From Tetraselmis striata (taxonomy: Eukaryota; Chlorophyta; Chlorodendrophyceae; Chlorodendrales; Chlorodendraceae), in the NCBI GenBank assembly GCA_006384855.1, contig VCJN01001531.1, positions 132,001 to 196,000 on the forward strand: a DNA stretch of 64,000 nt. The letters run 5' to 3'. How positions within the stretch are numbered: the first letter of the stretch is position 1; every line of letters starts with the position of its first letter. Below the pieces are notes generated by a model. That model saw only the letters and a program-made list of their open reading frames with translations. It searched no databases and had not been told where the DNA came from. Below are positions 1 to 64,000 of this stretch, one piece after another. Made by a program: the position numbers and the translations under genes.

Positions 1-3000
1 GGGTGGGGTGGGATGCGGTGGATCACCTTTCTGACGTGGACATCATGGCGCACATGCCGGCGGAGATGTGGAATTGTGGATGGAGATGGCGGTCCCTATC
101 GACTTCCAACAAGCGTGGACGGAGGCACAAAGCTGCGCGTAAAGAGCAGGTGGTGGCGGCGATGGAGGCTGATGACCCCGTGGTGTTGGATAGAGCGTTG
201 AATTGGAAGTGCAAGTTGCCGCAGCCGTTGCTCATGGCCTGGGCCGAGCCGGGCGGTGGCGACAGCAAGCCTTGGCGTGGCGCTTCCGCGCATTCGCCGA
301 GCGGCGCATGACCGAATTCGTGCGCTCATGGGACGACGCCCGCATCGAGGCGCTCTATGCCGGACATGCCCGCCAACGTCGGGAAGACGCCGACCTCTTT
401 GCGGCTCTGCTCGTGGGCACCGCGGGCACCGTGGTGGCGTTGATGGGGGACGGAGAGCTCTCGTCCCGAGCGGCGGGCCGACTATCTTCGAAGGGTACGG
501 GCGACCTATCCGATCTTGCTATCCTCGCCCATCTGCGCGACAAGCACCCGTTCCATGGCCACCCGTTATCAGACGCCGCGTATGATATTCCGTCGACGAG
601 GCCGCCCTGACGGCTGACATGCGGATGCCGTACAAACAAATCAAGCAACACGTAGCGGCGGGGCCCTCAGGCATGCCGAACGAGTATCTCCGCAACTTGG
701 TGGGCGAATACGCCCCGGCGTCAGGGCCTGCGGCGGTCCGCGCCATGTCAGAGGTCGCCTCGAGGTGCCTCCAAGGTCAAATGCCCGGGTGGTTCAACCG
801 GCTCTTCGTCTTTGCTAGGCTTGTGGCCCCTGTCAGCGCAAGAAGCTAGGTGAGGGCGGGTCCCGGACGTGTGTCTTGTGGCACTGGGGGAGGGAAAGCG
901 TCGCGCTGCGGAGCGGGCGGTGGTGAACACCATGCAAGAGGCGTATGTTTCGGTGCTTTCGCCGTCTCAGCTCGGCGTCGGCATCTCCTTAGGGGACTCC
1001 GTGCTCATTCATGGTGTCCGCCTCATCGCCGAAAAGCTTGGCCCGCGTTCCGTCAGCGTCCACACTAACCTTCGCAACGCTTGCAACGAGGTGTGGCGCG
1101 GCATCATCATCCAACGCAACATCGATTGCTCTCCTCTACACCTTGTCATCCCTGCGCTCTTGGCCTCTCTCTCCACGGATTCGTTTCTGCTCGTGGACGA
1201 TCCGCCCGCCCCTATGCTATCGGAGGACAACGTGCACCAGAGCGCGTTGTTGGCCACGGCATCCTACTGCGTCGCGATTCATCCCGAGATTGAGGAGTGC
1301 GACATAACGTTGCAGGTCGCAGACGGGGCGGCGACGCGCTTCAATGCCGACGATGGATATTCGATGGCCTTGCCGGAGCACGTTTGGCCGGGCTTTCACG
1401 CCTTCCGCACGTCCAACAAGGCGTATGTGGTGCTTGAGATGCGCTTCGACAAGATGCACACATACAACGCGGACATGGAGGCCGCACGGCGTGAGGCCTT
1501 GGCCGTCATCAACTGGCCCCAGCTCGACGGCCACCATGGCATCCCGGTCCTCAACGTGCCGCTCGGATCGCCATGGTATGTATTGTGCATGCCTACATGC
1601 CTCCGCGGCAAGGCGGAGGAGCTACAAGAGGAGGTGGATGCCATCCTAAGCAAGCTCATATCTGCCACGCCCAGTCGTCGGTACACCCACGCCCTGGATC
1701 ACCACGGTGTCTTCTCAAGCACTGCATTGCATGCATGGGGGGGGGGGGGGGGTATATTGGCTCCGCAAATGCCCCTGGTCCTAGGTGGAGGCCTTCGCGG
1801 AGCAGTAGATGGCTGTGGATGCCACCGTCTTGACGGCGTTCGAGCGGGCGCTAGGGGTCTCTTGTGATCCCTCCACGTACGCACCGACACCAATCCGGTT
1901 GGCACCGATTTTCTGGCGGAGCTTTTGCCCGACCCTGAACGATCCCACGGCAGTAGAGGCGGCTACTTTGACGAGAATGCAGTGGAAACGGCGCGCGAGA
2001 TGAGGCTACACTTCCCCACTCGGTTGAAGGGCGATGGCACCCGCCACATGGCTACAGTTCATGACGCCACCTTCATCTGCTGCATGAACGACATCCTCCC
2101 CATGTTCTTCACTAGGAGTTTCGACACCAATACCCTCATCCCCTAGTTTCTTTGACCCACAGCTTGAGTCCGTACTTGGCCGAGGCATCTTCAACGCAGC
2201 TTCTTTCGCCCCCCAAAATGACTATTTCCTCAACGATGCTCGTGGGTCGGCTAGCTACGCCGCGGCGGTGCGCGAGGCGTGGGCCGCCTCCGGGCGGCTA
2301 ACACTGGCCACCTCAGCGATGCGCATGCCCGCGAGATGGAGCGGGAGGCGGAGGATGCGCCGGCCTCGCAAAAGGAGTTGACGGCATTTCTATCCAGGCC
2401 AACAACTCTTGGCTTCATAATGAAGTGGGCACTCTCCCTATCACATGTAGGGAACGGATCTTGTTCGGCCAGCTCGACGCAGCGTCGGGCATGTGGACGG
2501 TGGCCGTTCCCACTGCGCGGACGGTCATGACTCCGCATGCTGAGCTGCGGGAAGTTGCTGCCGGGTACTTCTTTCTGCATGGCCCCGGTGGTTGGGAGCA
2601 AGATCATTCTGCCCTCGACACAGCACAACGCCGTCATTCTCGACCTCTATGGCGATGCGCTCATGAATCTCCCGGCATCTGGAGATGCCCACTGCCGTGT
2701 ACAACACGACGCTATCGCAGACGCCTTCCGGGATCATTATATTCACGATCTTGGTCTCGATGTACGCCGGGAGGTGGATGATTTGTAGCAGCCGACAGTG
2801 CCTCTCGGCAACACCGTACCCATGGATGAACTCAAGGACATGGTGCCGGACGCAGGGCTTCCCCCCTTGGCGTTAAACGTCGGGATCGACGGGAGCTATG
2901 ATCCCCGGAGCTTGAAGCCCACGCTATATATTGGAGTTGCAGACTAAATATGTGGCACGGGGTCAAGTACACTGGGTGCCCCGGGCCACGGCCGTGGATC

Positions 3001-3480
3001 GGTTTGAGCGCTCCTTGTTGGGCGACATACAACTGGGTTGGCAGTGCGGGATGCGGCGTGGCACAACATGGAGCCGGGACATGAGGGCCCTCTTCGAGAC
3101 ACTATGGACATGTCGGAGTACACGGGCATGGTCTTCGGCACAAAGGGTGAGCTGAGCAAGGGGGTGCGCCGCACTGTGCCCGGTATCGCATGCTTGCCGC
3201 GGATCGGGGTGCCCTCTCATCGCATGGCACTCAGTGCACCACCCATGCTCACAAAGAGGTCTTATTTCCTCCCGGTCATGAGCTTGGTGGCGGCTCGAGA
3301 GCGTGCTCGCTGCCTCATCAGACGGCACAAATTCGTCCCCCAATCCATCCCGTTGCCGAAGCTGCACATCTCGTCCGTAAATCACCCTTGCACACACGTG
3401 GCCCGGACTTTGAAACCTGCGCGCATCACTCATCCATCCAGCCTTGTGCGGGATGCGGGCCGCTTTTGTGCGGCTAGCTG
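1..3480 (+). pseudogene. Non-LTR retrotransposon reverse transcriptase, copy 1 (decayed)
   Basis: A broken reading region that would copy element RNA at the target site. The window opens inside it. Readable pieces run through several frames: an N-terminal region to about 850, the RT core at 869-1735, and a C-terminal tail to about 3480. The core shows the motif-0 region (QLGVG, near 975), motif A as HTNLRNACNEVWR (near 1062), motif B as SEDNVHQS (near 1222) and motif C as NADDG (near 1345). Compared with the paralogue at 62.9 kb, the motif A aspartate is asparagine and the motif B GVQQG is NVHQS, so this copy should be inactive. Frames also break near 300, 610, 850 and 1740. The tail includes a conserved-looking stretch ending FGTKGELSKGV near 3160. 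Seen: motifs and breaks. Known: this motif order is typical of non-LTR RTs. Confidence 0.8.
1737..1752 (+). repeat. 16-nt poly-G run in RT frame
   Basis: Sixteen consecutive G. The matching point in the paralogous copy (63652-63656 region, before TATTGGCTCCGCAA) has only four G, so the run looks expanded within a former coding frame. Confidence 0.85.
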
Positions 3481-3489
3481 TTTTTTTTC

Positions 3490-3790
3490 CCCGCCATCGG
3501 GACATCAGGACTGCCGCGTGGGCGGCGTGCTGTGCAGTTGATCTTTTAGTACTGCTTTTAGCCGTGGATTTGTTAGAGGCTTTTTGTAATTCATACCAGT
3601 ACCAGCAGTGGCTGCAGGTACGAGTCCTGCTTCTAGCAGTGTAATTTTTTTATTTCGCCCCCGAGACATTAGCGCTATATTGTTTTCGTCTCCGGTGTGT
3701 GTAAAAGTTCGCCCCGGCCGGGACATCATCGGCCGAAGCCGCCCCAGCACTTGACCTCGTGCGCCAACTGCAATAGTTGGTCTGGGTACA
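3490..3790. other. Stretch without recognisable gene
   Basis: Between the end of RT copy 1 and the hairpin at 3791. It contains short GTAC-rich imperfect repeats near 3595-3640 but no convincing coding frame, RNA gene or element end. Confidence 0.6.
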
Positions 3791-3842
3791 GGGCACATTT
3801 TTGAGTCAAAACGGTCCAATTCCTGGACTCAAAAATGTGCCC
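3791..3842. repeat. Perfect 17-bp inverted repeat (hairpin)
   Basis: Arms 3791-3807 and 3826-3842 are perfect complements around an 18-nt loop. The arm GGGCACATTTTTGAGTC resembles arms of hairpins at 9199-9264 and 45890-45950, all close to family X debris, so these may mark the ends of one element family. Confidence 0.85.
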
Positions 3843-3844
3843 CC

Positions 3845-3990
3845 CACGTGATCGCTTAGGCTGGGATATGTACCCATTTTTCGGTCACATTTCAGGTGCA
3901 ATTCAATACTATACGAGAGTACTAGAAATGGCACATCGGCGTGTCCTCTTCGCGCCCTCAGTCGCGTAAAGTACTATCCGCCTCACCTTG
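3845..3990 (+). repeat. Dispersed repeat, plus-strand copy
   Basis: The segment around CGGCGTGTCCTCTTCGCGCC (about 3938-3957) and its flanks match the reverse complement of about 60745-60935. The similarity covers a TCAAAACGG motif, CCCCCCACGTG, ATACTATACGA-like and CGCGTAAAGTACT stretches in the same order. One ancestral element is therefore present in opposite orientations at the two ends of the window. Confidence 0.7.
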
Positions 3991-4227
3991 GAAGATTGCG
4001 GACGCGAGGGCATGGCGACTGCGTTTCAAGCGTTTCAAGCCTGGAAATCGAGCCTCACTCGCGCAGAGAAGACGCCCCGGGCCTACGAGTCTATCGCCGA
4101 CCTCAGAGATTGTGTTCGTCGCAACGAGATGCTACCTCTGAACCCTGCTGACAGCGACGCGGCGTTGGGGCGAGATGTCGGCGCAGGCGGCGGTGCGGGC
4201 TTTGCGTCCCGAGATGAGGGCTCCTTA

Positions 4228-4985
4228 GGCGGAGATGCGGGTCGGGGAGGCGGAGATGCGGCACCGCCACGTGAAGATGTGGCCCTGCGACTCCCACCAG
4301 CGGCACCCGAAGGCGCCTGACGGCTTGACGGGGCTTCGCGTTTCGGCTTAGGCGCCTGGAAGGGGTCGTCGTCCTCCAACTCTTTCGCCATCTTAAAGGA
4401 GGAGTCGGCCCACGCTTCTTGGAATGCTTCTTGCGCAGCTTAATGGGCGACAAGCTGCTGCTCTTGCCTCCATAGGCGGAGATGCGGGTCGGGGAGGCGG
4501 AGATGCGGCAGTGCGGCACCGCCACGGGAAGATGTGGCCCTGCGACTCCCACCAGCGGCATCCGAAGGCGCCTGACGGCTTGACGTGGCTTCGCGTTTCG
4601 GCTTAGGCGCCTGGAAGGGGTCGTCGTCCTCCAACTCTATCGCCATCTTAAAGGAGGAGTCGGCCCACGCTTCTTGGAATGCTTCTTGCGCAGCTTATTG
4701 GGCTACAAGCTGCTGCTCTTGCCTCCATAGGCGGAGATGCGGGTCGGGGAGGCGGAGATGCGGCACCGCCACGGGAAGATGTGGCCCTGCGACTCCCACC
4801 AGCGGCACCCGAAGGCGCCTGACGGCTTGACGTGGCTTCGCGTTTCGGCTTAGGCGTCTGGAAGGGGTCGTCGTCCTCCAACTCTATCGCCATCTTGAAG
4901 GAGGACTCGGCCCGCGCTTCTCGGAATGCTTTTTGCGCAGCTTAATGGGCGACAAGCTGATCTTGCCTCCCGTGCTCAACGCACC
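4228..4985 (-). repeat. Tandem repeat of 247-255-bp units
   Basis: Three units start at 4228, 4475 and 4730, each opening with GGCGGAGATGCGGGTCGGGG. On the reverse strand each encodes a copy of the acidic/basic segment ELEDDDPFQAPKPKRE that also occurs once in copies B and C of family X. The array is therefore an internal amplification of a family X coding segment. Confidence 0.85.
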
Positions 4986-5289
4986 GTGCGGGCGCTTCGT
5001 CGCACTCGAAGGCTGAGGCTCACTCGGCGGCTTGGCAGTCTCCGAGGGACCAAGCCTGCTCGGGGGAGGGACGGAGCTGCTCGAAGCTCTATCAAGAGAC
5101 CTGCTGCAGCGCCGTTTTGGGAGCCATCTCCGCCGGACCCCGGTGGCGGTGGTTGAGATGCGGGCTTAGAGGACCCGCCAGCCTGACGCGGCGCCGCTAC
5201 GACCTGGTAGTAGCGGTCGTCGACCAAGACGGTGGGGGGTAAAGAGCCGGCTCGGCGACCTTCCAGTATGAGGATTTTTATGACAAAAA

Positions 5290-5860
5290 GGGGATTTAAT
5301 TGCCCATATGCTTTACAATACTATACAGATTGCAAGGCAGTACCACTAATGCCTGATATTTGCTCGCGGCACGCCGCAGATTGCTGCAGCGCTGCACCGC
5401 AGATGCTGCCTTTAGGCATGCTTCTATTGCCTAGATGGCTGCAAACCATTTCGTATGCGGGGCTGCATGGCATAGAAGGGATGTGAACACGCACCTACTT
5501 GACGATACTATACGGACTGCAAGGCAGTAGGGCTAATACATTATATTTGCTGGCGGCACGCCGCAGATTGCTGCAGCGCTGCACCGCAGATGCTGCCTTA
5601 AGGCATGCTTCAATTGCCTGGATGGCTGCAAACCATTTATTATTATGCGGGGCTGCATGGCATAGAAGGGATATGAATACGCACCTGCTTGTCGATACCA
5701 TACAGATTGCAGGGCAGTAGGGATAATACGTTATATTTGCCGGCTGCACGCCGCAGATTGCTGCAGCGCTGCACCGCAGATGCTGCCTTTAAGCATGCTT
5801 TGATTGCCTGGATGGCTGCAAACCATTAAGTATGCGGGGCTGCATGAATCACCAACATGC
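5290..5860 (+). repeat. 186-bp satellite, array 1 (about 3 units)
   Basis: The marker GCTGCAAACCAT recurs at 5438, 5625 and 5815, giving periods of 187 and 190 bp. Units carry the motifs TTTAGGCATGCTT and GATTGCTGCAGCGCTGCACC. The same satellite in the same orientation is at 40960-41590 and 43070-44160. Confidence 0.9.
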
Positions 5861-5880
5861 GCCGGTCACCGCGCGTTGGC

Positions 5881-6000
5881 GCGTTGGCGCCCCGCTGCGC
5901 CGGCCGCGGCGCGTTGGCGCCCCGCCGCGCCGGCCGCGGCGCGTTGGCGCCCCGCCGCCCCGGCCGCGGCGCGTTGGCGCCCCGCTGCCCCGGCCGCGCT
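5881..6000 (+). repeat. 30-bp GC-rich minisatellite, 4 units
   Basis: Four contiguous 30-bp units start GCGTTGGCGCCCCGC and end CCGGCCGCG, with only one to three differences between units. The block follows satellite array 1 directly. Confidence 0.95.
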
Positions 6001-6165
6001 AGCAAAGGAAGTGCGGTTTGTGAAATCGACGGACAGGAGTCGATTAAACTCTTATCTGCGGTTGAGAATGATTTGTTGTGATAGTTGATTATGATTAATG
6101 AGGTATTGTCCAGGGAGCTATGGCAGCGAATTTCAAGCTGCATGAATCCCTTGTCACGGACCAGA

Positions 6166-8030
6166 CACGAGCCCACGTTGCTTGCCGAGGTGCTCCGAGA
6201 GATGCGCCCTTAAAGTCGCCGAATCTCTTCCGACGACCAACCACAAGGCGCGTCCGTTGGTGTCGGGGTTTCTTGGGTGCTTTGGCGCGATGAGAAGTAC
6301 ACGACCCGCTGTCAACAGGCTGTCGAGGTAGTCAATTCGCGGCAGGGGCCTTTGCGTCGTGTAGGTGCTCGGAATCTGCACGCGATAGATTACCGCCTTG
6401 GAGGCCGCCAGCAGCTATAGGAGCAAATTCAGGTGAGTGAACCAAGGCGACATGACAACGACAAAGGGCTCCTTGCCTAGGGCAGCGTTACAAGAGCTAG
6501 GGGCGACAGTACACGGGTTTGTACACGAGAGATGCGGGCGTTCACCTGCCCCCACTGCGGAGATGCGGGTAATCCCACCCTTTACGGCGGTCAATTCGAT
6601 CTCTCCACCCTCCGCATCTCTTGCTCGCCAGTCGTGCCAGCGGTGGCCTCAGCCACCGCTGCTTTGACGTCCGGGAGGACGTACCTGTCGTCCCCAATGT
6701 GGGCCTCCGGGTTCCAGTGCCGCATCTCTTTCGCCGCCGTCATGGTTCTCGCCGTCTCGCATACACGAGCCCACGTTGGTTGCCGAGGTGCTCCGAGAGA
6801 TGCGCCCTTAAAGTCGCCGAATCTCTTCCGACGACCAACCACAAGGCGCGTCTGCTGGTGTCGGGATTTCTTGGGTGCTTTGACGCGATGAGAAGTGCAC
6901 GACCCGCTTTCAACAGACTGTGGATAGGGAGTTCATTTGCGGGCGGGGCCCTTGCGTCAAGTAGGTGCTCGGAATCTGCACGCAACAGATTTCCGCCTTG
7001 TAGGCCGCCAGCATCGGTAGGAGCAAATTCAGGTGAGTGAACCAAGGCGACATGACAACGACAAAGGGATCCTTGCACATGGCAGCGTTACAAGAGCTAG
7101 GAGCGACAGTACACGGGTTTGCACGCGAGAGATGCGAGCGCTCATATGCCCCCACTGCGGAGATGCGGCGGGTAATCCCACCCTCTACCTTTAAATTCTC
7201 TCCACCCTCCGCATCTCTTGCTCGTCAGTCGTGCCAGCGGTGGCCTCAGCCACCGCTGCTTTGACGTCCGCGAGGACGTACCCGTCGTCTTCAATGTGGG
7301 CCTCCGGTTTCCAGTGCCGCATCTCTTTCGCCGCCGTCATGGTTCTCGCCGTCTCGCATACACGAGCCCACGTTGCTTGCCGAGGTGCTCCGAGAGATGC
7401 GCCCTTAAAGTCGCCGAATCTCTTCCGACGACCAACCACAAGGCGCGTCTGTTGGTGTCGGGATTTCTTGGGTGCTTTGACGCGATGAGAAGTGCACGAC
7501 CCGCTTTCAACAGACTGTGGATAGGGAGTTCATTTGCGGGCGGGGCCCTTGCGTCAAGTAGGTGCTCGGAATCTGCACGCAACAGATTTCCGCCTTGTAG
7601 GCCGCCAGCAGCGGTAGGAGCAAATTCAGGTGAGTGAACCAAGGCGACATGACAACGACAAAGGGATCCTTGCACAGGGCAGCGTTACAAGAGCTAGGAG
7701 CGATATTTCACGGGTTTGTACGCGAGAGATGCGAGCGCTCATATGCCCCCACTGCGGAGATGCGGATAATCCCACCCTCTACCTTTAAATTCTCTCCACC
7801 CTCCGCATCTCTTGCTCGCCAGTCGTGCCAGCGGTGGCCTCAGCCACCGCTGCTTTGACGTCCAGGAGGACGCACCCGTCGTCTTCAATGTGGGCCTCCG
7901 GGTTCCAGTGCCGCATCTCTCGCCGCCGCCATGGTTCTCGCTGTCTCGCATACACGAGCCCACGTTGGTTGCCGAGGTGCTCCGAGAGATGCGCCCTTAA
8001 AGTCGCCGAATCTCTTCCGACGACCAACTT
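6166..8030 (-). repeat. About 597-bp tandem triplication in family X
   Basis: The marker CACGAGCCCACG starts at 6166, 6764, 7361 and 7953 (units of 598, 597 and 592 bp plus a partial). Each unit carries the family X C-terminal segment on the reverse strand, including LRAHLSEHLG. The high similarity between units suggests a recent duplication or gene conversion. Confidence 0.9.
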
Positions 8031-8399
8031 CAAGGCGTCGACAATTGTCACATCTCGCCCCCTCCTGACAGCAGTGAGTGGCGCGCAGCAATTGAGAAAG
8101 ATGATGAGGAGCAGCCCCCCCCCCCCCCCCCTCCCCCGCCACGCTATCGACATTGGCAGGACCCGAGCCGTAGTCCGTTTCTGCCATGACGAGGGCTTTT
8201 GCCGGGCCATTTTACCAGGGGACGAGATTCGCATCTGCCGGTGAGCTTCTTGGACATACTCGTTGCAAACCCCCCGCAACTCGTTGTACACAAGCCGGTG
8301 GTCTTCAGAGGCCAAGAAGGCCCGCATGTTCACCGTGCTGCCTCTCGTCCCTGCCCCTCTCTTGCAGTCTGAGGTCATCGAAAATCGCGGATCGTGCAT
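7785..8399 (-). pseudogene. Family X central region, copy A
   Basis: A 204-codon frame. N-terminal part: VNMRAFLASEDHRLVYNEL and CNEYVQEAHRQMRISSP. A Gly-rich stretch follows, encoded by a 17-nt G run (8115-8131 as C), then the hydrophobic segment LLLIIFLNCCAP, then TIVDALK, LRAHLSEHLG and REMRHWNPEAHIEDD. The same order occurs in copies B and C. In copy C the G run is only six nucleotides and the frame shifts across it, so the Gly tract looks like homopolymer expansion rather than a designed linker. Function unknown; the hydrophobic segment is too short to call a membrane protein with confidence. Confidence 0.45.
8115..8131 (-). repeat. 17-nt poly-C run (G in sense of family X)
   Basis: Located between the VDSVAG and LLLIIFL segments of family X copy A. 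The paralogous positions have 27 C in copy B (44557-44583) and 6 G in copy C (58870-58875). Confidence 0.9.
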
Positions 8400-8523
8400 G
8401 ATGTGTTAGAGGTCGTTGACAGACAAGGACGAAAACACGAAGCGGGTGGGAAACGGGGCGGGTGTCACCACTCATGTCGAGATGCGCGACGGCGAGGTGC
8501 GCTTAACGCAGCCCACGGCGCCC

Positions 8524-9108
8524 TTATGAGAGATGCAAGCGAAGATGCGAGTCCGCGTACCGTTGGAGTCGCTCCTGGGAGAGGGACCAAAGGTGGTACA
8601 CCTTGAGGCTTGGGGGGTCAGGCTGAGGCTCGCCGTGAGGCGAAGGCTGCGAATCTCCGGCCCCGGGCCATAGCGGTCCGCTTCCATGTTGCCCACCGCC
8701 CGGCTGCATGGGCCTCATGGGCTGAGTCGTGGGTATTGGCGCCTGAGACGCCCTCCTGCCGAAACGCAAGTGCATCTGCGGAGAATCTTGCGCCATGGGG
8801 GTCACTAGCAGTGTGTCGAGAGCCCTGCTCGTTGGGTCAAAGCCAAGTGCAGCCGCAGATGTCCCCGCCACGCACACAACTCTGCAAGCGGGCAGATGTG
8901 CGTTTTGCTCTGCGAGGACGGTCTTCCATGCTTTTGTGCACCGAGAAGCGTTAAGATGCCTCAAAGAATACAAGCGCGAGGGAGCCTGCGAGGGGTAGAT
9001 GAGTGGGAAGCACAGTGGCGGCGTAGCATTCGAGGCCAGAAAAAACGGTTGGCGTGGAAGGGTAGCGACGCATCTCGTCAAAGGGCGGTGGACAGGCGTG
9101 TAGTACAT
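8524..9108 (-). pseudogene. Family X amino-terminal region, copy A
   Basis: A 194-codon reverse-strand frame rich in Pro, Arg and Gln, with a segment reading MAQDSPQMHLRFGRRASQAP that recurs in copy B (44764-45057). Homologous DNA around the first residues (PLTRCVATLP, near 9060-9090) is also present at 45230-45285 and in opposite orientation at 47655-47890. There is no recognisable domain. It may be the 5' part of the family X gene or an untranslated leader that happens to stay open. Confidence 0.35.
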
Positions 9109-9198
9109 AGTGAAGGTTCATTTCACTGAACAGTACCTCGTACAGTGTTGGCAAGAAAAGGAAGCCAGTTTCACAGTACATTCGTACAGTGTTAGGCT

Positions 9199-9264
9199 GG
9201 ACTCAAATTTGCACCCCCCAAAAGGGGTACAATATTGAGTTAAGGGGGGTGCAATTTTGAGTCC
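9199..9264. repeat. 21-bp inverted repeat with one mismatch
   Basis: Arms 9199-9219 and 9244-9264 pair as GGACTCAAATTTGCACCCCCC with one mismatch around a 24-nt loop. It is followed by AGAAATGTGCCCATTTTGAC, which recurs after the degenerate hairpin at 45890-45950. It sits at the outer (5') side of family X copy A. Confidence 0.85.
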
Positions 9265-9309
9265 AGAAATGTGCCCATTTTGACTCAATAAGCGCCCTTT
9301 TTCCAGTTG

Positions 9310-9655
9310 GTCTGGCATAGCCCGGCAATAATAATGCACGCCCGTGGCGCCGCGTTCTGGGTTGGACCCCCCCCCACTTCCGCTCCTTGCTGCGAGACCT
9401 CAACTTCGAAGCTCCTTTCTTGTCGGCGCCTTCACATTACATTCGGCCTAGTGCCGCTATTGGAGTGGCCCGTAATTGTGTGCTGGGGAGAGCGTCCCTA
9501 CTGCGTGGAGCGGCGGCTGGCTGGTGGCGATGCCTGGTCGGAGGCTACCATGGCGGTTCCTGCCTCTGTTGGCCCGTAGCTGGATTTCCTTCTGGATTTC
9601 CTTCTGGGTTTCTGTGTGGATTTCTTGAATGTTGCGTCTAGCTCATGTAATCACA
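9310..9655 (+). mobile_element. Probable 3' tail of a non-LTR element
   Basis: No good coding frame. The stretch ends with CTAGCTCATGTAAT (9641-9654), the same terminal sequence as the tail of element V (reverse strand, ending at 21704) and of the 51-bp insertion at 23296-23346. Just upstream are imperfect repeats of CTGGATTTCCTT. Inference: a 5'-truncated plus-strand relative of element V. Confidence 0.5.
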
Positions 9656-9719
9656 ATAATGAGGCGCAATGGTCCGGTGTGTATATATGTTAGTCTCTAG
9701 TCGCTACAGGTACGGGTTT

Positions 9720-9826
9720 TTCAGATGCCTTCCGCGATCACTGTGTTCACGACCTAGGTATCGCGGTACGGCGGGAGGTGGATGACTTGTTCCACCAGGC
9801 AGTGCCTCTCGGCAACACCGTACGTA
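9720..9826 (+). pseudogene. Fragment of non-LTR RT C-terminal region
   Basis: About 107 bp similar to 2714-2821 in RT copy 1, including GCGGGAGGTGGATGA and CAGTGCCTCTCGGCAACACC. It ends exactly at the first base of the element I LTR, so element I abuts a piece of that family on this side. Confidence 0.8.
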
Positions 9827-10340
9827 TGTGACAATAATGGCATACTCTGTACGGGTACTGTATGATCGTAGCATCATTCATGTACGAGTACCTGCTGCTG
9901 TATCGTATATGTGTGAGCGCGTGTGTCACGCGCCACAATACGAGTACTGGTGGATGATGAATCATGAGATGAGTCCTACTGGTACCGGTACACTGTTCAG
10001 TAGTAGTTACGGGATAATACGCATGTGCGTACCTGTAGCGGGCATATATGTATAATGCACCTGCCTCTGTAACATCAGTTGTATACTTGTGTATAAACTG
10101 ATGTGTCAACTACATGTGCGGAGGTCTCTAAGCGACGACCTCCTGTTCGACACTTCAAGGCACGACTCTCCACGGTGACGCGCTTAGCAGTGCGCGTGCC
10201 GCTTGGTGGTGGCTAGCTGTGAGCTAGCCATACGCATAAATAGCGGCGGCGGCACGTGGTGACAACGTTGTAACCATTGTTTCTTTCTCTCTCTGCTGCC
10301 TTGTCTGCTTGACCTGCGTGAGGCACCCTAGACTGTCGCA
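9827..10340 (+). repeat. Element I 5' LTR
   Basis: 514 bp, beginning TGTGACAATAATGG and ending GACTGTCGCA. It matches 16032-16556 closely; the 3' copy has a CTGTGTGTTTACGACA insertion near 16498 and lacks a few bases near 10250. A TATA-like CATAAATA is at 10235, just after a perfect 8-bp inverted repeat (GGCTAGCT/AGCTAGCC, 10211-10229). Close LTR identity suggests a fairly young element. Confidence 0.92.
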
Positions 10341-10341
10341 C

Positions 10342-10357
10342 TGGTTTCGGAGCGACT
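10342..10357 (+). promoter_or_regulatory. Element I primer binding site
   Basis: TGGTTTCGGAGCGACT begins one base after the LTR. The first 12 bases are identical to those after the element II LTR (reverse complement of 40518-40529), so both elements probably prime from the same tRNA, whose 3' end would read GCTCCGAAACCA. I cannot name that tRNA. Confidence 0.75.
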
Positions 10358-10419
10358 GTTGCGCTCCTTATCCTAGCTTCCACTGCTTTATCTGAGATAA
10401 CTCGACTGAACAGTTCGAC

Positions 10420-10863
10420 ATGTCCGAGTCGATGAATTCTGCTGGCAAGAGCCGAGAGCTGCTGCTCAACGAGGAAAGTTCTGTCGACCTGTCGACTACC
10501 AAGGTTTGTGCAGCCGTGGTGGTGACTTACGGTAAGGGTCACTCGGTCGAACGCCAAGTGATTCTGACGACTGAACCGAACGCTAGATCGACTCTCTTCT
10601 TACCTGTCGGAAAGTCGATAGCGTCTGACAAGTCTGTGCGCGGCACGGCGGTGCGCAAACTGCGTGAAGAGACTGGCTTGCTTGTCGATGGAGATGATTT
10701 AGAATTGTTTGACATTCTCACCATCGAGGGCATGCGTTGTTTCTTATATGCATCTAAGCTATCATCCAGAAAGATAGCCAGTGAGATGCGCACGCCTGAA
10801 ATGCGCACGCCTGAAATGAGCACGCCAGAAAGGTCGCACGCTCTAGTCATATATCGCACCTAG
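10420..10863 (+). CDS. Nudix-like domain protein in element I
   Basis: A 147-residue frame with a true ATG, 79 bases after the LTR. Residues 28-60 look like the opening strands of a Nudix fold. Residues 60-87 carry a Nudix-box-like segment: FLPVGK, then R79-K-L-R-E83-E84-T-G86-L87. The canonical box is G-x5-E-x7-R-E-U-x-E-E-x-G-U; here the two metal-binding glutamates are kept, the Glu after Arg is Lys, and the loop after Gly-Lys is about one residue longer with its acidic residue displaced. The C-terminus has tandem EMRTP repeats. Nudix enzymes hydrolyse nucleoside diphosphates linked to another moiety; the substrate here is unknown and activity is doubtful. Element II has a related domain in another position. 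The reading continues in another frame after the stop (to about 11040), so the protein may once have been longer. Confidence 0.65.
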   Translation: MSESMNSAGKSRELLLNEESSVDLSTTKVCAAVVVTYGKGHSVERQVILTTEPNARSTLFLPVGKSIASDKSVRGTAVRKLREETGLLVDGDDLELFDILTIEGMRCFLYASKLSSRKIASEMRTPEMRTPEMSTPERSHALVIYRT

Positions 10864-11040
10864 CTGCACCAGTACCTGCGCTGTACTGGACTGCCGGAGC
10901 AGCTCGGTACAGTGGGACTGAAGTCGACGACTACTGCCGGACTTGCACATGCTGATCAACGACCTGCTGTGACTGCGACCTGGGAGCTCGTCGTATAGCC
11001 GTTCATGTTTCGGCTCAAGTACAAGATCCTCAACGAGAAG

Positions 11041-11176
11041 CTTGCATCATCTATAGCAGCATTTGCATATGCATCTGCATCTATAGTATCATCTGCACCT
11101 GCATCTGCATCTATAGTAGCATTTGCACCTGCATTTGCATCTATAGTAGCATCTGCACCTGCATTTGCATATATAG
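11041..11176 (+). repeat. 30-bp minisatellite in element I
   Basis: Three to four units of about 30 bp built on GCATCTATAGTAGCATCTGC, lying between the Nudix frame and the zinc-knuckle remnant. In the frame of 11005-11421 it encodes a 10-residue Ala/Ser/Pro repeat. Confidence 0.9.
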
Positions 11177-11339
11177 TTTGCATGCATGTAAGTTTGTTAC
11201 TACAGATGACAGCAGGACGTGCTGATGGAGTGCCGGTGACTTCCGCTGAGTACGCGTCAAGAATATGTCGACACGCTGTTCGGCGACCTTTGCTATGGTC
11301 TTTTAGTGGCGCCCGTTCTCTCGGTAAGTTGCCTCGGCA

Positions 11340-11444
11340 CAAAAACTGCATGAGCCAGAGAAGTATGCTAAGCACATGGCTGCCAAAACATACTTTAAAT
11401 GTGGTGAGGCTCACCTTCTGAAAGACTGCCCTAAGATAAAATAG
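11340..11444 (+). pseudogene. Degenerate gag zinc knuckle, element I
   Basis: In the frame that later enters the protease there is EPEKYAKHMAAKTYFKCGEA followed by HLLKDCPKIK and a TAG stop at 11442-11444. This resembles the C-x2-C-x4-H-x4-C knuckle of gag with the first Cys as Tyr and one residue missing before the His. A stop codon lies upstream (TAA within GGTAAG near 11325). Inference: the end of a decayed gag. Confidence 0.5.
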
Positions 11445-13142
11445 GGGTGCCCTTATTCTGCTGCTGACAGCTCAGTAAATAGGGATGTAAGTGATGTGTG
11501 TGTTACATCATGCTGTCCAGTAACTGTCGAGTCGCATGACTGCGAAGTTACTGTTGCCGATATGTCATTGGCACCTGAGGTATCCGCATTATTGTCTAAT
11601 GCACGTCTGAATGACGATATACCTGTGACGAGTACATGTTCGAGTGACGATGTCGTCATCTCTGAGAGTAGTAACGACTATGTTGAGTCGCCTACTGATG
11701 AGAACTCGAATAGTGTACGCGAGTCTGGTACGACTTTGCCAGTAGCATGTGTAACGGGTGCTCGGAAAGTTTCGACTCATCGTCGCGTAAAGGCTCTGAG
11801 GCGTCGTATGCCTAGAAAGACTGCAGTCAGTGCCGAGTGGCGACTGGTCGATAGAGTCTTCGATCCCTTACATGAGATGTTCCAGTTTACGCTGGAGGGC
11901 TGTGCGGATAATGAGGGTCTGAATACCCATCGAAACTTGCCGTTCTGTTCAGAACAAGATTCGATATTATCGCGCGACTTGTCGAATGAACGTGTGTTTA
12001 TTCACCCTCCATGGCATATGACTGAGTCTATTGCGAGGCATTTTGAGCAATGCCGCAGTAGGGCTAAAGAACATACTGTAGGAGTGTTTGTATTGCCTGC
12101 ATTTGATAGATTCAGTGCTTTGACAAAGCATTGGAAACTATTGCAGCAATACCCGGCAAAGACACCTTTGTTCACCAGGTGGTCTCATAAAAATGCCACA
12201 GTCCAGGAAGATGTTAGACCGCCAAAGTATGGGGTTAACATTTGGTTAGTTGATGCTAACTGTGCTTTTCCTGATGACTTTGTACCTAAAACTGTCACAA
12301 GTCCAAATGTGAGTTTTAACGTGGACTCTGCAAAAGTTGCGGATTCTAGCGTTGGTATTGGTGAACGTGCATCTGAGTCTATAAATGAGTGTGATGCTGT
12401 CAATGTGACTGATCCATCATTTTGGAGTATGCAAAGGCAAGGTTTGCCTCAGATTGCTTCTTTGACTCGTTGGGATGACCCCAGGCCATTGTTGAAAGTT
12501 AATGTGACAATTAACAATTACGCCGTTGTGGATGCACTGGTTGATAATGCGGCATCTTTAGATTTTATATCTGAGGACTTTGTGCGCAGAAACAACTGGC
12601 AGATACAGAAGTTGAAAGCCAGAACACCTGTCCGTTTGGCTAATGGTCAACGTGTCTCATGTTGCCATACAACTGTTGTGTCTCTGTCTGTTGGAGGACA
12701 TGTATTTGAGAATCGAGTATTTTATATACTGCGTGAGCTCAAAGTCTCCGACATTGTATTGGGTTTAACTTGGCTTGATGAAGCGCAAGTTACCATTAAG
12801 TATGGTACGGAACGTATCATGACTTTAATGGATGGAACCCATGTACCTGTTGTAATAGTGGGTCGTACTCCTGCATGTAGCATGATTACTTCCACTAGGG
12901 TACAAAAGTTGATGCGCAAAACTGCTTGTGCGTCTAAGCATAATTCTTTGGCTGAATTCTATGTCGTTGAAATGTCGGTTATAAAGGATGATCCTGACCT
13001 GCATTTAGACAATGCTATGACACCAGAGCAAAAGGATGCTATTCGTCATTTGTTGTATGACGAGTTTCCTAAAATTTTGCGTCCAGTCAACAGGCCGCCT
13101 GTTCATCGGCCATGGGATCACAAAATTGAGTTAACTGGCTAA
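11445..13142 (+). CDS. Element I methyltransferase-like and protease region
   Basis: An open frame continuous with the zinc-knuckle frame after the TAG; a GTG at 11496 gives 548 codons, but no certain start is visible and it may be translated as part of a polyprotein. Residues (from 11496) about 115-260 match the layout of the Dam-methylase-like domain also seen in element II: EGCADNEGLNTH, then VFIHPPW where an enzyme would have a D/N-PP-Y/F motif. Asp/Asn is replaced by His, so it is probably non-catalytic. Residues about 335-450 are a retropepsin with V-D350-N-A instead of the usual D-S/T-G, a change in the active-site triplet. The frame ends with TAA at 13140-13142, directly followed in the same frame by the RT. 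Confidence 0.75.
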   Translation, partial: GCPYSAADSSVNRDVSDVCVTSCCPVTVESHDCEVTVADMSLAPEVSALLSNARLNDDIPVTSTCSSDDVVISESSNDYVESPTDENSNSVRESGTTLPVACVTGARKVSTHRRVKALRRRMPRKTAVSAEWRLVDRVFDPLHEMFQFTLEGCADNEGLNTHRNLPFCSEQDSILSRDLSNERVFIHPPWHMTESIARHFEQCRSRAKEHTVGVFVLPAFDRFSALTKHWKLLQQYPAKTPLFTRWSHKNATVQEDVRPPKYGVNIWLVDANCAFPDDFVPKTVTSPNVSFNVDSAKVADSSVGIGERASESINECDAVNVTDPSFWSMQRQGLPQIASLTRWDDPRPLLKVNVTINNYAVVDALVDNAASLDFISEDFVRRNNWQIQKLKARTPVRLANGQRVSCCHTTVVSLSVGGHVFENRVFYILRELKVSDIVLGLTWLDEAQVTIKYGTERIMTLMDGTHVPVVIVGRTPACSMITSTRVQKLMRKTACASKHNSLAEFYVVEMSVIKDDPDLHLDNAMTPEQKDAIRHLLYDEFPKILRPVNRPPVHRPWDHKIELTG

Positions 13143-15980
13143 ATGAAACGCCAAAGACTTAATCGTTTGTCTCCCGCTGAACGTGCTGAATTGGATCGCC
13201 AACTCAAAGATGCGATTGCCGCTGGACTTGTTCGTCCTAGTCAATCTGAGTTTGGTTCGCCTATTCTTTTTGTTAAGAAGGCAGATGGATCCCTTCGGTT
13301 GTGTGTCGATTTTCGTGGGCTGAACGAGGTCACTCGAAAGGATATGTATCCTTTGCCGCGAATTGATGAAACGTTGGATTCGCTCCGCAATGCCCGTTGC
13401 TATACCCATCTGGATTTAGCATCAGGTTATTGGCAGGTTGCCATTGAAGAGGAGGACATCCACAAGACAGCGTTTCAGACACCTGATGGTCTATGGGAGT
13501 GGACTGCAATGCCATTTGGTTTGTGCAATGCCCCAGCCACTTTCCAGCGCATGATGAATGACATCTCGAGACCATTTTTGCGTGACTTTGTGGTGGTGTA
13601 TCTGGATGATATATGTATATATTCAGATAATTATGATGACCACATAAAGCACCTTCGTTTAGTTTTTGAGAAACTGAATGAATATAATCTGAGGTTGCAA
13701 TTAAAGAAATGTTTCTTTGGCATGCAATCTATGGATTATTTGGGGTATACCGTCGCTGATGGTAAGTTGTCTGTTTCAGAGGCCAAAGTAGCTGCAGTTA
13801 GGGATTGGCCTGTCCCTAAAACTCAGAGTGAAGTCAGAAGTTTTGTACAATTCTGCAATTTCTACTCTAAGTTTATTCATCATTTCAGTGATTTAACTGC
13901 ACCATTGACTGACTTATTGCGTAAGTCTAAACCAGTTCATGTTGACGGGTCACCGGCGTGTCAGGAAGCCTTTGAGACCCTTCGTCTGCGACTGATTTCC
14001 GCTCCGTGTCTTTCCATTCCTTCCATGGGGGCGGATGCGACGTTCACCGTAGCGACAGATGCGTCCAACGTAGGGCTTGCTGCAGTGCTACTGCAGGACC
14101 AAGGAGGAGGTCCTCAACCAGTGAGTTACTGGGCGCGAAAGCTGAATGCAGCTGAGCGTGGTAATACCTACAGTGCTTATGATTTGGAAGCTTTGGCTGT
14201 CTGTGAATCAATTAAGCACTGGCGTTGTTACCTTGAAGGGTGCTGTCGATTCCTTGTTGTCTCAGATCATGACACCCTGCGTCATCTGCTCAGGCAACCG
14301 GCAGAAAGGTTGAACCGGCGACAAGTGCGCTATGTACGCGACTTGCAGCCGTTTGTAGGGTCCATATCTCTTGCATACCGAAAGGGCAAATGGAATGAAG
14401 CCGATCCGCTGTCGCGTAGACCGGATTTTAAGCCGATTGGTTTCGGTGGCTTATATTGGACCGGGGATGTGCCGGACGCGGCTGAATCACTCGTGAGTGA
14501 ACATCGCCCATGTACTGCGGTATTGTCGGCTGTAAGTGCGTCGTCACTTAGCCTTGATGCCAACGATGGTTATTTTTGGAGACATGGACGTCTTTGCATA
14601 CCAACCAATCGTGACATCATCAATAAGATATTGTATGAGCTACATGATTCTGTTGGTCACCGTGCTTATGCAAGCACCTTGGCACGTGCCTTGGACCGTT
14701 TTTGGTGGACACGCATACGACATGACGTGAAAACCTATTGTGAACAATGTTCGGTGTGCCGGCGTGTTAGTGCACGTCCGCAGCCACCTGCACCAACACA
14801 GCCCTTACCAGTACCGCCACGTCCATGGCATACGGTTGGTTTGGATTTTATAACCGAGTTACCTGAGAGTAATGGTTATAATACTATGTTGGTTGTGTGT
14901 TGCCATCTGTCCCGGCAAGCACATTTTATTCCAACCACAGTCAACGTGACTGGTGGACAGGCAGCTGAATTATTTCTGAAGGAAGTATTCAGGCTGCATG
15001 GAATACCTCGTGTGATCGTCTCTGATAGAGATCCACGGTTCCTGTCTGCATTCTGGCAAACTCTGTGGCGGAGACTTGGCACTAAATTGAACATGTCTAG
15101 TGGCCAACATCCTGAAACAGATGGTTTGACCGAACGCATTAATGCCATAGTCACTGAGTTGGCTCGTGCGTTTTGTTGTTTCGATGGTTCAAACTGGGTA
15201 GACCAGTTACCATTGATGGAATTTGCGTATAATTCCAACAAAGCACTTGGCATTGAGCATGCACCATTTGAGGTTATGTATGGTTTCAATCCTGAAACGC
15301 CTCCGGATGTATTGTTTGGTATGAGACCAACAATAGCATTCTCTCGTGATGCTCAGCAACGTATCCAAGATATGAAGGAGATTCACGAGTTGGTTCGGTC
15401 AGTGTTGGCTGTCCATAAAGATGAATTGACTGTTCGTCCTAGTGTTAGGCAACAGCGCAATCCTCCTATCTTCAATGTTGGAGATAGAGTATCTGTGGAT
15501 ACCCGTCTGCTTAAGGTCAAAGGTCAGCCTTGCAAAAAGCTGATGGACAAGCAGCTTGGCCCATTTTCTATTGTAGAGAAAATTGGCGGTCATAGTTATC
15601 GACTTAAATTACCTGTTGGTGTTAAGTTGCACCCAGTATTTCATGTTAATAACTTGAGACCCTGTCCCACTGCGCCGTTGCGCCCGCATGTACCTCTTGT
15701 TGTTGGTACCGGTGACGACTCTGATGATGAGTATGAGATTGACAAGATTACCAGCGTTAAGATCGGTTCCATGCCCGGTTTACGTGGTACTCAGTTGCAA
15801 TTTCTTGTTCACTTTGCGGATGAGTCTATTGCCCCTGTTTGGCATCGTTTGTTTGATGTTAAAAGGACAATAGCATTGCAGGATTTTATGGCTACTCCCA
15901 AATGGTTGGACTTTGTAAAGTCACCTGAATTTGTGGAGCATATGCATAAATACCCGGCACGTGTGCCGACTGCAAATTAA
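13143..15980 (+). CDS. Element I RT, RNase H and integrase polyprotein
   Basis: 945 codons, in the same frame as the preceding protease region and separated from it only by one TAA. RT at residues 25-210, with CVDFRGLN, MPFGLCNAPATFQ and V-V-Y-L-D155-D156. RNase H at about 298-385, with ATDAS, YDLEALAV and SDHDTL. The integrase zinc-binding region begins LHDSVGHRA and ends YCEQCSVC; the core keeps LDFITELP, VSDRDPRF and GQHPETDGLTERIN, i.e. all three DDE residues. The C-terminal 80 residues (EYEIDKITSVK...) resemble a chromodomain. The product would copy the element RNA and insert the DNA. The ATG right after the stop could be fortuitous, since the homologous region in element II is uninterrupted. 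All catalytic residues are intact, so this is a recently active element. Confidence 0.93.
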   Translation: MKRQRLNRLSPAERAELDRQLKDAIAAGLVRPSQSEFGSPILFVKKADGSLRLCVDFRGLNEVTRKDMYPLPRIDETLDSLRNARCYTHLDLASGYWQVAIEEEDIHKTAFQTPDGLWEWTAMPFGLCNAPATFQRMMNDISRPFLRDFVVVYLDDICIYSDNYDDHIKHLRLVFEKLNEYNLRLQLKKCFFGMQSMDYLGYTVADGKLSVSEAKVAAVRDWPVPKTQSEVRSFVQFCNFYSKFIHHFSDLTAPLTDLLRKSKPVHVDGSPACQEAFETLRLRLISAPCLSIPSMGADATFTVATDASNVGLAAVLLQDQGGGPQPVSYWARKLNAAERGNTYSAYDLEALAVCESIKHWRCYLEGCCRFLVVSDHDTLRHLLRQPAERLNRRQVRYVRDLQPFVGSISLAYRKGKWNEADPLSRRPDFKPIGFGGLYWTGDVPDAAESLVSEHRPCTAVLSAVSASSLSLDANDGYFWRHGRLCIPTNRDIINKILYELHDSVGHRAYASTLARALDRFWWTRIRHDVKTYCEQCSVCRRVSARPQPPAPTQPLPVPPRPWHTVGLDFITELPESNGYNTMLVVCCHLSRQAHFIPTTVNVTGGQAAELFLKEVFRLHGIPRVIVSDRDPRFLSAFWQTLWRRLGTKLNMSSGQHPETDGLTERINAIVTELARAFCCFDGSNWVDQLPLMEFAYNSNKALGIEHAPFEVMYGFNPETPPDVLFGMRPTIAFSRDAQQRIQDMKEIHELVRSVLAVHKDELTVRPSVRQQRNPPIFNVGDRVSVDTRLLKVKGQPCKKLMDKQLGPFSIVEKIGGHSYRLKLPVGVKLHPVFHVNNLRPCPTAPLRPHVPLVVGTGDDSDDEYEIDKITSVKIGSMPGLRGTQLQFLVHFADESIAPVWHRLFDVKRTIALQDFMATPKWLDFVKSPEFVEHMHKYPARVPTAN

Positions 15981-16013
15981 ACTGCCTGTGGAATGCTATT
16001 TCACACTGTTGTC

Positions 16014-16031
16014 AAGGGGGGAGAGATGTAG
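16014..16031 (+). promoter_or_regulatory. Element I polypurine tract
   Basis: AAGGGGGGAGAGATGTAG immediately precedes the 3' LTR TGTGACAAT. The TRIM at 22946-23382 has AAGGGGGGGCGGGATGTAG at the same place before TGTGACAAT on the reverse strand. Confidence 0.85.
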
Positions 16032-16556
16032 TGTGACAATAATGGCATACTCTGTACGGGTACTGTATGATCGTAGCATCATTCATGTACGAGTACCTGC
16101 TGCTGTATCGTATGTGTGAGCGCGTGTGTCACGCGCCACAATACGAGTACTGGTGGATGATGAATCATGAGATGAGTCCTACTGGTTCCGGTACACTGTT
16201 CAGTAGTAGTTACGGGATAATACGCATGTGCGTACCCGTAGCGGGCATATATGTATAATGCACCTGCCTCTGTAACATCAGTTGTATACTTGTGTATAAA
16301 CTGATGTGTCAACTACATGTGCGGAGGTCTCTAAGCGACGACCTCCTGTTCGACACTTCAAGGCACGACTCTCCACGGTGACGCGCTTAGCAGTGCGCGT
16401 GCCGCTTGGTGGTGGCTAGCTGTGAGCTAGCCATACGCATAAATAGCGGCGGGTGGTGACAACGTTGTAACCATTGTTTCTTTCTCTCTGCTGCCTTCTG
16501 TGTGTTTACGACAGCCTTGTCTGCTTGACCTGCGTGAGGCACCCTAGACTGTCGCA
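16032..16556 (+). repeat. Element I 3' LTR
   Basis: 525 bp; see the 5' LTR. Its last bases GTCGCA run straight into CTTCTTGCATC, which is inside the gag gene of an element II copy. Confidence 0.92.
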
Positions 16557-17207
16557 CTTCTTGCATCTTCGCTTGCTCCGTCGACATAGTCTCGACTCGG
16601 TCGGCTAGTCGTTGAAGCATGCTCATCATGTTTGCGAGGGTTGGTTGCGTGCCCTCTTGACCTCCTTCGAGCGGAATCGGCTGTGCTTCGCCGGCAGTGG
16701 CCGCTACCGGAAAGCTTCCGCTGTCCTCAGGTGGCATCTCTCCTGGTGTAGCCATCTTTACGTCGCTTACCGCTGTCTAAGCTCCGAAACCAAGTGTTAG
16801 GCTCTAGCTTAAGCCTGTTCTTTAGGCCCTTTAGGATGCAGCGGAAGGATTTAGAAAGTATGGCCAATCTCTTCTGGTTACAGGGGTTCCTGGGTTATAG
16901 TTCTGTCTCTGAATTCTACCTAGTAGACTTGTCCGAGGCGGTATTTATACCCGCCAAGGTCATAGTCATACCTGTGCTATGTTAGCCGGGTGTCATGGGA
17001 TACCCGTGCTGTGTTAGCCACGTAAGGCTTGAGTCAGAGAACTCTAGAGAATTCCAGAACAGTCTTCGGCCTTATACTACTAGTATTTATACCCGCAATA
17101 CTAATATATACAGCGACTCCGCGGATGCGTAGTCGTACTACGTTTGCGGGGAGTTATACCTGCTAGTATAGCAGAACATTATGGCTAAAGGGAAATGGAG
17201 TATAACA
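16556..17207 (-). mobile_element. Element II fragment: LTR plus gag start
   Basis: The LTR is 16795-17207 (closely similar to 40532-40944). Next, on the reverse strand, come the primer binding site, leader and the first 67 or so codons of gag (ATG at 16755, reading MATPGEMPPEDSG...), until the sequence stops at the element I LTR end. This is a second copy of element II truncated at the junction. Confidence 0.93.
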
Positions 17208-17770
17208 ATTTCTGCCCCTCCGTGCCCGACCCGAGCTATTGCTAGCCGTGGTCAGCCCTTTGAGTATGCGGGACTCTATCCGTCTGAGGCGAACCAAGGC
17301 GCACACAAGATGAGCACACGCAATGCATGCATGCAATTCCCGCAACTGCAGACAAATGGTCGATTCACCCGCGACACTCCACAATGTGCGGCCATGAGAG
17401 GTTGCCGGTTGCAAGTGAAAGAATGCTTGGGCGTCTCTCTACCACACAGTATTTAGCGAATATTTTTGTGAATACACCCGCACCTACCCTACTGTCCATG
17501 ACGATTGTCGCCTTTATTTACATCACATTCAAATTAGACGAATAATATTACAAGAATAATAAGGATCCTTATAAGATCGTTACATGCGAATCGATGAACG
17601 GTACACAGGGAGAAGGCCCCCGCGCCTTCTTTTCTCATCGCGGCGAGGCCGATCTACTTTGTCACATTAAAATACGAGTAATAATCTATCCGTTATTACA
17701 TGTAGTCGCTACTCGTGTACCACGTATGACTACGAGTACTGACATCGTCCCATAATTTCTGCGGTAGAAT
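17208..17770. other. Stretch without recognisable gene
   Basis: Between the element II fragment and the RT tail at 17774. It becomes AT-richer from 17500. No convincing coding frame, RNA gene or element terminus. Confidence 0.6.
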
Positions 17771-17773
17771 TAA

Positions 17774-18226
17774 TTGTGGTCGTATCCGCGTGAACACGGT
17801 TCCTGTCGATACCACCATTCCCCCTATCCTCGGCGTGTCAAGCTCGGATCCAACGACTACATTGCGGGCCGCACAGCGCCACAAAATCCAAAAGGTGTCC
17901 GAAACACCGCCGGCATGCTTCGCTTTGTTCCTTTCGCCGTCTCCGAGTTCGGCTCGTTGGCCCCTCACGTTGAGGGCTTCTTGGTGGAGCTTGCGAAAGC
18001 TAGCCACACGCACACTGGCCAGAAAATCGGCCAGCTCATCTTGTCTACGTGGCGCCACCGTTTCTCCTTGCTCATCAACATGGCGCAGCATGCAGACAAC
18101 GTTCTTGGCGGGGTCGTGGCGGCGCGCGCGGCATGTGATGGGGCTCATGCGCATGCGTCGCGTCGCTCGTCGGTATGTGTTGCTAGGACCCAGGTCATCG
18201 GTTGCAAGCGTACTCGCCGCGGGTGA
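17774..18226 (+). pseudogene. C-terminal fragment of a non-LTR retrotransposon protein
   Basis: A 150-codon frame containing MLRFVPFAVSEFGSLAPHVE followed by a helical FLVELAKAS region and ISTW/W-R-H-type residues. The F-x-P-F...G pattern is what follows the nuclease-like core at the C-terminus of element V (YYPFVVEDRSRLGKSA, near 22130). No ATG at the start and no upstream RT, so it is a 5'-truncated or broken copy. Confidence 0.5.
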
Positions 18227-18229
18227 TGG

Positions 18230-19126
18230 CCTACCCCGGGCGGGGCGGTGGTCCCCATTGGTTTCATGTTTCCCTTTCGGTCTTTCTAGTCGTTCCTTGG
18301 ATTAAGTGCTTCCCTTGCCCCTTTGGTTCCTTGGCAACTTGGCGACTTCGTGGTTCCCTCGGCTCTTCCTTGGTTCTTGGCGGATCTCTGGCCTCCTGCT
18401 TGACCTTGGTTTCAGGCGGCTCATTCTGTTTTGCTGGCAACGTTTCATAGTTGCATTTAGTTCTGTCAGTAGTGCCGTGGTGCGCGTATGTTAAAGCACT
18501 CATGTCATAAATCCAACTACGGGGGAATTATTACCTGTACTTTGCCTGGTGACACCAAAAATGATGAATAAGAGGTTACATCGCCCGGACGTGAGCAGGC
18601 AGGCACCCCCGCTCTCGATTTCGAACATCTATCGCTACAGTACCTGATACTTATCGAGGGAATTCCACGCGGGTTCACCCATTGCATTTATTCAGGTTTG
18701 GCCGCTCCGGATTCCAGTACGTTATAGAACACAGGTGACAGGTCGCACCGGTGTCGAATTTCGGCCCCTCAATAACAGAAAGGGATAAGGGAACCGGTAA
18801 TCCCGTACAGAATCAAGGCCTGCAACATTGTACTACCTAGTACAGATCCAGTCAGGAGGTATAATCCCTGTACATCAGTACCGGTACCGGTACATATATT
18901 GTGAGGATATATCCTATACCCTCACTAGCCCTAATCATCATAGCACATTAGGCGCGTAGCGCGCGCCCGTCGGATGACGGGCTGCCCCCGCGCCCTGTCG
19001 GCCGCACCGCGCCGCCTGATATATCAGGCACGGCGCCTGCTGGCCTGTAATCAGATCATACTTGACCACCACCATAGCGGAATAGCCACCACCAGCGCAC
19101 ATTCCCTCACATATATGGGTTCATCT
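18230..19126. other. Intergenic stretch with short palindromes
   Basis: 18250-18500 is a T/G-rich, C/T-biased tract probably belonging to the 3' end of the upstream fragment. 18860-18960 is dense in GTAC-containing palindromes, and 18950-19045 has hairpins such as GCCTGATATATCAGGC. No gene is supported. Confidence 0.5.
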
Positions 19127-19184
19127 GTAAGGATATGTACCACACAAATCCCCATGTGGGTACCCAGGTGCCTGGTGCGTTTTG
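19127..19184 (+). repeat. Left part of an interrupted 73-bp inverted-repeat unit
   Basis: Starts TGTAAGGATATGTACC and matches the uninterrupted unit at 26827-26899 with few differences up to GCGTTTTG. The remainder (CGCAGTATCCATACA) resumes at 21631-21645 after the split-repeat element. Confidence 0.85.
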
Positions 19185-19390
19185 ATCTAAACGTGTTTAT
19201 GGGGTTTCCTAACGGATTAAAGCTGTCGTAGTGCGACCCGTACGGTCTGTAGTGGTTTCAAGCCGTTACCATCGGGTTTTGGTACGGGCTGCCCCATCGC
19301 CCGCGAGCCCTGCGCTCCCGGCCGGGGAGCTACTTAGGACAGCCAGCAGCAGCTCGTCTGCCATCTTCCAGCTCGCTGCCTTCGGTAGCG
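19185..19390 (+). repeat. Split direct repeat A1
   Basis: 206 bp, starting ATCTAAACGTGTTTATGGGG and ending CTGCCTTCGGTAGCG; repeated at 21272-21477. Confidence 0.93.
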
Positions 19391-19750
19391 GCTTCGCGTA
19401 CTTGTGCGCGCGAGGGTCACTGAGGCTGAACAAGTCCGCACCGAGGTTCATCCACCCGGTAGTGAGTCGTCGTGCCGCGCACATGCGTTACATCAGGCAG
19501 CGACAGACAGCCCCTCGGTAGTGTGGTTTTCCCTACTCGTGCGCCCGAGGTCGTTTTCCGGTTTTTGCCCTGGCTTTGCAGATGGGACGTTTTTCGGGTA
19601 GCGATGCGCACGGCAAGGAATTGGAGCTGGGGGGTCCCCGTTGGGGGGGGTTTAAACCTCAACACCCGAAGTCGAGTCGCAGTACAGGCCTTCGGGGCTC
19701 TCGCAGTGGAGCGCCCTCTCGCAGTAGTCAACTCTTGAGGTTTAGGTGAG

Positions 19751-21220
19751 GTGGACGCGCTCGGCACCATGGCCGCTGCTCGTCAAGGTTGTCAACGACG
19801 ACAACTACGCCCACCGCAACAAATCGGCGCGGACGGAGGAGGACGTCCGTGTCGTCGGGGCGGCCACTTGTTGTCCCGCAAGACACTGCAACCCGGTCCG
19901 CGTGTCCTCGCAGCAAGGCGTCGTGGCATCAACGGTCGTTACGTGCTGTGGTTTTCCGGAACTACTCGCGGAATTGGTCTGGTACGGGGGTGGCGCCGCT
20001 CATGCGCCGGTGTTTTGAGAGGGCTCGTTGCCCTCGACCCAATCATGCTTCAGCAACGTTTGCTGTCGTCGCAGTGGGAGGCGTTTGTGCGGCTCGTGCC
20101 GATGCGTCTCCGACGCCTCCTACTGCAACGTCGTCGTCACAAGGACCACGACGACCTGCAGCTGCCCGCGGGGGGCAGCGCTACCACCTGGCGTGCATGG
20201 CGCCTCGTGGTGTACGTAACTACCCCTGGCCAACGCTGGGTTTGGGACTTCGGCGGCCGTCGCTGGTGCAGCAGCAGCGGCCGCCTCGCTCGTCGTCACC
20301 CTCGCCCCGACATTGTTGCCATCGTTACGGGCCGGCATGGGCTACAAGGGCCTCTACGCCGGCCAACCCGCCTCCTACGTCACGGCAACGCATCTGTGAA
20401 AACACGAGCTGCCCGCCGGGGGACAGCTCCGCCATCTAACGCGACTTGTGCGTTTCGTGGCATCATCCCAAGCCGGCGCTTTGTGGGGTGGTCAGCAGCC
20501 GTCGCTGGTGCAGCAGCGGCGGCCGGCTCACCGCTCTCCGCGAAGATAGACCCACAGCTTACCGAGTCGGCGGGTCTTCTGCGACGTCGCCGACAACCTA
20601 CCCCGACACACCTAAGAGCCGGTACGACACGACCACACATGGTCCCACGTTCCCGCGCCCCTCAGCGTTGTGCGTTTCCCCTGCCGCTCTTTGCGCAAGG
20701 GGGCGAAACAACCACCGCTGGTGATGACAGCAACATTACATCGCTGTCATCGCGCGTTGTTGCGTGTCCACCCCTCGTAACGTGCATCGCCAGTACAGGT
20801 ACAGAGTTACCATCGCATCGGGTACAGCGCACCAGTACTTCACTTGGCTATACACGACGCGCTCGCGCGCTCGTTCGCGCAGCAGTACTCGTCCTACTGG
20901 TGTCTGTGCCGCTGCTTTGCTGCGCGCTCGTCGCCAACTTGGCCGCTTCTACCCTTGCTTCTACTGGCCTGCAGTTCCGGCTCGTGCCGCACGCCACCAC
21001 GGCGCGCGGCCAATGCTATGGGGCGCCGTCGGGAGACGGCGCCCTAATTCCGCGACACGTCCGGCCTATGTCGTGCCGGCGTCAACATCTCCCGTCCGCG
21101 TCTGATGCGCCTGCGCCTCGATCGAGGAGCTCTTGGCGCGAGACCCCTTCTACAACTCAAGACATCTTCCGCCTTCGTCTGGTCGGCACGCCTGCCGACT
21201 GCCTACGCTCGCAGTCGTAA
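19751..21220 (+). other. Long open frame of uncertain coding status
   Basis: 489 codons from a GTG, rich in Arg, Ala and Ser, inside the split-repeat element. A second plus-strand frame (19789-20439) is also open over 216 codons, so low stop-codon density in GC-rich DNA may explain both. Two internal segments around 20255-20310 and 20500-20550 are similar (CCGTCGCTGGTGCAGCAGC), suggesting internal duplication. No domain recognised. It could encode a structural protein of the element or nothing. Confidence 0.25.
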
Positions 21221-21237
21221 ACGAACCGCGTGTTAAC

Positions 21238-21271
21238 TGGCAAAACCAGACTCGAATGCATGATTGAAATG
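21238..21271 (+). repeat. Split direct repeat B1
   Basis: 34 bp from TGGCAAAACCAGAC to GATTGAAATG, identical to 21597-21630 (B2). It is followed without a gap by A2. Confidence 0.93.
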
Positions 21272-21477
21272 ATCTAAACATGTTTATGGGGTTTCCTAAC
21301 GAATTAAAGCTGTCCTAGTGCGACCCGTACGGTCTGTAGTGGTTTCAAGCCGTTACCATCGGGTTTTGGTACGGGCTGCCCCATCGCCCGCGAGCCCTGC
21401 GCTCCCGGCCGGGGAGCTACTTAGGACTGCCAGCAGCAGCTCGTCTGCCATCTTCCAGCTCGCTGCCTTCGGCAGCG
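21272..21477 (+). repeat. Split direct repeat A2
   Basis: Second copy of the 206-bp repeat at 19185-19390, with a handful of substitutions. Confidence 0.93.
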
Positions 21478-21596
21478 CCCTCCCGTTTTCCGCCTCCGCC
21501 ATGCGGGCTCCTCCTCCGATATTCCCTCCCCTTTCGCTTAACCTTCCTAGCCATACAATGGCGCTTTTCCGTGTAAAACAGCCTCCGCACCCTTTT

Positions 21597-21630
21597 TGGC
21601 AAAACCAGACTCGAATGCATGATTGAAATG
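21597..21630 (+). repeat. Split direct repeat B2 (right end)
   Basis: Identical to B1; followed by CGCAGTATCC, the resumed target sequence. Confidence 0.93.
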
Positions 21631-21635
21631 CGCAG

Positions 21636-21690
21636 TATCCATACAGTTGGTGCTTATACGCACGCGGATCCGGGTTCGATCCCGCGGAGA
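21636..21690 (+). other. tRNA-like remnant
   Basis: Contains CAGTTGGTGCTTATACGC and a good B-box, GGGTTCGATCCC (21672-21683). The order resembles a D-arm, an anticodon arm with TTATAC and a T-arm, but stems are incomplete and no 7-bp acceptor stem closes it. A decayed tRNA gene or the head of a tRNA-derived SINE are both possible. Confidence 0.35.
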
Positions 21691-21771
21691 AACATATAAT
21701 GTAATTACATGAGCTAGCAGCAGAAGGCGATATCGGAAATCACCAAAGAAACGGGCAATCAGAAAGGTCCT

Positions 21772-22880
21772 CTACAGCGACTGCGGGGTGGAAGCAGTAA
21801 CATGAGAAGACGCAGAGTGGGCACGAGCACACGCATCAGACTTGGCCATCTGCACACCGGCAGAGAGAATGCCGCCCAGGGTACCATGCACGCAAGCCGA
21901 GACCCGCTGCAACAACCCCCGCCGTGTGCGCGACAGGTGACGGCGGAACTCAGCAGGTTGGCTGGCGACCAAGTTCGGAAGTGCCTGAACGGATTGACCA
22001 CGAAGAAAGCAAGAGGTCGGGGCGGAAGGACCGCCAGGGAAGTTGCGCACAGCCAACAGCACCGCGAAGATGTAGACCACCGTCAAAGCGGACTTCCCGA
22101 GACGGCTGCGGTCCTCAACCACAAAAGGGTAGTACCGGTGAACACCCTGCACTGGGGCGGAAGACGCCCGGTCCGCTGCAAACTTAGCATGCTCCGCCTC
22201 GGTCGCCGCGATTCCCGGGATGCACCAGCGGGGGTCGTTGCTCCAAGTGGGGGTCGTGGAGGACACGCACGCGAAGTCGATCATGTAATCGCACGCCGCC
22301 CCCCCCCCCCCCCCCCCACCCCGCCAGCGTCAGGTCCGACGGCCGCGAGCGGTCCGCTGGGCGCAGCCCACTCGTCTCAAGGGTCAAGTCGCCGGCTCCC
22401 GAACGGTCCCGGTCAAGCACCGCCCCCGCATCAATTGCCACAGATGCCCACAGGTTCTTCAAAGCGGTATGCATGCGGTGCTTGTAGTTCGCTACGGGGC
22501 ATATGGGTAGATGATCCACGATGAAATCCGTAGCGCTCCGATTCGAGCCATCCGTAGAGCGAAGCCATAAGGGATCAATACCACACGTGGGGCCAGGGCA
22601 AGTGACAAGCGCGGAACCTCCGCGCGGGCAAAGGCCCAGCACCCGCGCACCGGCGGCCGAATAAGCAACATGGGGAATCTCGCGGGCGGACTCGTGATCC
22701 GACTGGAAAAGCGACAGGGAGCCCGGCCCGCACGCGCTGTACAAGCGCAGGGTATCAAGTCGCGAGGCCGTTGCACCAATACGTTGGAAGCTGAGATCGA
22801 GGGCCACGAAGTCACGCAAGCGAATCGCACGGCTGATGCGACAGTCTCAGCCGGATAGAGACTCAAAGACAAACAAAGGT
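21772..22880 (-). pseudogene. Element V C-terminal nuclease-like domain
   Basis: The reverse-strand frame 22184-22819 carries a Cys/His motif (CPGPTCG, then DHLPICP and YKHRMHTALKNLW). It continues across a 19-nt G run (22299-22317 as C) into the frame 21772-22284 with YMIDFACVSS, AATEAEHAKFAAD and YYPFVVEDRSRLGKSA. A P-S-D just before the G run, the D of MIDFA and the K of HAKF fit the PD-D-x-K layout of restriction-like endonucleases found at this place in R2/CRE-type elements. That class assignment is inference from the spacing and order; a profile search is needed to confirm it. Confidence 0.6.
22299..22317 (-). repeat. 19-nt poly-C run (G in sense) in nuclease domain
   Basis: Splits the two frames of the element V C-terminal domain. 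Another case of a long G run inside a coding region. Confidence 0.9.
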
Positions 22881-23094
22881 GGGTGTGCAGTGGTGGTGCA
22901 AAGGCGAGAGGCTACAGTGTTTTTCAGCATAGAACAATTGTTTAACACAACGCTTACCACACGGCAGCATTATACAGTACATATACTCGTAGTCTCAGGT
23001 ACGCATTGTACAAGTACACACAGGTACTAACTCGTAGTATATCGTACTCGTATAATTGTCACACTACATCCCGCCCCCCCTTGCGAGAATTCAA

Positions 23095-23175
23095 TTCTCG
23101 ACATCAGCGGGGTTCGAACTGGTGAACCTTACATCAAGATGCTGGCGCCTTGTAACAATTGAGGCGGTATCAATC
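23095..23175 (-). other. tRNA-like sequence inside the TRIM
   Basis: On the reverse strand: GCCTCAATTGTTACAAGGC (D-arm-like), then GCGCCAGCATCTTG, then AGGTTCACCAGTTCGAACCC, which resembles a variable loop and T-arm with a B-box. The anticodon and acceptor stems do not close, so this is a remnant or a captured fragment, not a working tRNA gene. Confidence 0.4.
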
Positions 23176-23295
23176 CGGTTCCGAAGCACAACGCTTCACA
23201 ACGCTTACCACACGGCAGCATTATACAGTACATATACTCGTAGTCTCAGGTACGCATTGTACCAGTACACACAGGTACTAACTCGTAGTATATCG

Positions 23296-23346
23296 GTTTT
23301 ATTTTGGTGATTTCCGATATCGCCTTCTGCTGCTAGCTCATGTAAT
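23296..23346 (+). mobile_element. 51-bp 5'-truncated non-LTR tail insertion
   Basis: It matches the last 44 bp or so of the element V tail (to CTAGCTCATGTAAT) in plus orientation, and is flanked by a perfect 17-bp duplication TAACTCGTAGTATATCG (23279-23295 and 23347-23363). The uninterrupted sequence is present in the other TRIM LTR (around 23029-23055). This is the expected product of target-primed reverse transcription with extreme 5' truncation. Confidence 0.9.
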
Positions 23347-23382
23347 TAACTCGTAGTATATCGTACTCGTATAATTGTCACA

Positions 23383-24398
23383 CTGAGGTGGCGTTGGACA
23401 ACCATGGTCGTGGGTTGATCATCGGAGGTCGCACCCGAACCCGTACCCGAGGGCGGAGCAGTAGAACCTGGCAGCGATTCTGGGAGGGAAACAGTCGCTG
23501 CTGACGGAGGATGCGCCACTAATTCGCCCGGCGACGGTATCTTCAGAGCTACAAAAGCGCATGTAGTAACGGTATTGGCAGTACTCGTACCACCGATAGG
23601 AAGCAATTGCTGCGCAGCAGAGGCGGCCTCACCAGTACCAACTCCAAGAGGAGTGGCCGTAAAAGGAGACGATGTGGTGACGCGCATTCCTCCGCTAGTG
23701 CTCGTACCCGTACGGGTCGTAGTACCAGCTGCTGGATACGATGCAGCGGTGGTCGTAGCATTACTGACCGTAAGTAACTCGAAGATCTCGTGGGCGTGCC
23801 CATACGCCGCGCGTGCGCGCCGCACATCTTCTTGCGGTAACGTGGTTAGGGCCCCGTACAGTTTCGTACACGCGGCGCGTCTCACGCGCCCATGGCAAAG
23901 CACTCGTAGCCACAGACGACACCTCGGCGCGGACCGCCTCGTATAAGGGGCCAAGGGCGGGCCCGTACTCCCGTACCAGCTTTGGCAGGACAACCGATTG
24001 CGCGGAATAAAACGCCGCAGGGCCTCGGACTGCAGCAAGGCCAGATTCAGACCGCCAAAATCCGCGGGCGTACTCATCTGAACGATTGCAGCCTCCATGC
24101 GCGGTGTAGACTGATCGCAAGCGTCCAGGCCAAGCAGCGAAAACGCAGCCGAGATGTTGGCGGCGTCCACGGCAGCCAAGAAGGGGTCCAGCTCCGGCGG
24201 CGGCATCATGCGGCTGAGGAAGCCAGTCTGCCGCACCGCGCAAACGACCAGCAACCGCATGGCCCCATGGTGGCAGCCGTATCCCGACGTGCCAAAGGAG
24301 GCGATGCGCTCCAACAGTGTGGCGTGGGCCTCCTGGCGCCGCCCCAACGCGCCTGTCATCCACTCGGGGTAATGGCTAATAGGAGCACCCAGGTACAC
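23383..24398 (-). pseudogene. Element V RT thumb and linker
   Basis: Starts YLGAPISHYPEWMTG and continues through a helical region (LLERIASFG, GLNLALLQSEALRRF). Coding quality then switches to another frame between about 23990 and 23760, and finally to a low-complexity Thr/Ser/Pro segment that ends where the TRIM begins. No catalytic motif is expected here. Confidence 0.7.
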
Positions 24399-24790
24399 GG
24401 CGCCATCCTGGACAGGATCATCGGCCGGGGTCCGAAATCCTCCCGGGCCAACTTCTCCCGTACTGTCCGCAATTCGGACTCGCTGTCGCCGGGGTGACGA
24501 ACGTACCGCGTCTTACTGTCCTGTCCCACCAGTCCGACTTTGGAAAGCTCCGTGCAGTACTCGTCGAAAACGCGCGGAACGTGGGCCGCGGCAGTGGCCG
24601 CGCCGCAATCATCCGCAAAACTCTGGCAAAAAGTATCAGCGGCGGTACGAGCCACAACCGCTTGCACTGGGCCCGCGATAGCGAGCCAGAAGTATAGCGG
24701 GGCCAGGACATCACCCTGGCGTACACCCGTACGAGACTGTAGGGTGGCGCGCAAAGTACCGGGATCATCCGGCGCGTAGTAGTACAGGTC
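24356..24790 (-). pseudogene. Element V RT palm (motifs B and C)
   Basis: Continues RT after a frameshift at about 24790: DLYYYAPDDPG, then SRTGVRQGDVLAPLYFWLAI (motif B) and SFADDCGAAT (motif C, both aspartates present). It runs to about 24395, where a further shift leads to VYLGAPISHYPEW (thumb) in the next frame. Confidence 0.85.
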
Positions 24791-24791
24791 G

Positions 24792-26486
24792 CTAGCGATC
24801 GTACAACATCTGGAAAAAAGGGATCAGGCCATGTAGCCGAGGGTGCTGAAGCAAACCGTAAAGTATCGCACCCCGGGATACCTCATTGAAGGCATTCCGA
24901 ATATCCAGGAGTAGTAGTCCTTTCCCACCAGTACCACGCCCGCCGAAAAGCTGCAGCGCCACCCGCATGCTCATATACGCCGTCTCACAGCCAGCTCCCG
25001 ACTGGAAGCTGCGTTGCACCGGGCCCATGACCTCCCGCGCATCTGCACCCACTTGCCCCAGAGCGTGGGCGGAGGCCAGGCGCACCAGCACGGAGCCGAC
25101 GCCGAGCGGGCGTACTCGCAGCGGCTCGCCGCTCTTTTCCCGCTCCTCGCGCGCGGCGGGGTCGTCCTTGTGGAGCGCAAAGACGGAGCCACTCGCCAAG
25201 AAAGCCGCAGTACGCGAATGGCACCGCCCCGCCGGGCAGCGGTTCACCCACAGGCGCCATGAAGGTACGTCTAGATCCCTGATGTGCTCCCAGCGCCACC
25301 AGTCCACATGCCCTGCGGAAAGGCGGGGTGCACGACGCAGAACCCGCCGCTGGTCCTCCCCCCACCGCATAACCTCATCCGCATTGTCGCCCCACGACGG
25401 CGGCGCCCGTTGCAGGTCCGGCGGTTCTTCGGGGGGAGAGTACTCCGGGCCGGTAGTAGCAGGAGGCGGATGGAGGGCATCGAGGGCAGTGAGCGCCGCA
25501 GCGGCGTCAGACACCATGCCGAGGTCAGCAGTGTCCAGCGCCTGGCGAGCGCGGCGCAGCTCCTGCACAGCGGTGAGTTTCGCCGCCCGGCGGTGAGCAT
25601 CCACCACCGCCGGCGGCACCCCATCAGCCGCAGCATCGGCGCCCCCTTCCGCAGCCTCAGCAGCAGCCGCCCGCGCCCTCGCAGATCGCCGACGCTTCCG
25701 TCGGCGGGCACTCCGAGATGTGGTCGTCGGCAGCTCACCCGCCTCCATCTGGTAATTATGTAACTCGTTGCCATCCCGCGATTCGCGCCACAGTTGCTGC
25801 ATCCCGCACACCGAGAAGCCGGCGCGCACAACATCCCCTGCCTCCCACAGCCGCACTCGCCGCTCCGCCAATTTCCGCACAACTGCGGGGCTGCTGGATG
25901 GGTAGGGTCGCAGTAGTAGCCCCGCAAATACGCAGACAGCGCCTTCGGCCCCGTACGACCGGTCGTCGGTAGGAGGGAAGCGGTCAGCATAGGCCAGCGT
26001 ACGGTCTAGCAAGGGGAAGAGGACAAGCCGAGCTACGGGACAGACGCCGACAGCCGTGCCCCGCAGCGGCGTACGGGGCATCTTGCGGTAGACGTCGCTG
26101 GTAGCGCACCACCGAGCGGTGGCCGCGAGAGCGGCATCATGGGCGGCTGAGGTAGCAGCCGGCGCGTGCTGGCGCTGTAGCGCCCGCACGCCAGCTGCCG
26201 ACGCCGGGAGAGCCACACCGGGGGGCGGAGCCGTGGGAGGAGGGGGGCTGCAGAACTCGCAGGTGGCCGCACGGGCCGCCGCTTGCGCGCCATGGAACAC
26301 GTGGTGGCCCGAGCGCGGGCAGCCGTCTCGTGGCACGCACCGCAGATACACAGAGGGGTCGAAAGTCTCAGCGTAGGCGAGGTGCATGGCAGCTACCTCC
26401 GGGTCGTCGGACTCCATCCCGTGGTTCACGTGCGTGCACAAGGGGCTGGCCGCCGGTAGGTGCGGCCGCAGCCGCCATCGCAACAC
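24792..26486 (-). pseudogene. Element V protein: zinc fingers and RT fingers/motif A
   Basis: A 564-codon reverse-strand frame. The N-terminus has LCTHVNHG, the end of a C2H2-type finger whose Cys half (FRCCDGGCGRTYRR) lies in another frame at 26460-26500, so a frameshift splits it. A second Cys/His cluster, CVPRDGCPRSGHHVFHG, follows. A long Ala/Arg-rich linker leads to RT fingers with RVRPLGVGSVLVR, the QSGAGCETA motif and motif A, LLLLDIRNAFNEVSRG. It stops at QMLYDR. Fingers at this place normally bind element RNA or target DNA. Confidence 0.8.
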
Positions 26487-26826
26487 CGGAACTGCCAGTC
26501 AACGCCCCCGCCGGGCGTCGACGACTGCACCCGCGCCATCGCGCCCACCACCACCGCCGCCCCCACCGGGACCGCGACCCCCACGGGAGACACCCTAGCA
26601 GAGGGGCCTGGAGGGGCCAAAGGACGCCCCAGCACGGTGTTGAACCCCCACCGGCCACGCCACAGCCAGAGGCTAGGGGTCGGGGGAGGCTATTGACAGA
26701 GGCTAGAAACATATAATATGATACGATATCCCGCAATGTTGGACGACCCGGCCAATGCGGATCGCCACCGAATCCAAGCCGAAACGTTGCTGGAGGAGGT
26801 CCTCCACCCTATGGGGGGGGATGGAG

Positions 26827-26899
26827 TGTAAGGATATGTACCACACGAATCCCCATGTGGGTACCCAGTGCCTGGAGCGTTTTGCGCAGTATCCTTACA
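26827..26899 (+). repeat. 73-bp unit with 10-bp terminal inverted repeats (empty site)
   Basis: TGTAAGGATA...TATCCTTACA with perfect 10-bp inverted ends. It is paralogous to the unit interrupted by the split-repeat element at 19127-19184/21631-21645 and so defines that insertion point. No flanking duplication is obvious, so whether it is itself mobile is open. Confidence 0.8.
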
Positions 26900-27513
26900 T
26901 CATCTGCTGGGCGCCTTCCGTACCAAAACTGCAGCAGCGCGGCTCCGATTTAAAATACCGGAGGGTTGGACCGCGGGACCTGTAGTAATATTAATAATGT
27001 TTCAGAGAGTACATCGGCAGTACGTCAGTACACTGGTGCCAGTCCTGTCCCAGGGGCGGGAAAAACCAAAAAAAAACATCCAACAATAAAGAGTGATTAA
27101 GTACAATAGTGAAACCGGTAAAACAAACGCGATATTTCAGTAGCATCAAGTGATGCTTTAAATAGAAACTTCCGCTGGAGATTTGCGGTGGGCTTCTATA
27201 TTGTTCAGAACATATGCGTAAAGGGCTAAGGACTATTTCGATTTACGTCTGGCGGACCCCGATTTTCGTCAGCGGCCGCAAATATGGCCACACTTGCGGC
27301 TGGCGCGGCCGGCCGCGAATCTTCAGCCGCAAATATCGGCGGCGGTACGGTTCGGTTTGACAGGACGCCTGTACGGTGTTTAGCGGCTGCGGCTCGTAGT
27401 CGCATCAACGAATAATAATAAATTGTGTACCGGTACCCGTACGATCATTTACGGCTGCGGCCGGGTACATCAAGAAAAGGCCAAATAAATAATGAATCAA
27501 GTTTATACACAGC
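26900..27513. other. Stretch without recognisable gene
   Basis: Contains GCGGC-rich imperfect repeats around 27270-27470 and an A-rich tract at 27060-27080. No supported coding frame; it ends at the element III LTR. Confidence 0.6.
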
Positions 27514-28689
27514 TGTCGCAGGAAAAAGAGAAATGGGGTGGTGATCGTAAACTGTCGGCGCCGCACTGCATACTAATCGCCTAACAGACTCTTAGGCATG
27601 TGGTCTTATGTACCTGTCCTGGCCTCTAAGTCTCTGTCTAAGACTTGCTGACTCTTGGCCTCGGTTCCTATGACTCCAGTAGAAGTACGTCTCACAGTGC
27701 CATCGGCCCTATTGGCCGGCACTACGCACGCGTGCGAGTTGCTTGGTTACTCGGCGTGACAGAGGTGTATGATATGTGTGTGTGGTCGTTCGACGCGAAA
27801 TACGTCAAGCAATCCTCACCCTGTGCCGCTCGACATGCCTCTCGCGAATGGACTACGAGTGCCCGCACGCGCGCATATGCGTACGCGTACGGTATCACGA
27901 CACGACTCGACGACGACGCGCAGTACCGACTGCTCGCATATGGCAACAAGCAAGCCAGTGCTGATCAGGCACGTTCGGTACGCTAATCGGTCGGTCGGTC
28001 GGTCGACAAGTCCAGGCAGTCGGTACGACGGGTTCACAGGAGGTAAAAGCAAGACGGGCGTCACGACGCAAACAACACAGGCGTATAACCGCGACTCACC
28101 ACTGTTGCTTGCTGCGCGATATCACTCGCAGCTCGACAGCAGGTTGTACTGCCCTTGAAGGACAGCAATAGTCGAGGCACGTGCCGGTGTGATGTGCACA
28201 TAGCCGAGGTGTTTGTGGTGTAGTAGCGTGGTTACAAGATGGGTGGGGATGAGACGTTTGGAAAGCCAAAGAGTGGGCGGGCAGCGCGCCGACAGGATGC
28301 TAAAGCATCCCGTGGGCGCGCGAGCCGACTAAGCCCCTAGGCCTTCCCACGCGCTATTGGTCTGCACGGGCGCCGTGGTTGGCGGCAGTTAGCCGTTGGT
28401 ACGGGCCCTAGGTCTGTCGGTGGTTCTAGGTGTGAGAGCTGAGCGACATACAGTTGGTCGTTGCGCCATGGGTGACTGCTTGCTTGGACATCAGGCATAC
28501 ACATACAACGCAGTACTGCAAGTACTAAAATTGATACCCGTATGACAGGCGACGAGTATTCGCCGGTATGCCAAGTAAGCAAGTCCCCGTACACGCGCAT
28601 GCGTACGCTGAAACGTTGTACGCTGTGACAATTGTCGCAGGAAAAGGAGAAATGGGGTGGTGATGGTAAACTGTCGGCGCCGCACTGCA
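27514..28689 (-). repeat. Element III 3' LTR with duplicated ends
   Basis: 1176 bp, TG...CA. A 57-bp segment (TGTCGCAGGAAAAAG...CGCACTGCA) forms both ends of the LTR (27514-27570 and 28633-28689) in direct orientation; the same segment opens the other LTR (33177-33233). The body includes a GGTCGGTCGGTCGGTCG tract near 27985. ORFs called within it have no recognisable domain. Confidence 0.85.
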
Positions 28690-28807
28690 TACTCCCCCCC
28701 ACTCAACTCCACAGGTGTTGAGTCCAAGACGGAAGTGCGCGGCTGACGAATGAAGAAAAGATTATGATGACTGATGATTTGAAGATGGCTTGTAGGGTGG
28801 CAGCATA

Positions 28808-31126
28808 TTATGCTGCAGCGTCAGGGCGTAGTGGCGGCGCGCAATCCGGGCATAGCCACTCCTCGCCAGGATGTAACTCTGCCTTGGCGCACGCCACATA
28901 CCACATGGCTTGGCACTTGTCACAGATGAGTCGTGGGGCTGCAATGCTGTCGCTGCCACAACCTTTGCATGCTGGCATGCCGCGGCCGTACCGCGCCGGC
29001 ACAAGGTTGGACAAGTGGCACGGCGCGCAGTTGTCCATGTGCACTTGAATCTCGTTGCCATCGGATCCGGACAAACGCAGCCATCCGGACTTCAAGATCT
29101 CCACAACACGCAGGATGGTGCGGGCGGTACGGACGTCCAGGGTGCTGAGCGGGGGCTGCGCCACGTAGACGTAGCTGCCGATCTCGAAGCGGTGGCGCCG
29201 AGGTTGCACATCGCCGCGCCGAACCTTGCGGTAGCGCACCACATCGCGTTGTTGAGCTTGCAGCGCCCTCTCGAATGCCTTAGGCATGGCAGCCCTCAGC
29301 ATATCAGCCCGCTGTGTGATTAGGTTGATGACTGCAATGTCGTTGTCCATGTCGACCGGCTCCTCCAGTAGCGCGCGAACCTGGTCCTGCGCGACATGAT
29401 GACAGCCAAACAGAAGAAAGTACGGGCTGTAGCCGGTTGTTGCTTGCTTGCTGACAGGATAGCCAAACTCGATCACTGGCATCCACGAGTGCCAAGAGGC
29501 AGTGCCGAGGGTTGGCACAACTTTCCGAAGTGCCACCTTCAAGACTTGAACGATGCGCTCGGCCATGCCATTGGCTTGGGGATGCCCTGGCGGAATGTTC
29601 ACGGGCTGAATGCCATGGCGCTCCAACTGCTCGCGGAACGCGCCTTGGTATTCAGTGCCATTGTCTGTGACAACCTCCACGGGTGCTCCATAACGGGCCA
29701 ACACGCGCTCATGGAACGCCTTGGCAGTCGTAGACGCCTCGAGGTCGCGAACAGACACCAGCTCGATCCACTTGCTGAAGTGCTCCACGATGACGATCAC
29801 GTACTTGTGGCCCTCGCTGCTAGTCGGCAGCGGTCCGGCTGAGTCCACGCTGAAGCGATAGAAGAGCCCAAACAGTGGCATGGGCTTGAGACGATCGTGA
29901 TTCTGGTTGAACGACGCTTTGACGCGATCGCAGGCGCGCGCGGCACTGCTTGACCAAGCGCCGACGTCTTTGTGCATGCCCGGCCCTACAAAGTGGCGGG
30001 CCAACACTTGGAAAGTGCGGTGCCGGCCAAGGTGGCCGATGCTGGCGTGCACTCGGCGAATCGCGTCTGGTCGCTCTTCAGGCTTGGGCACCTCACGGGC
30101 AGTGTCTCTAGTGTGCAGCCACTCCTTTTCATTGTGCCAGCTGTACTTGGCGCAGCGGCGCACAAGCTGCTGCCACACCTCCACTGACACGTCGGCTGGC
30201 ATGGTCTCACCTCGCAGGTAAGAGATAGCCACTGGGCTGCTCCACACGTCCCGGGTAGGCCAATGAAGCTCCTGGCTAGCGTAGACACCTGCCGTGAAGG
30301 CCATTGCGATACACTGTGTTGCAAACGCTGCGTGTGCCGAGGGTAGCGCGGGCGTCCTTCCAAGGCACTTGCTGGGTGAGCAGCCACCAAACATAGCCGA
30401 CGCATCCGCCATCGCGGCTGGCGACCTCCTCTGAGTGGCGATTGCAGTGGCGGTGCCGTCGGCGTCTGAGGTGGCCCTTACTGGCTCCGCTGGCATTGGA
30501 CGCCGACTGAGCAAGTCCGGCACGGTGTTGTCCTTGCCCGGACGGTGCTTGATACTGAAGTCGTACTCCGCAAGCATGAGGCTCCACCTAGCAAGCTTGC
30601 CTCGCAGCCTTGCTGTCGTCCGCAGCCACTCCATGGCCTTGCGGTTTGTGATGAGCTGGAAGTGGTTGCCATACAGGTAGTAGCGGAAGCGTTGAACAGC
30701 CCACACGACTGCGCCGACCTCTCCCTCGTAGCTAGACAGGTCTGCCTCCACTGGGGTGTTCATGCGCGACGCAAAAGACACGGCATACTCCACGCCATTG
30801 TCGTCCACCTGCGAAAGGCACGCTCCTACTCCAGCTCGAGACCAATCGGTGTGCATCACAAACGGGCGACGCCAATCAGGATGGCGCAGCACCGGCGCCG
30901 AAACCAGCATGGCCTTGATGGCGTCGAAGGATTGCTGCTCGGCTGCGCCCCATTTCCACGGCTCATCCTTCTTGGTCAAAGCTGTCAAGGGTGCCTTCAC
31001 AAGCGAGAAGCTCTCCAAGAAACGGCAGTAGTAGGTGGCCATCCCGAGGAAATGGCGCACATCACTGACATTCTTCGGCGCCGGAAGAGAGTTGATGGCC
31101 TTTACCTTGTCAGCCATAGGCTCCAC
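28808..31126 (-). pseudogene. Element III RT thumb, RNase H, integrase, PHD-like end
   Basis: A 772-codon reverse-strand frame continuing RT after a one-base deletion near 31145. RT connection (HFLGMATYYCRFLESF), then RNase H with HTDWS and SSYEGE, but ITNRKAMEWL where TDH-type Asp is usual, so one RNase H aspartate is lost. The integrase zinc region HASIGHLGRHRTF has lost one Cys; the core has VDSAGPL, VTDNGTEY and GHPQANGMAERI with the DDE residues. The C-terminus (28832-28971) is Cys-rich: CKGCG, ICDKCQAMWYVAC, EEWLCPDC, the layout of a C4HC3 PHD finger with Tyr in place of the His. A PHD finger would be expected to read histone tails and steer integration, the role a chromodomain plays in elements I and II. 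Confidence 0.85.
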
Positions 31127-31990
31127 GCCTGCGCTGCTGACAATATGACCAAGAAAGTCACTCGTGACAGTCCGAGCCGTGTCTTGGGTGGAGAGACCTG
31201 CACTCCCCGGGCCTTGAGTCGATCAAACACAATGCGCACACGGCGCATGTGCTCCTGCTCATCGTCATGACTGAAAATCAGTACATCGTCCGCGAAGGCG
31301 ACTGCGAAGTCCAAACCAGCGAGCGCTTGATCCACAACGCGCTGCCATGCTGCCACGCAGTTCTTGTGTCCGAAGGGCATGCGTTTGAAGGTTAGCAGCC
31401 GATTGCCTGCATGGAACGCGAGGCGTTGCTGCGCTGACAATCCATCGGGTCCGGACGGCTTATCCCACACTCGGCGCTGATGAAACGCCTTCGTGCAATC
31501 GGTCGCGGTGAATCGCGAAGCTCCCTCCATGCGCGTCATGAGCTCGTCCGCTGTCGGGCACGGGTATTGATCGCGGATGGTACGCTCGTTGAGCCCACGA
31601 TAGTCCACCGCATAGCGAAGATCGGTCCATGCGCCATGCTCGTCCTTCTTCGGCGCCACGATGACTGGTGCAGCGTAAGGGCTTTCGATCTCGCCCACGA
31701 TGCCTGCCTTCTCCAACTTCTTGACCCAATCGTTAGCCCACTCTTGCTCTCGATGGGCAAGGTGATACTGGCGCTTGAAGACTGGGTTGTAGTCGACCAG
31801 CTGGAAGTCATATATAGGGCTCGGCGTCAACGGCACGCAAGTCGTCTAGACCCCACGCGTACCAACCCGGGTCTGAGTCCATAAGTGCTGCGAAGCCCTC
31901 CTTGTCCTTCCAGTCTTCCGAAATCGCCCAATGATGAGGCTGCTTGGAGTCCTTGGGGTTAACGAGCTTGCACAACGTTCCTGCTAGAGG
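31102..31990 (-). pseudogene. Element III RT fingers and palm
   Basis: A reverse-strand frame of 244 codons (31102-31836) with YAAPVIVAPKKDEHG, YAVDYRGLNERT, FKRMPFGHKNC and VAFADDVLIFS (FADD active site). Upstream to about 31990, the frame shifted by a TATATA tract slip near 31818 adds PKDSKQPHHWAISEDWKD and DDLRAVDAEPY. This looks like the linker before RT. Together with the deletion near 31145, two frameshifts separate what was one polyprotein. Confidence 0.85.
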
Positions 31991-32097
31991 CAGTCACATA
32001 CACCCTGGCGTTCCTTGAGACGAGAACGGTTACGATTAAGGTCGATTGCCAGCGCCCCGCTAGGTCTCGGCAAGCACCGCACAACCCGTTCCCGACG

Positions 32098-32881
32098 GTG
32101 ATGATGGCCAGCGCCGCGCCGAGCCCTGAGAGTCATCACCGACTCTCTACTCACAAAGTGCCTAGCGGCGCCCCGCTATCTGCCAAAAACCAGCAACACA
32201 ACTCCCTGATAGACTCGCAAGAGTTAGAGGGCATCGGTTGGTCGGCGGACATGGCTAAATCGGTCGGCTTCAACTTCGTCTTCGACCTCCATCGCGCCTT
32301 GTTCCCTCTCAGCTCTCGTTCCAAGACTGGCGTTGTATCTGGGGCATAGGAGCAGCTCTCGAAAGGGCCAACCCCGCCGGACAAACGTGCGTTTCGCGCA
32401 GTTCTTTGGGAAGAAGAAACTCGGACATAAGGCAGATCGGCCGAACATTCCGAAGTTCGTTGGAGTACCTCAGTGTCGCGCTGTCCGCAACGGTAATTGG
32501 GTCCAGAAGGGAAACTGGCCGAGCATCGTTGCGTTGCTAAAAGCCCTGGAGCTCTCGCTATTTCGGTATGAGGAGCGGCTCGGCAAGCAGCGCGACTATG
32601 ACCTTAAGTCAAAACTGATGGAGGAGCCGGCACGGTCGGCCGAGACGGCGTCGCATGTGGAGACCATCAAGGCGCTGAAAGCGCTGGCCACCAACCGCGA
32701 TTTCCCAACCGACATGCGCTCGCTTAGCCACCGGCCTCTGGACACCCCCGTCTATGCTGTCTCATACAGTCGGGCGGGTCTGGGGTTGACAATGTTAACA
32801 ACATTGTCATTTATTACATTCATCCATATGCCATATTCATCTATCTGCCGTGGTCCTTTATGCATCCTCCTGCATCTATAG
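32098..32881 (+). other. Plus-strand open frames inside element III
   Basis: Two overlapping frames: 32098-32349 (ATG, 83 codons) and 32333-32881 (182 codons, no ATG). The second contains a charged, well-mixed stretch (NIPKFVGVPQCRAVRNGNW; LFRYEERLGKQRDYDLKSK) that looks coding until about 32760. No family is recognised. It lies on the opposite strand to the element III gene, where gag would be expected, so it may be a fragment of another gene inserted there. Confidence 0.35.
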
Positions 32882-33149
32882 TAACGGCCTATTTGCTGCC
32901 CTAGCCTTGTGTCCAGTACTGCACAAAGTACTGTCACAGGCCCCCATTTTTTTCACCTGAAGGTGGGGGTGCCCAATACCCATAGAAGTCCATCTATAAC
33001 ATGTTTTTAGTTGCCCTGGCTGTGTTTGCATGCTTACGAGGCACAAACATTATGTTTTCTTGTTATTTGTTTCATGGCAGTACTTTAGCAGTACTGCAGA
33101 GGAAAGAAGTATTTCCAAAGGGGGGGCCCCAAAAAGGGGGGGGGGGGCA

Positions 33150-33175
33150 CCAAAGACAACGGATAAATCTTCCAA
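33150..33175 (-). promoter_or_regulatory. Element III candidate primer binding site
   Basis: Reading the reverse strand from the 5' LTR end (…GCGACA at 33177), the next bases are CTTGGAAGATTTATCC, with TGG two bases after the LTR. It is unrelated to the primer site shared by elements I and II. Confidence 0.5.
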
Positions 33176-33176
33176 G

Positions 33177-34248
33177 TGTCGCAGGAAAAAGAGAAATGGG
33201 GTGGTGATGGTAAATTGTCGGCGCCGCACTGCATAACAGACTCTTAGGCATGTGGTCTTATGTACCTGTCCTGGCCTCTAAGTCTCTGTCTAAGACTTGC
33301 TGACTCTTGGCCTCGGTTCCTATGACTCCAGTAGAAGTACGTCTCACAGTGCCATCGGCCCTATTGGCCGGCACTACGCACGCGTGCGAGTTGCTTGGTT
33401 ACTCGGCGTGACAGAGCTGTATGTGTGTGTGGTCGATCGACGCGAAATACGTCAAGCACTCCTCACCCTGTGCCGCTCGACACGCCTCTCGCGAATGGAC
33501 TACGAGTGCCCGCACGCGCGCATATGTGTACGCGTACGGTATCACGACACGACTCGACGACGACGCGCAGTACCGACTGCTCGCATATGGCAACAAGCAA
33601 GCCAGTGCTCATCAGGCACGTTCGGTACGCTAATCGGTCGGTCGGTCGGTCGACAAGTCCAGGCAGTCGGTACGACGGGTTCGCTGGAGGTAAAAGCAAG
33701 ACGGACGTCACGACGCAAACAACACAGGCGTATAACCGCGACTCACCACCGTTGCTTGCTGCGCGATATCACTCGCAGCTCGACAGCATGTTGTACTGCC
33801 CTTGAAGGACAACAATAGTCAAGGCACGTGCATGTGTGATGTACACAGAGCCGAGGTGTTTGTGGAGTAGTAGCGTGGTTACAAGATGGGTGGGGATGAG
33901 ACGTTTGGAAAGCCAAAGAGTGGGCGGGCAGCGCGCCGACAGGATGCTAAAGCATCCCGCGGGCGCGCGAGCCGACTAAGCCCCTAGGCCTTCCCACGCG
34001 CTATTGGTCTGCACGGGCGCCGTGGTTGGCGGCAGTTAGCCGTTGGTACGGGCCCTAGGTCTGTCGGTGGTTCTAGGTGTGAGAGCTGAGCGACAGACAG
34101 TTGGTCGTTGCGCCATGGGTGACTGCTTGCTTGGACATCAAGCATACACATACAACGCAGTACTGCAAGTACTAAAATTGATACCCGTATGACAGGCGAC
34201 GAGTATTCGCCGGTATGCCAAGTAAGCAAGTCCCCGTACGCGCGCATG
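33177..34248 (-). repeat. Element III 5' LTR (truncated)
   Basis: Matches 27514-28608 at high identity and stops at the CGCGCATG where the element II LTR starts (34249). The last 80 bp or so, including the terminal 57-bp repeat, are missing. Confidence 0.88.
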
Positions 34249-34660
34249 TGTTAGGCTCTAGCTTAAGCCTGCTCTTTAGGCCCTTTAGGATGCAGCGGAA
34301 GGATTTAGAAAGTATGGCCAATCTCTTCTGGTTACAGGGGTTCCTGGGTCATAGTTCTGTCTCTGACTTCTACCTAGTAGACTTGTCCGAGGCGGTATTT
34401 ATACCCGCCGAGGTCATAGTCATACCTGTGCTATGTTAGCCGGGTGTCATGGGATACCCGTGCTGTGTTAGCCACGTAAGGCTTGAGTCAGAGAACTCTA
34501 GAAAATTCCAGAACAGTCTTCGGCCTTATACTACTAGTATTTATACCCGCAATACTAATATATACAGCGACTCCGCGAATGCGTAGTCGTACTACCTTTG
34601 AGGGAGTTATACCTGCTAGTATAGCAGAACATTATGGCTAAAGGGAAATGGAGTACAACA
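34249..34660 (-). repeat. Element II 3' LTR
   Basis: 412 bp, nearly identical to 40532-40944 and to the extra copy at 16795-17207. On the reverse strand a TATAAATA box is centred in a near-palindrome, GGCGGGTATAAATACCGCC (34391-34409), and a second TATA-like site lies near 34540. Confidence 0.93.
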
Positions 34661-34676
34661 CTCTCTCCCCCTTAAG
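34661..34676 (-). promoter_or_regulatory. Element II polypurine tract
   Basis: The reverse strand reads CTTAAGGGGGAGAGAG immediately before the LTR start TGTTGTACTCC. Confidence 0.85.
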
Positions 34677-34746
34677 CACAAGCGTCCTCGCTGTGCAGGT
34701 GTCACAGAACTACAGGAAACTACAGTCGTGGTCTTGATTTTGAAGT

Positions 34747-36170
34747 TCAGGCGGAAGGTACTCGGCTTGGGTAGCGATTCCGGAACCGAATGAAGTCTGG
34801 GCTCTCAGTAAACTGTCGGTATGGTTTAGACAGTAAGAACGACCGGAAAATGTCCAGGTGCTTGACTCCGCGTAGGGGCTCCCAGGTGTCTTCGCTTGGT
34901 ACGTTGTACGGGAACGCCCATCGCACTCGAAACAGTAGTCCAGTGCCATTGTTGTTGAAGGCAACATCGAGTATGTCCTGAACATGGAATCGGTTTGCGT
35001 CATGGACAATCGGTACTCGTTCAGACTTCGCCGGTTGATCAGGGTCGTCATACCACTTCTCCAGCATACTCGCGTGCACCACGTCGTGGACTCGTACGCC
35101 CGCAGGTAGTTGCAATCGGAAAGCAACTGGCGAGATCTGCTCTGTAATGACGAAGGGGCCCACGTAGCGATCGCGTAGCTTAGCACAGGGTTGCTGAATA
35201 AACTTCAGATGAGACGCTTTCAGCTTAACTCTGTCGCCGGTCTTGAATGGTACGGGTAGTCGTTTACGATTAGCTGCAGTCTGCATACGAGTTTGCGCCT
35301 CCATTACGCAATCATGCGCGAAGCGATGAAGCTCCTGTACATACTTGACGTGTTCCGGAAGAGCTCGAGTTGGCTCGGTTGCGAGTTGAGTAGTAGCAGG
35401 TGTAGTCGGCTCGAATCCCAAAGTCGCCTTGAAAGGGGACATAGTAGTCGAAGTCGACTGAGCAGCGTTGATCGCAAACTCCACGTTGGTGAGGTGGTTG
35501 ACCCAATCATCGTGCAGGGGGTGCACGTAGCAGCGTAGCACTTGCTCCCAAGTTTGGTTAGTCCGTTCCGTCTGGCCATCGGTTGCTGGATGAAAAGCTG
35601 TAGAGATGTTCAGCTTAGTACCCATGGTCTTGAACATATCTTGCCAGAATTCCGACATAAATCTGGGGTCTCGGTCAGAGATGAGTTTAGCCGGTAGGCC
35701 GAAATGACGAAAAACTGAGCGATGCATAATCTCCGCCAGGCCTTCAGCAGTAACTGTCTTCGTAGTTGGCTCAACAATTACTCGCTTTGACAGTAGACAT
35801 ACGAAAATCACTACTGAGTCATACCCCTGGCACTCCGGAAGATCTGTGATTAAATCCAGGGATATTACCTCAAATGGTCGTGACGGTACGTCATGGGGCT
35901 GAAGTAAGCCGTATGGCTTATGCCGGGCCGCCTTAGTACGTTGACAGGTAGGGCAGCGTCGCACGTAGTTGGTGACAGTCTGTTTCATACGGGGCCACCA
36001 GTACAGTTCCACAGTACGCGCCAGTAGTCGTCGTCCTCCTGGGTGTCCAGCAGTAGGCGCGTCATGTAGTTCGTACAGTGCTCGTTGTCGCAGGTCCGCC
36101 ACATTTGGTACGTAAAGTCGTGAGCCGTAGGCGTACAGTAGACCATTACTGTGACGTACTAGCCAGGATG
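34747..36170 (-). pseudogene. Element II integrase and chromodomain
   Basis: Reverse-strand frame 34747-36102 plus its open upstream extension to about 36185 (LPSWLVRHSNG, YGSRLYVPNVADLRQRALYE). Zinc-binding region from LHDAPTAGH to YVRRCPTCQR; catalytic core LDLITDLP, ISDRDPRFM, ATDGQTERTN (DDE intact). The C-terminal chromodomain is recognisable from FHVQDILDV, FRVRWAF and DTWEPLRG. The chain would integrate the cDNA and bind modified histones. It is out of frame with the preceding RNase H by one base near 36190 but otherwise undamaged. Confidence 0.93.
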
Positions 36171-37435
36171 GTAAAGCTTTCCCGCGATTTCAGGTACTCG
36201 TCGGAGTCATATGCGGTCTTGATTTCGTCGTAAAACTTGTTGTCCGCCTGTAGTCGCGACTCCATAGCAAATAAAACTGAATTTATTTCGCAGTCAGCCT
36301 CGTCTTCTGACCAGTTGTTCAGCAGATCTAGCTTCTGTAGCGCATCCTTCAAGTCGGGTCGCCGAGAGAGGGCGTCCGCATGATTGGCAGCTCCTCGCTT
36401 GTAGACGATGTCCATATGTCGTTGGTAAGGCGCAAACACTTGCAGCCATCGTACTTGCCGCGTCGACAAATCGCGTTAGCGAAAGAAGTGCCGTAGTGTG
36501 TCATGGTCGGTGATGACCGTAAAGCCCGCCGCTCCATCAAGGTAGCATCGGAACTTGATGAGTGCATCACGCACCGCTAACAACTCTTGCTCATGTACCG
36601 GGTAGTGAACTTCGTGTTTGTTCATCTTGCGTGCATGGTACGCGACAGGTCGAAGTCCTGAGCCTTGATCTTGCAGCAGCACAGCTCCCACTGCAAATCT
36701 AGAAGCATCTGTATACAATGTGTAACGGGCGTCCGCAGATGTGTCCGGTATACTCAGTACAGGTGCTCGTACCATTGCGTCCTTTAATGCACGAAACGCC
36801 GCATCAGCACGAGGCGTCCACACAAACTCCGGTTGATTCTTCGTCAGGTCATGTAGTGGCGCCGCAATAGCCGCGAAGTTATGGATGAACTTGCGGTAAT
36901 AGCCAGCAAGGCCGAGAAAACCTCGTACGTCCTTTACTGTCTTCGGCACGGGCCACTGTTGAACTGCTTCCACCTTCCGGGGGTCCATCTTGATCTGTCC
37001 TGCTTCGACGATATGGCCCAAAAACTCCACGCTAGTACTGCCGAACGAACACTTCGACAGCTTGATATGCAAGTGGTGTCGTTGCAACTCCCGTAGCACC
37101 AATCTGATGTGCTCGAGATGCTCTTCAGCTGTCTTGCTGTAGATCAGCACGTCGTCCAGGTATACCACGCAGAATTTGCCGAGATATGGGCTCAAAACAC
37201 GGTTCATCATAGTCTGGAATCCAGCTGGGGCGTTTGTCAAGCCGAAAGGTAACACAGTACTCGTAGAGTCCATAGTGTGTCCGGAACGCTGTTTTGTGGA
37301 TGTCTTCCGGTTTAATTCGTACTTGATGGTAGCCTTTGTACATGTCCAGAGTACTGAAAATAGTCGCACCATGCAATGAGTCCAATAATTCGTCGATACG
37401 AGGAAGCGGGGTCCGGTCTTTCTTCGTAAGGTCAT
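36146..37435 (-). pseudogene. Element II RT palm, connection and RNase H
   Basis: Frame 36476-37435 joins the RT after an extra T near 37250 (…YEY then VLPFGLTNAPAGFQ): CVVYLDDVLIYS, FLGHIVEAGQ, RNase H with LYTDASRFAVG, HEQELLAVRDAL and ITDHDTLRHFFR. There the codon is TAA (36476-36478) where the same frame continues RDLSTRQVRWLQVF through 36146, so a C-to-T change in a Gln codon is the simplest explanation. No catalytic residue is lost. Confidence 0.92.
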
Positions 37436-39400
37436 TCAATTTACGGTAGTCCACACACATACGCAGAGTGCCGTCTTTCTTACGCACAAATAAAATTGGG
37501 GCGCCGTAGTTTGACTTGGACGGACGAATCCACCCTTTTGCCAACAATTCCTCCAGTTGTGACCGTACCTCTTGCAACTCCGCTGGTGACATACGGTACG
37601 TTCGTTCCTTGGGGGGTTCATCACTTTCCAGGTTGATCTCAAAGTCGAACTCGCGCTCCGGTGGCAGGTCAGTAGGCTCCGCGATGATGTCTGCAAACTC
37701 CATAAGGGACTCCTTGAGCTCCTCGGTCCACTCGGTCGACTGGTCCGTGCGCAGCTCAGCTACCGCATCGAACACCTCGCGTACCGCAACAGCAAACAGT
37801 TCCTCGCCGCGACTCTTCCTCAGCTCCTTCGCCATCTTAGCCGCGTCCAGATGGTAAACCGTCGTAGGTACTGTATACTGTTCCGCTGTAGCAATGTGTT
37901 GTCCAGTCTTCCGGTGTTTGATAATTTTAGCAGTCCAGTCAATGTCAGGATTAACTGTTTCCAGCCAAGGTTGTCCGAGAATAATGTCGAATTTCTCCAG
38001 GTCTGTAACTATGGCGTCCAATTTATAGTCGAAAGCTCCTACGGTAAGTACTTCGCTCCTCAGCCGTTTGGTACTGGTACTCATACTGCCGTTCGCCAGT
38101 TTTATACGGTGTTTTCCTCCGGATACTGTAGGGCACTGATGCAATTGTATCCATTCAGTACTCGCAAAATTTTCGGTTGCACCAGAGTCCACCAGTATTT
38201 TACAGTGTCGTCCTCGCAATTCGCCAGTAATAGTCAGCAGTCGGGTACCACTCGGTGAAGATACGTTGCACAAACGCGATGTGGAGTCTTCGCCAGGTAG
38301 TCGGACGTTACGGTTGACATATTCATCAATTTGTTCGCCAAAGCTTTCGTACCGTAGTGGGTAGCGTACAGTCTCCGTCTCCAGATAACCCGTACTTCGT
38401 GCCTCCAATAATTTCTTCCAGGTTGTCCATAGTGCACGGTTCAAAGGGGTCTTCGTAGGTACAGTATTACGACGAACGCGATACAGGTATACAGGACACC
38501 GGTTGTCTCCCGTCCGCTGAGTGCCGAGGTACCGTAGATTGCTCTCCTGTACCCGGTACCCAGTTTGCTCGAGTAATCGTCGTACTGCTGTTGTCTCCGG
38601 CGTCGCGTCCGTGTCGCCGCGCTTGCCTTCTGGAAACCAAATCAGTCCGCTGTCTTCCACAGTCAGAAGCACTCGTCTTCCATCGGTTACTAGAACCTTC
38701 GAGTGCGTCCACTCAGGCTTCGGTGGGGTTCTCAGGTGCTGCGGTAGAAACCGTACGCCGGCGCCATCGTCAGCGTAGATCTGTGTCGCCCATCGAGTGG
38801 GGCCAACATCTTGTCTCGCACCTTCTATGCCATCGTTCGTTGGACACGTAAACACAGAAGTCTCCGCTGGCAACTCATCCACCAGACGAAAATTTCTAAG
38901 TAGTCGAAACCACGGCTTACGCGACCATTTTAGGACCACAATAATTGCTCGTAGATGCGGATGCAATAACTTCTGTCGAAGGTAGTGGCCCAAAAATTCT
39001 TCAATTCGGTCATACGGGGCATTTAGCCAAATACGCCGATATTCTCCGAGATCCTGTTCCTGAAATGGGCGCGTCGGACAGCAAAAACTACCACAAACTT
39101 GAGAATTCAGGCCGTCATTATCGCAAGCTCCGTCCAGGTCGCAGGGTCCGTATTTCTTCGTGTACTCGTGAAATAATTCGCGATGTACCATCCAGTCGCT
39201 GAAATCCTTGTGGAGGAAATCAGGCCTCAGTGTCGTTCGAGGATACGAGGGCTGTACTTCTGTAGTCTCGCGAGCCGTTTTAGGGGACAGTCCTTCACCC
39301 TGTCGCGCGCCGCGCGCCGCCGACTCACGTCTTAGTTTCCCGGCCGGGTCTTTCTGGGTCGATACTCGGAAATCTTCTTCTTCTTGCTCGGGCACACGGA
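37125..39400 (-). CDS. Element II pol: MTase-like, Nudix-like, protease, RT start
   Basis: A 756-codon frame read by -1 frameshift from gag, so the apparent GTG start is not meaningful. Residues 60-215 are Dam-methylase-like: CDLDGACDNDGLNSQ, then RIWLNAPYDRIEEFL, where NAPY stands for the catalytic D/N-P-P-Y/F. Residues 230-310 are Nudix-like: KVLVTDGRRVLL, GLIWFPEGK, then V-R272-R-L-L-E276-Q-T-G279-Y. Residues 395-485 are a retropepsin with the intact LVDSGAT triplet and IILGQPWL. From about 570, RT fingers (YGAPILFVRKKDG, CVDYRKLN). At codon 713 or so an inserted base (near 37250) ends the useful frame. The Nudix and methyltransferase-like modules have no known role in gypsy elements that I can cite; RNA-cap, nucleotide-pool or DNA-binding roles are guesses. 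Confidence 0.85.
38466..38708 (-). other. Nudix-like domain in element II pol
   Basis: Residues 230-310 of the pol frame. The strand pattern VLVTDGRRVLLTVED followed by LIWFPEGK is the usual entry to a Nudix box. The box keeps Arg, one Glu, Gly and the hydrophobics but has RR for RE and EQ for EE, so metal binding is weakened. It shares with the element I domain the Gly-Lys start and a loop one residue longer than standard. Confidence 0.72.
39302..39324 (-). promoter_or_regulatory. Candidate frameshift-stimulating stem-loop
   Basis: On the reverse strand GTCGGCGGCGCGCGG then CGCGCGAC: an extremely GC-rich self-complementary stretch starting ten bases after the slippery heptamer, just 3' of the gag stop. 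Exact pairing is ambiguous because of the GCGCGC repeats. Confidence 0.5.
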
Positions 39401-40492
39401 CGCAACATGACCTTTCGCCCTGCAGATAAAGCAGCGACCTTCCTTCTTAAATCTCTCAAACTCCTCCTCGGTCAATCGCCGCGCCATCAACAGGTCGTCT
39501 TCTTGTTCTGTAGCTTCACCCTCAGCACTGCTGTAGTACTGCTCGTCGTCGTCGCCATCGTCGTCCATGATGTTCAGGCGCTCGCGACGGATCTCGCGGT
39601 GCACATCTGTCTCCCGCTCCGCAGCTTCAACAGCCAGAGCTGCCTGTACAGCTTCTGCCAGGGTCTTAGGATTTTTCAGGGCAACTTCCTTTCGAATATG
39701 GGGTTTCAGTCCGCGCTGGAAGTCATGTACATTATCTTCCTCGTGACGATGGGGTAACTCCAGTAGTTGCTCGCGGAAATAATTCGCGTACTTCTGTACT
39801 GTAGTCCGCTGTGTCGCGCGATCCAGATTGATACGAGCTTGCTTCGCCGGTGTACGTCCACAGAATTCGGTGATTAGTGCCGCCTCCATGTGCGTAATAC
39901 CGGTAAAACCGCCGCCAATTTCGTCGTGCGTACTCGCCACTTGCGCATACCACCACTTGGATACAGGTCCGTGAAAATAGCCAGATGCCCAGTACACGCT
40001 ACGAGGTTCCTCCGGGTTTACATTGTGATATTTCAGGTAACCCCGTGCATGACGAAACCAGTTCCGTAGCTCGTCGATATTCGTAGTCGACAGCTTCTCG
40101 ATCTTCGTTGGTTTCACATCGCTCGGCATGAGCCCAGGCATGTCGCTGGTCCGGGCAGAACGAAGCTGGTCTCGCATCTGCTGCTCTACAACTCGGCTCC
40201 GGTTCACTCGGTCGTCGAAATGACTGAAGCCTTGTCGCACGTACTCGTCCAAGCGGCGAATCTCCACCGTTGCCGCCGTCGTAGCTTGCGCTACTTCTTG
40301 CATCTTCGCTTGCTCCGTCGACATAGTCTCGACTCGGTCGGCTAGTCGTTGAAGCATGCTCATCATGGTTGCGAGGGTCGGTTGCGTGCCCTCTTGACCT
40401 CCTTCGAGCGGAATCGGCTGTGCTTCGCCGGCAGTGGCCGCTACCGGAAAGCTTCCGCTGTCCTCAGGTGGTGTCTCTCCTGGTGTAGCCAT
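39332..40492 (-). CDS. gag: Element II Gag
   Basis: 386 codons from a true ATG, 40 bases after the LTR. N-terminal acidic/Pro region, then a coiled-coil-like helix (TMMSMLQRLADRVETM), a retrotransposon gag core (about 120-290: LRNWFRHARGYL, SGYFHGPVSKWWY, YANYFREQLLELP, FQRGLKPHIRKEV), an acidic stretch with YYSSAEGEATE, and one zinc knuckle CFICRAKGHVASVC (C-x2-C-x4-H-x4-C) near 360. It packages element RNA into particles. A truncated second copy starts at 16755. The C-terminal KKKKISEYRPRKTRPGN ends at the frameshift site. The reading frame is intact. Confidence 0.93.
   Translation of the reverse strand: MATPGETPPEDSGSFPVAATAGEAQPIPLEGGQEGTQPTLATMMSMLQRLADRVETMSTEQAKMQEVAQATTAATVEIRRLDEYVRQGFSHFDDRVNRSRVVEQQMRDQLRSARTSDMPGLMPSDVKPTKIEKLSTTNIDELRNWFRHARGYLKYHNVNPEEPRSVYWASGYFHGPVSKWWYAQVASTHDEIGGGFTGITHMEAALITEFCGRTPAKQARINLDRATQRTTVQKYANYFREQLLELPHRHEEDNVHDFQRGLKPHIRKEVALKNPKTLAEAVQAALAVEAAERETDVHREIRRERLNIMDDDGDDDEQYYSSAEGEATEQEDDLLMARRLTEEEFERFKKEGRCFICRAKGHVASVCPSKKKKISEYRPRKTRPGN
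39335..39341 (-). promoter_or_regulatory. -1 ribosomal frameshift heptamer GGGAAAC
   Basis: On the reverse strand the gag frame reads CCG GGA AAC TAA; slipping back one base on G GGA AAC gives GGG AAA CTA AGA, which is exactly the pol frame. The heptamer fits X-XXY-YYZ, is of a type used by some retroviruses, and abuts the gag stop (39332-39334). Confidence 0.82.
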
Positions 40493-40517
40493 CTTTACGT
40501 CGCTTACCGCTGTCTAA

Positions 40518-40530
40518 GCTCCGAAACCAA
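40518..40530 (-). promoter_or_regulatory. Element II primer binding site
   Basis: On the reverse strand TTGGTTTCGGAGC follows the LTR end CCTAACA by one base. Its TGGTTTCGGAGC core is identical to that of element I. Confidence 0.8.
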
Positions 40531-40531
40531 G

Positions 40532-40944
40532 TGTTAGGCTCTAGCTTAAGCCTGTTCTTTAGGCCCTTTAGGATGCAGCGGAAGGATTTAGAAAGTATGG
40601 CCAGTCTCTTCTGGTTACAGGGGTTCCTGGGTTATAGTTCTGTCTCTGAATTCTACCTAGTAGACTTGTCCGAGGCGGTATTTATACCCGCCGAGGTCAT
40701 AGTCATACCTGTGCTATGTTAGCCGGGTGTCATGGGATACCCGTGCTGTGTTAGCCACGTAAGGCTTGAGTCAGAGAACTCTAGAGAATTCCAGAACAGT
40801 CTTCGGCCTTATACTACTAATATTTACGCCCGCAATACTAATATGTACAGCGACTCCGCGGATGCGTAGTCGTACTACCTTTGCGGGGAGTTATACCTGC
40901 TAGTATAGCAGAACATTATGGCTAAAGGGAAATGGAGTATAACA
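40532..40944 (-). repeat. Element II 5' LTR
   Basis: 413 bp, differing from the 3' LTR at only a few sites, which points to a young insertion. Confidence 0.93.
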
Positions 40945-40959
40945 ATGTCGATGCCGGAC

Positions 40960-41590
40960 CTAAGTTGTGGACACGCACCGGCTTGACGATACTATACGTA
41001 CGGATTGCAAGGCAATATCGCTAATACTTGATATTTGTTGGCGGCACTCCGCAGATTGCTCCAGCGCTATACCGCAGATGCTGCCTTTAGGCATGCTTTG
41101 ATTGCCTAGATGGCTGCAAACCATTTGGTATGCGGGGCTGCATGGCATAGAAGGGATGCGAACACGCACCGGCTTGACGATACTATACGGATTGCAAGGC
41201 AGTTCCGCTAATACCTTATATGTGCTGACGGTACGCCGCAGATTGCTGCAGCGCTGCACCGGAGATGCTGCCTTTAGGCATGCTTTGATTGCCTAGATGG
41301 CTGCAAACCATATAGTATGCGGGGCTGCATGGCATAGAAGGGATGCGAACACGCACCGGCTTGACGATACTATACGGATTGCAAGGCAGTTCCGCTAATA
41401 CCTTATATGTGCTGACGGCACACCGCAGATTGCTGCAGCGCTGCACCGGAGATGCTGCCTTTAGGCATGCTTTGATTGCCTAGATGGCTGCAAACCATTT
41501 AGTAAGCGGGGCTGCATGGCATAGAAGGGATGGGAACACGCACCGGCTTGACAATACTATACAGATTGCAAGGCATGTAAGACAATGTTC
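40960..41590 (+). repeat. 186-bp satellite, array 2
   Basis: Marker GCTGCAAACCAT at 41113, 41300 and 41487 (period 187). The array begins a few bases after the element II LTR and runs into family X copy B DNA at about 41590. Confidence 0.92.
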
Positions 41591-42398
41591 CACCAAGCAC
41601 GCACGGGAGTCGGGTATGGAAAAGCGTCTCGTCATTACAAGAGCTAGGAGCGACAGTACACGGGTTTTACGCGAGAGATGCGGGCGTTCACCTGCCCCCA
41701 CTGCGGAGATGCGGGTAATCCCACCCCTCAAGGTTAATCTCTCCACCCTCAGCATCTTTCAAGCGGCCCACAAAGGGGAGGGAGAGGAGCATACCGTTGG
41801 AAGCCGAGCCTGGGTGCACTTGAGTGCTCCCTATCTTGGGCCGACGGAAGACTGTCGGCGCGAGCGTAGGAGGCCGAGATGTCGGCGCAGGTGGCGGTGC
41901 GGGCTTCGCGTCCCGAGATGAGGGCTCGTAAGGTGGAGATGCGGGTCGGGGAGGCGGAGATGGGGCACCGCCACGAAAAGATGTGGCCCTGCGACTCCCG
42001 CCAGCGGCACTCGAAGGCGCATGAGGGCTTGAACTGGCTTCGCGTTTCGGCTTTGGCGTATGGAAGGGGTCGTCATCCTCCAACTCTTTCGCCATATTTA
42101 AAGGAGGACTCGGCCCGCTTCTTGGAATGCTTGCTACGCTGCTTCATGGGAGACAACTTGCTCTTGCCTCCCGTGCTCAACCCACCGTGCGGGCGCTTCG
42201 TCGCACTCGAAGGCTGAGGCTCACTCGGCGGCTTGGCAGTCTCCGAGGGACCAAGCTTGCTCGGGGGAGGGGGCGGAGCTGCTCGAAGCTCCAAGAGACC
42301 TGCCGCAGCGCCGGTTTGGGAGCGACCTCCGCCGGACCCCGCCGGCGGTGGTTGAGGTGCGGGCTTGGAGGACTACCCGCCAGCCGGACGCGGCGCCG

Positions 42399-42940
42399 CT
42401 ACGACCTGGTAGTAGCGGTTGTTGACCAAGATGGTGGGGGGTAGAGAGCTGGCTCGGCTGGGCTCTGGCAGGTGTTGGTGAACTTCGTGAAGCGTTGGTT
42501 CTTGGTGTGTTGAATGTCGCGCCGCATCTCGTCGTTGTGCCATTCGCGCACGCTGCGAATCGAGTAACCGCAGTATTTCACAGTCTTGAACTGGTACTCC
42601 ACGAAGATGACGGACTCCACGGCATGTTGCCAAGATGCCTCCGGCCAGGCTCCCTGGCTGCCATTGGAGTCTTGGAGTGCGCGCTTGCGGTCGGCGTACG
42701 CGTGCTCGTTGATAGGGTCAGGGAGCGCACGCACCTACAGCTTCCGAACTCAACTTCAAGCGGTGTGCGAGAATACTTTGGTGGGCACCATGTCGAGAGC
42801 CGACGCAATCTTGTTCGCGGCTGTCTCGGAGAAGCCAAAGTGCCTCACACTTTGCGCCAAGTTGCCCACCATGAAGCAGGCAGACTTTGTGGTCAAAGGG
42901 AAGAGCTCGATGGGTAATCTCATGAGCTTCGTGGGCTAAT
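42399..42940 (-). pseudogene. Family X conserved segment, copy B
   Basis: Two reverse-strand frames join here. The first (about 42940-42770) reads LPIELFPLTTKSACF, SVRHFGFSETAANKIASALD, MVPTKVFSH. The second (42399-42734) reads ALPDPINEHAYADRKRALQD, ASWQHAVESVIFVEYQFKTV and SIRSVREWHND. Close matches appear at 57105-57500 in copy C (VRHFGFSKTAANKIAWALD; HAVESVMFV; CTVREWHND). Conservation of sense between copies, despite frameshifts, argues this was a real protein. No domain recognised. Confidence 0.55.
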
Positions 42941-43069
42941 CTGTGCAATCTGTGGGCAATCGTGACTGTGCAATCTTCCGGAGGCAAAGAAAGCTGACCT
43001 TGTGGATGGAGATCCAAGCCTCCTTGCACACCTGTGGGATGCCAGTCGACGTTCAGACATTGATTGCTA

Positions 43070-44160
43070 CAACGGCGCACCGCAGATTGCTGCCTTTAGG
43101 CAGGCTACAACAGCCTAATAGATGGCTGCCAACCTTTAAGTATGCGGATTTAAATGACAAAAGGGGATCTTAATTGCGCATATGCTTCACAATACTATAT
43201 AGATTGCAGGGCAGTTCCGCTAATACATGATATTTGCTGACGGTACGCCGCAGATTGTTGCAACGCTGCACCGGAGTTGCTGCCCTTAGGCATGCTTTGA
43301 TTGCCTAGATGGCTGCAATCCATTTAGTAAGCGGGGCTGCATGGTATAGAAGGGATGCGAACACGCACCGGCTTGACGATACTATACGGATTGCAAGGCA
43401 GTTCCGCTAATGCCTGATATTTGCTGGCGGAACACCGCAGATTGCTGCAGCGCTGCACCGGAGATGCTGCCTTTAGGCATGCTTTGATTGCCTAGATGGC
43501 TGCAATCCATTTAGTAAGCGGGGCTGCATGGCATAGAAGGGATGCGAACACGCACCAGCTTGACGATACTATACGGATTGCAAGGCAGTTCCGTTAATAC
43601 CTGATTTGCTTGCGGAACACCGCAGATTGCTGCTGCGCTGCACCGGAGATGCTGCCTTTAGGCATGCTTTGATTGCCTAGATGGCTGCAAACCATTTAGT
43701 AAGCGCGGCTGCGTGGCATAGAAGGGATGGGAACACGCACCGGCTTGACGATACTATACGGATTGCAAGGCAGTTCCGCTAATACCTGATATTTGCTGAC
43801 GGCACACCGCAGATTGTTGCAACGCTGCACCGGAGATGCTGCCTTTAGGCGCGCTTTGATTGCCTAGATGGCTGCAAACCATTTAGTATGCGGGGCTGCA
43901 TGGCATAGAAGGGATGTGAACACGCACTGGCTTGACGATACTATACGGATTGCAAGGCAGTTCCGCTAATACCTGATATTTGCTGGCGGCACGCCGTAGA
44001 TTGCTGCAGCGCATCACCGCACATGTAGCCTCTAGGCATGCTTTAACTGCCTAGAATGCTGAAAACATTTAGTAAGCGGGGCTGCATGGCATAGAAGGGA
44101 TGTGAACACGCACCGGCTTGACGATACTATACAGATTGCAAGGCATGTAAGACAATGTTC
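43070..44160 (+). repeat. 186-bp satellite, array 3 (about 6 units)
   Basis: Marker GCTGCAA(A/T)CCAT at 43312, 43499, 43684 and 43871, and a variant at 44058: periods 185-187. Units carry GCTTGACGATACTATACGG and TTTAGGCATGCTTTGATTGC. Confidence 0.93.
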
Positions 44161-44429
44161 CACCAAGCACGCACGGGAGTCGGGTATGGAAAAGCGTCTC
44201 GTCATTACAAGAGCTAGGAGCGACTTTACACGGGTTTTACGCGAGAGATGCGGGCGTTTACCTGCCCCAAGGACCTCCGGCCGATTCTGCTCCAGCCACG
44301 GCACTACGCCAAGCGCGCGGCGACGCTGCTGCGACTTCCCAGTGGGCGGAGATGTAGAGAGAGACAGGCGCGAGGGTGAGATTCCACCCCGACTAGCGTC
44401 TAAAACATAATGGCACTGTGGAAGGTAAA

Positions 44430-44446
44430 GGGGGGGGGGGGGGGGG
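44430..44446 (+). repeat. 17-nt poly-G run
   Basis: Within family X copy B, 110 bp from a second run (27 C at 44557-44583). Confidence 0.9.
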
Positions 44447-44556
44447 CTCACGATTCGAGATACATCCCACTTCAAGGCGTCGACAATTGTCACATCTCGC
44501 CCCCTCGGGACGGCAGTGAGTGGCGCGCAACAATTGAGAAAGATTATGAGGAGCAG

Positions 44557-44583
44557 CCCCCCCCCCCCCCCCCCCCCCCCCCC
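44557..44583 (-). repeat. 27-nt poly-C run (G in sense of family X)
   Basis: Same position as the 17-nt run in copy A and the 6-nt run in copy C, between the VD- and LLLIIFL-coding segments. Confidence 0.92.
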
Positions 44584-45369
44584 GTCAACATGAGCAGGAC
44601 CCGAGCCGCAGTCGGGGTCTGCCATGACGAGGGTGTTGTGCCGGGCAATATAACCAGGGGACGAGATTCGCAGCTGCCGGTGAGCTTGCCCAATGCACGC
44701 AGCCCACGGCGCCATGATGAGAGATGCGAGCGAAGATGCGAGTCCGCGCACCGTTGGAGTCGCTCACGGGAGGGGGTCCAAAGCTGGCACACCTTGAGGC
44801 TGGGGCTCACGCTGAGGCTCGAAGTGAGGCGAAGGCTGCGAATCTCCGGCCCCAGGCCATGGCGGCCCGCTTCGATGTTGTCCACCGCTCGGCTGCATGG
44901 GCCTCATGGGCTGAGTCGTGGGTGTTGGCGCATGGGACGCCCTTCTGCCCGAACGCAAGTGCATTAGCGGAGAATCTTGCGCCATGGGGGTCACTAGCTG
45001 TGTGTCGAGAACCCTCGTTGGTTCAAAACTAAGTGCAGCTGCAGATGCCCCGGCCACAGGACTCCGCTAGCGGGCAGAGGTGCGTTTTGCTCTGCGAGGA
45101 CGGTCTGCCATGCTTTTGTGCACAGAGAAGCGTGAAGATGCCTCGAAGAATACAAGCGCGAGGGTGCATGCGAGTGGTAGATGAGTGAAAAGCACAGGGG
45201 CGGAGTAGCACTCGAGGCAAAAACGGTAAGCATGGAAGGGTAGCGACGCATCTCGTCAAAGGGCGGTGGACAGATGTGTAGTACATGGTGCAGGTTCATT
45301 TCACTAGCTACGTGAATAGTACCTCGTACAGTTTTGGCAAGAAGAGGAATATCGGAGGGAGACTGTCGA

Positions 45370-45880
45370 AGTGATGGCTGAGTGGCACTGTCCCTATATG
45401 GGGAGAGTCGGCGAGAGTCGGCACGTACGCGTCGAGTCACGTCGAGTGCCGGCAAGAAAGGTGCCAGCTGGAAAGGCAAAGGGCTGCTGTGAGCCGTGGG
45501 CGATGGACGAAAGGTAGTCGCTGTCGCCGTGGTGATGGCTGAGTGGCACTGTCACGAGAGAGAATGGGTGAGTCGGAACATTTATGGGAAGAGCAGTTAA
45601 CTGAGTTTACAGGAGCCGAGGCTGACAATTTATACCAGCCGGCTAGGTGTCGACTAGGGCAGACACCGCTCCATCAGAGACGACAATCTGGCGAAGAAGT
45701 CTAAGTGCCGTACTCTGGTAGCATCTGGGTGTCGTACATCTTAGGCACATGTATGGCAGCGAGCACTTCACTGGAAAATGCGGATTTCACTGAGAGAAAA
45801 TGCGGATTCCGGGTACCGTGGTACCCTGGGTCCAACAAGGAATGTGTCAAAGCTCAGTTTCACGGTACATTCGTACAGTA
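45370..45880. other. Stretch without recognisable gene
   Basis: Outer side of family X copy B. It has two copies of TGATGGCTGAGTGGCACTGTC (near 45373 and 45533) and a small repeat of TGCGGATTTCACTGAGAGAAAATGCGGATT near 45779-45808. No gene supported. Confidence 0.55.
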
Positions 45881-45887
45881 TTAGGCG

Positions 45888-45990
45888 TAACTCAAATTTG
45901 CACCCCCCAAAAGGGATACAAAATTGTGTAAAGGGGGGTAATTTTGAGTCCAGAAATGTGCCCATTTTGACGTAAGTATTGCGCTTTTTC
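45888..45990. repeat. Degenerate hairpin related to 9199-9264
   Basis: ACTCAAATTTGCACCCCCC and GGGGGGTAATTTTGAGT form imperfect arms, followed by CCAGAAATGTGCCCATTTTG. It has the same order as the hairpin at the outer side of copy A. Confidence 0.75.
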
Positions 45991-46179
45991 CAGACAAGGC
46001 AGACTGAGACAGTAAGCATATAAACCTTTCTGAGGTTGCAATAGGGCCTACAGGAGTTATGCGAAGAGTCACAGGCCAACCATTGCACAAGGAACACAAA
46101 GGTGGGGCCGCAAGCACAATGATCGGTATAATGTTCAATTTTGTGATCAAGATTGTTCTCAACAATGAATTCATCATGT

Positions 46180-47420
46180 TGTCAGGGGTTAAGTCGACCA
46201 GTAACAACATCCGGGGGGGGGGGGGGTATTAGGCGAAGAGCACCGGCGTAACTTGGAAATGTGAAACTCAGGGTGACACTCCATGGTTGGGGGCAATCGA
46301 ATGCGGTATGCCTGAGGGGTTTATTTTTGGACGATCGGAAACGGGCCGAGGAATTGCTGGCGGAGTTTGCGAACAAGTTGGTTGCGAAATAGCAATTGAT
46401 CGGTGGACAGCCAAATTTTATCACCCTCGTTAAATTCCTAAGGCCGGGAGCGGCGATTAGCCGAAGCAATTTGGTATGCATCAGCGAGGTTTAATCCTTC
46501 GGATATCATGGCATGAGTGTTACGAAGTTTTTGGACAATGTCAACATGGTCATTATAATCCAAGGGTTGGGATAATAAGGCAGCTGGAACAGGGGGGTAC
46601 ATGCCATACCGAGCCTCAAAGGACGAGCGTCTTATAGCGGAATGGTATGTATTGTTGTAGGCAAACTTAGCAAGGGACAGGTCATTGAGCCAGTCGTCAT
46701 GGTTTTGGTTTACATAAGAGCGTAGAATCTGCTCAATAGTGCGGTGCGTGGGTTCGGTTTGGCCGTCGGTCTCGGGGTGAAACGACGAGCTATTATACAT
46801 TTCGTGTTAAGAGAGCGGAATAACTTCTACCAAAAATGCAGAGGTGAAGCGGGAATCGCGATCGAAAATAATTATATGACATAAGCCACGGTGTCGTAAA
46901 ATGTTGTCAATAATAAAGAGCCGAGCGAGTTGAGGGGCGTCAATGTGAATACTACATGGGATAAAGCTGGCCTGCCAAATGAAGTTGCAAAACAAATGTG
47001 GCAATTGCATCGAAGCCATTTTGTAGAGGCAAGCAAGCCGGTTATATAATTCATGAAAATTATTTTCCAGGGGCGGGAACGTTTAGGCAGTGGTGACAGA
47101 GAGCCTATCGGTTTTTAGGTCGAGTTAATGGTAGGTAGAATTTGGCAGATTGGTCAAATTTTGCAGTAACGGCGAACCGTATTGCACATGTGTGGCCACC
47201 AAAAGGTGCTCGAAATATTGAGGAAGTGTGCGTTCGAAATCGGGGTGACGGCGGCATCATGAAATTCGCCGATGTAATAGTTATTGTCGAAAGTGGGGAG
47301 GCCGATTGTATCGGCCATCCAGTATAACTTATCAGTAGAATCAAAGCGCATTCCATCAGGGAAGCGGGATCCCGCATAAGTGGGATAGAAGTTTTAATCA
47401 GATTTAATGCGGGCAACGAG
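46180..47420 (-). pseudogene. Gypsy element IV integrase remnant
   Basis: AT-richer, heavily broken reverse-strand remains in order: zinc-binding region (EFHDAAVTPISNAHFLN, STFWWPHMCNTVRRYCK, 47154-47351), core (FIIDNILRHRGLCHIIIFDR, 46807-47019, the second Asp in FDRDSRF), third catalytic region (SSFHPETDGQTEPTHRT, 46800) and the C-terminal part (LRQQFLGPFPIVQK, RIRLPPTMECHPEFHISKL, about 46200-46430). Several stops and shifts. Composition and divergence show it is older than elements I-III. No LTR could be recognised. Confidence 0.85.
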
Positions 47421-47454
47421 AGTAGTGTCCATTTGTAAGTGGGAAAAGTGCCAT

Positions 47455-47650
47455 ATGCGCGTCAAAACGGTCCGTTTTTTTGCGCGCAAAAAGTAACCCC
47501 CCTTGACACGAAAAAAAAACCCCACGTGGGGGGGGGGTGAAAATTTGAGCAACACCTAGTACTATATATACCAATGTACTATAATTTATTGGTATGACTC
47601 TAGCCAAGACTATACCAGGTATTAGTCACCGAGCGATAAGTAAGAACCTG
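47455..47650. other. Stretch with a TCAAAACGGTCC motif
   Basis: GCGTCAAAACGGTCCG followed by T- and A-runs and CCCCACGTGGGGG resembles, in part, the dispersed repeat at 3790-3855 and 60880-60940. No gene. Confidence 0.45.
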
Positions 47651-47654
47651 CCGC

Positions 47655-47890
47655 ATGTACTGCATATCATTCCATTGCGCTTTGACGAGATGCGTCGCTA
47701 CACCTTACCGTGCTAACCGTTTTTTGCGTCGAATGCTACTCAGCCACAGTGCCATTCGCGCATTTACCACTCGCATGCACCCTCGCGCATGCATTCTTCG
47801 ACGCATCTTCTCGCTTCACTCTCAAAGGAAGCATGGCCACTCGTCGAAACGGGGTCCGCCCAACTGCGCCTAACACGGTACCGCCTAACA
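47655..47890 (+). repeat. Family X leader fragment, plus orientation
   Basis: Similar to the reverse complement of 45130-45290 and 8950-9100 (PLTRCVA- and ACILRRIF-coding DNA). Its end, CCACTCGTCGAAACGGGGTC (47840-47860), also matches the reverse complement of 56545-56570 at the head of copy C. It is followed by a 17-nt C run (47926-47942). Confidence 0.6.
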
Positions 47891-48052
47891 CGGTGATCTT
47901 ACATCCATCATTTTGATTTTGTCAACCCCCCCCCCCCCCCCCAGGCTGGCCTACTATGGACGAATGGAGGCATGCTTGAAGCCCGACCAGGAACCCTACA
48001 CAGTGCATTGCTGCCGTGCCTATACAGTCGTCTTCCGAAAGGCAACGTGTGA

Positions 48053-48316
48053 GTGATCATCGCCCAGCGATGCGAGAATTGGGGTGCAGAGCGCGTGCCG
48101 GCGGACTTATACACCCGTCAGACTACTGAACAGCGGACGGACCTGGCATTCATGTCAACCGGCTTTGCAGACGCCGAGAACCATGACATGTTCCTAGAGA
48201 TCCCGCATGTCAGAGTAAAATATTTCGTTGTCACTAAGAGCCACCTCAAAGACAACGCGATGGCTTCGCCTCCCGTTGTGTTTGCAGTTGGAGATGCGTG
48301 CCATCAGCGCTTATGA
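48053..48316 (+). other. Open frame of unknown function
   Basis: 87 codons with balanced composition (ENWGAERVPADLYTRQTTEQ; DMFLEIPHVRVKYFVV) but a TGA two codons before the first GTG and no ATG at the start. It looks like an exon or a piece of a decayed gene. The following 48228-48500 also stays open in another frame. No family recognised. Confidence 0.35.
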
Positions 48317-48499
48317 GCAGTGGATTGTGGGAGGGCCCGATCAACACTGTCTTCCAGCAGGGCTTTGTCTTCCCGCCCAGCATTGTGCATCGCAAACTAG
48401 TCACATATACATGGACAGAGGCCATCAACATTGCTGGCGGGGGGCGGCGGCAAAGGGCCGCTGCTGACGTTGTGCCGAGGCAGATGATCAGGTGATGGA

Positions 48500-49200
48500 C
48501 CACCTGTTGTGTTATACATAATTGCAGTAGCATCCTACATGTTATTGCTTTGCTGCTTTTTGCGCTGATGTTAATAGTGCAGCCCGGCACAGGTGGTATT
48601 CATACGTGAAGCACTCCCATGCAAAGGACATCGCCGCTCTCGATGAGCATGATGGCGGTGTTGATACCATGCAAGAGTAGCATTTAGGCATCAACCGTGG
48701 CGTTTGTGAATTGAGCTTATCCAGCTATTCCGGGAGCAGTTGCGTAGTATGGCAGGCGCATGACATGTATAGGCGTCGGGTGGGTATGGGGTTTCCAAAT
48801 GTAATGTTAAGCAGTATTATTTTACAAAACATGTCCAATCTGCATTATGCTTGCATATGCGTGCTTCACTAATATTTTCCTGACACACTCAAACCACTTT
48901 TTTTTCTGATACAGACAACAGGGTCAATGTTGCGCATGGATGCCGCGATGTACTGCGGTATCGTCGCGAGCATGTATCGTAACCGATGTTGACACAAAAG
49001 TTTGCATATGTCTGACGTTACATATATTTGTACTTTTGTGAATTTCATGTCACCTGTGGTATTTATGTAATCTATTAGACATGTAATCTATTCAGCAGTA
49101 AGATTCATGTGAAACGCATTGTGCATTACAACAACAGATGCATCGTAGTACCATTGATAATGTTATTGTGGCGCCCCGGGTACCGAGGTACCATTACTAC
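48500..49200. other. AT-rich stretch without recognisable gene
   Basis: Lower GC than its surroundings. It contains no frame with coding character; GGTACCGAGGTACC-type inverted repeats near 49178-49192 lie just upstream of the promoter at 49219. Confidence 0.6.
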
Positions 49201-49218
49201 TCGGGACTGGTGTAATGA

Positions 49219-49225
49219 TATAAAG
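49219..49225 (+). promoter_or_regulatory. TATA box of the two-exon gene
   Basis: TATAAAG, 103 bases upstream of the ATG at 49328. A start of transcription about 30 bases downstream would leave a leader of about 80 bases. Inference from position only. Confidence 0.45.
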
Positions 49226-49327
49226 TACGCGATTACATGAGGTAGCCATCAGCCGTGCGGGCACTTTCATTGTTCGTCTCAGCACTTCCTCGCTCGCTGC
49301 TTCGCCTATTTATGCAGACCGCCTCGC

Positions 49328-50219
49328 ATGAAGAGCATATCGCCATGCTCGCCCCCCGTGCCACCATGGCCTCCGTCAGCACCTTCCATGTATGCTGCTG
49401 CCGGGACGGATGACGCCTCGTGGGAAGACATCATGCTGCCGAGATGGGCACGCGAGCCCCCGCCTGTCCCACGCGGCCCGCCCCTGCGCTACTACATCAC
49501 GACCGTCGGCGCCGATGACACGTTGAGTGTTTCTGACGGGGTCAGGCCGAACGGCCCCTTCACCAATGCCCGCCAGTGCGAGGCCAACAGCAACGACACC
49601 CATGCTGCGCAAGGGGTGTACGTATTCACTTCCCTAGCGGAGCAAGATAAGACAGATCGGGGCTTCGAAGCGGCGTTCGTGTGCAACTTACTGTTACGGC
49701 TAGAGGAAGCCGAGTTTCGCTTGGCCGGCGGTGGTCTTGTCCAGCTCTACACTCGCCCGACCGCGGTATCGCGTACTTCTTCAGCGTCGGTGACCGAACT
49801 AGGCAGCGCCGTCGCGCAGCTCACCTCTGAGATGCAGCGGGCGATCACCGGCACGGAGAGGCAGCGGTCTGAACGCGCCATCCGAGGCGCCCCTCCTCCT
49901 ATGTATCCAGCAGGTTCTTGTTATTTCATGTTCAACAAAATATAGACGAACCTAAAAATCCAATCCGCCTGCTGCTACCACTTCCCGAGCAGCGGCGCTC
50001 AAGCAATCCTTCGATGCCGCTCTCTACGCGTTTTGCACCATCGACGCAGTCACCGGACTGCCCTACCCGAACGTCGAATTCCCGAGGTATACAAAGGGTC
50101 ACATTATCAAGCGCTCCAAAGAGCTCGCTGCGACTGCCACCGGCTTCGCGTACGACATCATTTCCGGCGCGCCCACCAAGAACGTCATGCGCAAGCAGAT
50201 TCAAAAGCCGCAGCAGTAA
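49328..50219 (+). CDS. Two-exon gene of unknown function
   Basis: Exon 1 49328-49913 (ATG), intron 49914-49992 (79 bp, GT...AG), exon 2 49993-50219 (TAA). Splicing gives 270 residues and a seamless frame: …PPPMYPA joined to AALKQSFDAALYAFCT. Without splicing, exon 1 runs into a stop and exon 2 is out of frame. Exon 1 has a Pro-rich N-terminus, then RYYITTVGADDTLSV and RGFEAAFVCNLLLRLEEAEF, with a helical stretch near TELGSAVAQLTSEMQRA. Exon 2 has CTIDAVTGLPYPNVEFPRY and KELAATATGFAYDIISGAP, ending in a basic KPQQ tail. No family recognised. It is the only undamaged non-element gene model here, so either a host gene or an intact gene of an undescribed element. Confidence 0.6.
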
Positions 50220-50297
50220 CTGGCCACTTTCCAAGAAGTGGCTGCAGAGGAAGATTCAGGTCATCCAGCTCCGAGCAGCAACGTGATGGGGTAAGTA

Positions 50298-50528
50298 CTA
50301 CACAAAATCCGTTACCAGAGGGACGACCACCGTCTTCCCACCCTTAGTTGCCTTGCTTAAGAAGTCGGTGAAGCCGATGCATGCAGCGAGGGTTCTTTGC
50401 ATCCCCACTGCGAAGGTGCGGTTGCCGGCTGGTTTCTTGCTCATCGTGTAGCTGTTGATGTTGTCGCCGCTTGAGTGTCGGCGACTTGGTGTTTTGTTTT
50501 TCATCACTACCGCAGGAGAACTTTTCAC
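50298..50528 (-). other. Small reverse-strand frame
   Basis: 76 codons (an internal ATG at 50504 gives 68) with varied composition: GNRTFAVGMQRTLAACIGFT and SKATKGGKTVVVPLVTDFV. It converges on the two-exon gene, 78 bp from its stop. No domain; could be a small gene, the last exon of one, or chance. Confidence 0.3.
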
Positions 50529-50769
50529 TTTCCAACCGGCCCTTAACCCCGGGCGAAGTAGTGCGTATGTACTAAATCCGGGCGAGCCATCGCGCCTACT
50601 GGTAATGGTAGCGTGATCCTCCTGTCAAACGGCGGACCGTCCGACGACCGGACGATCCACCAACATGCCAACTGAGGCATGCGCCCACATTGGCGTGAAG
50701 AGCATGCCTTCCAGGAGGACACCACCACGCACAGCCAGCATGGACACAGACAGATCTGAGGAGCAATAG

Positions 50770-53185
50770 GACGCCGGGGTCGGCACCTTTATGGCCGCGC
50801 TACGAGGCGGCAGAGTGCAACAGCCAGCGATCCGCACGGTCGTAACTGCAAAACATTTCGCACGCACCCAACTCCCACCAGCAACCCGCCGCCACATACG
50901 CGTGCTACAACGCCCATCTCACCTACTTGTAACTGGCCTCCCCGCCGGCACGGACGATGCCACCCATGTGGCCCTAATGTTCGGCGATCTGGTGGCCCAA
51001 CACCAAGCCATGGACGAGGAGTTGCGCGGCCGGACTGTGACGAACCGGATCCGCACCCTCAGCCCCAAAATCGGGGTTCAAATACTACCAACTGGTCAGA
51101 GTGGTGACTCGCCGCCCCCCTAAGCCCGCCACCGCCGACCCCACTGGACTGAGTGGCACTAGGCTCCCCACCACCACCGGATCCGTCATCCTACGACTGG
51201 CCCGCAGAGACACAGCCGCGAGCGTTCTACAGACTTAATGGACAGGAGAGGGCACAGCGATCCTCGACTGCCAGGTCCGCCGCTGCTCCACCCGCCTGCT
51301 CGGAGCGCCGCACCTCGACGACATCGAGCGACCGGTACACCAGGTGTGGCTTCGCTCCCCCTCGTTCAGAGGCCGCACTGAGGCTGACATGTGGCTGCAC
51401 CTGGCGGAGGGCCTCCTCCCAGCGTACGACCAACCCCAGCCCAGCGAAGCGGCGCCAGACCAACCGGCGGCGATACCAGCAGACACCATGGCACTCGCAG
51501 GAGTGAGAGCATGGGCCGAATACGAGGCCGACACAGACGCAGACGACGCCGGCATCTGCCTCCCGACCCGCACACTAATGGCCCTCCTAGAGGTCCGCGA
51601 GGTATGGAAAGCCCGCCGCTCAGCCGACTCGGTGCGCGTCGAACTCCTCGATCCTGATGCGGCGCGCCTAATACTGGACGTGTGCCGCGACGCAGTGCTG
51701 GCGCTGCCTGTTTGGCGACCAGTCGCAGGGCCGAGCAGTGACCCAGGTCACAGTAGAACACAGCGAGGACCGCGAGGACCAGCCAACCACCCCGCTCCCA
51801 GGAGTACTGCCCCCGGCACTATCCCAACAGTTCTTCCGACGCACACCGGCGGCCAAAGCAATCTGCACCGGCCCCTTGGCCAACCTAGAGCTGCCGACGG
51901 TGGAGCAACTGGCGGAGGCCATAGCAGTTACCATCAGCCAGCGCATCAACACACCTCCAGAACTGCAACACGCGCAATGGCTGACGGACACCATGACAGC
52001 TGCCGGCGTCGATATGCACCAACACCATACCGAGCCGACACTGCTGCGCGTTGGAGACAACAACCTCTGCGCCATCTCCCTCGGCCAAGAAGACGAGGAG
52101 TTCGCGGACACCCTGCGCTTGGCAGTGGCCCGCACTTCCCATGTCGCACTACTGCGGGCGATACGCCTCCGCACTATCGTCATCTACCTCACGGAGTCCG
52201 AGTTCGACCCCTCGGAGCTGCTCATCCACCCTTTCAGCCAGACGGTCAGGCGGGAGGCGGGAGGACTAGGAGGCAACACCGGCCACAACCAGATCCGACG
52301 CGCTGCGATAGGCATGCGTGAGAAGGCCCGGAAGCCCACCCCAAAGTCCCTCGCCCTACGAGCCGCCGGACGCCCAGTCTGCACTCTCACCCTGCAGCTG
52401 ACCGCCCACCACCACATCATCATCGGTGGCACCCGCGGCACCGACAGAACAGACCATTGGCGCAAGACCGTGTCGACCGCATGCGGGAAGATCAAGGCCG
52501 CGCTAGCTCCGGCACCAGGTGCCATGTCGACACATCGCCAGCCCCACCCCCATCAGGCCCCAACCAACTGCCACCTCCACCGACCCTAGCAGCCCAGACC
52601 ACAACCCAAGCCCGCGACCTCCCCCCCCCCTGGGTTCGAGCGCATAACACCGAGGCGAGGAGCGGTTGCAGACGCAGTGGCAGCCATCGACCAGCTCGGA
52701 GCAGCAACGGAGCGCGCCCCCGGAACAGCTCCCTCAGCCCCTACGCATGCAGCTATAGCCCCAGCGGCAACTGTCATGCATGGAGCGCAGGCGGACGACG
52801 AGGAAGAACTCGAGCTCAACTACGAGGACAACAACGGCGCCATGGAGGTAAACACCGACCAACGTGCGGCAGTAGAGACACCATGTCTGGCTGACATATC
52901 CCTCGATTCCTCCCAACGCTCAACAGTGCACCGCACATTCCGGGAGGGCACACACCCAATGGCGCTGCAGAACGCTTGGCAGAACTTCACCACCTCACCA
53001 CCGCAGCCACAAAGCTGCTTGCACAGTCCTCTCCTGCCAGCCAGCCCGCAATAGCCGCCGAACTGGCCAACCTCGCAGCGGAGACACACCAGCTGCGCAA
53101 CCCACAGCGCCTCTCCATCCAGCTGGAGCGCCACCCCAGCCAGCCCACCCCAGCATGCAAGGGCAAGGCAGCCACAACAGCCTAA
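50770..53185 (+). pseudogene. Decayed ORF1-like protein with RRM-like domain
   Basis: Coding character follows one sense through several frames. 50791-51077: HIRVLQRPSHLLVTGLPAG, RNP2-like, and TVTNRIRTLSPKIG. After an extra G near 51077: FKYYQLVRVVTRRPPKPAT and SVILRLARRDTAASVLQT, RNP1-like, then TAA near 51235. Then 51240-51735 (HLAEGLLPAYDQ; ICLPTRTLMALLEVREVWK), 51738-52586 (EQLAEAIAVTISQRI; RPVCTLTLQLTAHHHIIIGG), TAG, 52590-52965 (acidic DDEEELELNYEDNN) and 52970-53185 (Ala-rich helical). The single RRM followed by long linker regions resembles ORF1 proteins of non-LTR elements. At least three frameshifts and two stops make it a pseudogene. ORF1 identity is inference. Confidence 0.45.
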
Positions 53186-53189
53186 GAAG

Positions 53190-54290
53190 AAGAAGAAGCC
53201 CAGGGGCCGCAGCCGCTCGGACGGCGCCACCCGCAACCGCAGCAGGAGCAAGCCACGCCTTTCGGGCACCCGCGGCTCAGACAACGAGTGGGAAACGGAC
53301 GATGAAGCAGCCCATACGTCTAGCAGCTCACAATACACCAGTAAGTTGTTGAGCAAGCCACCGCAGCAACAACCAAGCCAGCTGACTCAAGAACACCGCC
53401 CACCACTAACCATGTGCCCGGTGCAACTCATTCGGTAACACACACCCAGACACTCACCACACACACAAAACACACGCAGCTGATTCCCACAACCCCCACA
53501 GTGTTAGGGTTACCACCATAACCCTACCTGCATACCTAAACCCGCATTCATGTGTACACCCATACCCATACTGTCCACTCACTTATATACTAGCACGCCT
53601 ATATACATACTGCTCATCCGCCCATACATGTAGACTGCGCACATGCTACACGTGATCACGCCCACGTGATCATGCCCTCGTCAGCCATTACGCCCCGATG
53701 GCTCCCTAATGACTCCAAGCCTAGATTGCATACCCAAGCCTAATGCATGCGCATGCGACCGACTGCTGAGCCGATAGTTGTATAAAGCCATGTACACCCC
53801 GGTACACTGTAACAATTTCCTTCGCTGCAAACCTTTTCCTTGCCTATGCTAAAGTCCCTCGCCTAAAGCTTACACACAGGCACCACCTACCAATTACATG
53901 CCGGAGGGCATCGCAGCCCCCACCAATTATACTAGCCGGCTTAGCGGTGGATAAATACTGAGCACCACATAGCTATTCCGGTCAGACCCCTTCCCCCATC
54001 TCACCTTGGTAGCTGCAGGCGGAACGCCTCGGCTGCCTAAGTTTGCATGCTGAGCTCTGAATGGGATAGGCCTGACTTAGGTAGGGACAGCAGGGGGGCG
54101 CTTCTGTCCTAGCTTCAGCCCACTCGAAGGAGGAGGGGCTTGGGCACACTGGAGGAAGGCCGTTAGCTTGAGCTATAATTACACCTAGTGTTCCCTACCA
54201 TGGTCAGAGATAGCAGGTCCTAAGAACAACTCAGTCTGGGCGAGTGGATCGAGCAGATTAGCAGTTGTAATCAATTTCAATTTCAATTTC
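53190..54290. other. Stretch without recognisable gene
   Basis: 53400-53620 is rich in CACACA and TATATAC short motifs. 53645-53685 has the inverted repeat CACGTGATCACG/CCACGTGATCATG. 54265-54290 has three copies of TTTCAA. No supported gene. Confidence 0.6.
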
Positions 54291-56560
54291 AACTTACCGC
54301 AGGTCCGGAATCGACCGGGACGGCGCTCCGGTGCAAGACCTGTCTTCCGGCTCCAGCCCCCCTCCCTTGCTCGCTCAACAAGCTCATGTTCCCCGTGTGG
54401 CTAGATCTCCAACGCTTCAAGACGCTAGTACGAGGATGCAGGCTGGACGCCAGAAGAAGCAAGCGCAACGGGGGGGGCGCGGCGGCATTCAGGCCAGCCC
54501 CGTCAAACAAGCCCCTTAGCCGTAGGGCGCAGGTGGCAGCAACTGCCATGAATAACATACCCGCAGAAGTATAGTTAAAGGCAGAAAAGTGCAGTCAGCC
54601 CCCGAGCATAACACCACATGCCGGCGGCATAACACCACATGCCGGCGGGCATAACACTACATGCCGGCGTCAGGAAGAGGCCGGCGGCAGCTGTATCAGC
54701 CGGCCGCAGGGGAGGGCGGGCGCGGGGGCGGTACCTCTTGTTAATACCCAGAAGGAGTGTATGACTAATAAGGAAGCAGCCGTCACGCCCGGGGCTCTTG
54801 CAGCCCCTAAGTCCCCCGAGGAGTTTTGGGGGGGGGGGGGGGGGGGGGGGAGGGGGGCATCTTGGGGCACTAGGGCCCAAAACATGGTGTAAGCAAGGGC
54901 TCCACAATGCCCCAGTGCTACCATACAAGTCTGGGGGCCGGTGGGCCGTGCCGATGTTGACTAGGTAACTGCGGATCGCATCAATTTGGTGTCACGTTGG
55001 CCCCGCTCGAACTCATGACAAAGAGCAGTGCAGGCACGAGACGCCCAAGAAGCCCCAGTGCAGCCCCTATAGGCACCCTTGGTGTTTCAGCACCCCGGTA
55101 GGTCAGCAGTGCGGTCGCTATGGCGAACGAACCGAGGCGGTCGGCCCAGTAAGAGTTGACACCATTTTCGCCTTTCCCCCCGCGATCTTGCGCGCCTGAC
55201 CTACCGCCCCCGACTTTACACCGCCGACCTTTCGATAGCCAACTGCGACCACCTCGACCCTTTCTACGTGGCCTAGTGACCATGTCAAGGCTGATGTCCT
55301 GGCAGCGGCGAGGCTCTTGACCGTCGTAAAGGACGCCCTGGCCGTGGCAAAACTGCGAGTAGGCCAAGCGAGTGAGTTTTACCCGCGCCGATCTTGGCCG
55401 TGGCCAGCACAACCGCGGCCGAGCTCAGCCGCCCGTCACTGCCGCCCGCAGGCACACAGCCCATCGCCACCGCTACGCCGCAGCTCCCACTGGCGCCGGT
55501 TGCAACTTTGGGCACGGGAGAGGCGGCTCTGGCCGAGTAGGGTGGCGGATGCAAAAACTGGGCTTGGCCGATGCCGCATTGGCGCTATATATCTCTGTAC
55601 ATAGAGGGTTTTTTTATGATTTGGGGTCCAGCCGTCACGCACCACACCCTATCCTTGCAGCTCGCCGTGCAACCACACAACTCTAAAGCCCTGGCCGGGA
55701 ACCCCTTGACCCATTTCCCTAGGCCCCCTGGCACGGCGGGCCACAAGGGTCAACCAGCCCAAGAAGGGCATGTAGTGCGCGGGCGGTGATGGGTTAGAGC
55801 TGCCCAACGTGACGGTTGGTCATGTTTAGTAATAACAAGAGTTAGTAGACCCATTGTAATTACATTTCTTGGTTTTCCATATTACTTTATGTCGGCCGCA
55901 GGGGAGGGCGGGCGCGAGGGCGGTAGTAGACTCATCGCAATTACATTTCTTGGTTTCCCTAATACTTTATGCAATTGCCGACCTCTCCGCCATAAATCCG
56001 GAAGTGCCCGGTGCCCTGACGCCGAATTTGACAGCCAGGAATAGGCGCGCCTATGTCCGGCGCCTAACCATACCCCGAAGCTCGACGCTCATTGGCCGCT
56101 GATCCAACATGGCACCTCCGCTTTATAAAATAACCAAACCAACCGCGACTACCGTGCGATGCATTTTCGCAATCTTTGTTGTGTATCGACAAGTACCATA
56201 CTGCCCTGCCTGCTCGTCATCATGACACGGGTATCTTCCGCGCCTGCTCGTGATAGGCGCGCGCCTATAGCATATATGAAGGGCGGCGATGACCGTAAAG
56301 TACAGTGACTCGTGTATTAGTGTCGTACTTTTTGCACTCGCTAAGGATTACTCGCTACTCGTACTCGACTCGCTACTCGCTACTCGTGAGGTCCCGCTAC
56401 TCGCTATAGTACTTTGAGACAGGGCTCCGCTGCCGTACTCATCCTTCCCGCCAGTTTTAAAGTACTGCGACGCCTAAAGTTAGGCGGGGACTAGGCGCTA
56501 CATATGCATGCGACTACTCGCGCCTATTAGTCGTTAGGCGTGGTTAGGCGGACCCCGTTT
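54290..56560. other. Repeat-rich stretch without supported gene
   Basis: Features seen: three copies of CATAACACCACATGCCGGCG (54604-54668); 23-nt poly-G (54828-54850); a direct repeat GGCCGCAGGGGAGGGCGGGC at 54704 and 55893; a duplicated TTACATTTCTTGGTTT (55861 and 55941); and a CGCTACTCG-type array (56337-56410). Frames such as 54981-55412 (reverse) and 55317-55604 have no coding character that I can defend. Confidence 0.5.
54828..54850 (+). repeat. 23-nt poly-G run
   Basis: Unbroken G run followed by AGGGGGG; the longest G run on the plus strand of the window. Confidence 0.9.
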
Positions 56561-57400
56561 CGACGAGTGGCGGACCCTCCTCGCATATTCCTTCGCAGCT
56601 CCGCCCGCTTACCGGAGCGTGGCTGGACATCGTCACGACGCATGGGCACTTCACGTTCGCTTCCTGGCAGTCGCGAGATGGCGCCTTGGTTGCCCTTGTC
56701 GTCATCTACGACTCCCTTGTCATAGTCCCTAAGCTCACCCTCGCGAGGCTCTACCTCGGTTGGCAAGCAGTTTGGCTCGAGATTTACATGCCGGGTGGAA
56801 GCCCCCACCCCATGACGTCGGCTTCTGCCGCGGGGTCGTCACTCGACATAGAGACGCCAACACTTGCTGGGCGAGATGCGTGGTCGTTGCTAGATCTGTC
56901 GTCATTTTCTTCTTGTGGAGATTCTTCACCATGGTGCATGTTCCAAGCCGCGGCGGTGTGCATGACCTGCCCGCGGTTGTGGTCGACGACGACCATATCG
57001 CCACAATGGCCACGGTCTGGGCCCCCTTTTCGAGTGTGTGCAAATCTTTTGCAACTCCTCCTTCACCTTCTATCTTCGCCGGGACGTAGTTTCCCCGCAT
57101 CTCCTAGGCAAGCTCACGAGATTCCCCATTGACTTCTTCCCTTTGCCCACAAACCCTCCCTGCTTCCCCGTGGGCGACGCGACGCCGGCTGTGAGGCACT
57201 TCGGCTTCTCCAAGACAGCCGCCAACAAGATTGCATGGGCTCTCGACATTGTGCCGACCAAATAAGTCTTCTCTGAGAGTGTTGCAGACGTAGTTCGGAA
57301 GCTGTGCCCTCCCTGGCCCTCTCAACGAGCACGCGCACGACGACCGCAAGCGCACTCTCCGCGACTCCAATGGCAGCCAACAATCCTGGCCGGACGGGTC

Positions 57401-58489
57401 TTGGCTACATGCCGTGGAGTCCGTCATGTTCGTGTAGTGCTTGAGCAAGACCGTGAAACACACAGGCTACTCGATTTGCACCGTGCGGGAATGGCACAAC
57501 GACCTCGACATTTAGCGTGGCCCTCATGGCATTTCGAACCTAGCTTCACGAAGGCGACCAACTGCTGCCAACCTTGCCGAAGCGCCGGTCCACCCGTCAG
57601 CGTCATGGTTGACGACCGCTACTACCAAGTCACAGCGGCCCCGCGTCAGGCTCGCGGATCCTACAAGCCCGCATCTCCCCCCCCGCCATCGGCGACTGGC
57701 GGAGATGGCTCTCAAAACGGCGCTGCAACGGCCCACTTGGCGATTGCACAAGCCCCGCCCCCTCCCGCGAGCAGATTGGGTCCCATGGAGAGTGCCAAGG
57801 CGCCGAGTCAGGTGCCGAAGCGCAAAGACGGTCACAATCCCTCGTTGAGCACCGGTGGCAAGACCCCCTTGAGGAAGAGGGAGAGGCCGACTGCGGAAGA
57901 TGTCAAGGGCAAAGCCCATGTCCCCCAACCAAGCGAGCCGGCTCCGACACCGCCGGAGTCGGAGGAGGAGCAGGAGGAGCCCTTCCAGCAGCCCATGCCG
58001 AAACGCCAAGCTCGGTCAAGCCGCCAGGCGCGTTCGGGTCCCGCAGGTGGGACTCGCAGGGCCATATCTTTGCGTGGCGCTGCCGCATCTCTGCCTCCTC
58101 GACTCGCATCTCCGCCCAAGGATCCCGCATCTCCGGATTTCAAGCCCGCACCGCCGCATATAGCGACGGTTGGCCTTGCTAAGGACACGCCTTCAATCCT
58201 CCATCGACCCATGACCGGGATCACTCCAAGTGCTCCAAGGTTCGGCTTCCACGGTATGCTCCTCTCTCTCCCCTCCGTGGGCCGCCCGCAGCTAGGCCCC
58301 TCACTCATCCACTTGTCGCACCTCACCTTGTTGGGGAAACTCCGCCAATCACCGACCCTACCGTCGTCTCTCTCGTCGGCAACCAGGAATTTCTCCAAAC
58401 ATGTTCTTTGGCTCCCAAGACCTTTGCGACCGCGTCGCCGACTTGGGCGACAAGCTCGTTGCTGCACGTATTGCTGGTTCCATGGGTGA
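57401..58489 (+). pseudogene. Family X linker region, copy C
   Basis: A 362-codon frame from a TTG-type start. The first 70 codons are out of the conserved frame (the HAVESVMFV sense is in another frame), so the useful part begins near VMVDDRYYQVTAAPRQ (57605). It is a low-complexity Pro/Ala/Ser/Lys chain with the acidic block PPESEEEQEEPFQQPMPKR and SSRQARSGPAGGTRR. The same block is amplified as tandem repeats in copy A (4228-4985). Its last part, GMLLSLPSVGRPQLGPSL, is also conserved in copy B. It is probably a disordered linker. Confidence 0.5.
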
Positions 58490-58593
58490 AGAGAGTGCGT
58501 AGACCTTCATTGGAGGCGGCAGGTAGCAGTTGCAGCTCGACATGAGTGTTGCCCCCGCCCCTTCTTCCCTCCACCTTTTGTGTTTTGTTTATT

Positions 58594-58634
58594 GTAAGTT
58601 TACCTAAGAAAACTAACACCGTCCCGGCACGCAG
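58594..58634 (+). other. Candidate 41-bp intron in family X
   Basis: Donor GTAAGT, branch-like ACTAAC 19 bases before the acceptor, acceptor CGCAG. Removing it joins LHLLCFVY to CIVDMRLQGWVADD in one frame. Unusually short, but all three signals fit a spliceosomal intron. Confidence 0.45.
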
Positions 58635-59111
58635 GCATTGTTGACATGAGACTGCAAGGGTGGGTTGCGGACGATAGCACCGTCAACATCCATGCCTCCA
58701 AAGAGAACCGGCTCGTGTATAACGAGGTTAGGGGGAGTTGCAACGAGTACGTGCAGGAAGCTCACCTCCAGCTCCTCATCTCGTCCCCTAGCTACCTTGC
58801 CCGGCACAAGGCCCTCGTTATGGCGGACCCGACCTGCGGCTCGTATTTGGGCCGTGTCGACTGCGTAGCGGGGGGCTGCTTCTCATCATCTTCCTCACAT
58901 GCTGCGCGCCACTCACTGATGTCGTCCGGAAAAAGCCGGATGTCACAATTGTCGACGCATTGAAGTGGGCTGCACCTCGAATCGTGAGCCCCCCCTCCTC
59001 CACACTGCCGTAAAGTCCTGAGGCAAGTCCGACAGCAATCTCACCCTGGCGCATGTCTGTCCCTCCATCTCCGCCTGGTGGGAAGTATTTGCAGCGTCGC
59101 CTCCTGGCGTT

Positions 59112-59678
59112 GTGCCTTGGCTCGAGCATAATCGGCCGGATGACCTTGCGGAGCTCCGGAAGGTGCGGTATCTCTGCACTAGGCGTGTGGCGCAGAGCCA
59201 AGCTCTCGTCCTTGTTGGCGTCGCGGACGACCGCTACCGGAGGGACGTCTGCCAAGGAAACGATGACGCTGCGACATACTCACGTCCGGGCTTTGCTTTC
59301 GTCATGCCCGCAGAAGATGTCCGCGCCAGCCCGCCCAAGGGAGGTGCCAACCCCGCGTTCGCACCATGCTGCCCGAGATGCAAGGACAACCCGGGTGTCA
59401 CCCCTTGCTTCCGACTCTTCATCAGCCTGCACCCCAACACGGCCGCGATGATGCCGGCAGGGCCGGAATGGCGAATTCTGTCCTATCACGTCCCCGGCGT
59501 ATGTGCCTTTATGCCTGAAGTCGACGACGAGAACGAGGCCTACCGTCTCCAACACGACACAGCGAGAACAATGGCGGCGGCGAAAGAGATACGCCACTGG
59601 AACCCGGAGGCCCACATCGGGGACGACGAGTACATCGTGGCCAACGTCAAACCAGCGGTGGTTGAGGCCGCCATGTAG
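59112..59678 (+). pseudogene. Family X C-terminal region, copy C
   Basis: A 188-codon frame with clear coding character: PWLEHNRPDDLAELRKVRYL, YSRPGFAFVMPAEDV, a Cys pair cluster CCPRCKDNPGVTPC, WRILSYHVPGVCAFMP and AAAKEIRHWNPEAHIGDDEY, ending KPAVVEAAM. The RHWNPEAHI segment is the most conserved part across all copies (for example near 7885 and 7290 on the reverse strand). The Cys cluster might bind zinc but is not conserved in what I can read of copies A and B. Function unknown. Confidence 0.5.
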
Positions 59679-59721
59679 AAGACACCCCAGCAAGAGAGGG
59701 AGAGGGTGGAGAGAATAAAGC

Positions 59722-60258
59722 GTGAGGGGTGGGATTACCCGCATCTCCGCAGTAGGACAAGGTGAACGCCCGCAGCTCTCGCGTGGAACCCGTCGAACAC
59801 TCGCACATTTTGTAACGAGGAGATGGTGTTCCATACCCGACCCGCTTGCCTCGTGGCACCTCGTCTTACACCCTACTCATGCGCCAGACTTTTCCGGAGA
59901 TTGGTGTAACGTTTTCGACGCACAGCACATCTTGCGTGACTGCGGGGATGCCTGTCACGTGGTCGGAGCACACCTTGAAACGCGGACACAAGATGTACCG
60001 GAAGATGTTGGGCAGCAACCCACCCAGCATTTACACATCTTCGTGGGAGTACCACTGCTTGACGGCTTCCGTGAATACGGCTTAAGACCTGGCGACATGT
60101 TTGCTTATGGGATCCCACAAGCTCCCATTCCGACCTGCTGCGACTTCGCCGGCACGGCACACGCTTTCTTCGGCCGGCCCAGGAGGGTCTTCTTGAGCGA
60201 TGTAAACCCAGAATTATACAGATTAATCTCCGTCATAGCTCGCCAATACACCGGCTAA
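59722..60258 (+). other. Open frame downstream of family X copy C
   Basis: 178 codons starting in the conserved family X 3' region (RGGITRISAV is also at 41700 in copy B). From about 59870 it reads unique sequence with some coding character (PIPTCCDFAGTAHAFFG; LSDVNPELYRLISVIARQYTG). A second frame (59846-60085) is also plausible. No domain. Confidence 0.3.
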
Positions 60259-60259
60259 T

Positions 60260-60520
60260 ACCGATTGTAACACACCCTCCTCGCAGAGATGACGAGCCAC
60301 ATGTCGAATCGAGGAGTGCCCTTACAAAGTTACCCTCCTGGTCCCCTCCTTTGCCACGTTTATCAAGAGTAACACTATGTGCGACATGTAGAACGCGATG
60401 CCGATGCATGCATGCATGCATGCACGCACGCTCATGTCATCCGCCAGTCTCTCGAGCCGCATCTTATCCGCGGGGTCTCGCAGGGCACCCCACACAAATT
60501 TTCGGAGCAGATGCCGTACA
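60260..60520. other. Stretch with ATGC microsatellite
   Basis: A GCAT tetranucleotide run at about 60401-60425 (CATGCATGCATGCATGCA). No gene supported. Confidence 0.6.
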
Positions 60521-60522
60521 AC

Positions 60523-60996
60523 CTAAACAGCCCGCAGTCGCATCTGAGGCTGCCGTTGTGAAGAGTCGCCCGATTTAGGAAGAATAATTCTCGGTGAATC
60601 GCCTGAAGCGTCCATCGTGCTCTGTTTCCTAGAATTCCGGCCAAGATGATGCGGTACCTTCTTTCGCCGCTTGTCGAGTAACGGGGGAGTGCCCATCTTG
60701 AAGGGGTGGCCGACGAGGTACAGCGCCCCGTCGACCTCCAGGTGGCTGCCTAGGTGAGGCGGCCAGTACTTTACGCGACAGAGGGCGCGAAGAGGACACG
60801 CCGACTTTTCATTGTGGTACTTTCGTATAATATGCTGCCTGAAACGTCCCCGAAATGTGGAAACTTTTCGGGTCTTATGTGTACACGTGGGGGGGCGCGA
60901 AACGGGCCGTTTTGACGCGCAAATGCACCCTGTCCTGTACCCGACCCCCCACCCACCCAACGGTCCCGGAGGCGCCCCGGGGCCGTGTGTCGCCAT
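60523..60996 (-). other. Reverse-strand frame overlapping the dispersed repeat
   Basis: 157 codons. Its middle reads KYWPPHLGSHLEVDGALYLV and GHPFKMGTP, which looks like real protein sequence. The first half lies in the dispersed repeat shared with 3845-3990, where the coding sense continues as VLFAPSVA then PPHLG-like residues before diverging. Possibly the 5' end of an element gene; no family recognised. Confidence 0.35.
60745..60940 (-). repeat. Dispersed repeat, reverse-strand copy
   Basis: Reverse complement of the 3790-3990 repeat; includes GGCGTGTCCTCTTCGCGCCC and CGCGTAAAGTACT on the reverse strand. Confidence 0.7.
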
Positions 60997-61687
60997 GCCT
61001 CAACCGCCGCCCAGATCGCGTAGCTGCCCTCAACCCCCTCCCACGCGACGTCACCGTTATGCCCGGGCTGTGGCGGGTCGCTTGTATCCGGCGGGGCGCC
61101 GCGCGATGTCTGCGCCTTCAGCCGATGGTGCGGCAGCACGCGCCGTTGACCCCGGGTCGCCGCCGCCCCCCAGTACATCGTCCAGTATATCAGGCAGCCC
61201 CGGCGCATCGAGTGCGGCGGGAGCGTCGCCCGCAGCAACACCGTCCAGCGGTAGTGCACCCGATGCCACACAGCCAAGGCCGAGCCCGCCCGCGGCTGCC
61301 GCCCCGCCGGCTCCCACATACGCCCAGGCGGTGAGCCGGTCGTCGAGTCCCGAGTCCGCGACGGACGCGGCATGTACGACCGGCGCGCGCGCTGCCTCGC
61401 CTGTGTCGTCGCCTCGCCGCGGTACTTTCAGCAGTATTTCGGGGCCCGGCGCGTCGCAGCGCGATCACGACGGCGTTCCGACCGGCCAGGAAGTCTCCGA
61501 GCGGCCCCAGCCGCGGCCGCGCGGCGGCAACCGCGGCCTAGCGCTCACCAGCCTCGATGCTCTCGCCCGCCTGCATTCCTGGCTACACGACAGCGGGCCG
61601 GCGCGGCGGGGCGTAGCGCCGGCAGCGGCTTGGACAGTCGCCGACGCGCTTTCAGTCGCTGGCGTCGCCGCGGGCGCCGAGGATTGA
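60995..61687 (+). pseudogene. N-terminal region of non-LTR element, copy 2
   Basis: An ATG at 60995 opens a Pro/Ala/Ser-rich frame containing PPAPTYAQAVSRSSSPES, a type of disordered N-terminus common upstream of RT in such elements, then LALTSLDALARLHSWLHDSG and AAAWTVADALSVAGVAAGAE before TGA. The coding sense continues in the next frame (RIDAAARSLQP, from about 61670), so a frameshift separates it from the RT frame. The equivalent part of copy 1 is outside the window. Confidence 0.5.
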
Positions 61688-61689
61688 CG

Positions 61690-62913
61690 CTGCAGCCAGG
61701 TCGCTCCAACCCGCCCGCGCCAGGCCCCACCCGGCCGACGTGTTGGCTTTCACTGAGGTCGCCGCCGCGTGGCTAGCCAAGGCGCGCGCCGTGCTGGCCG
61801 AGCGGCACCGCCGTCGGGGGGCGCGCCGCGCCGGTGGAGCTAGACAATCTTCAGTGCTGCCGTCGCCCGCACTGCCGTCCGTCGCTGCGTTCCGGGGCGT
61901 CGTAGCGCCCGCGGTTGTTGCCCCAATGCCGCCAGAGGTGGGTGCACCGGCCGGCCTCCCCGGTAGCCAGGCCTCACGGGCTCGGTATCCGTCCCCCCCT
62001 ACTCGCCCATCTCCAGCCGGCGACGGGGTGGGGTGGGGTGCGGTAGACCACCTCTCCGATGTGGACATGGTACACATGCCGGCGGAGATGTCCATGGAGA
62101 CGGCGGTGCCTATTGACTTTCAAGAAGCGTGGGCGGAGGCACAACGCTGCGTGAATGAGCGGGTGGCGGCGGCAGTGGAGGCCGATGACACCGTGGTGGT
62201 GGATAGGGCGTTGAAGTGGAAGTACATGCTGCCGCAATTGTTGCTTAGGGCCCCGAGCCGAGGCGGGCGGCGGCGGCTAAAAGCCTTGGCGTGGCGCTTC
62301 CGCGCTTTCGCGGAGAGGCGCATGACCGATCTCGTGCGCTCATGGGACGACGCGCGCACTGAGGCGTTCTACGCCGGACATGCCCGCCAGCGTCGAACAA
62401 ACGCGGATCTCTTTGCGGCGCTGCTCGTGGGCACCGCTGACACCGTTGTGGCGTTGGTGGAGGACGGAGAGCTCTCCCGAGCGGCGGGCCGACTATCTTG
62501 TAAGGGCATGGGCGACTTGTCCGATCGTGCTATCCTCGCCCAGCTGCGCGACAAGCACCCGTCCCGTAGCCACATGATCCCAAACGCCGCGTATGACATT
62601 CCGGTGGACGAGGCCGCCCTGGCGGTGGACATGCGCGTGCCGTACCAGCAACTCAAGCAGCACGTGGCGGCGGGGTCCTCAGGCATGCGCAACGAGTATT
62701 TCCGCTGCTTGGTGGGCGAATACGCCCCGGCGTCCGGGCCCGCGGCAGTCCGCGCCATGTCGGAGGTTGCCTCCATGTACCTCCAAGGTCGCCTGCCCGG
62801 GTGGTTCAACCGGCTCTTCGCCTCTGCTAGGCTCGTGGCACCTGTCAAGAAGCTAGGCGAGGGGAGGGCCCCGGACGTGCGGCATGTGGCAGTGGTGGAC
62901 AACATGAAGGAGG
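61690..62913 (+). pseudogene. Non-LTR element RT fingers region, copy 2
   Basis: Frame (from 61740 onward, open upstream) reading LAFTEVAAAWLAKARAVLAE, VDHLSDVDMVHMPAEM, WRFRAFAERRMTDLVRSWDD, LFAALLVGTADTVVALVEDG, HVAAGSSGMRNEYFRCLVGE and GWFNRLFASARLVAPVKK. It matches copy 1 (1-870), which is broken into more frames. At 62880-62914 two deletions relative to copy 1 remove about 33 bp and about 52 bp, the latter including the QLGVG motif-0 segment, and shift the frame. Confidence 0.82.
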
Positions 62914-62914
62914 C

Positions 62915-64000
62915 GACTCTGTGCTCATCCACGGCGTCCGGCTCATCGCCGAGAAGCTTGGCCCACGTGCCGTCATCGTCCACACCGACCTTCGCAACGC
63001 TTACAACGAGGCATGGCGCCGCACCATCATCCAACGCCACATCGATTGCTCTCCACTACACCCTGTCATCCTTGCGCTCCTAGCCTCCCTCTCCAAGGAT
63101 TCGTATCTGGTCGTGGACGACCGGACCGCCCCTCTGCGGTCGGAGGACGGCGTGCAACAGGGCGCACCTTTGGCCACGACTTCCTTTTGCGTCGCGATTC
63201 ACCCCGAGGTGCAGCCGTGTGATACCACGTTGGAGGTCAATGACGGGGCGGCGCGCTTCAACGCCGACGATGGATTTTTGGTGGGCCTTCCGGAGCACGT
63301 TTGGCCGGCTCTTCACGCCTTCCGCACGTCTATCAAGGCGTCCGTGGGGCTTGAGGTGCGCTTCGACAAGATGCAGGCGTACATCGCAGACATGGAGGCC
63401 GCGCGGCGTGAGGCTCCGGCGGACATCGAGTGGCCCGAGCTAGATGGCCATCACGGCATCGCGGTCCTCAACGTGCCGCTCGGATCGCCTGAGTATGTGC
63501 AGGCGTACATGCGCGGCAAGGCGGAGGAGCTACGAGAGGAGGTGGACGCTAGCCTGAGCAAGCTTCTGCCTGCCGAGCCCAGCCGTCGGTACACCCACGC
63601 CTTGCATCACCACGCATGGGCCCTGCCCAAGCATTGCATGCAACACAAGGCGGGGTATTGGCTCCGCAACTGTCTTCCGTCCGAGGTGGAGGCCTTTGCG
63701 GAGGCGGTGGATGCCACCATCCTTGCGGCGGTCGAACGGGTGCTAGGGGTCTCTTTTGATCCCTCCACGTACGGCACCGACACCAATCCGGTGGTCACCG
63801 ATTTCTTGGCGGAGCTTTTGCACGACCCCGACCCCATGGCAGCGGAGGTGGCTACCTTGAGCGAGGATGCAGTGGCCAGGGCGCGCATCAGGCTTCACCC
63901 CCCCACTCGGTTGAAGGGAGCCGGCATCCGCCGCATGGCTACCGTTCGTGATGCCGCCTTCATCGGCTGCATGAATGCCATCCTCCCAAGGTTCTTGACT
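62915..64000 (+). pseudogene. Non-LTR element RT palm and thumb, copy 2 (runs off window)
   Basis: Open to the end of the window (over 360 codons). HTDLRNAYNEAWRRT (motif A, catalytic Asp present), SEDGVQQGAPLATTSFCVAI (motif B intact), FNADDGFLVGLPEHVW (motif C with both aspartates), VLNVPLGSPEYVQAYMRGK (thumb), then a helical tail through FDPSTYGTDTNPVVTDFLAE. The polymerase core is undamaged, but the upstream deletions have taken motif 0 and the reading frame, so this copy is probably inactive. Copy 1 is the more damaged paralogue. Confidence 0.85.

Follow-up and report, generated by a model that had tools for sequence, protein, structure and literature searches.

A selected Nudix domain, most likely a binding module, in the Gag-Pol of a Ty3/gypsy family of Tetraselmis striata

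Introduction

The Nudix fold is normally found in enzymes that clip nucleotides or RNA caps. The first-pass annotation of the stretch of Tetraselmis striata DNA analysed here (the window, 64,000 nucleotides) had placed such a domain, with a degenerate Nudix box, between gag and protease of a gypsy polyprotein. This raises the question whether the fold is real, whether it belongs to the element, and what a retroelement would do with it. The annotation knew of no gypsy element with a Nudix domain. Our literature search, judged from titles and abstract openings, agrees with this: searches on Nudix together with gypsy or LTR elements, retroelements and gag-pol gave no such domain among the matches listed, most subscription papers and transposable element databases being outside the scope. 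A Nudix domain in gypsy Gag-Pol is unreported within these searches.

Papers are cited here by PMC number, and what is said of them refers to the parts available to us. Accessory domains of retrotransposon polyproteins include chromodomain, DnaQ-like exonuclease, helicase, Dam and Dcm (PMC6338049). Green algae are one of the groups in which Ty3/Gypsy and DIRS elements encode Dam and Dcm (PMC6338049), and a Dam-like domain in a gypsy element is therefore not new as such. The available part of that review does not contain the word Nudix.

Results

The Nudix-bearing frame, P0001, is an open frame of 773 codons on the minus strand (window 37125-39446). It is surrounded by two LTRs, gag, reverse transcriptase with RNase H, and integrase, and the element was therefore assigned to Ty3/gypsy; the pol order is protease, reverse transcriptase, RNase H, integrase, in broken frames (Table 1). 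DIRS elements are marked by the lack of both an aspartyl protease and a DDE integrase, and the window element has matches to both. The two LTRs agree at 403 of 417 aligned positions, and no target-site duplication was found by eye at their ends. The window copy is broken by a frame change inside the reverse transcriptase and a second break before the integrase, and its Nudix part is without stop. An array of tandem repeats, 187 bases in period, adjoins the element at 40999-41575, and a second array stretch was seen, by eye only, at about 43150-44150.

Table 1. Features of the Nudix-bearing element and of a neighbouring gypsy element (window positions).
Feature	Position	Strand	Basis
5' LTR	40532..40944	-	LTR pair alignment; ends by eye at TG...CA
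gag open frame	39332..40513, first ATG 40492	-	Ty3_capsid, Retrotrans_gag over cut-off; weak zinc knuckle, zf-CCHC below cut-off
GGGAAAC heptamer, then gag stop TAA; probable -1 frameshift site	39332..39341	-	sequence; putative frameshifting
Dam-like (PF05869) domain	38742..39197, P0001 residues 84-235	-	Pfam 84-181; end at 235 estimated
Nudix-fold domain, in frame in pol	38322..38741, P0001 residues 236-375	-	Pfam NUDIX, Foldseek, VIA
Degenerate Nudix box GKRGDTDATPETTAVRRLLEQTGY	38556..38627, P0001 residues 274-297	-	translated frame, alignment column counts
Retropepsin-like aspartyl protease, DSGA motif	37917..38249, P0001 residues 400-510	-	RVP_2, Asp_protease_2
Reverse transcriptase start	37257..37487, P0001 residues 654-730	-	RVT_1 profile 1-116; frame breaks after
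Remaining reverse transcriptase and RNase H, different frame	36476..37435	-	RVT_1 111-205, RT_RNaseH_2
Integrase (H2C2, rve, SH3_Tf2-1) and weak chromodomain	34747..36189	-	Pfam; rve, Chromo below cut-offs
3' LTR	34249..34660	-	ends by eye
Gypsy element I, first frame: Dam-like domain and protease	11445..13142 (element 11445-15980)	+	sequence comparison, Pfam

The gag frame ends as G GGA AAC TAA, with the heptamer abutting the stop. GGGAAAC, which we take to be a known type of -1 frameshift heptamer, was followed by the stop in 15 of 17 loci tested, and the GC-rich sequence after it is predicted to fold (-23.8 kcal/mol over 94 bases, a value calculated without shuffled control). A -1 shift at this site would lead straight into the frame of Dam, Nudix, protease and reverse transcriptase, which is probably how that frame is reached.

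All three motifs quoted by the first-pass annotation, KVLVTDGRRVLL, LIWFPEGK and RRLLEQTGY, were recovered from the minus-strand frame. The segment it had marked, 38466..38708, corresponds to residues 247-327 of P0001, and the Pfam NUDIX match covers residues 251-327, reaching down to base 38466; judged by alignment and model, the domain extends beyond this segment on both sides, to approximately the limits in Table 1. The annotation had staked its reading on profile and structure searches, and both returned Nudix. Pfam NUDIX (PF00293, curated cut-off 21.1) scored 25.6 bits (E 1.3e-5) against whole P0001 and 30.0 bits (E 6e-7) against the 157-residue segment alone, and the resemblance is therefore beyond chance. 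For the predicted model, Foldseek and VIA gave Nudix folds, and the model itself has the alpha/beta/alpha arrangement. Its confidence is middling, residues 1-15 and 138-157 of the segment being under pLDDT 50; an earlier model built from seven close sequences was discarded (pLDDT 50.2). The best curated models for the domain were YtkD/RppH and MutT, all sub-threshold, with NCBIfam equivalogs far under their cut-offs. A chance resemblance or a different fold could be argued from the weak single-sequence phmmer match to PDB (E 0.26), from full-length P0005, a public protein that gave no Pfam NUDIX at E<=1 although its segment in set A1 matches, and from the 11 of 20 rows of alignment A2 in which the profile was missed at E<=0.1 (it was found in nine), but we reject it as highly improbable on the Pfam score over cut-off, the complete REUxEExGU box of the relative P0015 and the structure matches.

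An algal host agrees with 63 matches to chlorophyll a/b-binding proteins in the T. striata genome; for one of these the best solved relatives are 9vfj and then 7d0j and 6kac, the latter two from Chlamydomonas, which makes a green alga likely. The T. striata genome was searched over 224 Mb in 2,903 contigs, and 150 of 457 candidate places were scored. The domain was present in every one of the 150 at 96-100% identity and without internal stop, giving a family of at least 150 copies; in 56 of them, counted by hand, one frame of at least 1,500 codons runs over the domain. An insert peculiar to the damaged window copy was rejected on the same count. A recent capture of a host gene was rejected too, no close host paralogue being seen in the genome: of the Nudix loci outside elements that were fetched, L032 alone reached E<=0.01 against the domain (E 0.003, 33% over 52 residues).

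Against an old copy (L031), the Nudix domain of the window gave dS 0.446 and dN 0.122, a ratio of 0.27 (Nei-Gojobori, 140 codons, no stop). Pooled pN/pS was 0.37 for Nudix, 0.51 for Dam, 0.31 for protease and 0.06 for reverse transcriptase. The input was 33 loci, the window copy (L001) included, of which 25, 24, 22 and 8, respectively, were kept; loci were dropped when gapped, under 90% cover, or when the region was not reached. These pooled values include decay after insertion and should overstate the ratio in active elements. The Nudix domain is under purifying selection, and since its ratio is looser than that of the reverse transcriptase and near that of the protease, the constraint is moderate.

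The window box reads G-x5-D-x8-R-R-L-L-E-Q-T-G-Y, which exceeds the textbook spacing by one residue, and compared with the box of active hydrolases, GX5EX7REUXEEXGU, two of the three REUxEE glutamates are missing. Column counts were made over 20 aligned rows, and the residue numbers follow MutT. The box arginine and the acid of G-x5-[DE] are kept in all 20 rows, and the E56-equivalent is E in 18 and D in one. The E53-equivalent is E in only two rows (R in the window) and the E57-equivalent in only one (Q in the window); by their roles in MutT we take the former to be the general base and the latter a metal ligand. RR stood for RE in all 37 element loci read in the T. striata genome (36 distinct copies). 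The weak or absent catalysis proposed by the first-pass annotation gains support from these 37 loci, all of which lack two of the three glutamates, and from comparable losses in most of the remaining rows. Among the stretches conserved across the aligned rows are TDGRRVLL and LRxLGT.

The same order of Dam, Nudix, protease and reverse transcriptase was found in P0005, which is 57% identical across 92% of the query region. Taken separately, the regions show identities to P0001 of 60.4% (Dam), 58.6% (Nudix), 49.5% (protease) and 85% (reverse transcriptase), and the Nudix alignment is without indel in 140 residues. A further 18 proteins, all from metagenomes, came from a profile search (E 5.6e-57 to 8.1e-8). 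In one of them, P0014, Nudix runs on into a protease-like stretch. In P0015 Dam runs on into Nudix, with 69-72% identity to the 149 genome copies scored over both domains; its frame of 254 aa ends just past the box, and the longest contig has 1116 bases. No relatives were confirmed in viral contigs or prokaryote genome contigs. Outside the elements, the closest proteins that the large protein search gave were P0028-P0031 (E 3.1-8.4), and these served as outgroup for a domain tree of 19 of the 20 rows (P0025 was dropped as too short), which is weakly supported inside and places P0015 beside the window group with 0.64 support.

The box of P0015, RELFEETGY, is complete for REUxEExGU, and the part preceding it has D in place of E and x8 in place of x7; the intact box is known from this single metagenome sequence. 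In P0010 (REVFEIMGY) RE and E56 are kept, with I for E57. The 13 rows of the P0011 group share RALTET-like boxes, and several members look, by eye, frame-shifted further on; these rows are close kin and partly decayed, and therefore do not count as 13 independent losses. Cellular Nudix enzymes carry the full box, so on a plain reading of these boxes an active domain would have been captured and its chemistry then lost in more than one lineage.

Directly upstream of Nudix lies a Dam-like domain that the first-pass annotation had not noted; in P0001 it scored 27.8 bits in the whole protein and 30.5 bits in the genome scan (PF05869, cut-off 28.1); among relatives the scores were 39.1 for P0009, 21.1 for P0005 and 18.8 for P0006. 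Active Dam-type motif IV is (D/N)PP(Y/F/W), and the window domain has NAPY instead, as have P0005 and P0015. P0007, P0013 and P0025 have NAPF, P0006 and P0009 NPPF, and one genome copy (L078) NPPY. Dam-related segments occur in the gypsy polyproteins P0005-P0007, P0009, P0015 and P0025. The altered motif is not peculiar to the Nudix lineage, since P0007 has it and no Nudix is seen there. In P0006 and P0009 the Dam-like domain is followed by protease, with no NUDIX listed. Residues 147-818 of P0009 are 45-46% identical to 45 scored places of 3,893 candidates in the T. striata genome, which by position are copies of the Nudix-bearing family of the window. In the first frame of the neighbouring element I, a diverged Dam-like domain with an HPPW motif lies at about residues 150-287, 23% identical to P0001 residues 104-241 (E 2e-8, a single comparison). 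No Nudix was found in this frame, for which Pfam at E<=1e-3 lists only the protease, and with the Dam-like part ending at about 287 and the protease starting at 352 the gap is too short for one. Dam followed by protease without Nudix in P0006, P0009 and element I therefore suggests that, most likely, Nudix was inserted between Dam and protease in one lineage of Dam-encoding gypsy elements.

Other Dam arrangements were also observed. In the same genome, L039-L046, L048, L050 and L052 have, by eye, a reverse transcriptase/RNase H-like part followed by Dam (NPPF or NPPS), an order that is DIRS-like. L047, L049 and L051 are near-identical frames of 193 codons in which Dam (NPPF) stands alone, and may be cellular or mobile genes. 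The public gypsy polyprotein P0008 (1267 aa) has a Tudor domain, and its Dam-like segment lies behind the integrase, towards the C-terminal end.

Discussion

We consider it probable that the domain is a captured Nudix domain, its chemistry gone or very weak, which now serves as a non-hydrolytic binding module in a Dam-Nudix gypsy lineage. A Ty3/gypsy lineage with a Dam-like methyltransferase at the start of pol would have gained a MutT/RppH-type Nudix domain before the protease. Being made probably only within Gag-Pol, through the -1 shift at GGGAAAC, the domain would enter the virus-like particle in small amounts. In the window family the E to R and E to Q changes would leave little or no hydrolase activity. 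Purifying selection has retained the fold, together with arginine and glycine of the box and one acidic ligand, and the present role would most likely be binding, with nucleotides or RNA or cDNA of the element as ligand, next to a Dam-like domain that has an altered motif itself. Against the binding-module reading, the kept E56-equivalent and the G-x5-[DE] acid might still allow a weak activity that depends on metal, and in some Nudix enzymes the glutamates used lie elsewhere than in the box. The moderate constraint, the middling confidence of the model, the A2 rows missed by Pfam NUDIX and the single sequence behind the intact box also weigh against our overall reading.

With MutT and BsRppH-YtkD the window domain shares the fold, the strand order, the FPxGK loop and the Nudix helix with its R and G. 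Unlike them it sits in a retrotransposon polyprotein, lacks two of the three REUxEE glutamates, has one extra box residue and scores below all listed equivalog cut-offs. CFIm25 (NUDT21) is a non-hydrolytic Nudix protein that binds nucleotides and RNA (PMC3695940), and like the window domain it has the fold without the glutamates needed for hydrolysis. CFIm25 is absent from the sequence matches of the window domain, for which RNA binding is putative.

Precedents for the capture are found in other algal gypsy elements. An Ectocarpus lineage has a NADAR domain, likewise an accessory nucleotide-related enzyme domain, at a similar place in Pol (PMC12477816), but NADAR is another domain family, and the word Nudix is absent from the main text of that paper. 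KnitGypsy-Dnmt3 of Klebsormidium has in its Pol a Dnmt3 under purifying selection (PMC5890265), and DIRS elements with Dam (PF05869) also have a DNA methyltransferase domain in Pol (PMC3783388, PMC3266345). The Dam profile is common to the window element and these DIRS elements, which differ from it in their tyrosine recombinase and in the place of the methyltransferase, behind RNase H; the cytosine Dnmt3 is structurally unrelated to Dam. The available parts of these three papers do not mention Nudix.

Other roles were weighed against that of a binding module. A folded spacer or scaffold, aiding folding or cleavage of the Gag-Pol precursor without any ligand, would agree with catalytic positions that vary while many others stay, and with the altered motif IV (NAPY or NAPF) in those Nudix-bearing sequences which show the motif; we regard it as rather unlikely, as elements with the architectures of P0006 and P0009 exist without Nudix and the TDGRRVLL and LRxLGT stretches are kept across rows. 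More doubtful is a working hydrolase with altered residues, which would clean the dNTP pool for reverse transcription or trim RNA 5' ends. Oxidised or N6-methylated dATP are example substrates fitting the Dam-like neighbour, and the Nudix hydrolase MTH1 hydrolyses N6-methyl-dATP (PMC7152754). The full REUxEE box of P0015, with its close identity to the genome copies over Dam and Nudix, the E or D at the E56-equivalent in nearly all rows and the YtkD/RppH and MutT models, sub-threshold as these are, point the same way. Against it stand R and Q at the E53- and E57-equivalents, where E is absent from 18 and 19 of 20 rows, and the equivalog scores, every one far under its cut-off. Single E-to-Q changes in Dcp2 reportedly disable that enzyme. 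Judged from the available part of their records, such Dcp2 variants have been crystallised, and 4kg3 and 4kg4 are among our structure matches. Equally doubtful is a paired Dam-Nudix module that edits or reads modified nucleotides in reverse transcription, enzymatic in sisters such as P0015 and a sensor in the window family; for example, the methyltransferase would mark new cDNA and Nudix would remove or sense N6-methyl-dATP or an RNA 5' end.

We thus read the finding as a real and selected Nudix domain of a gypsy Gag-Pol, which most likely acts as a binding module in the window family and is perhaps an enzyme in its sisters. Capture of small nucleotide-handling enzymes by LTR elements is rare in the literature covered. 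Here a single capture would be visible in which one relative has the active-site motif intact, others have several degenerate forms of it, and the fold persists in all. As it has at least 150 copies in one genome, the family would therefore be a good system for asking why a fold outlives its chemistry, and, as a second question, what a retroelement gains from a nucleotide-binding partner beside a DNA-methyltransferase-like domain.
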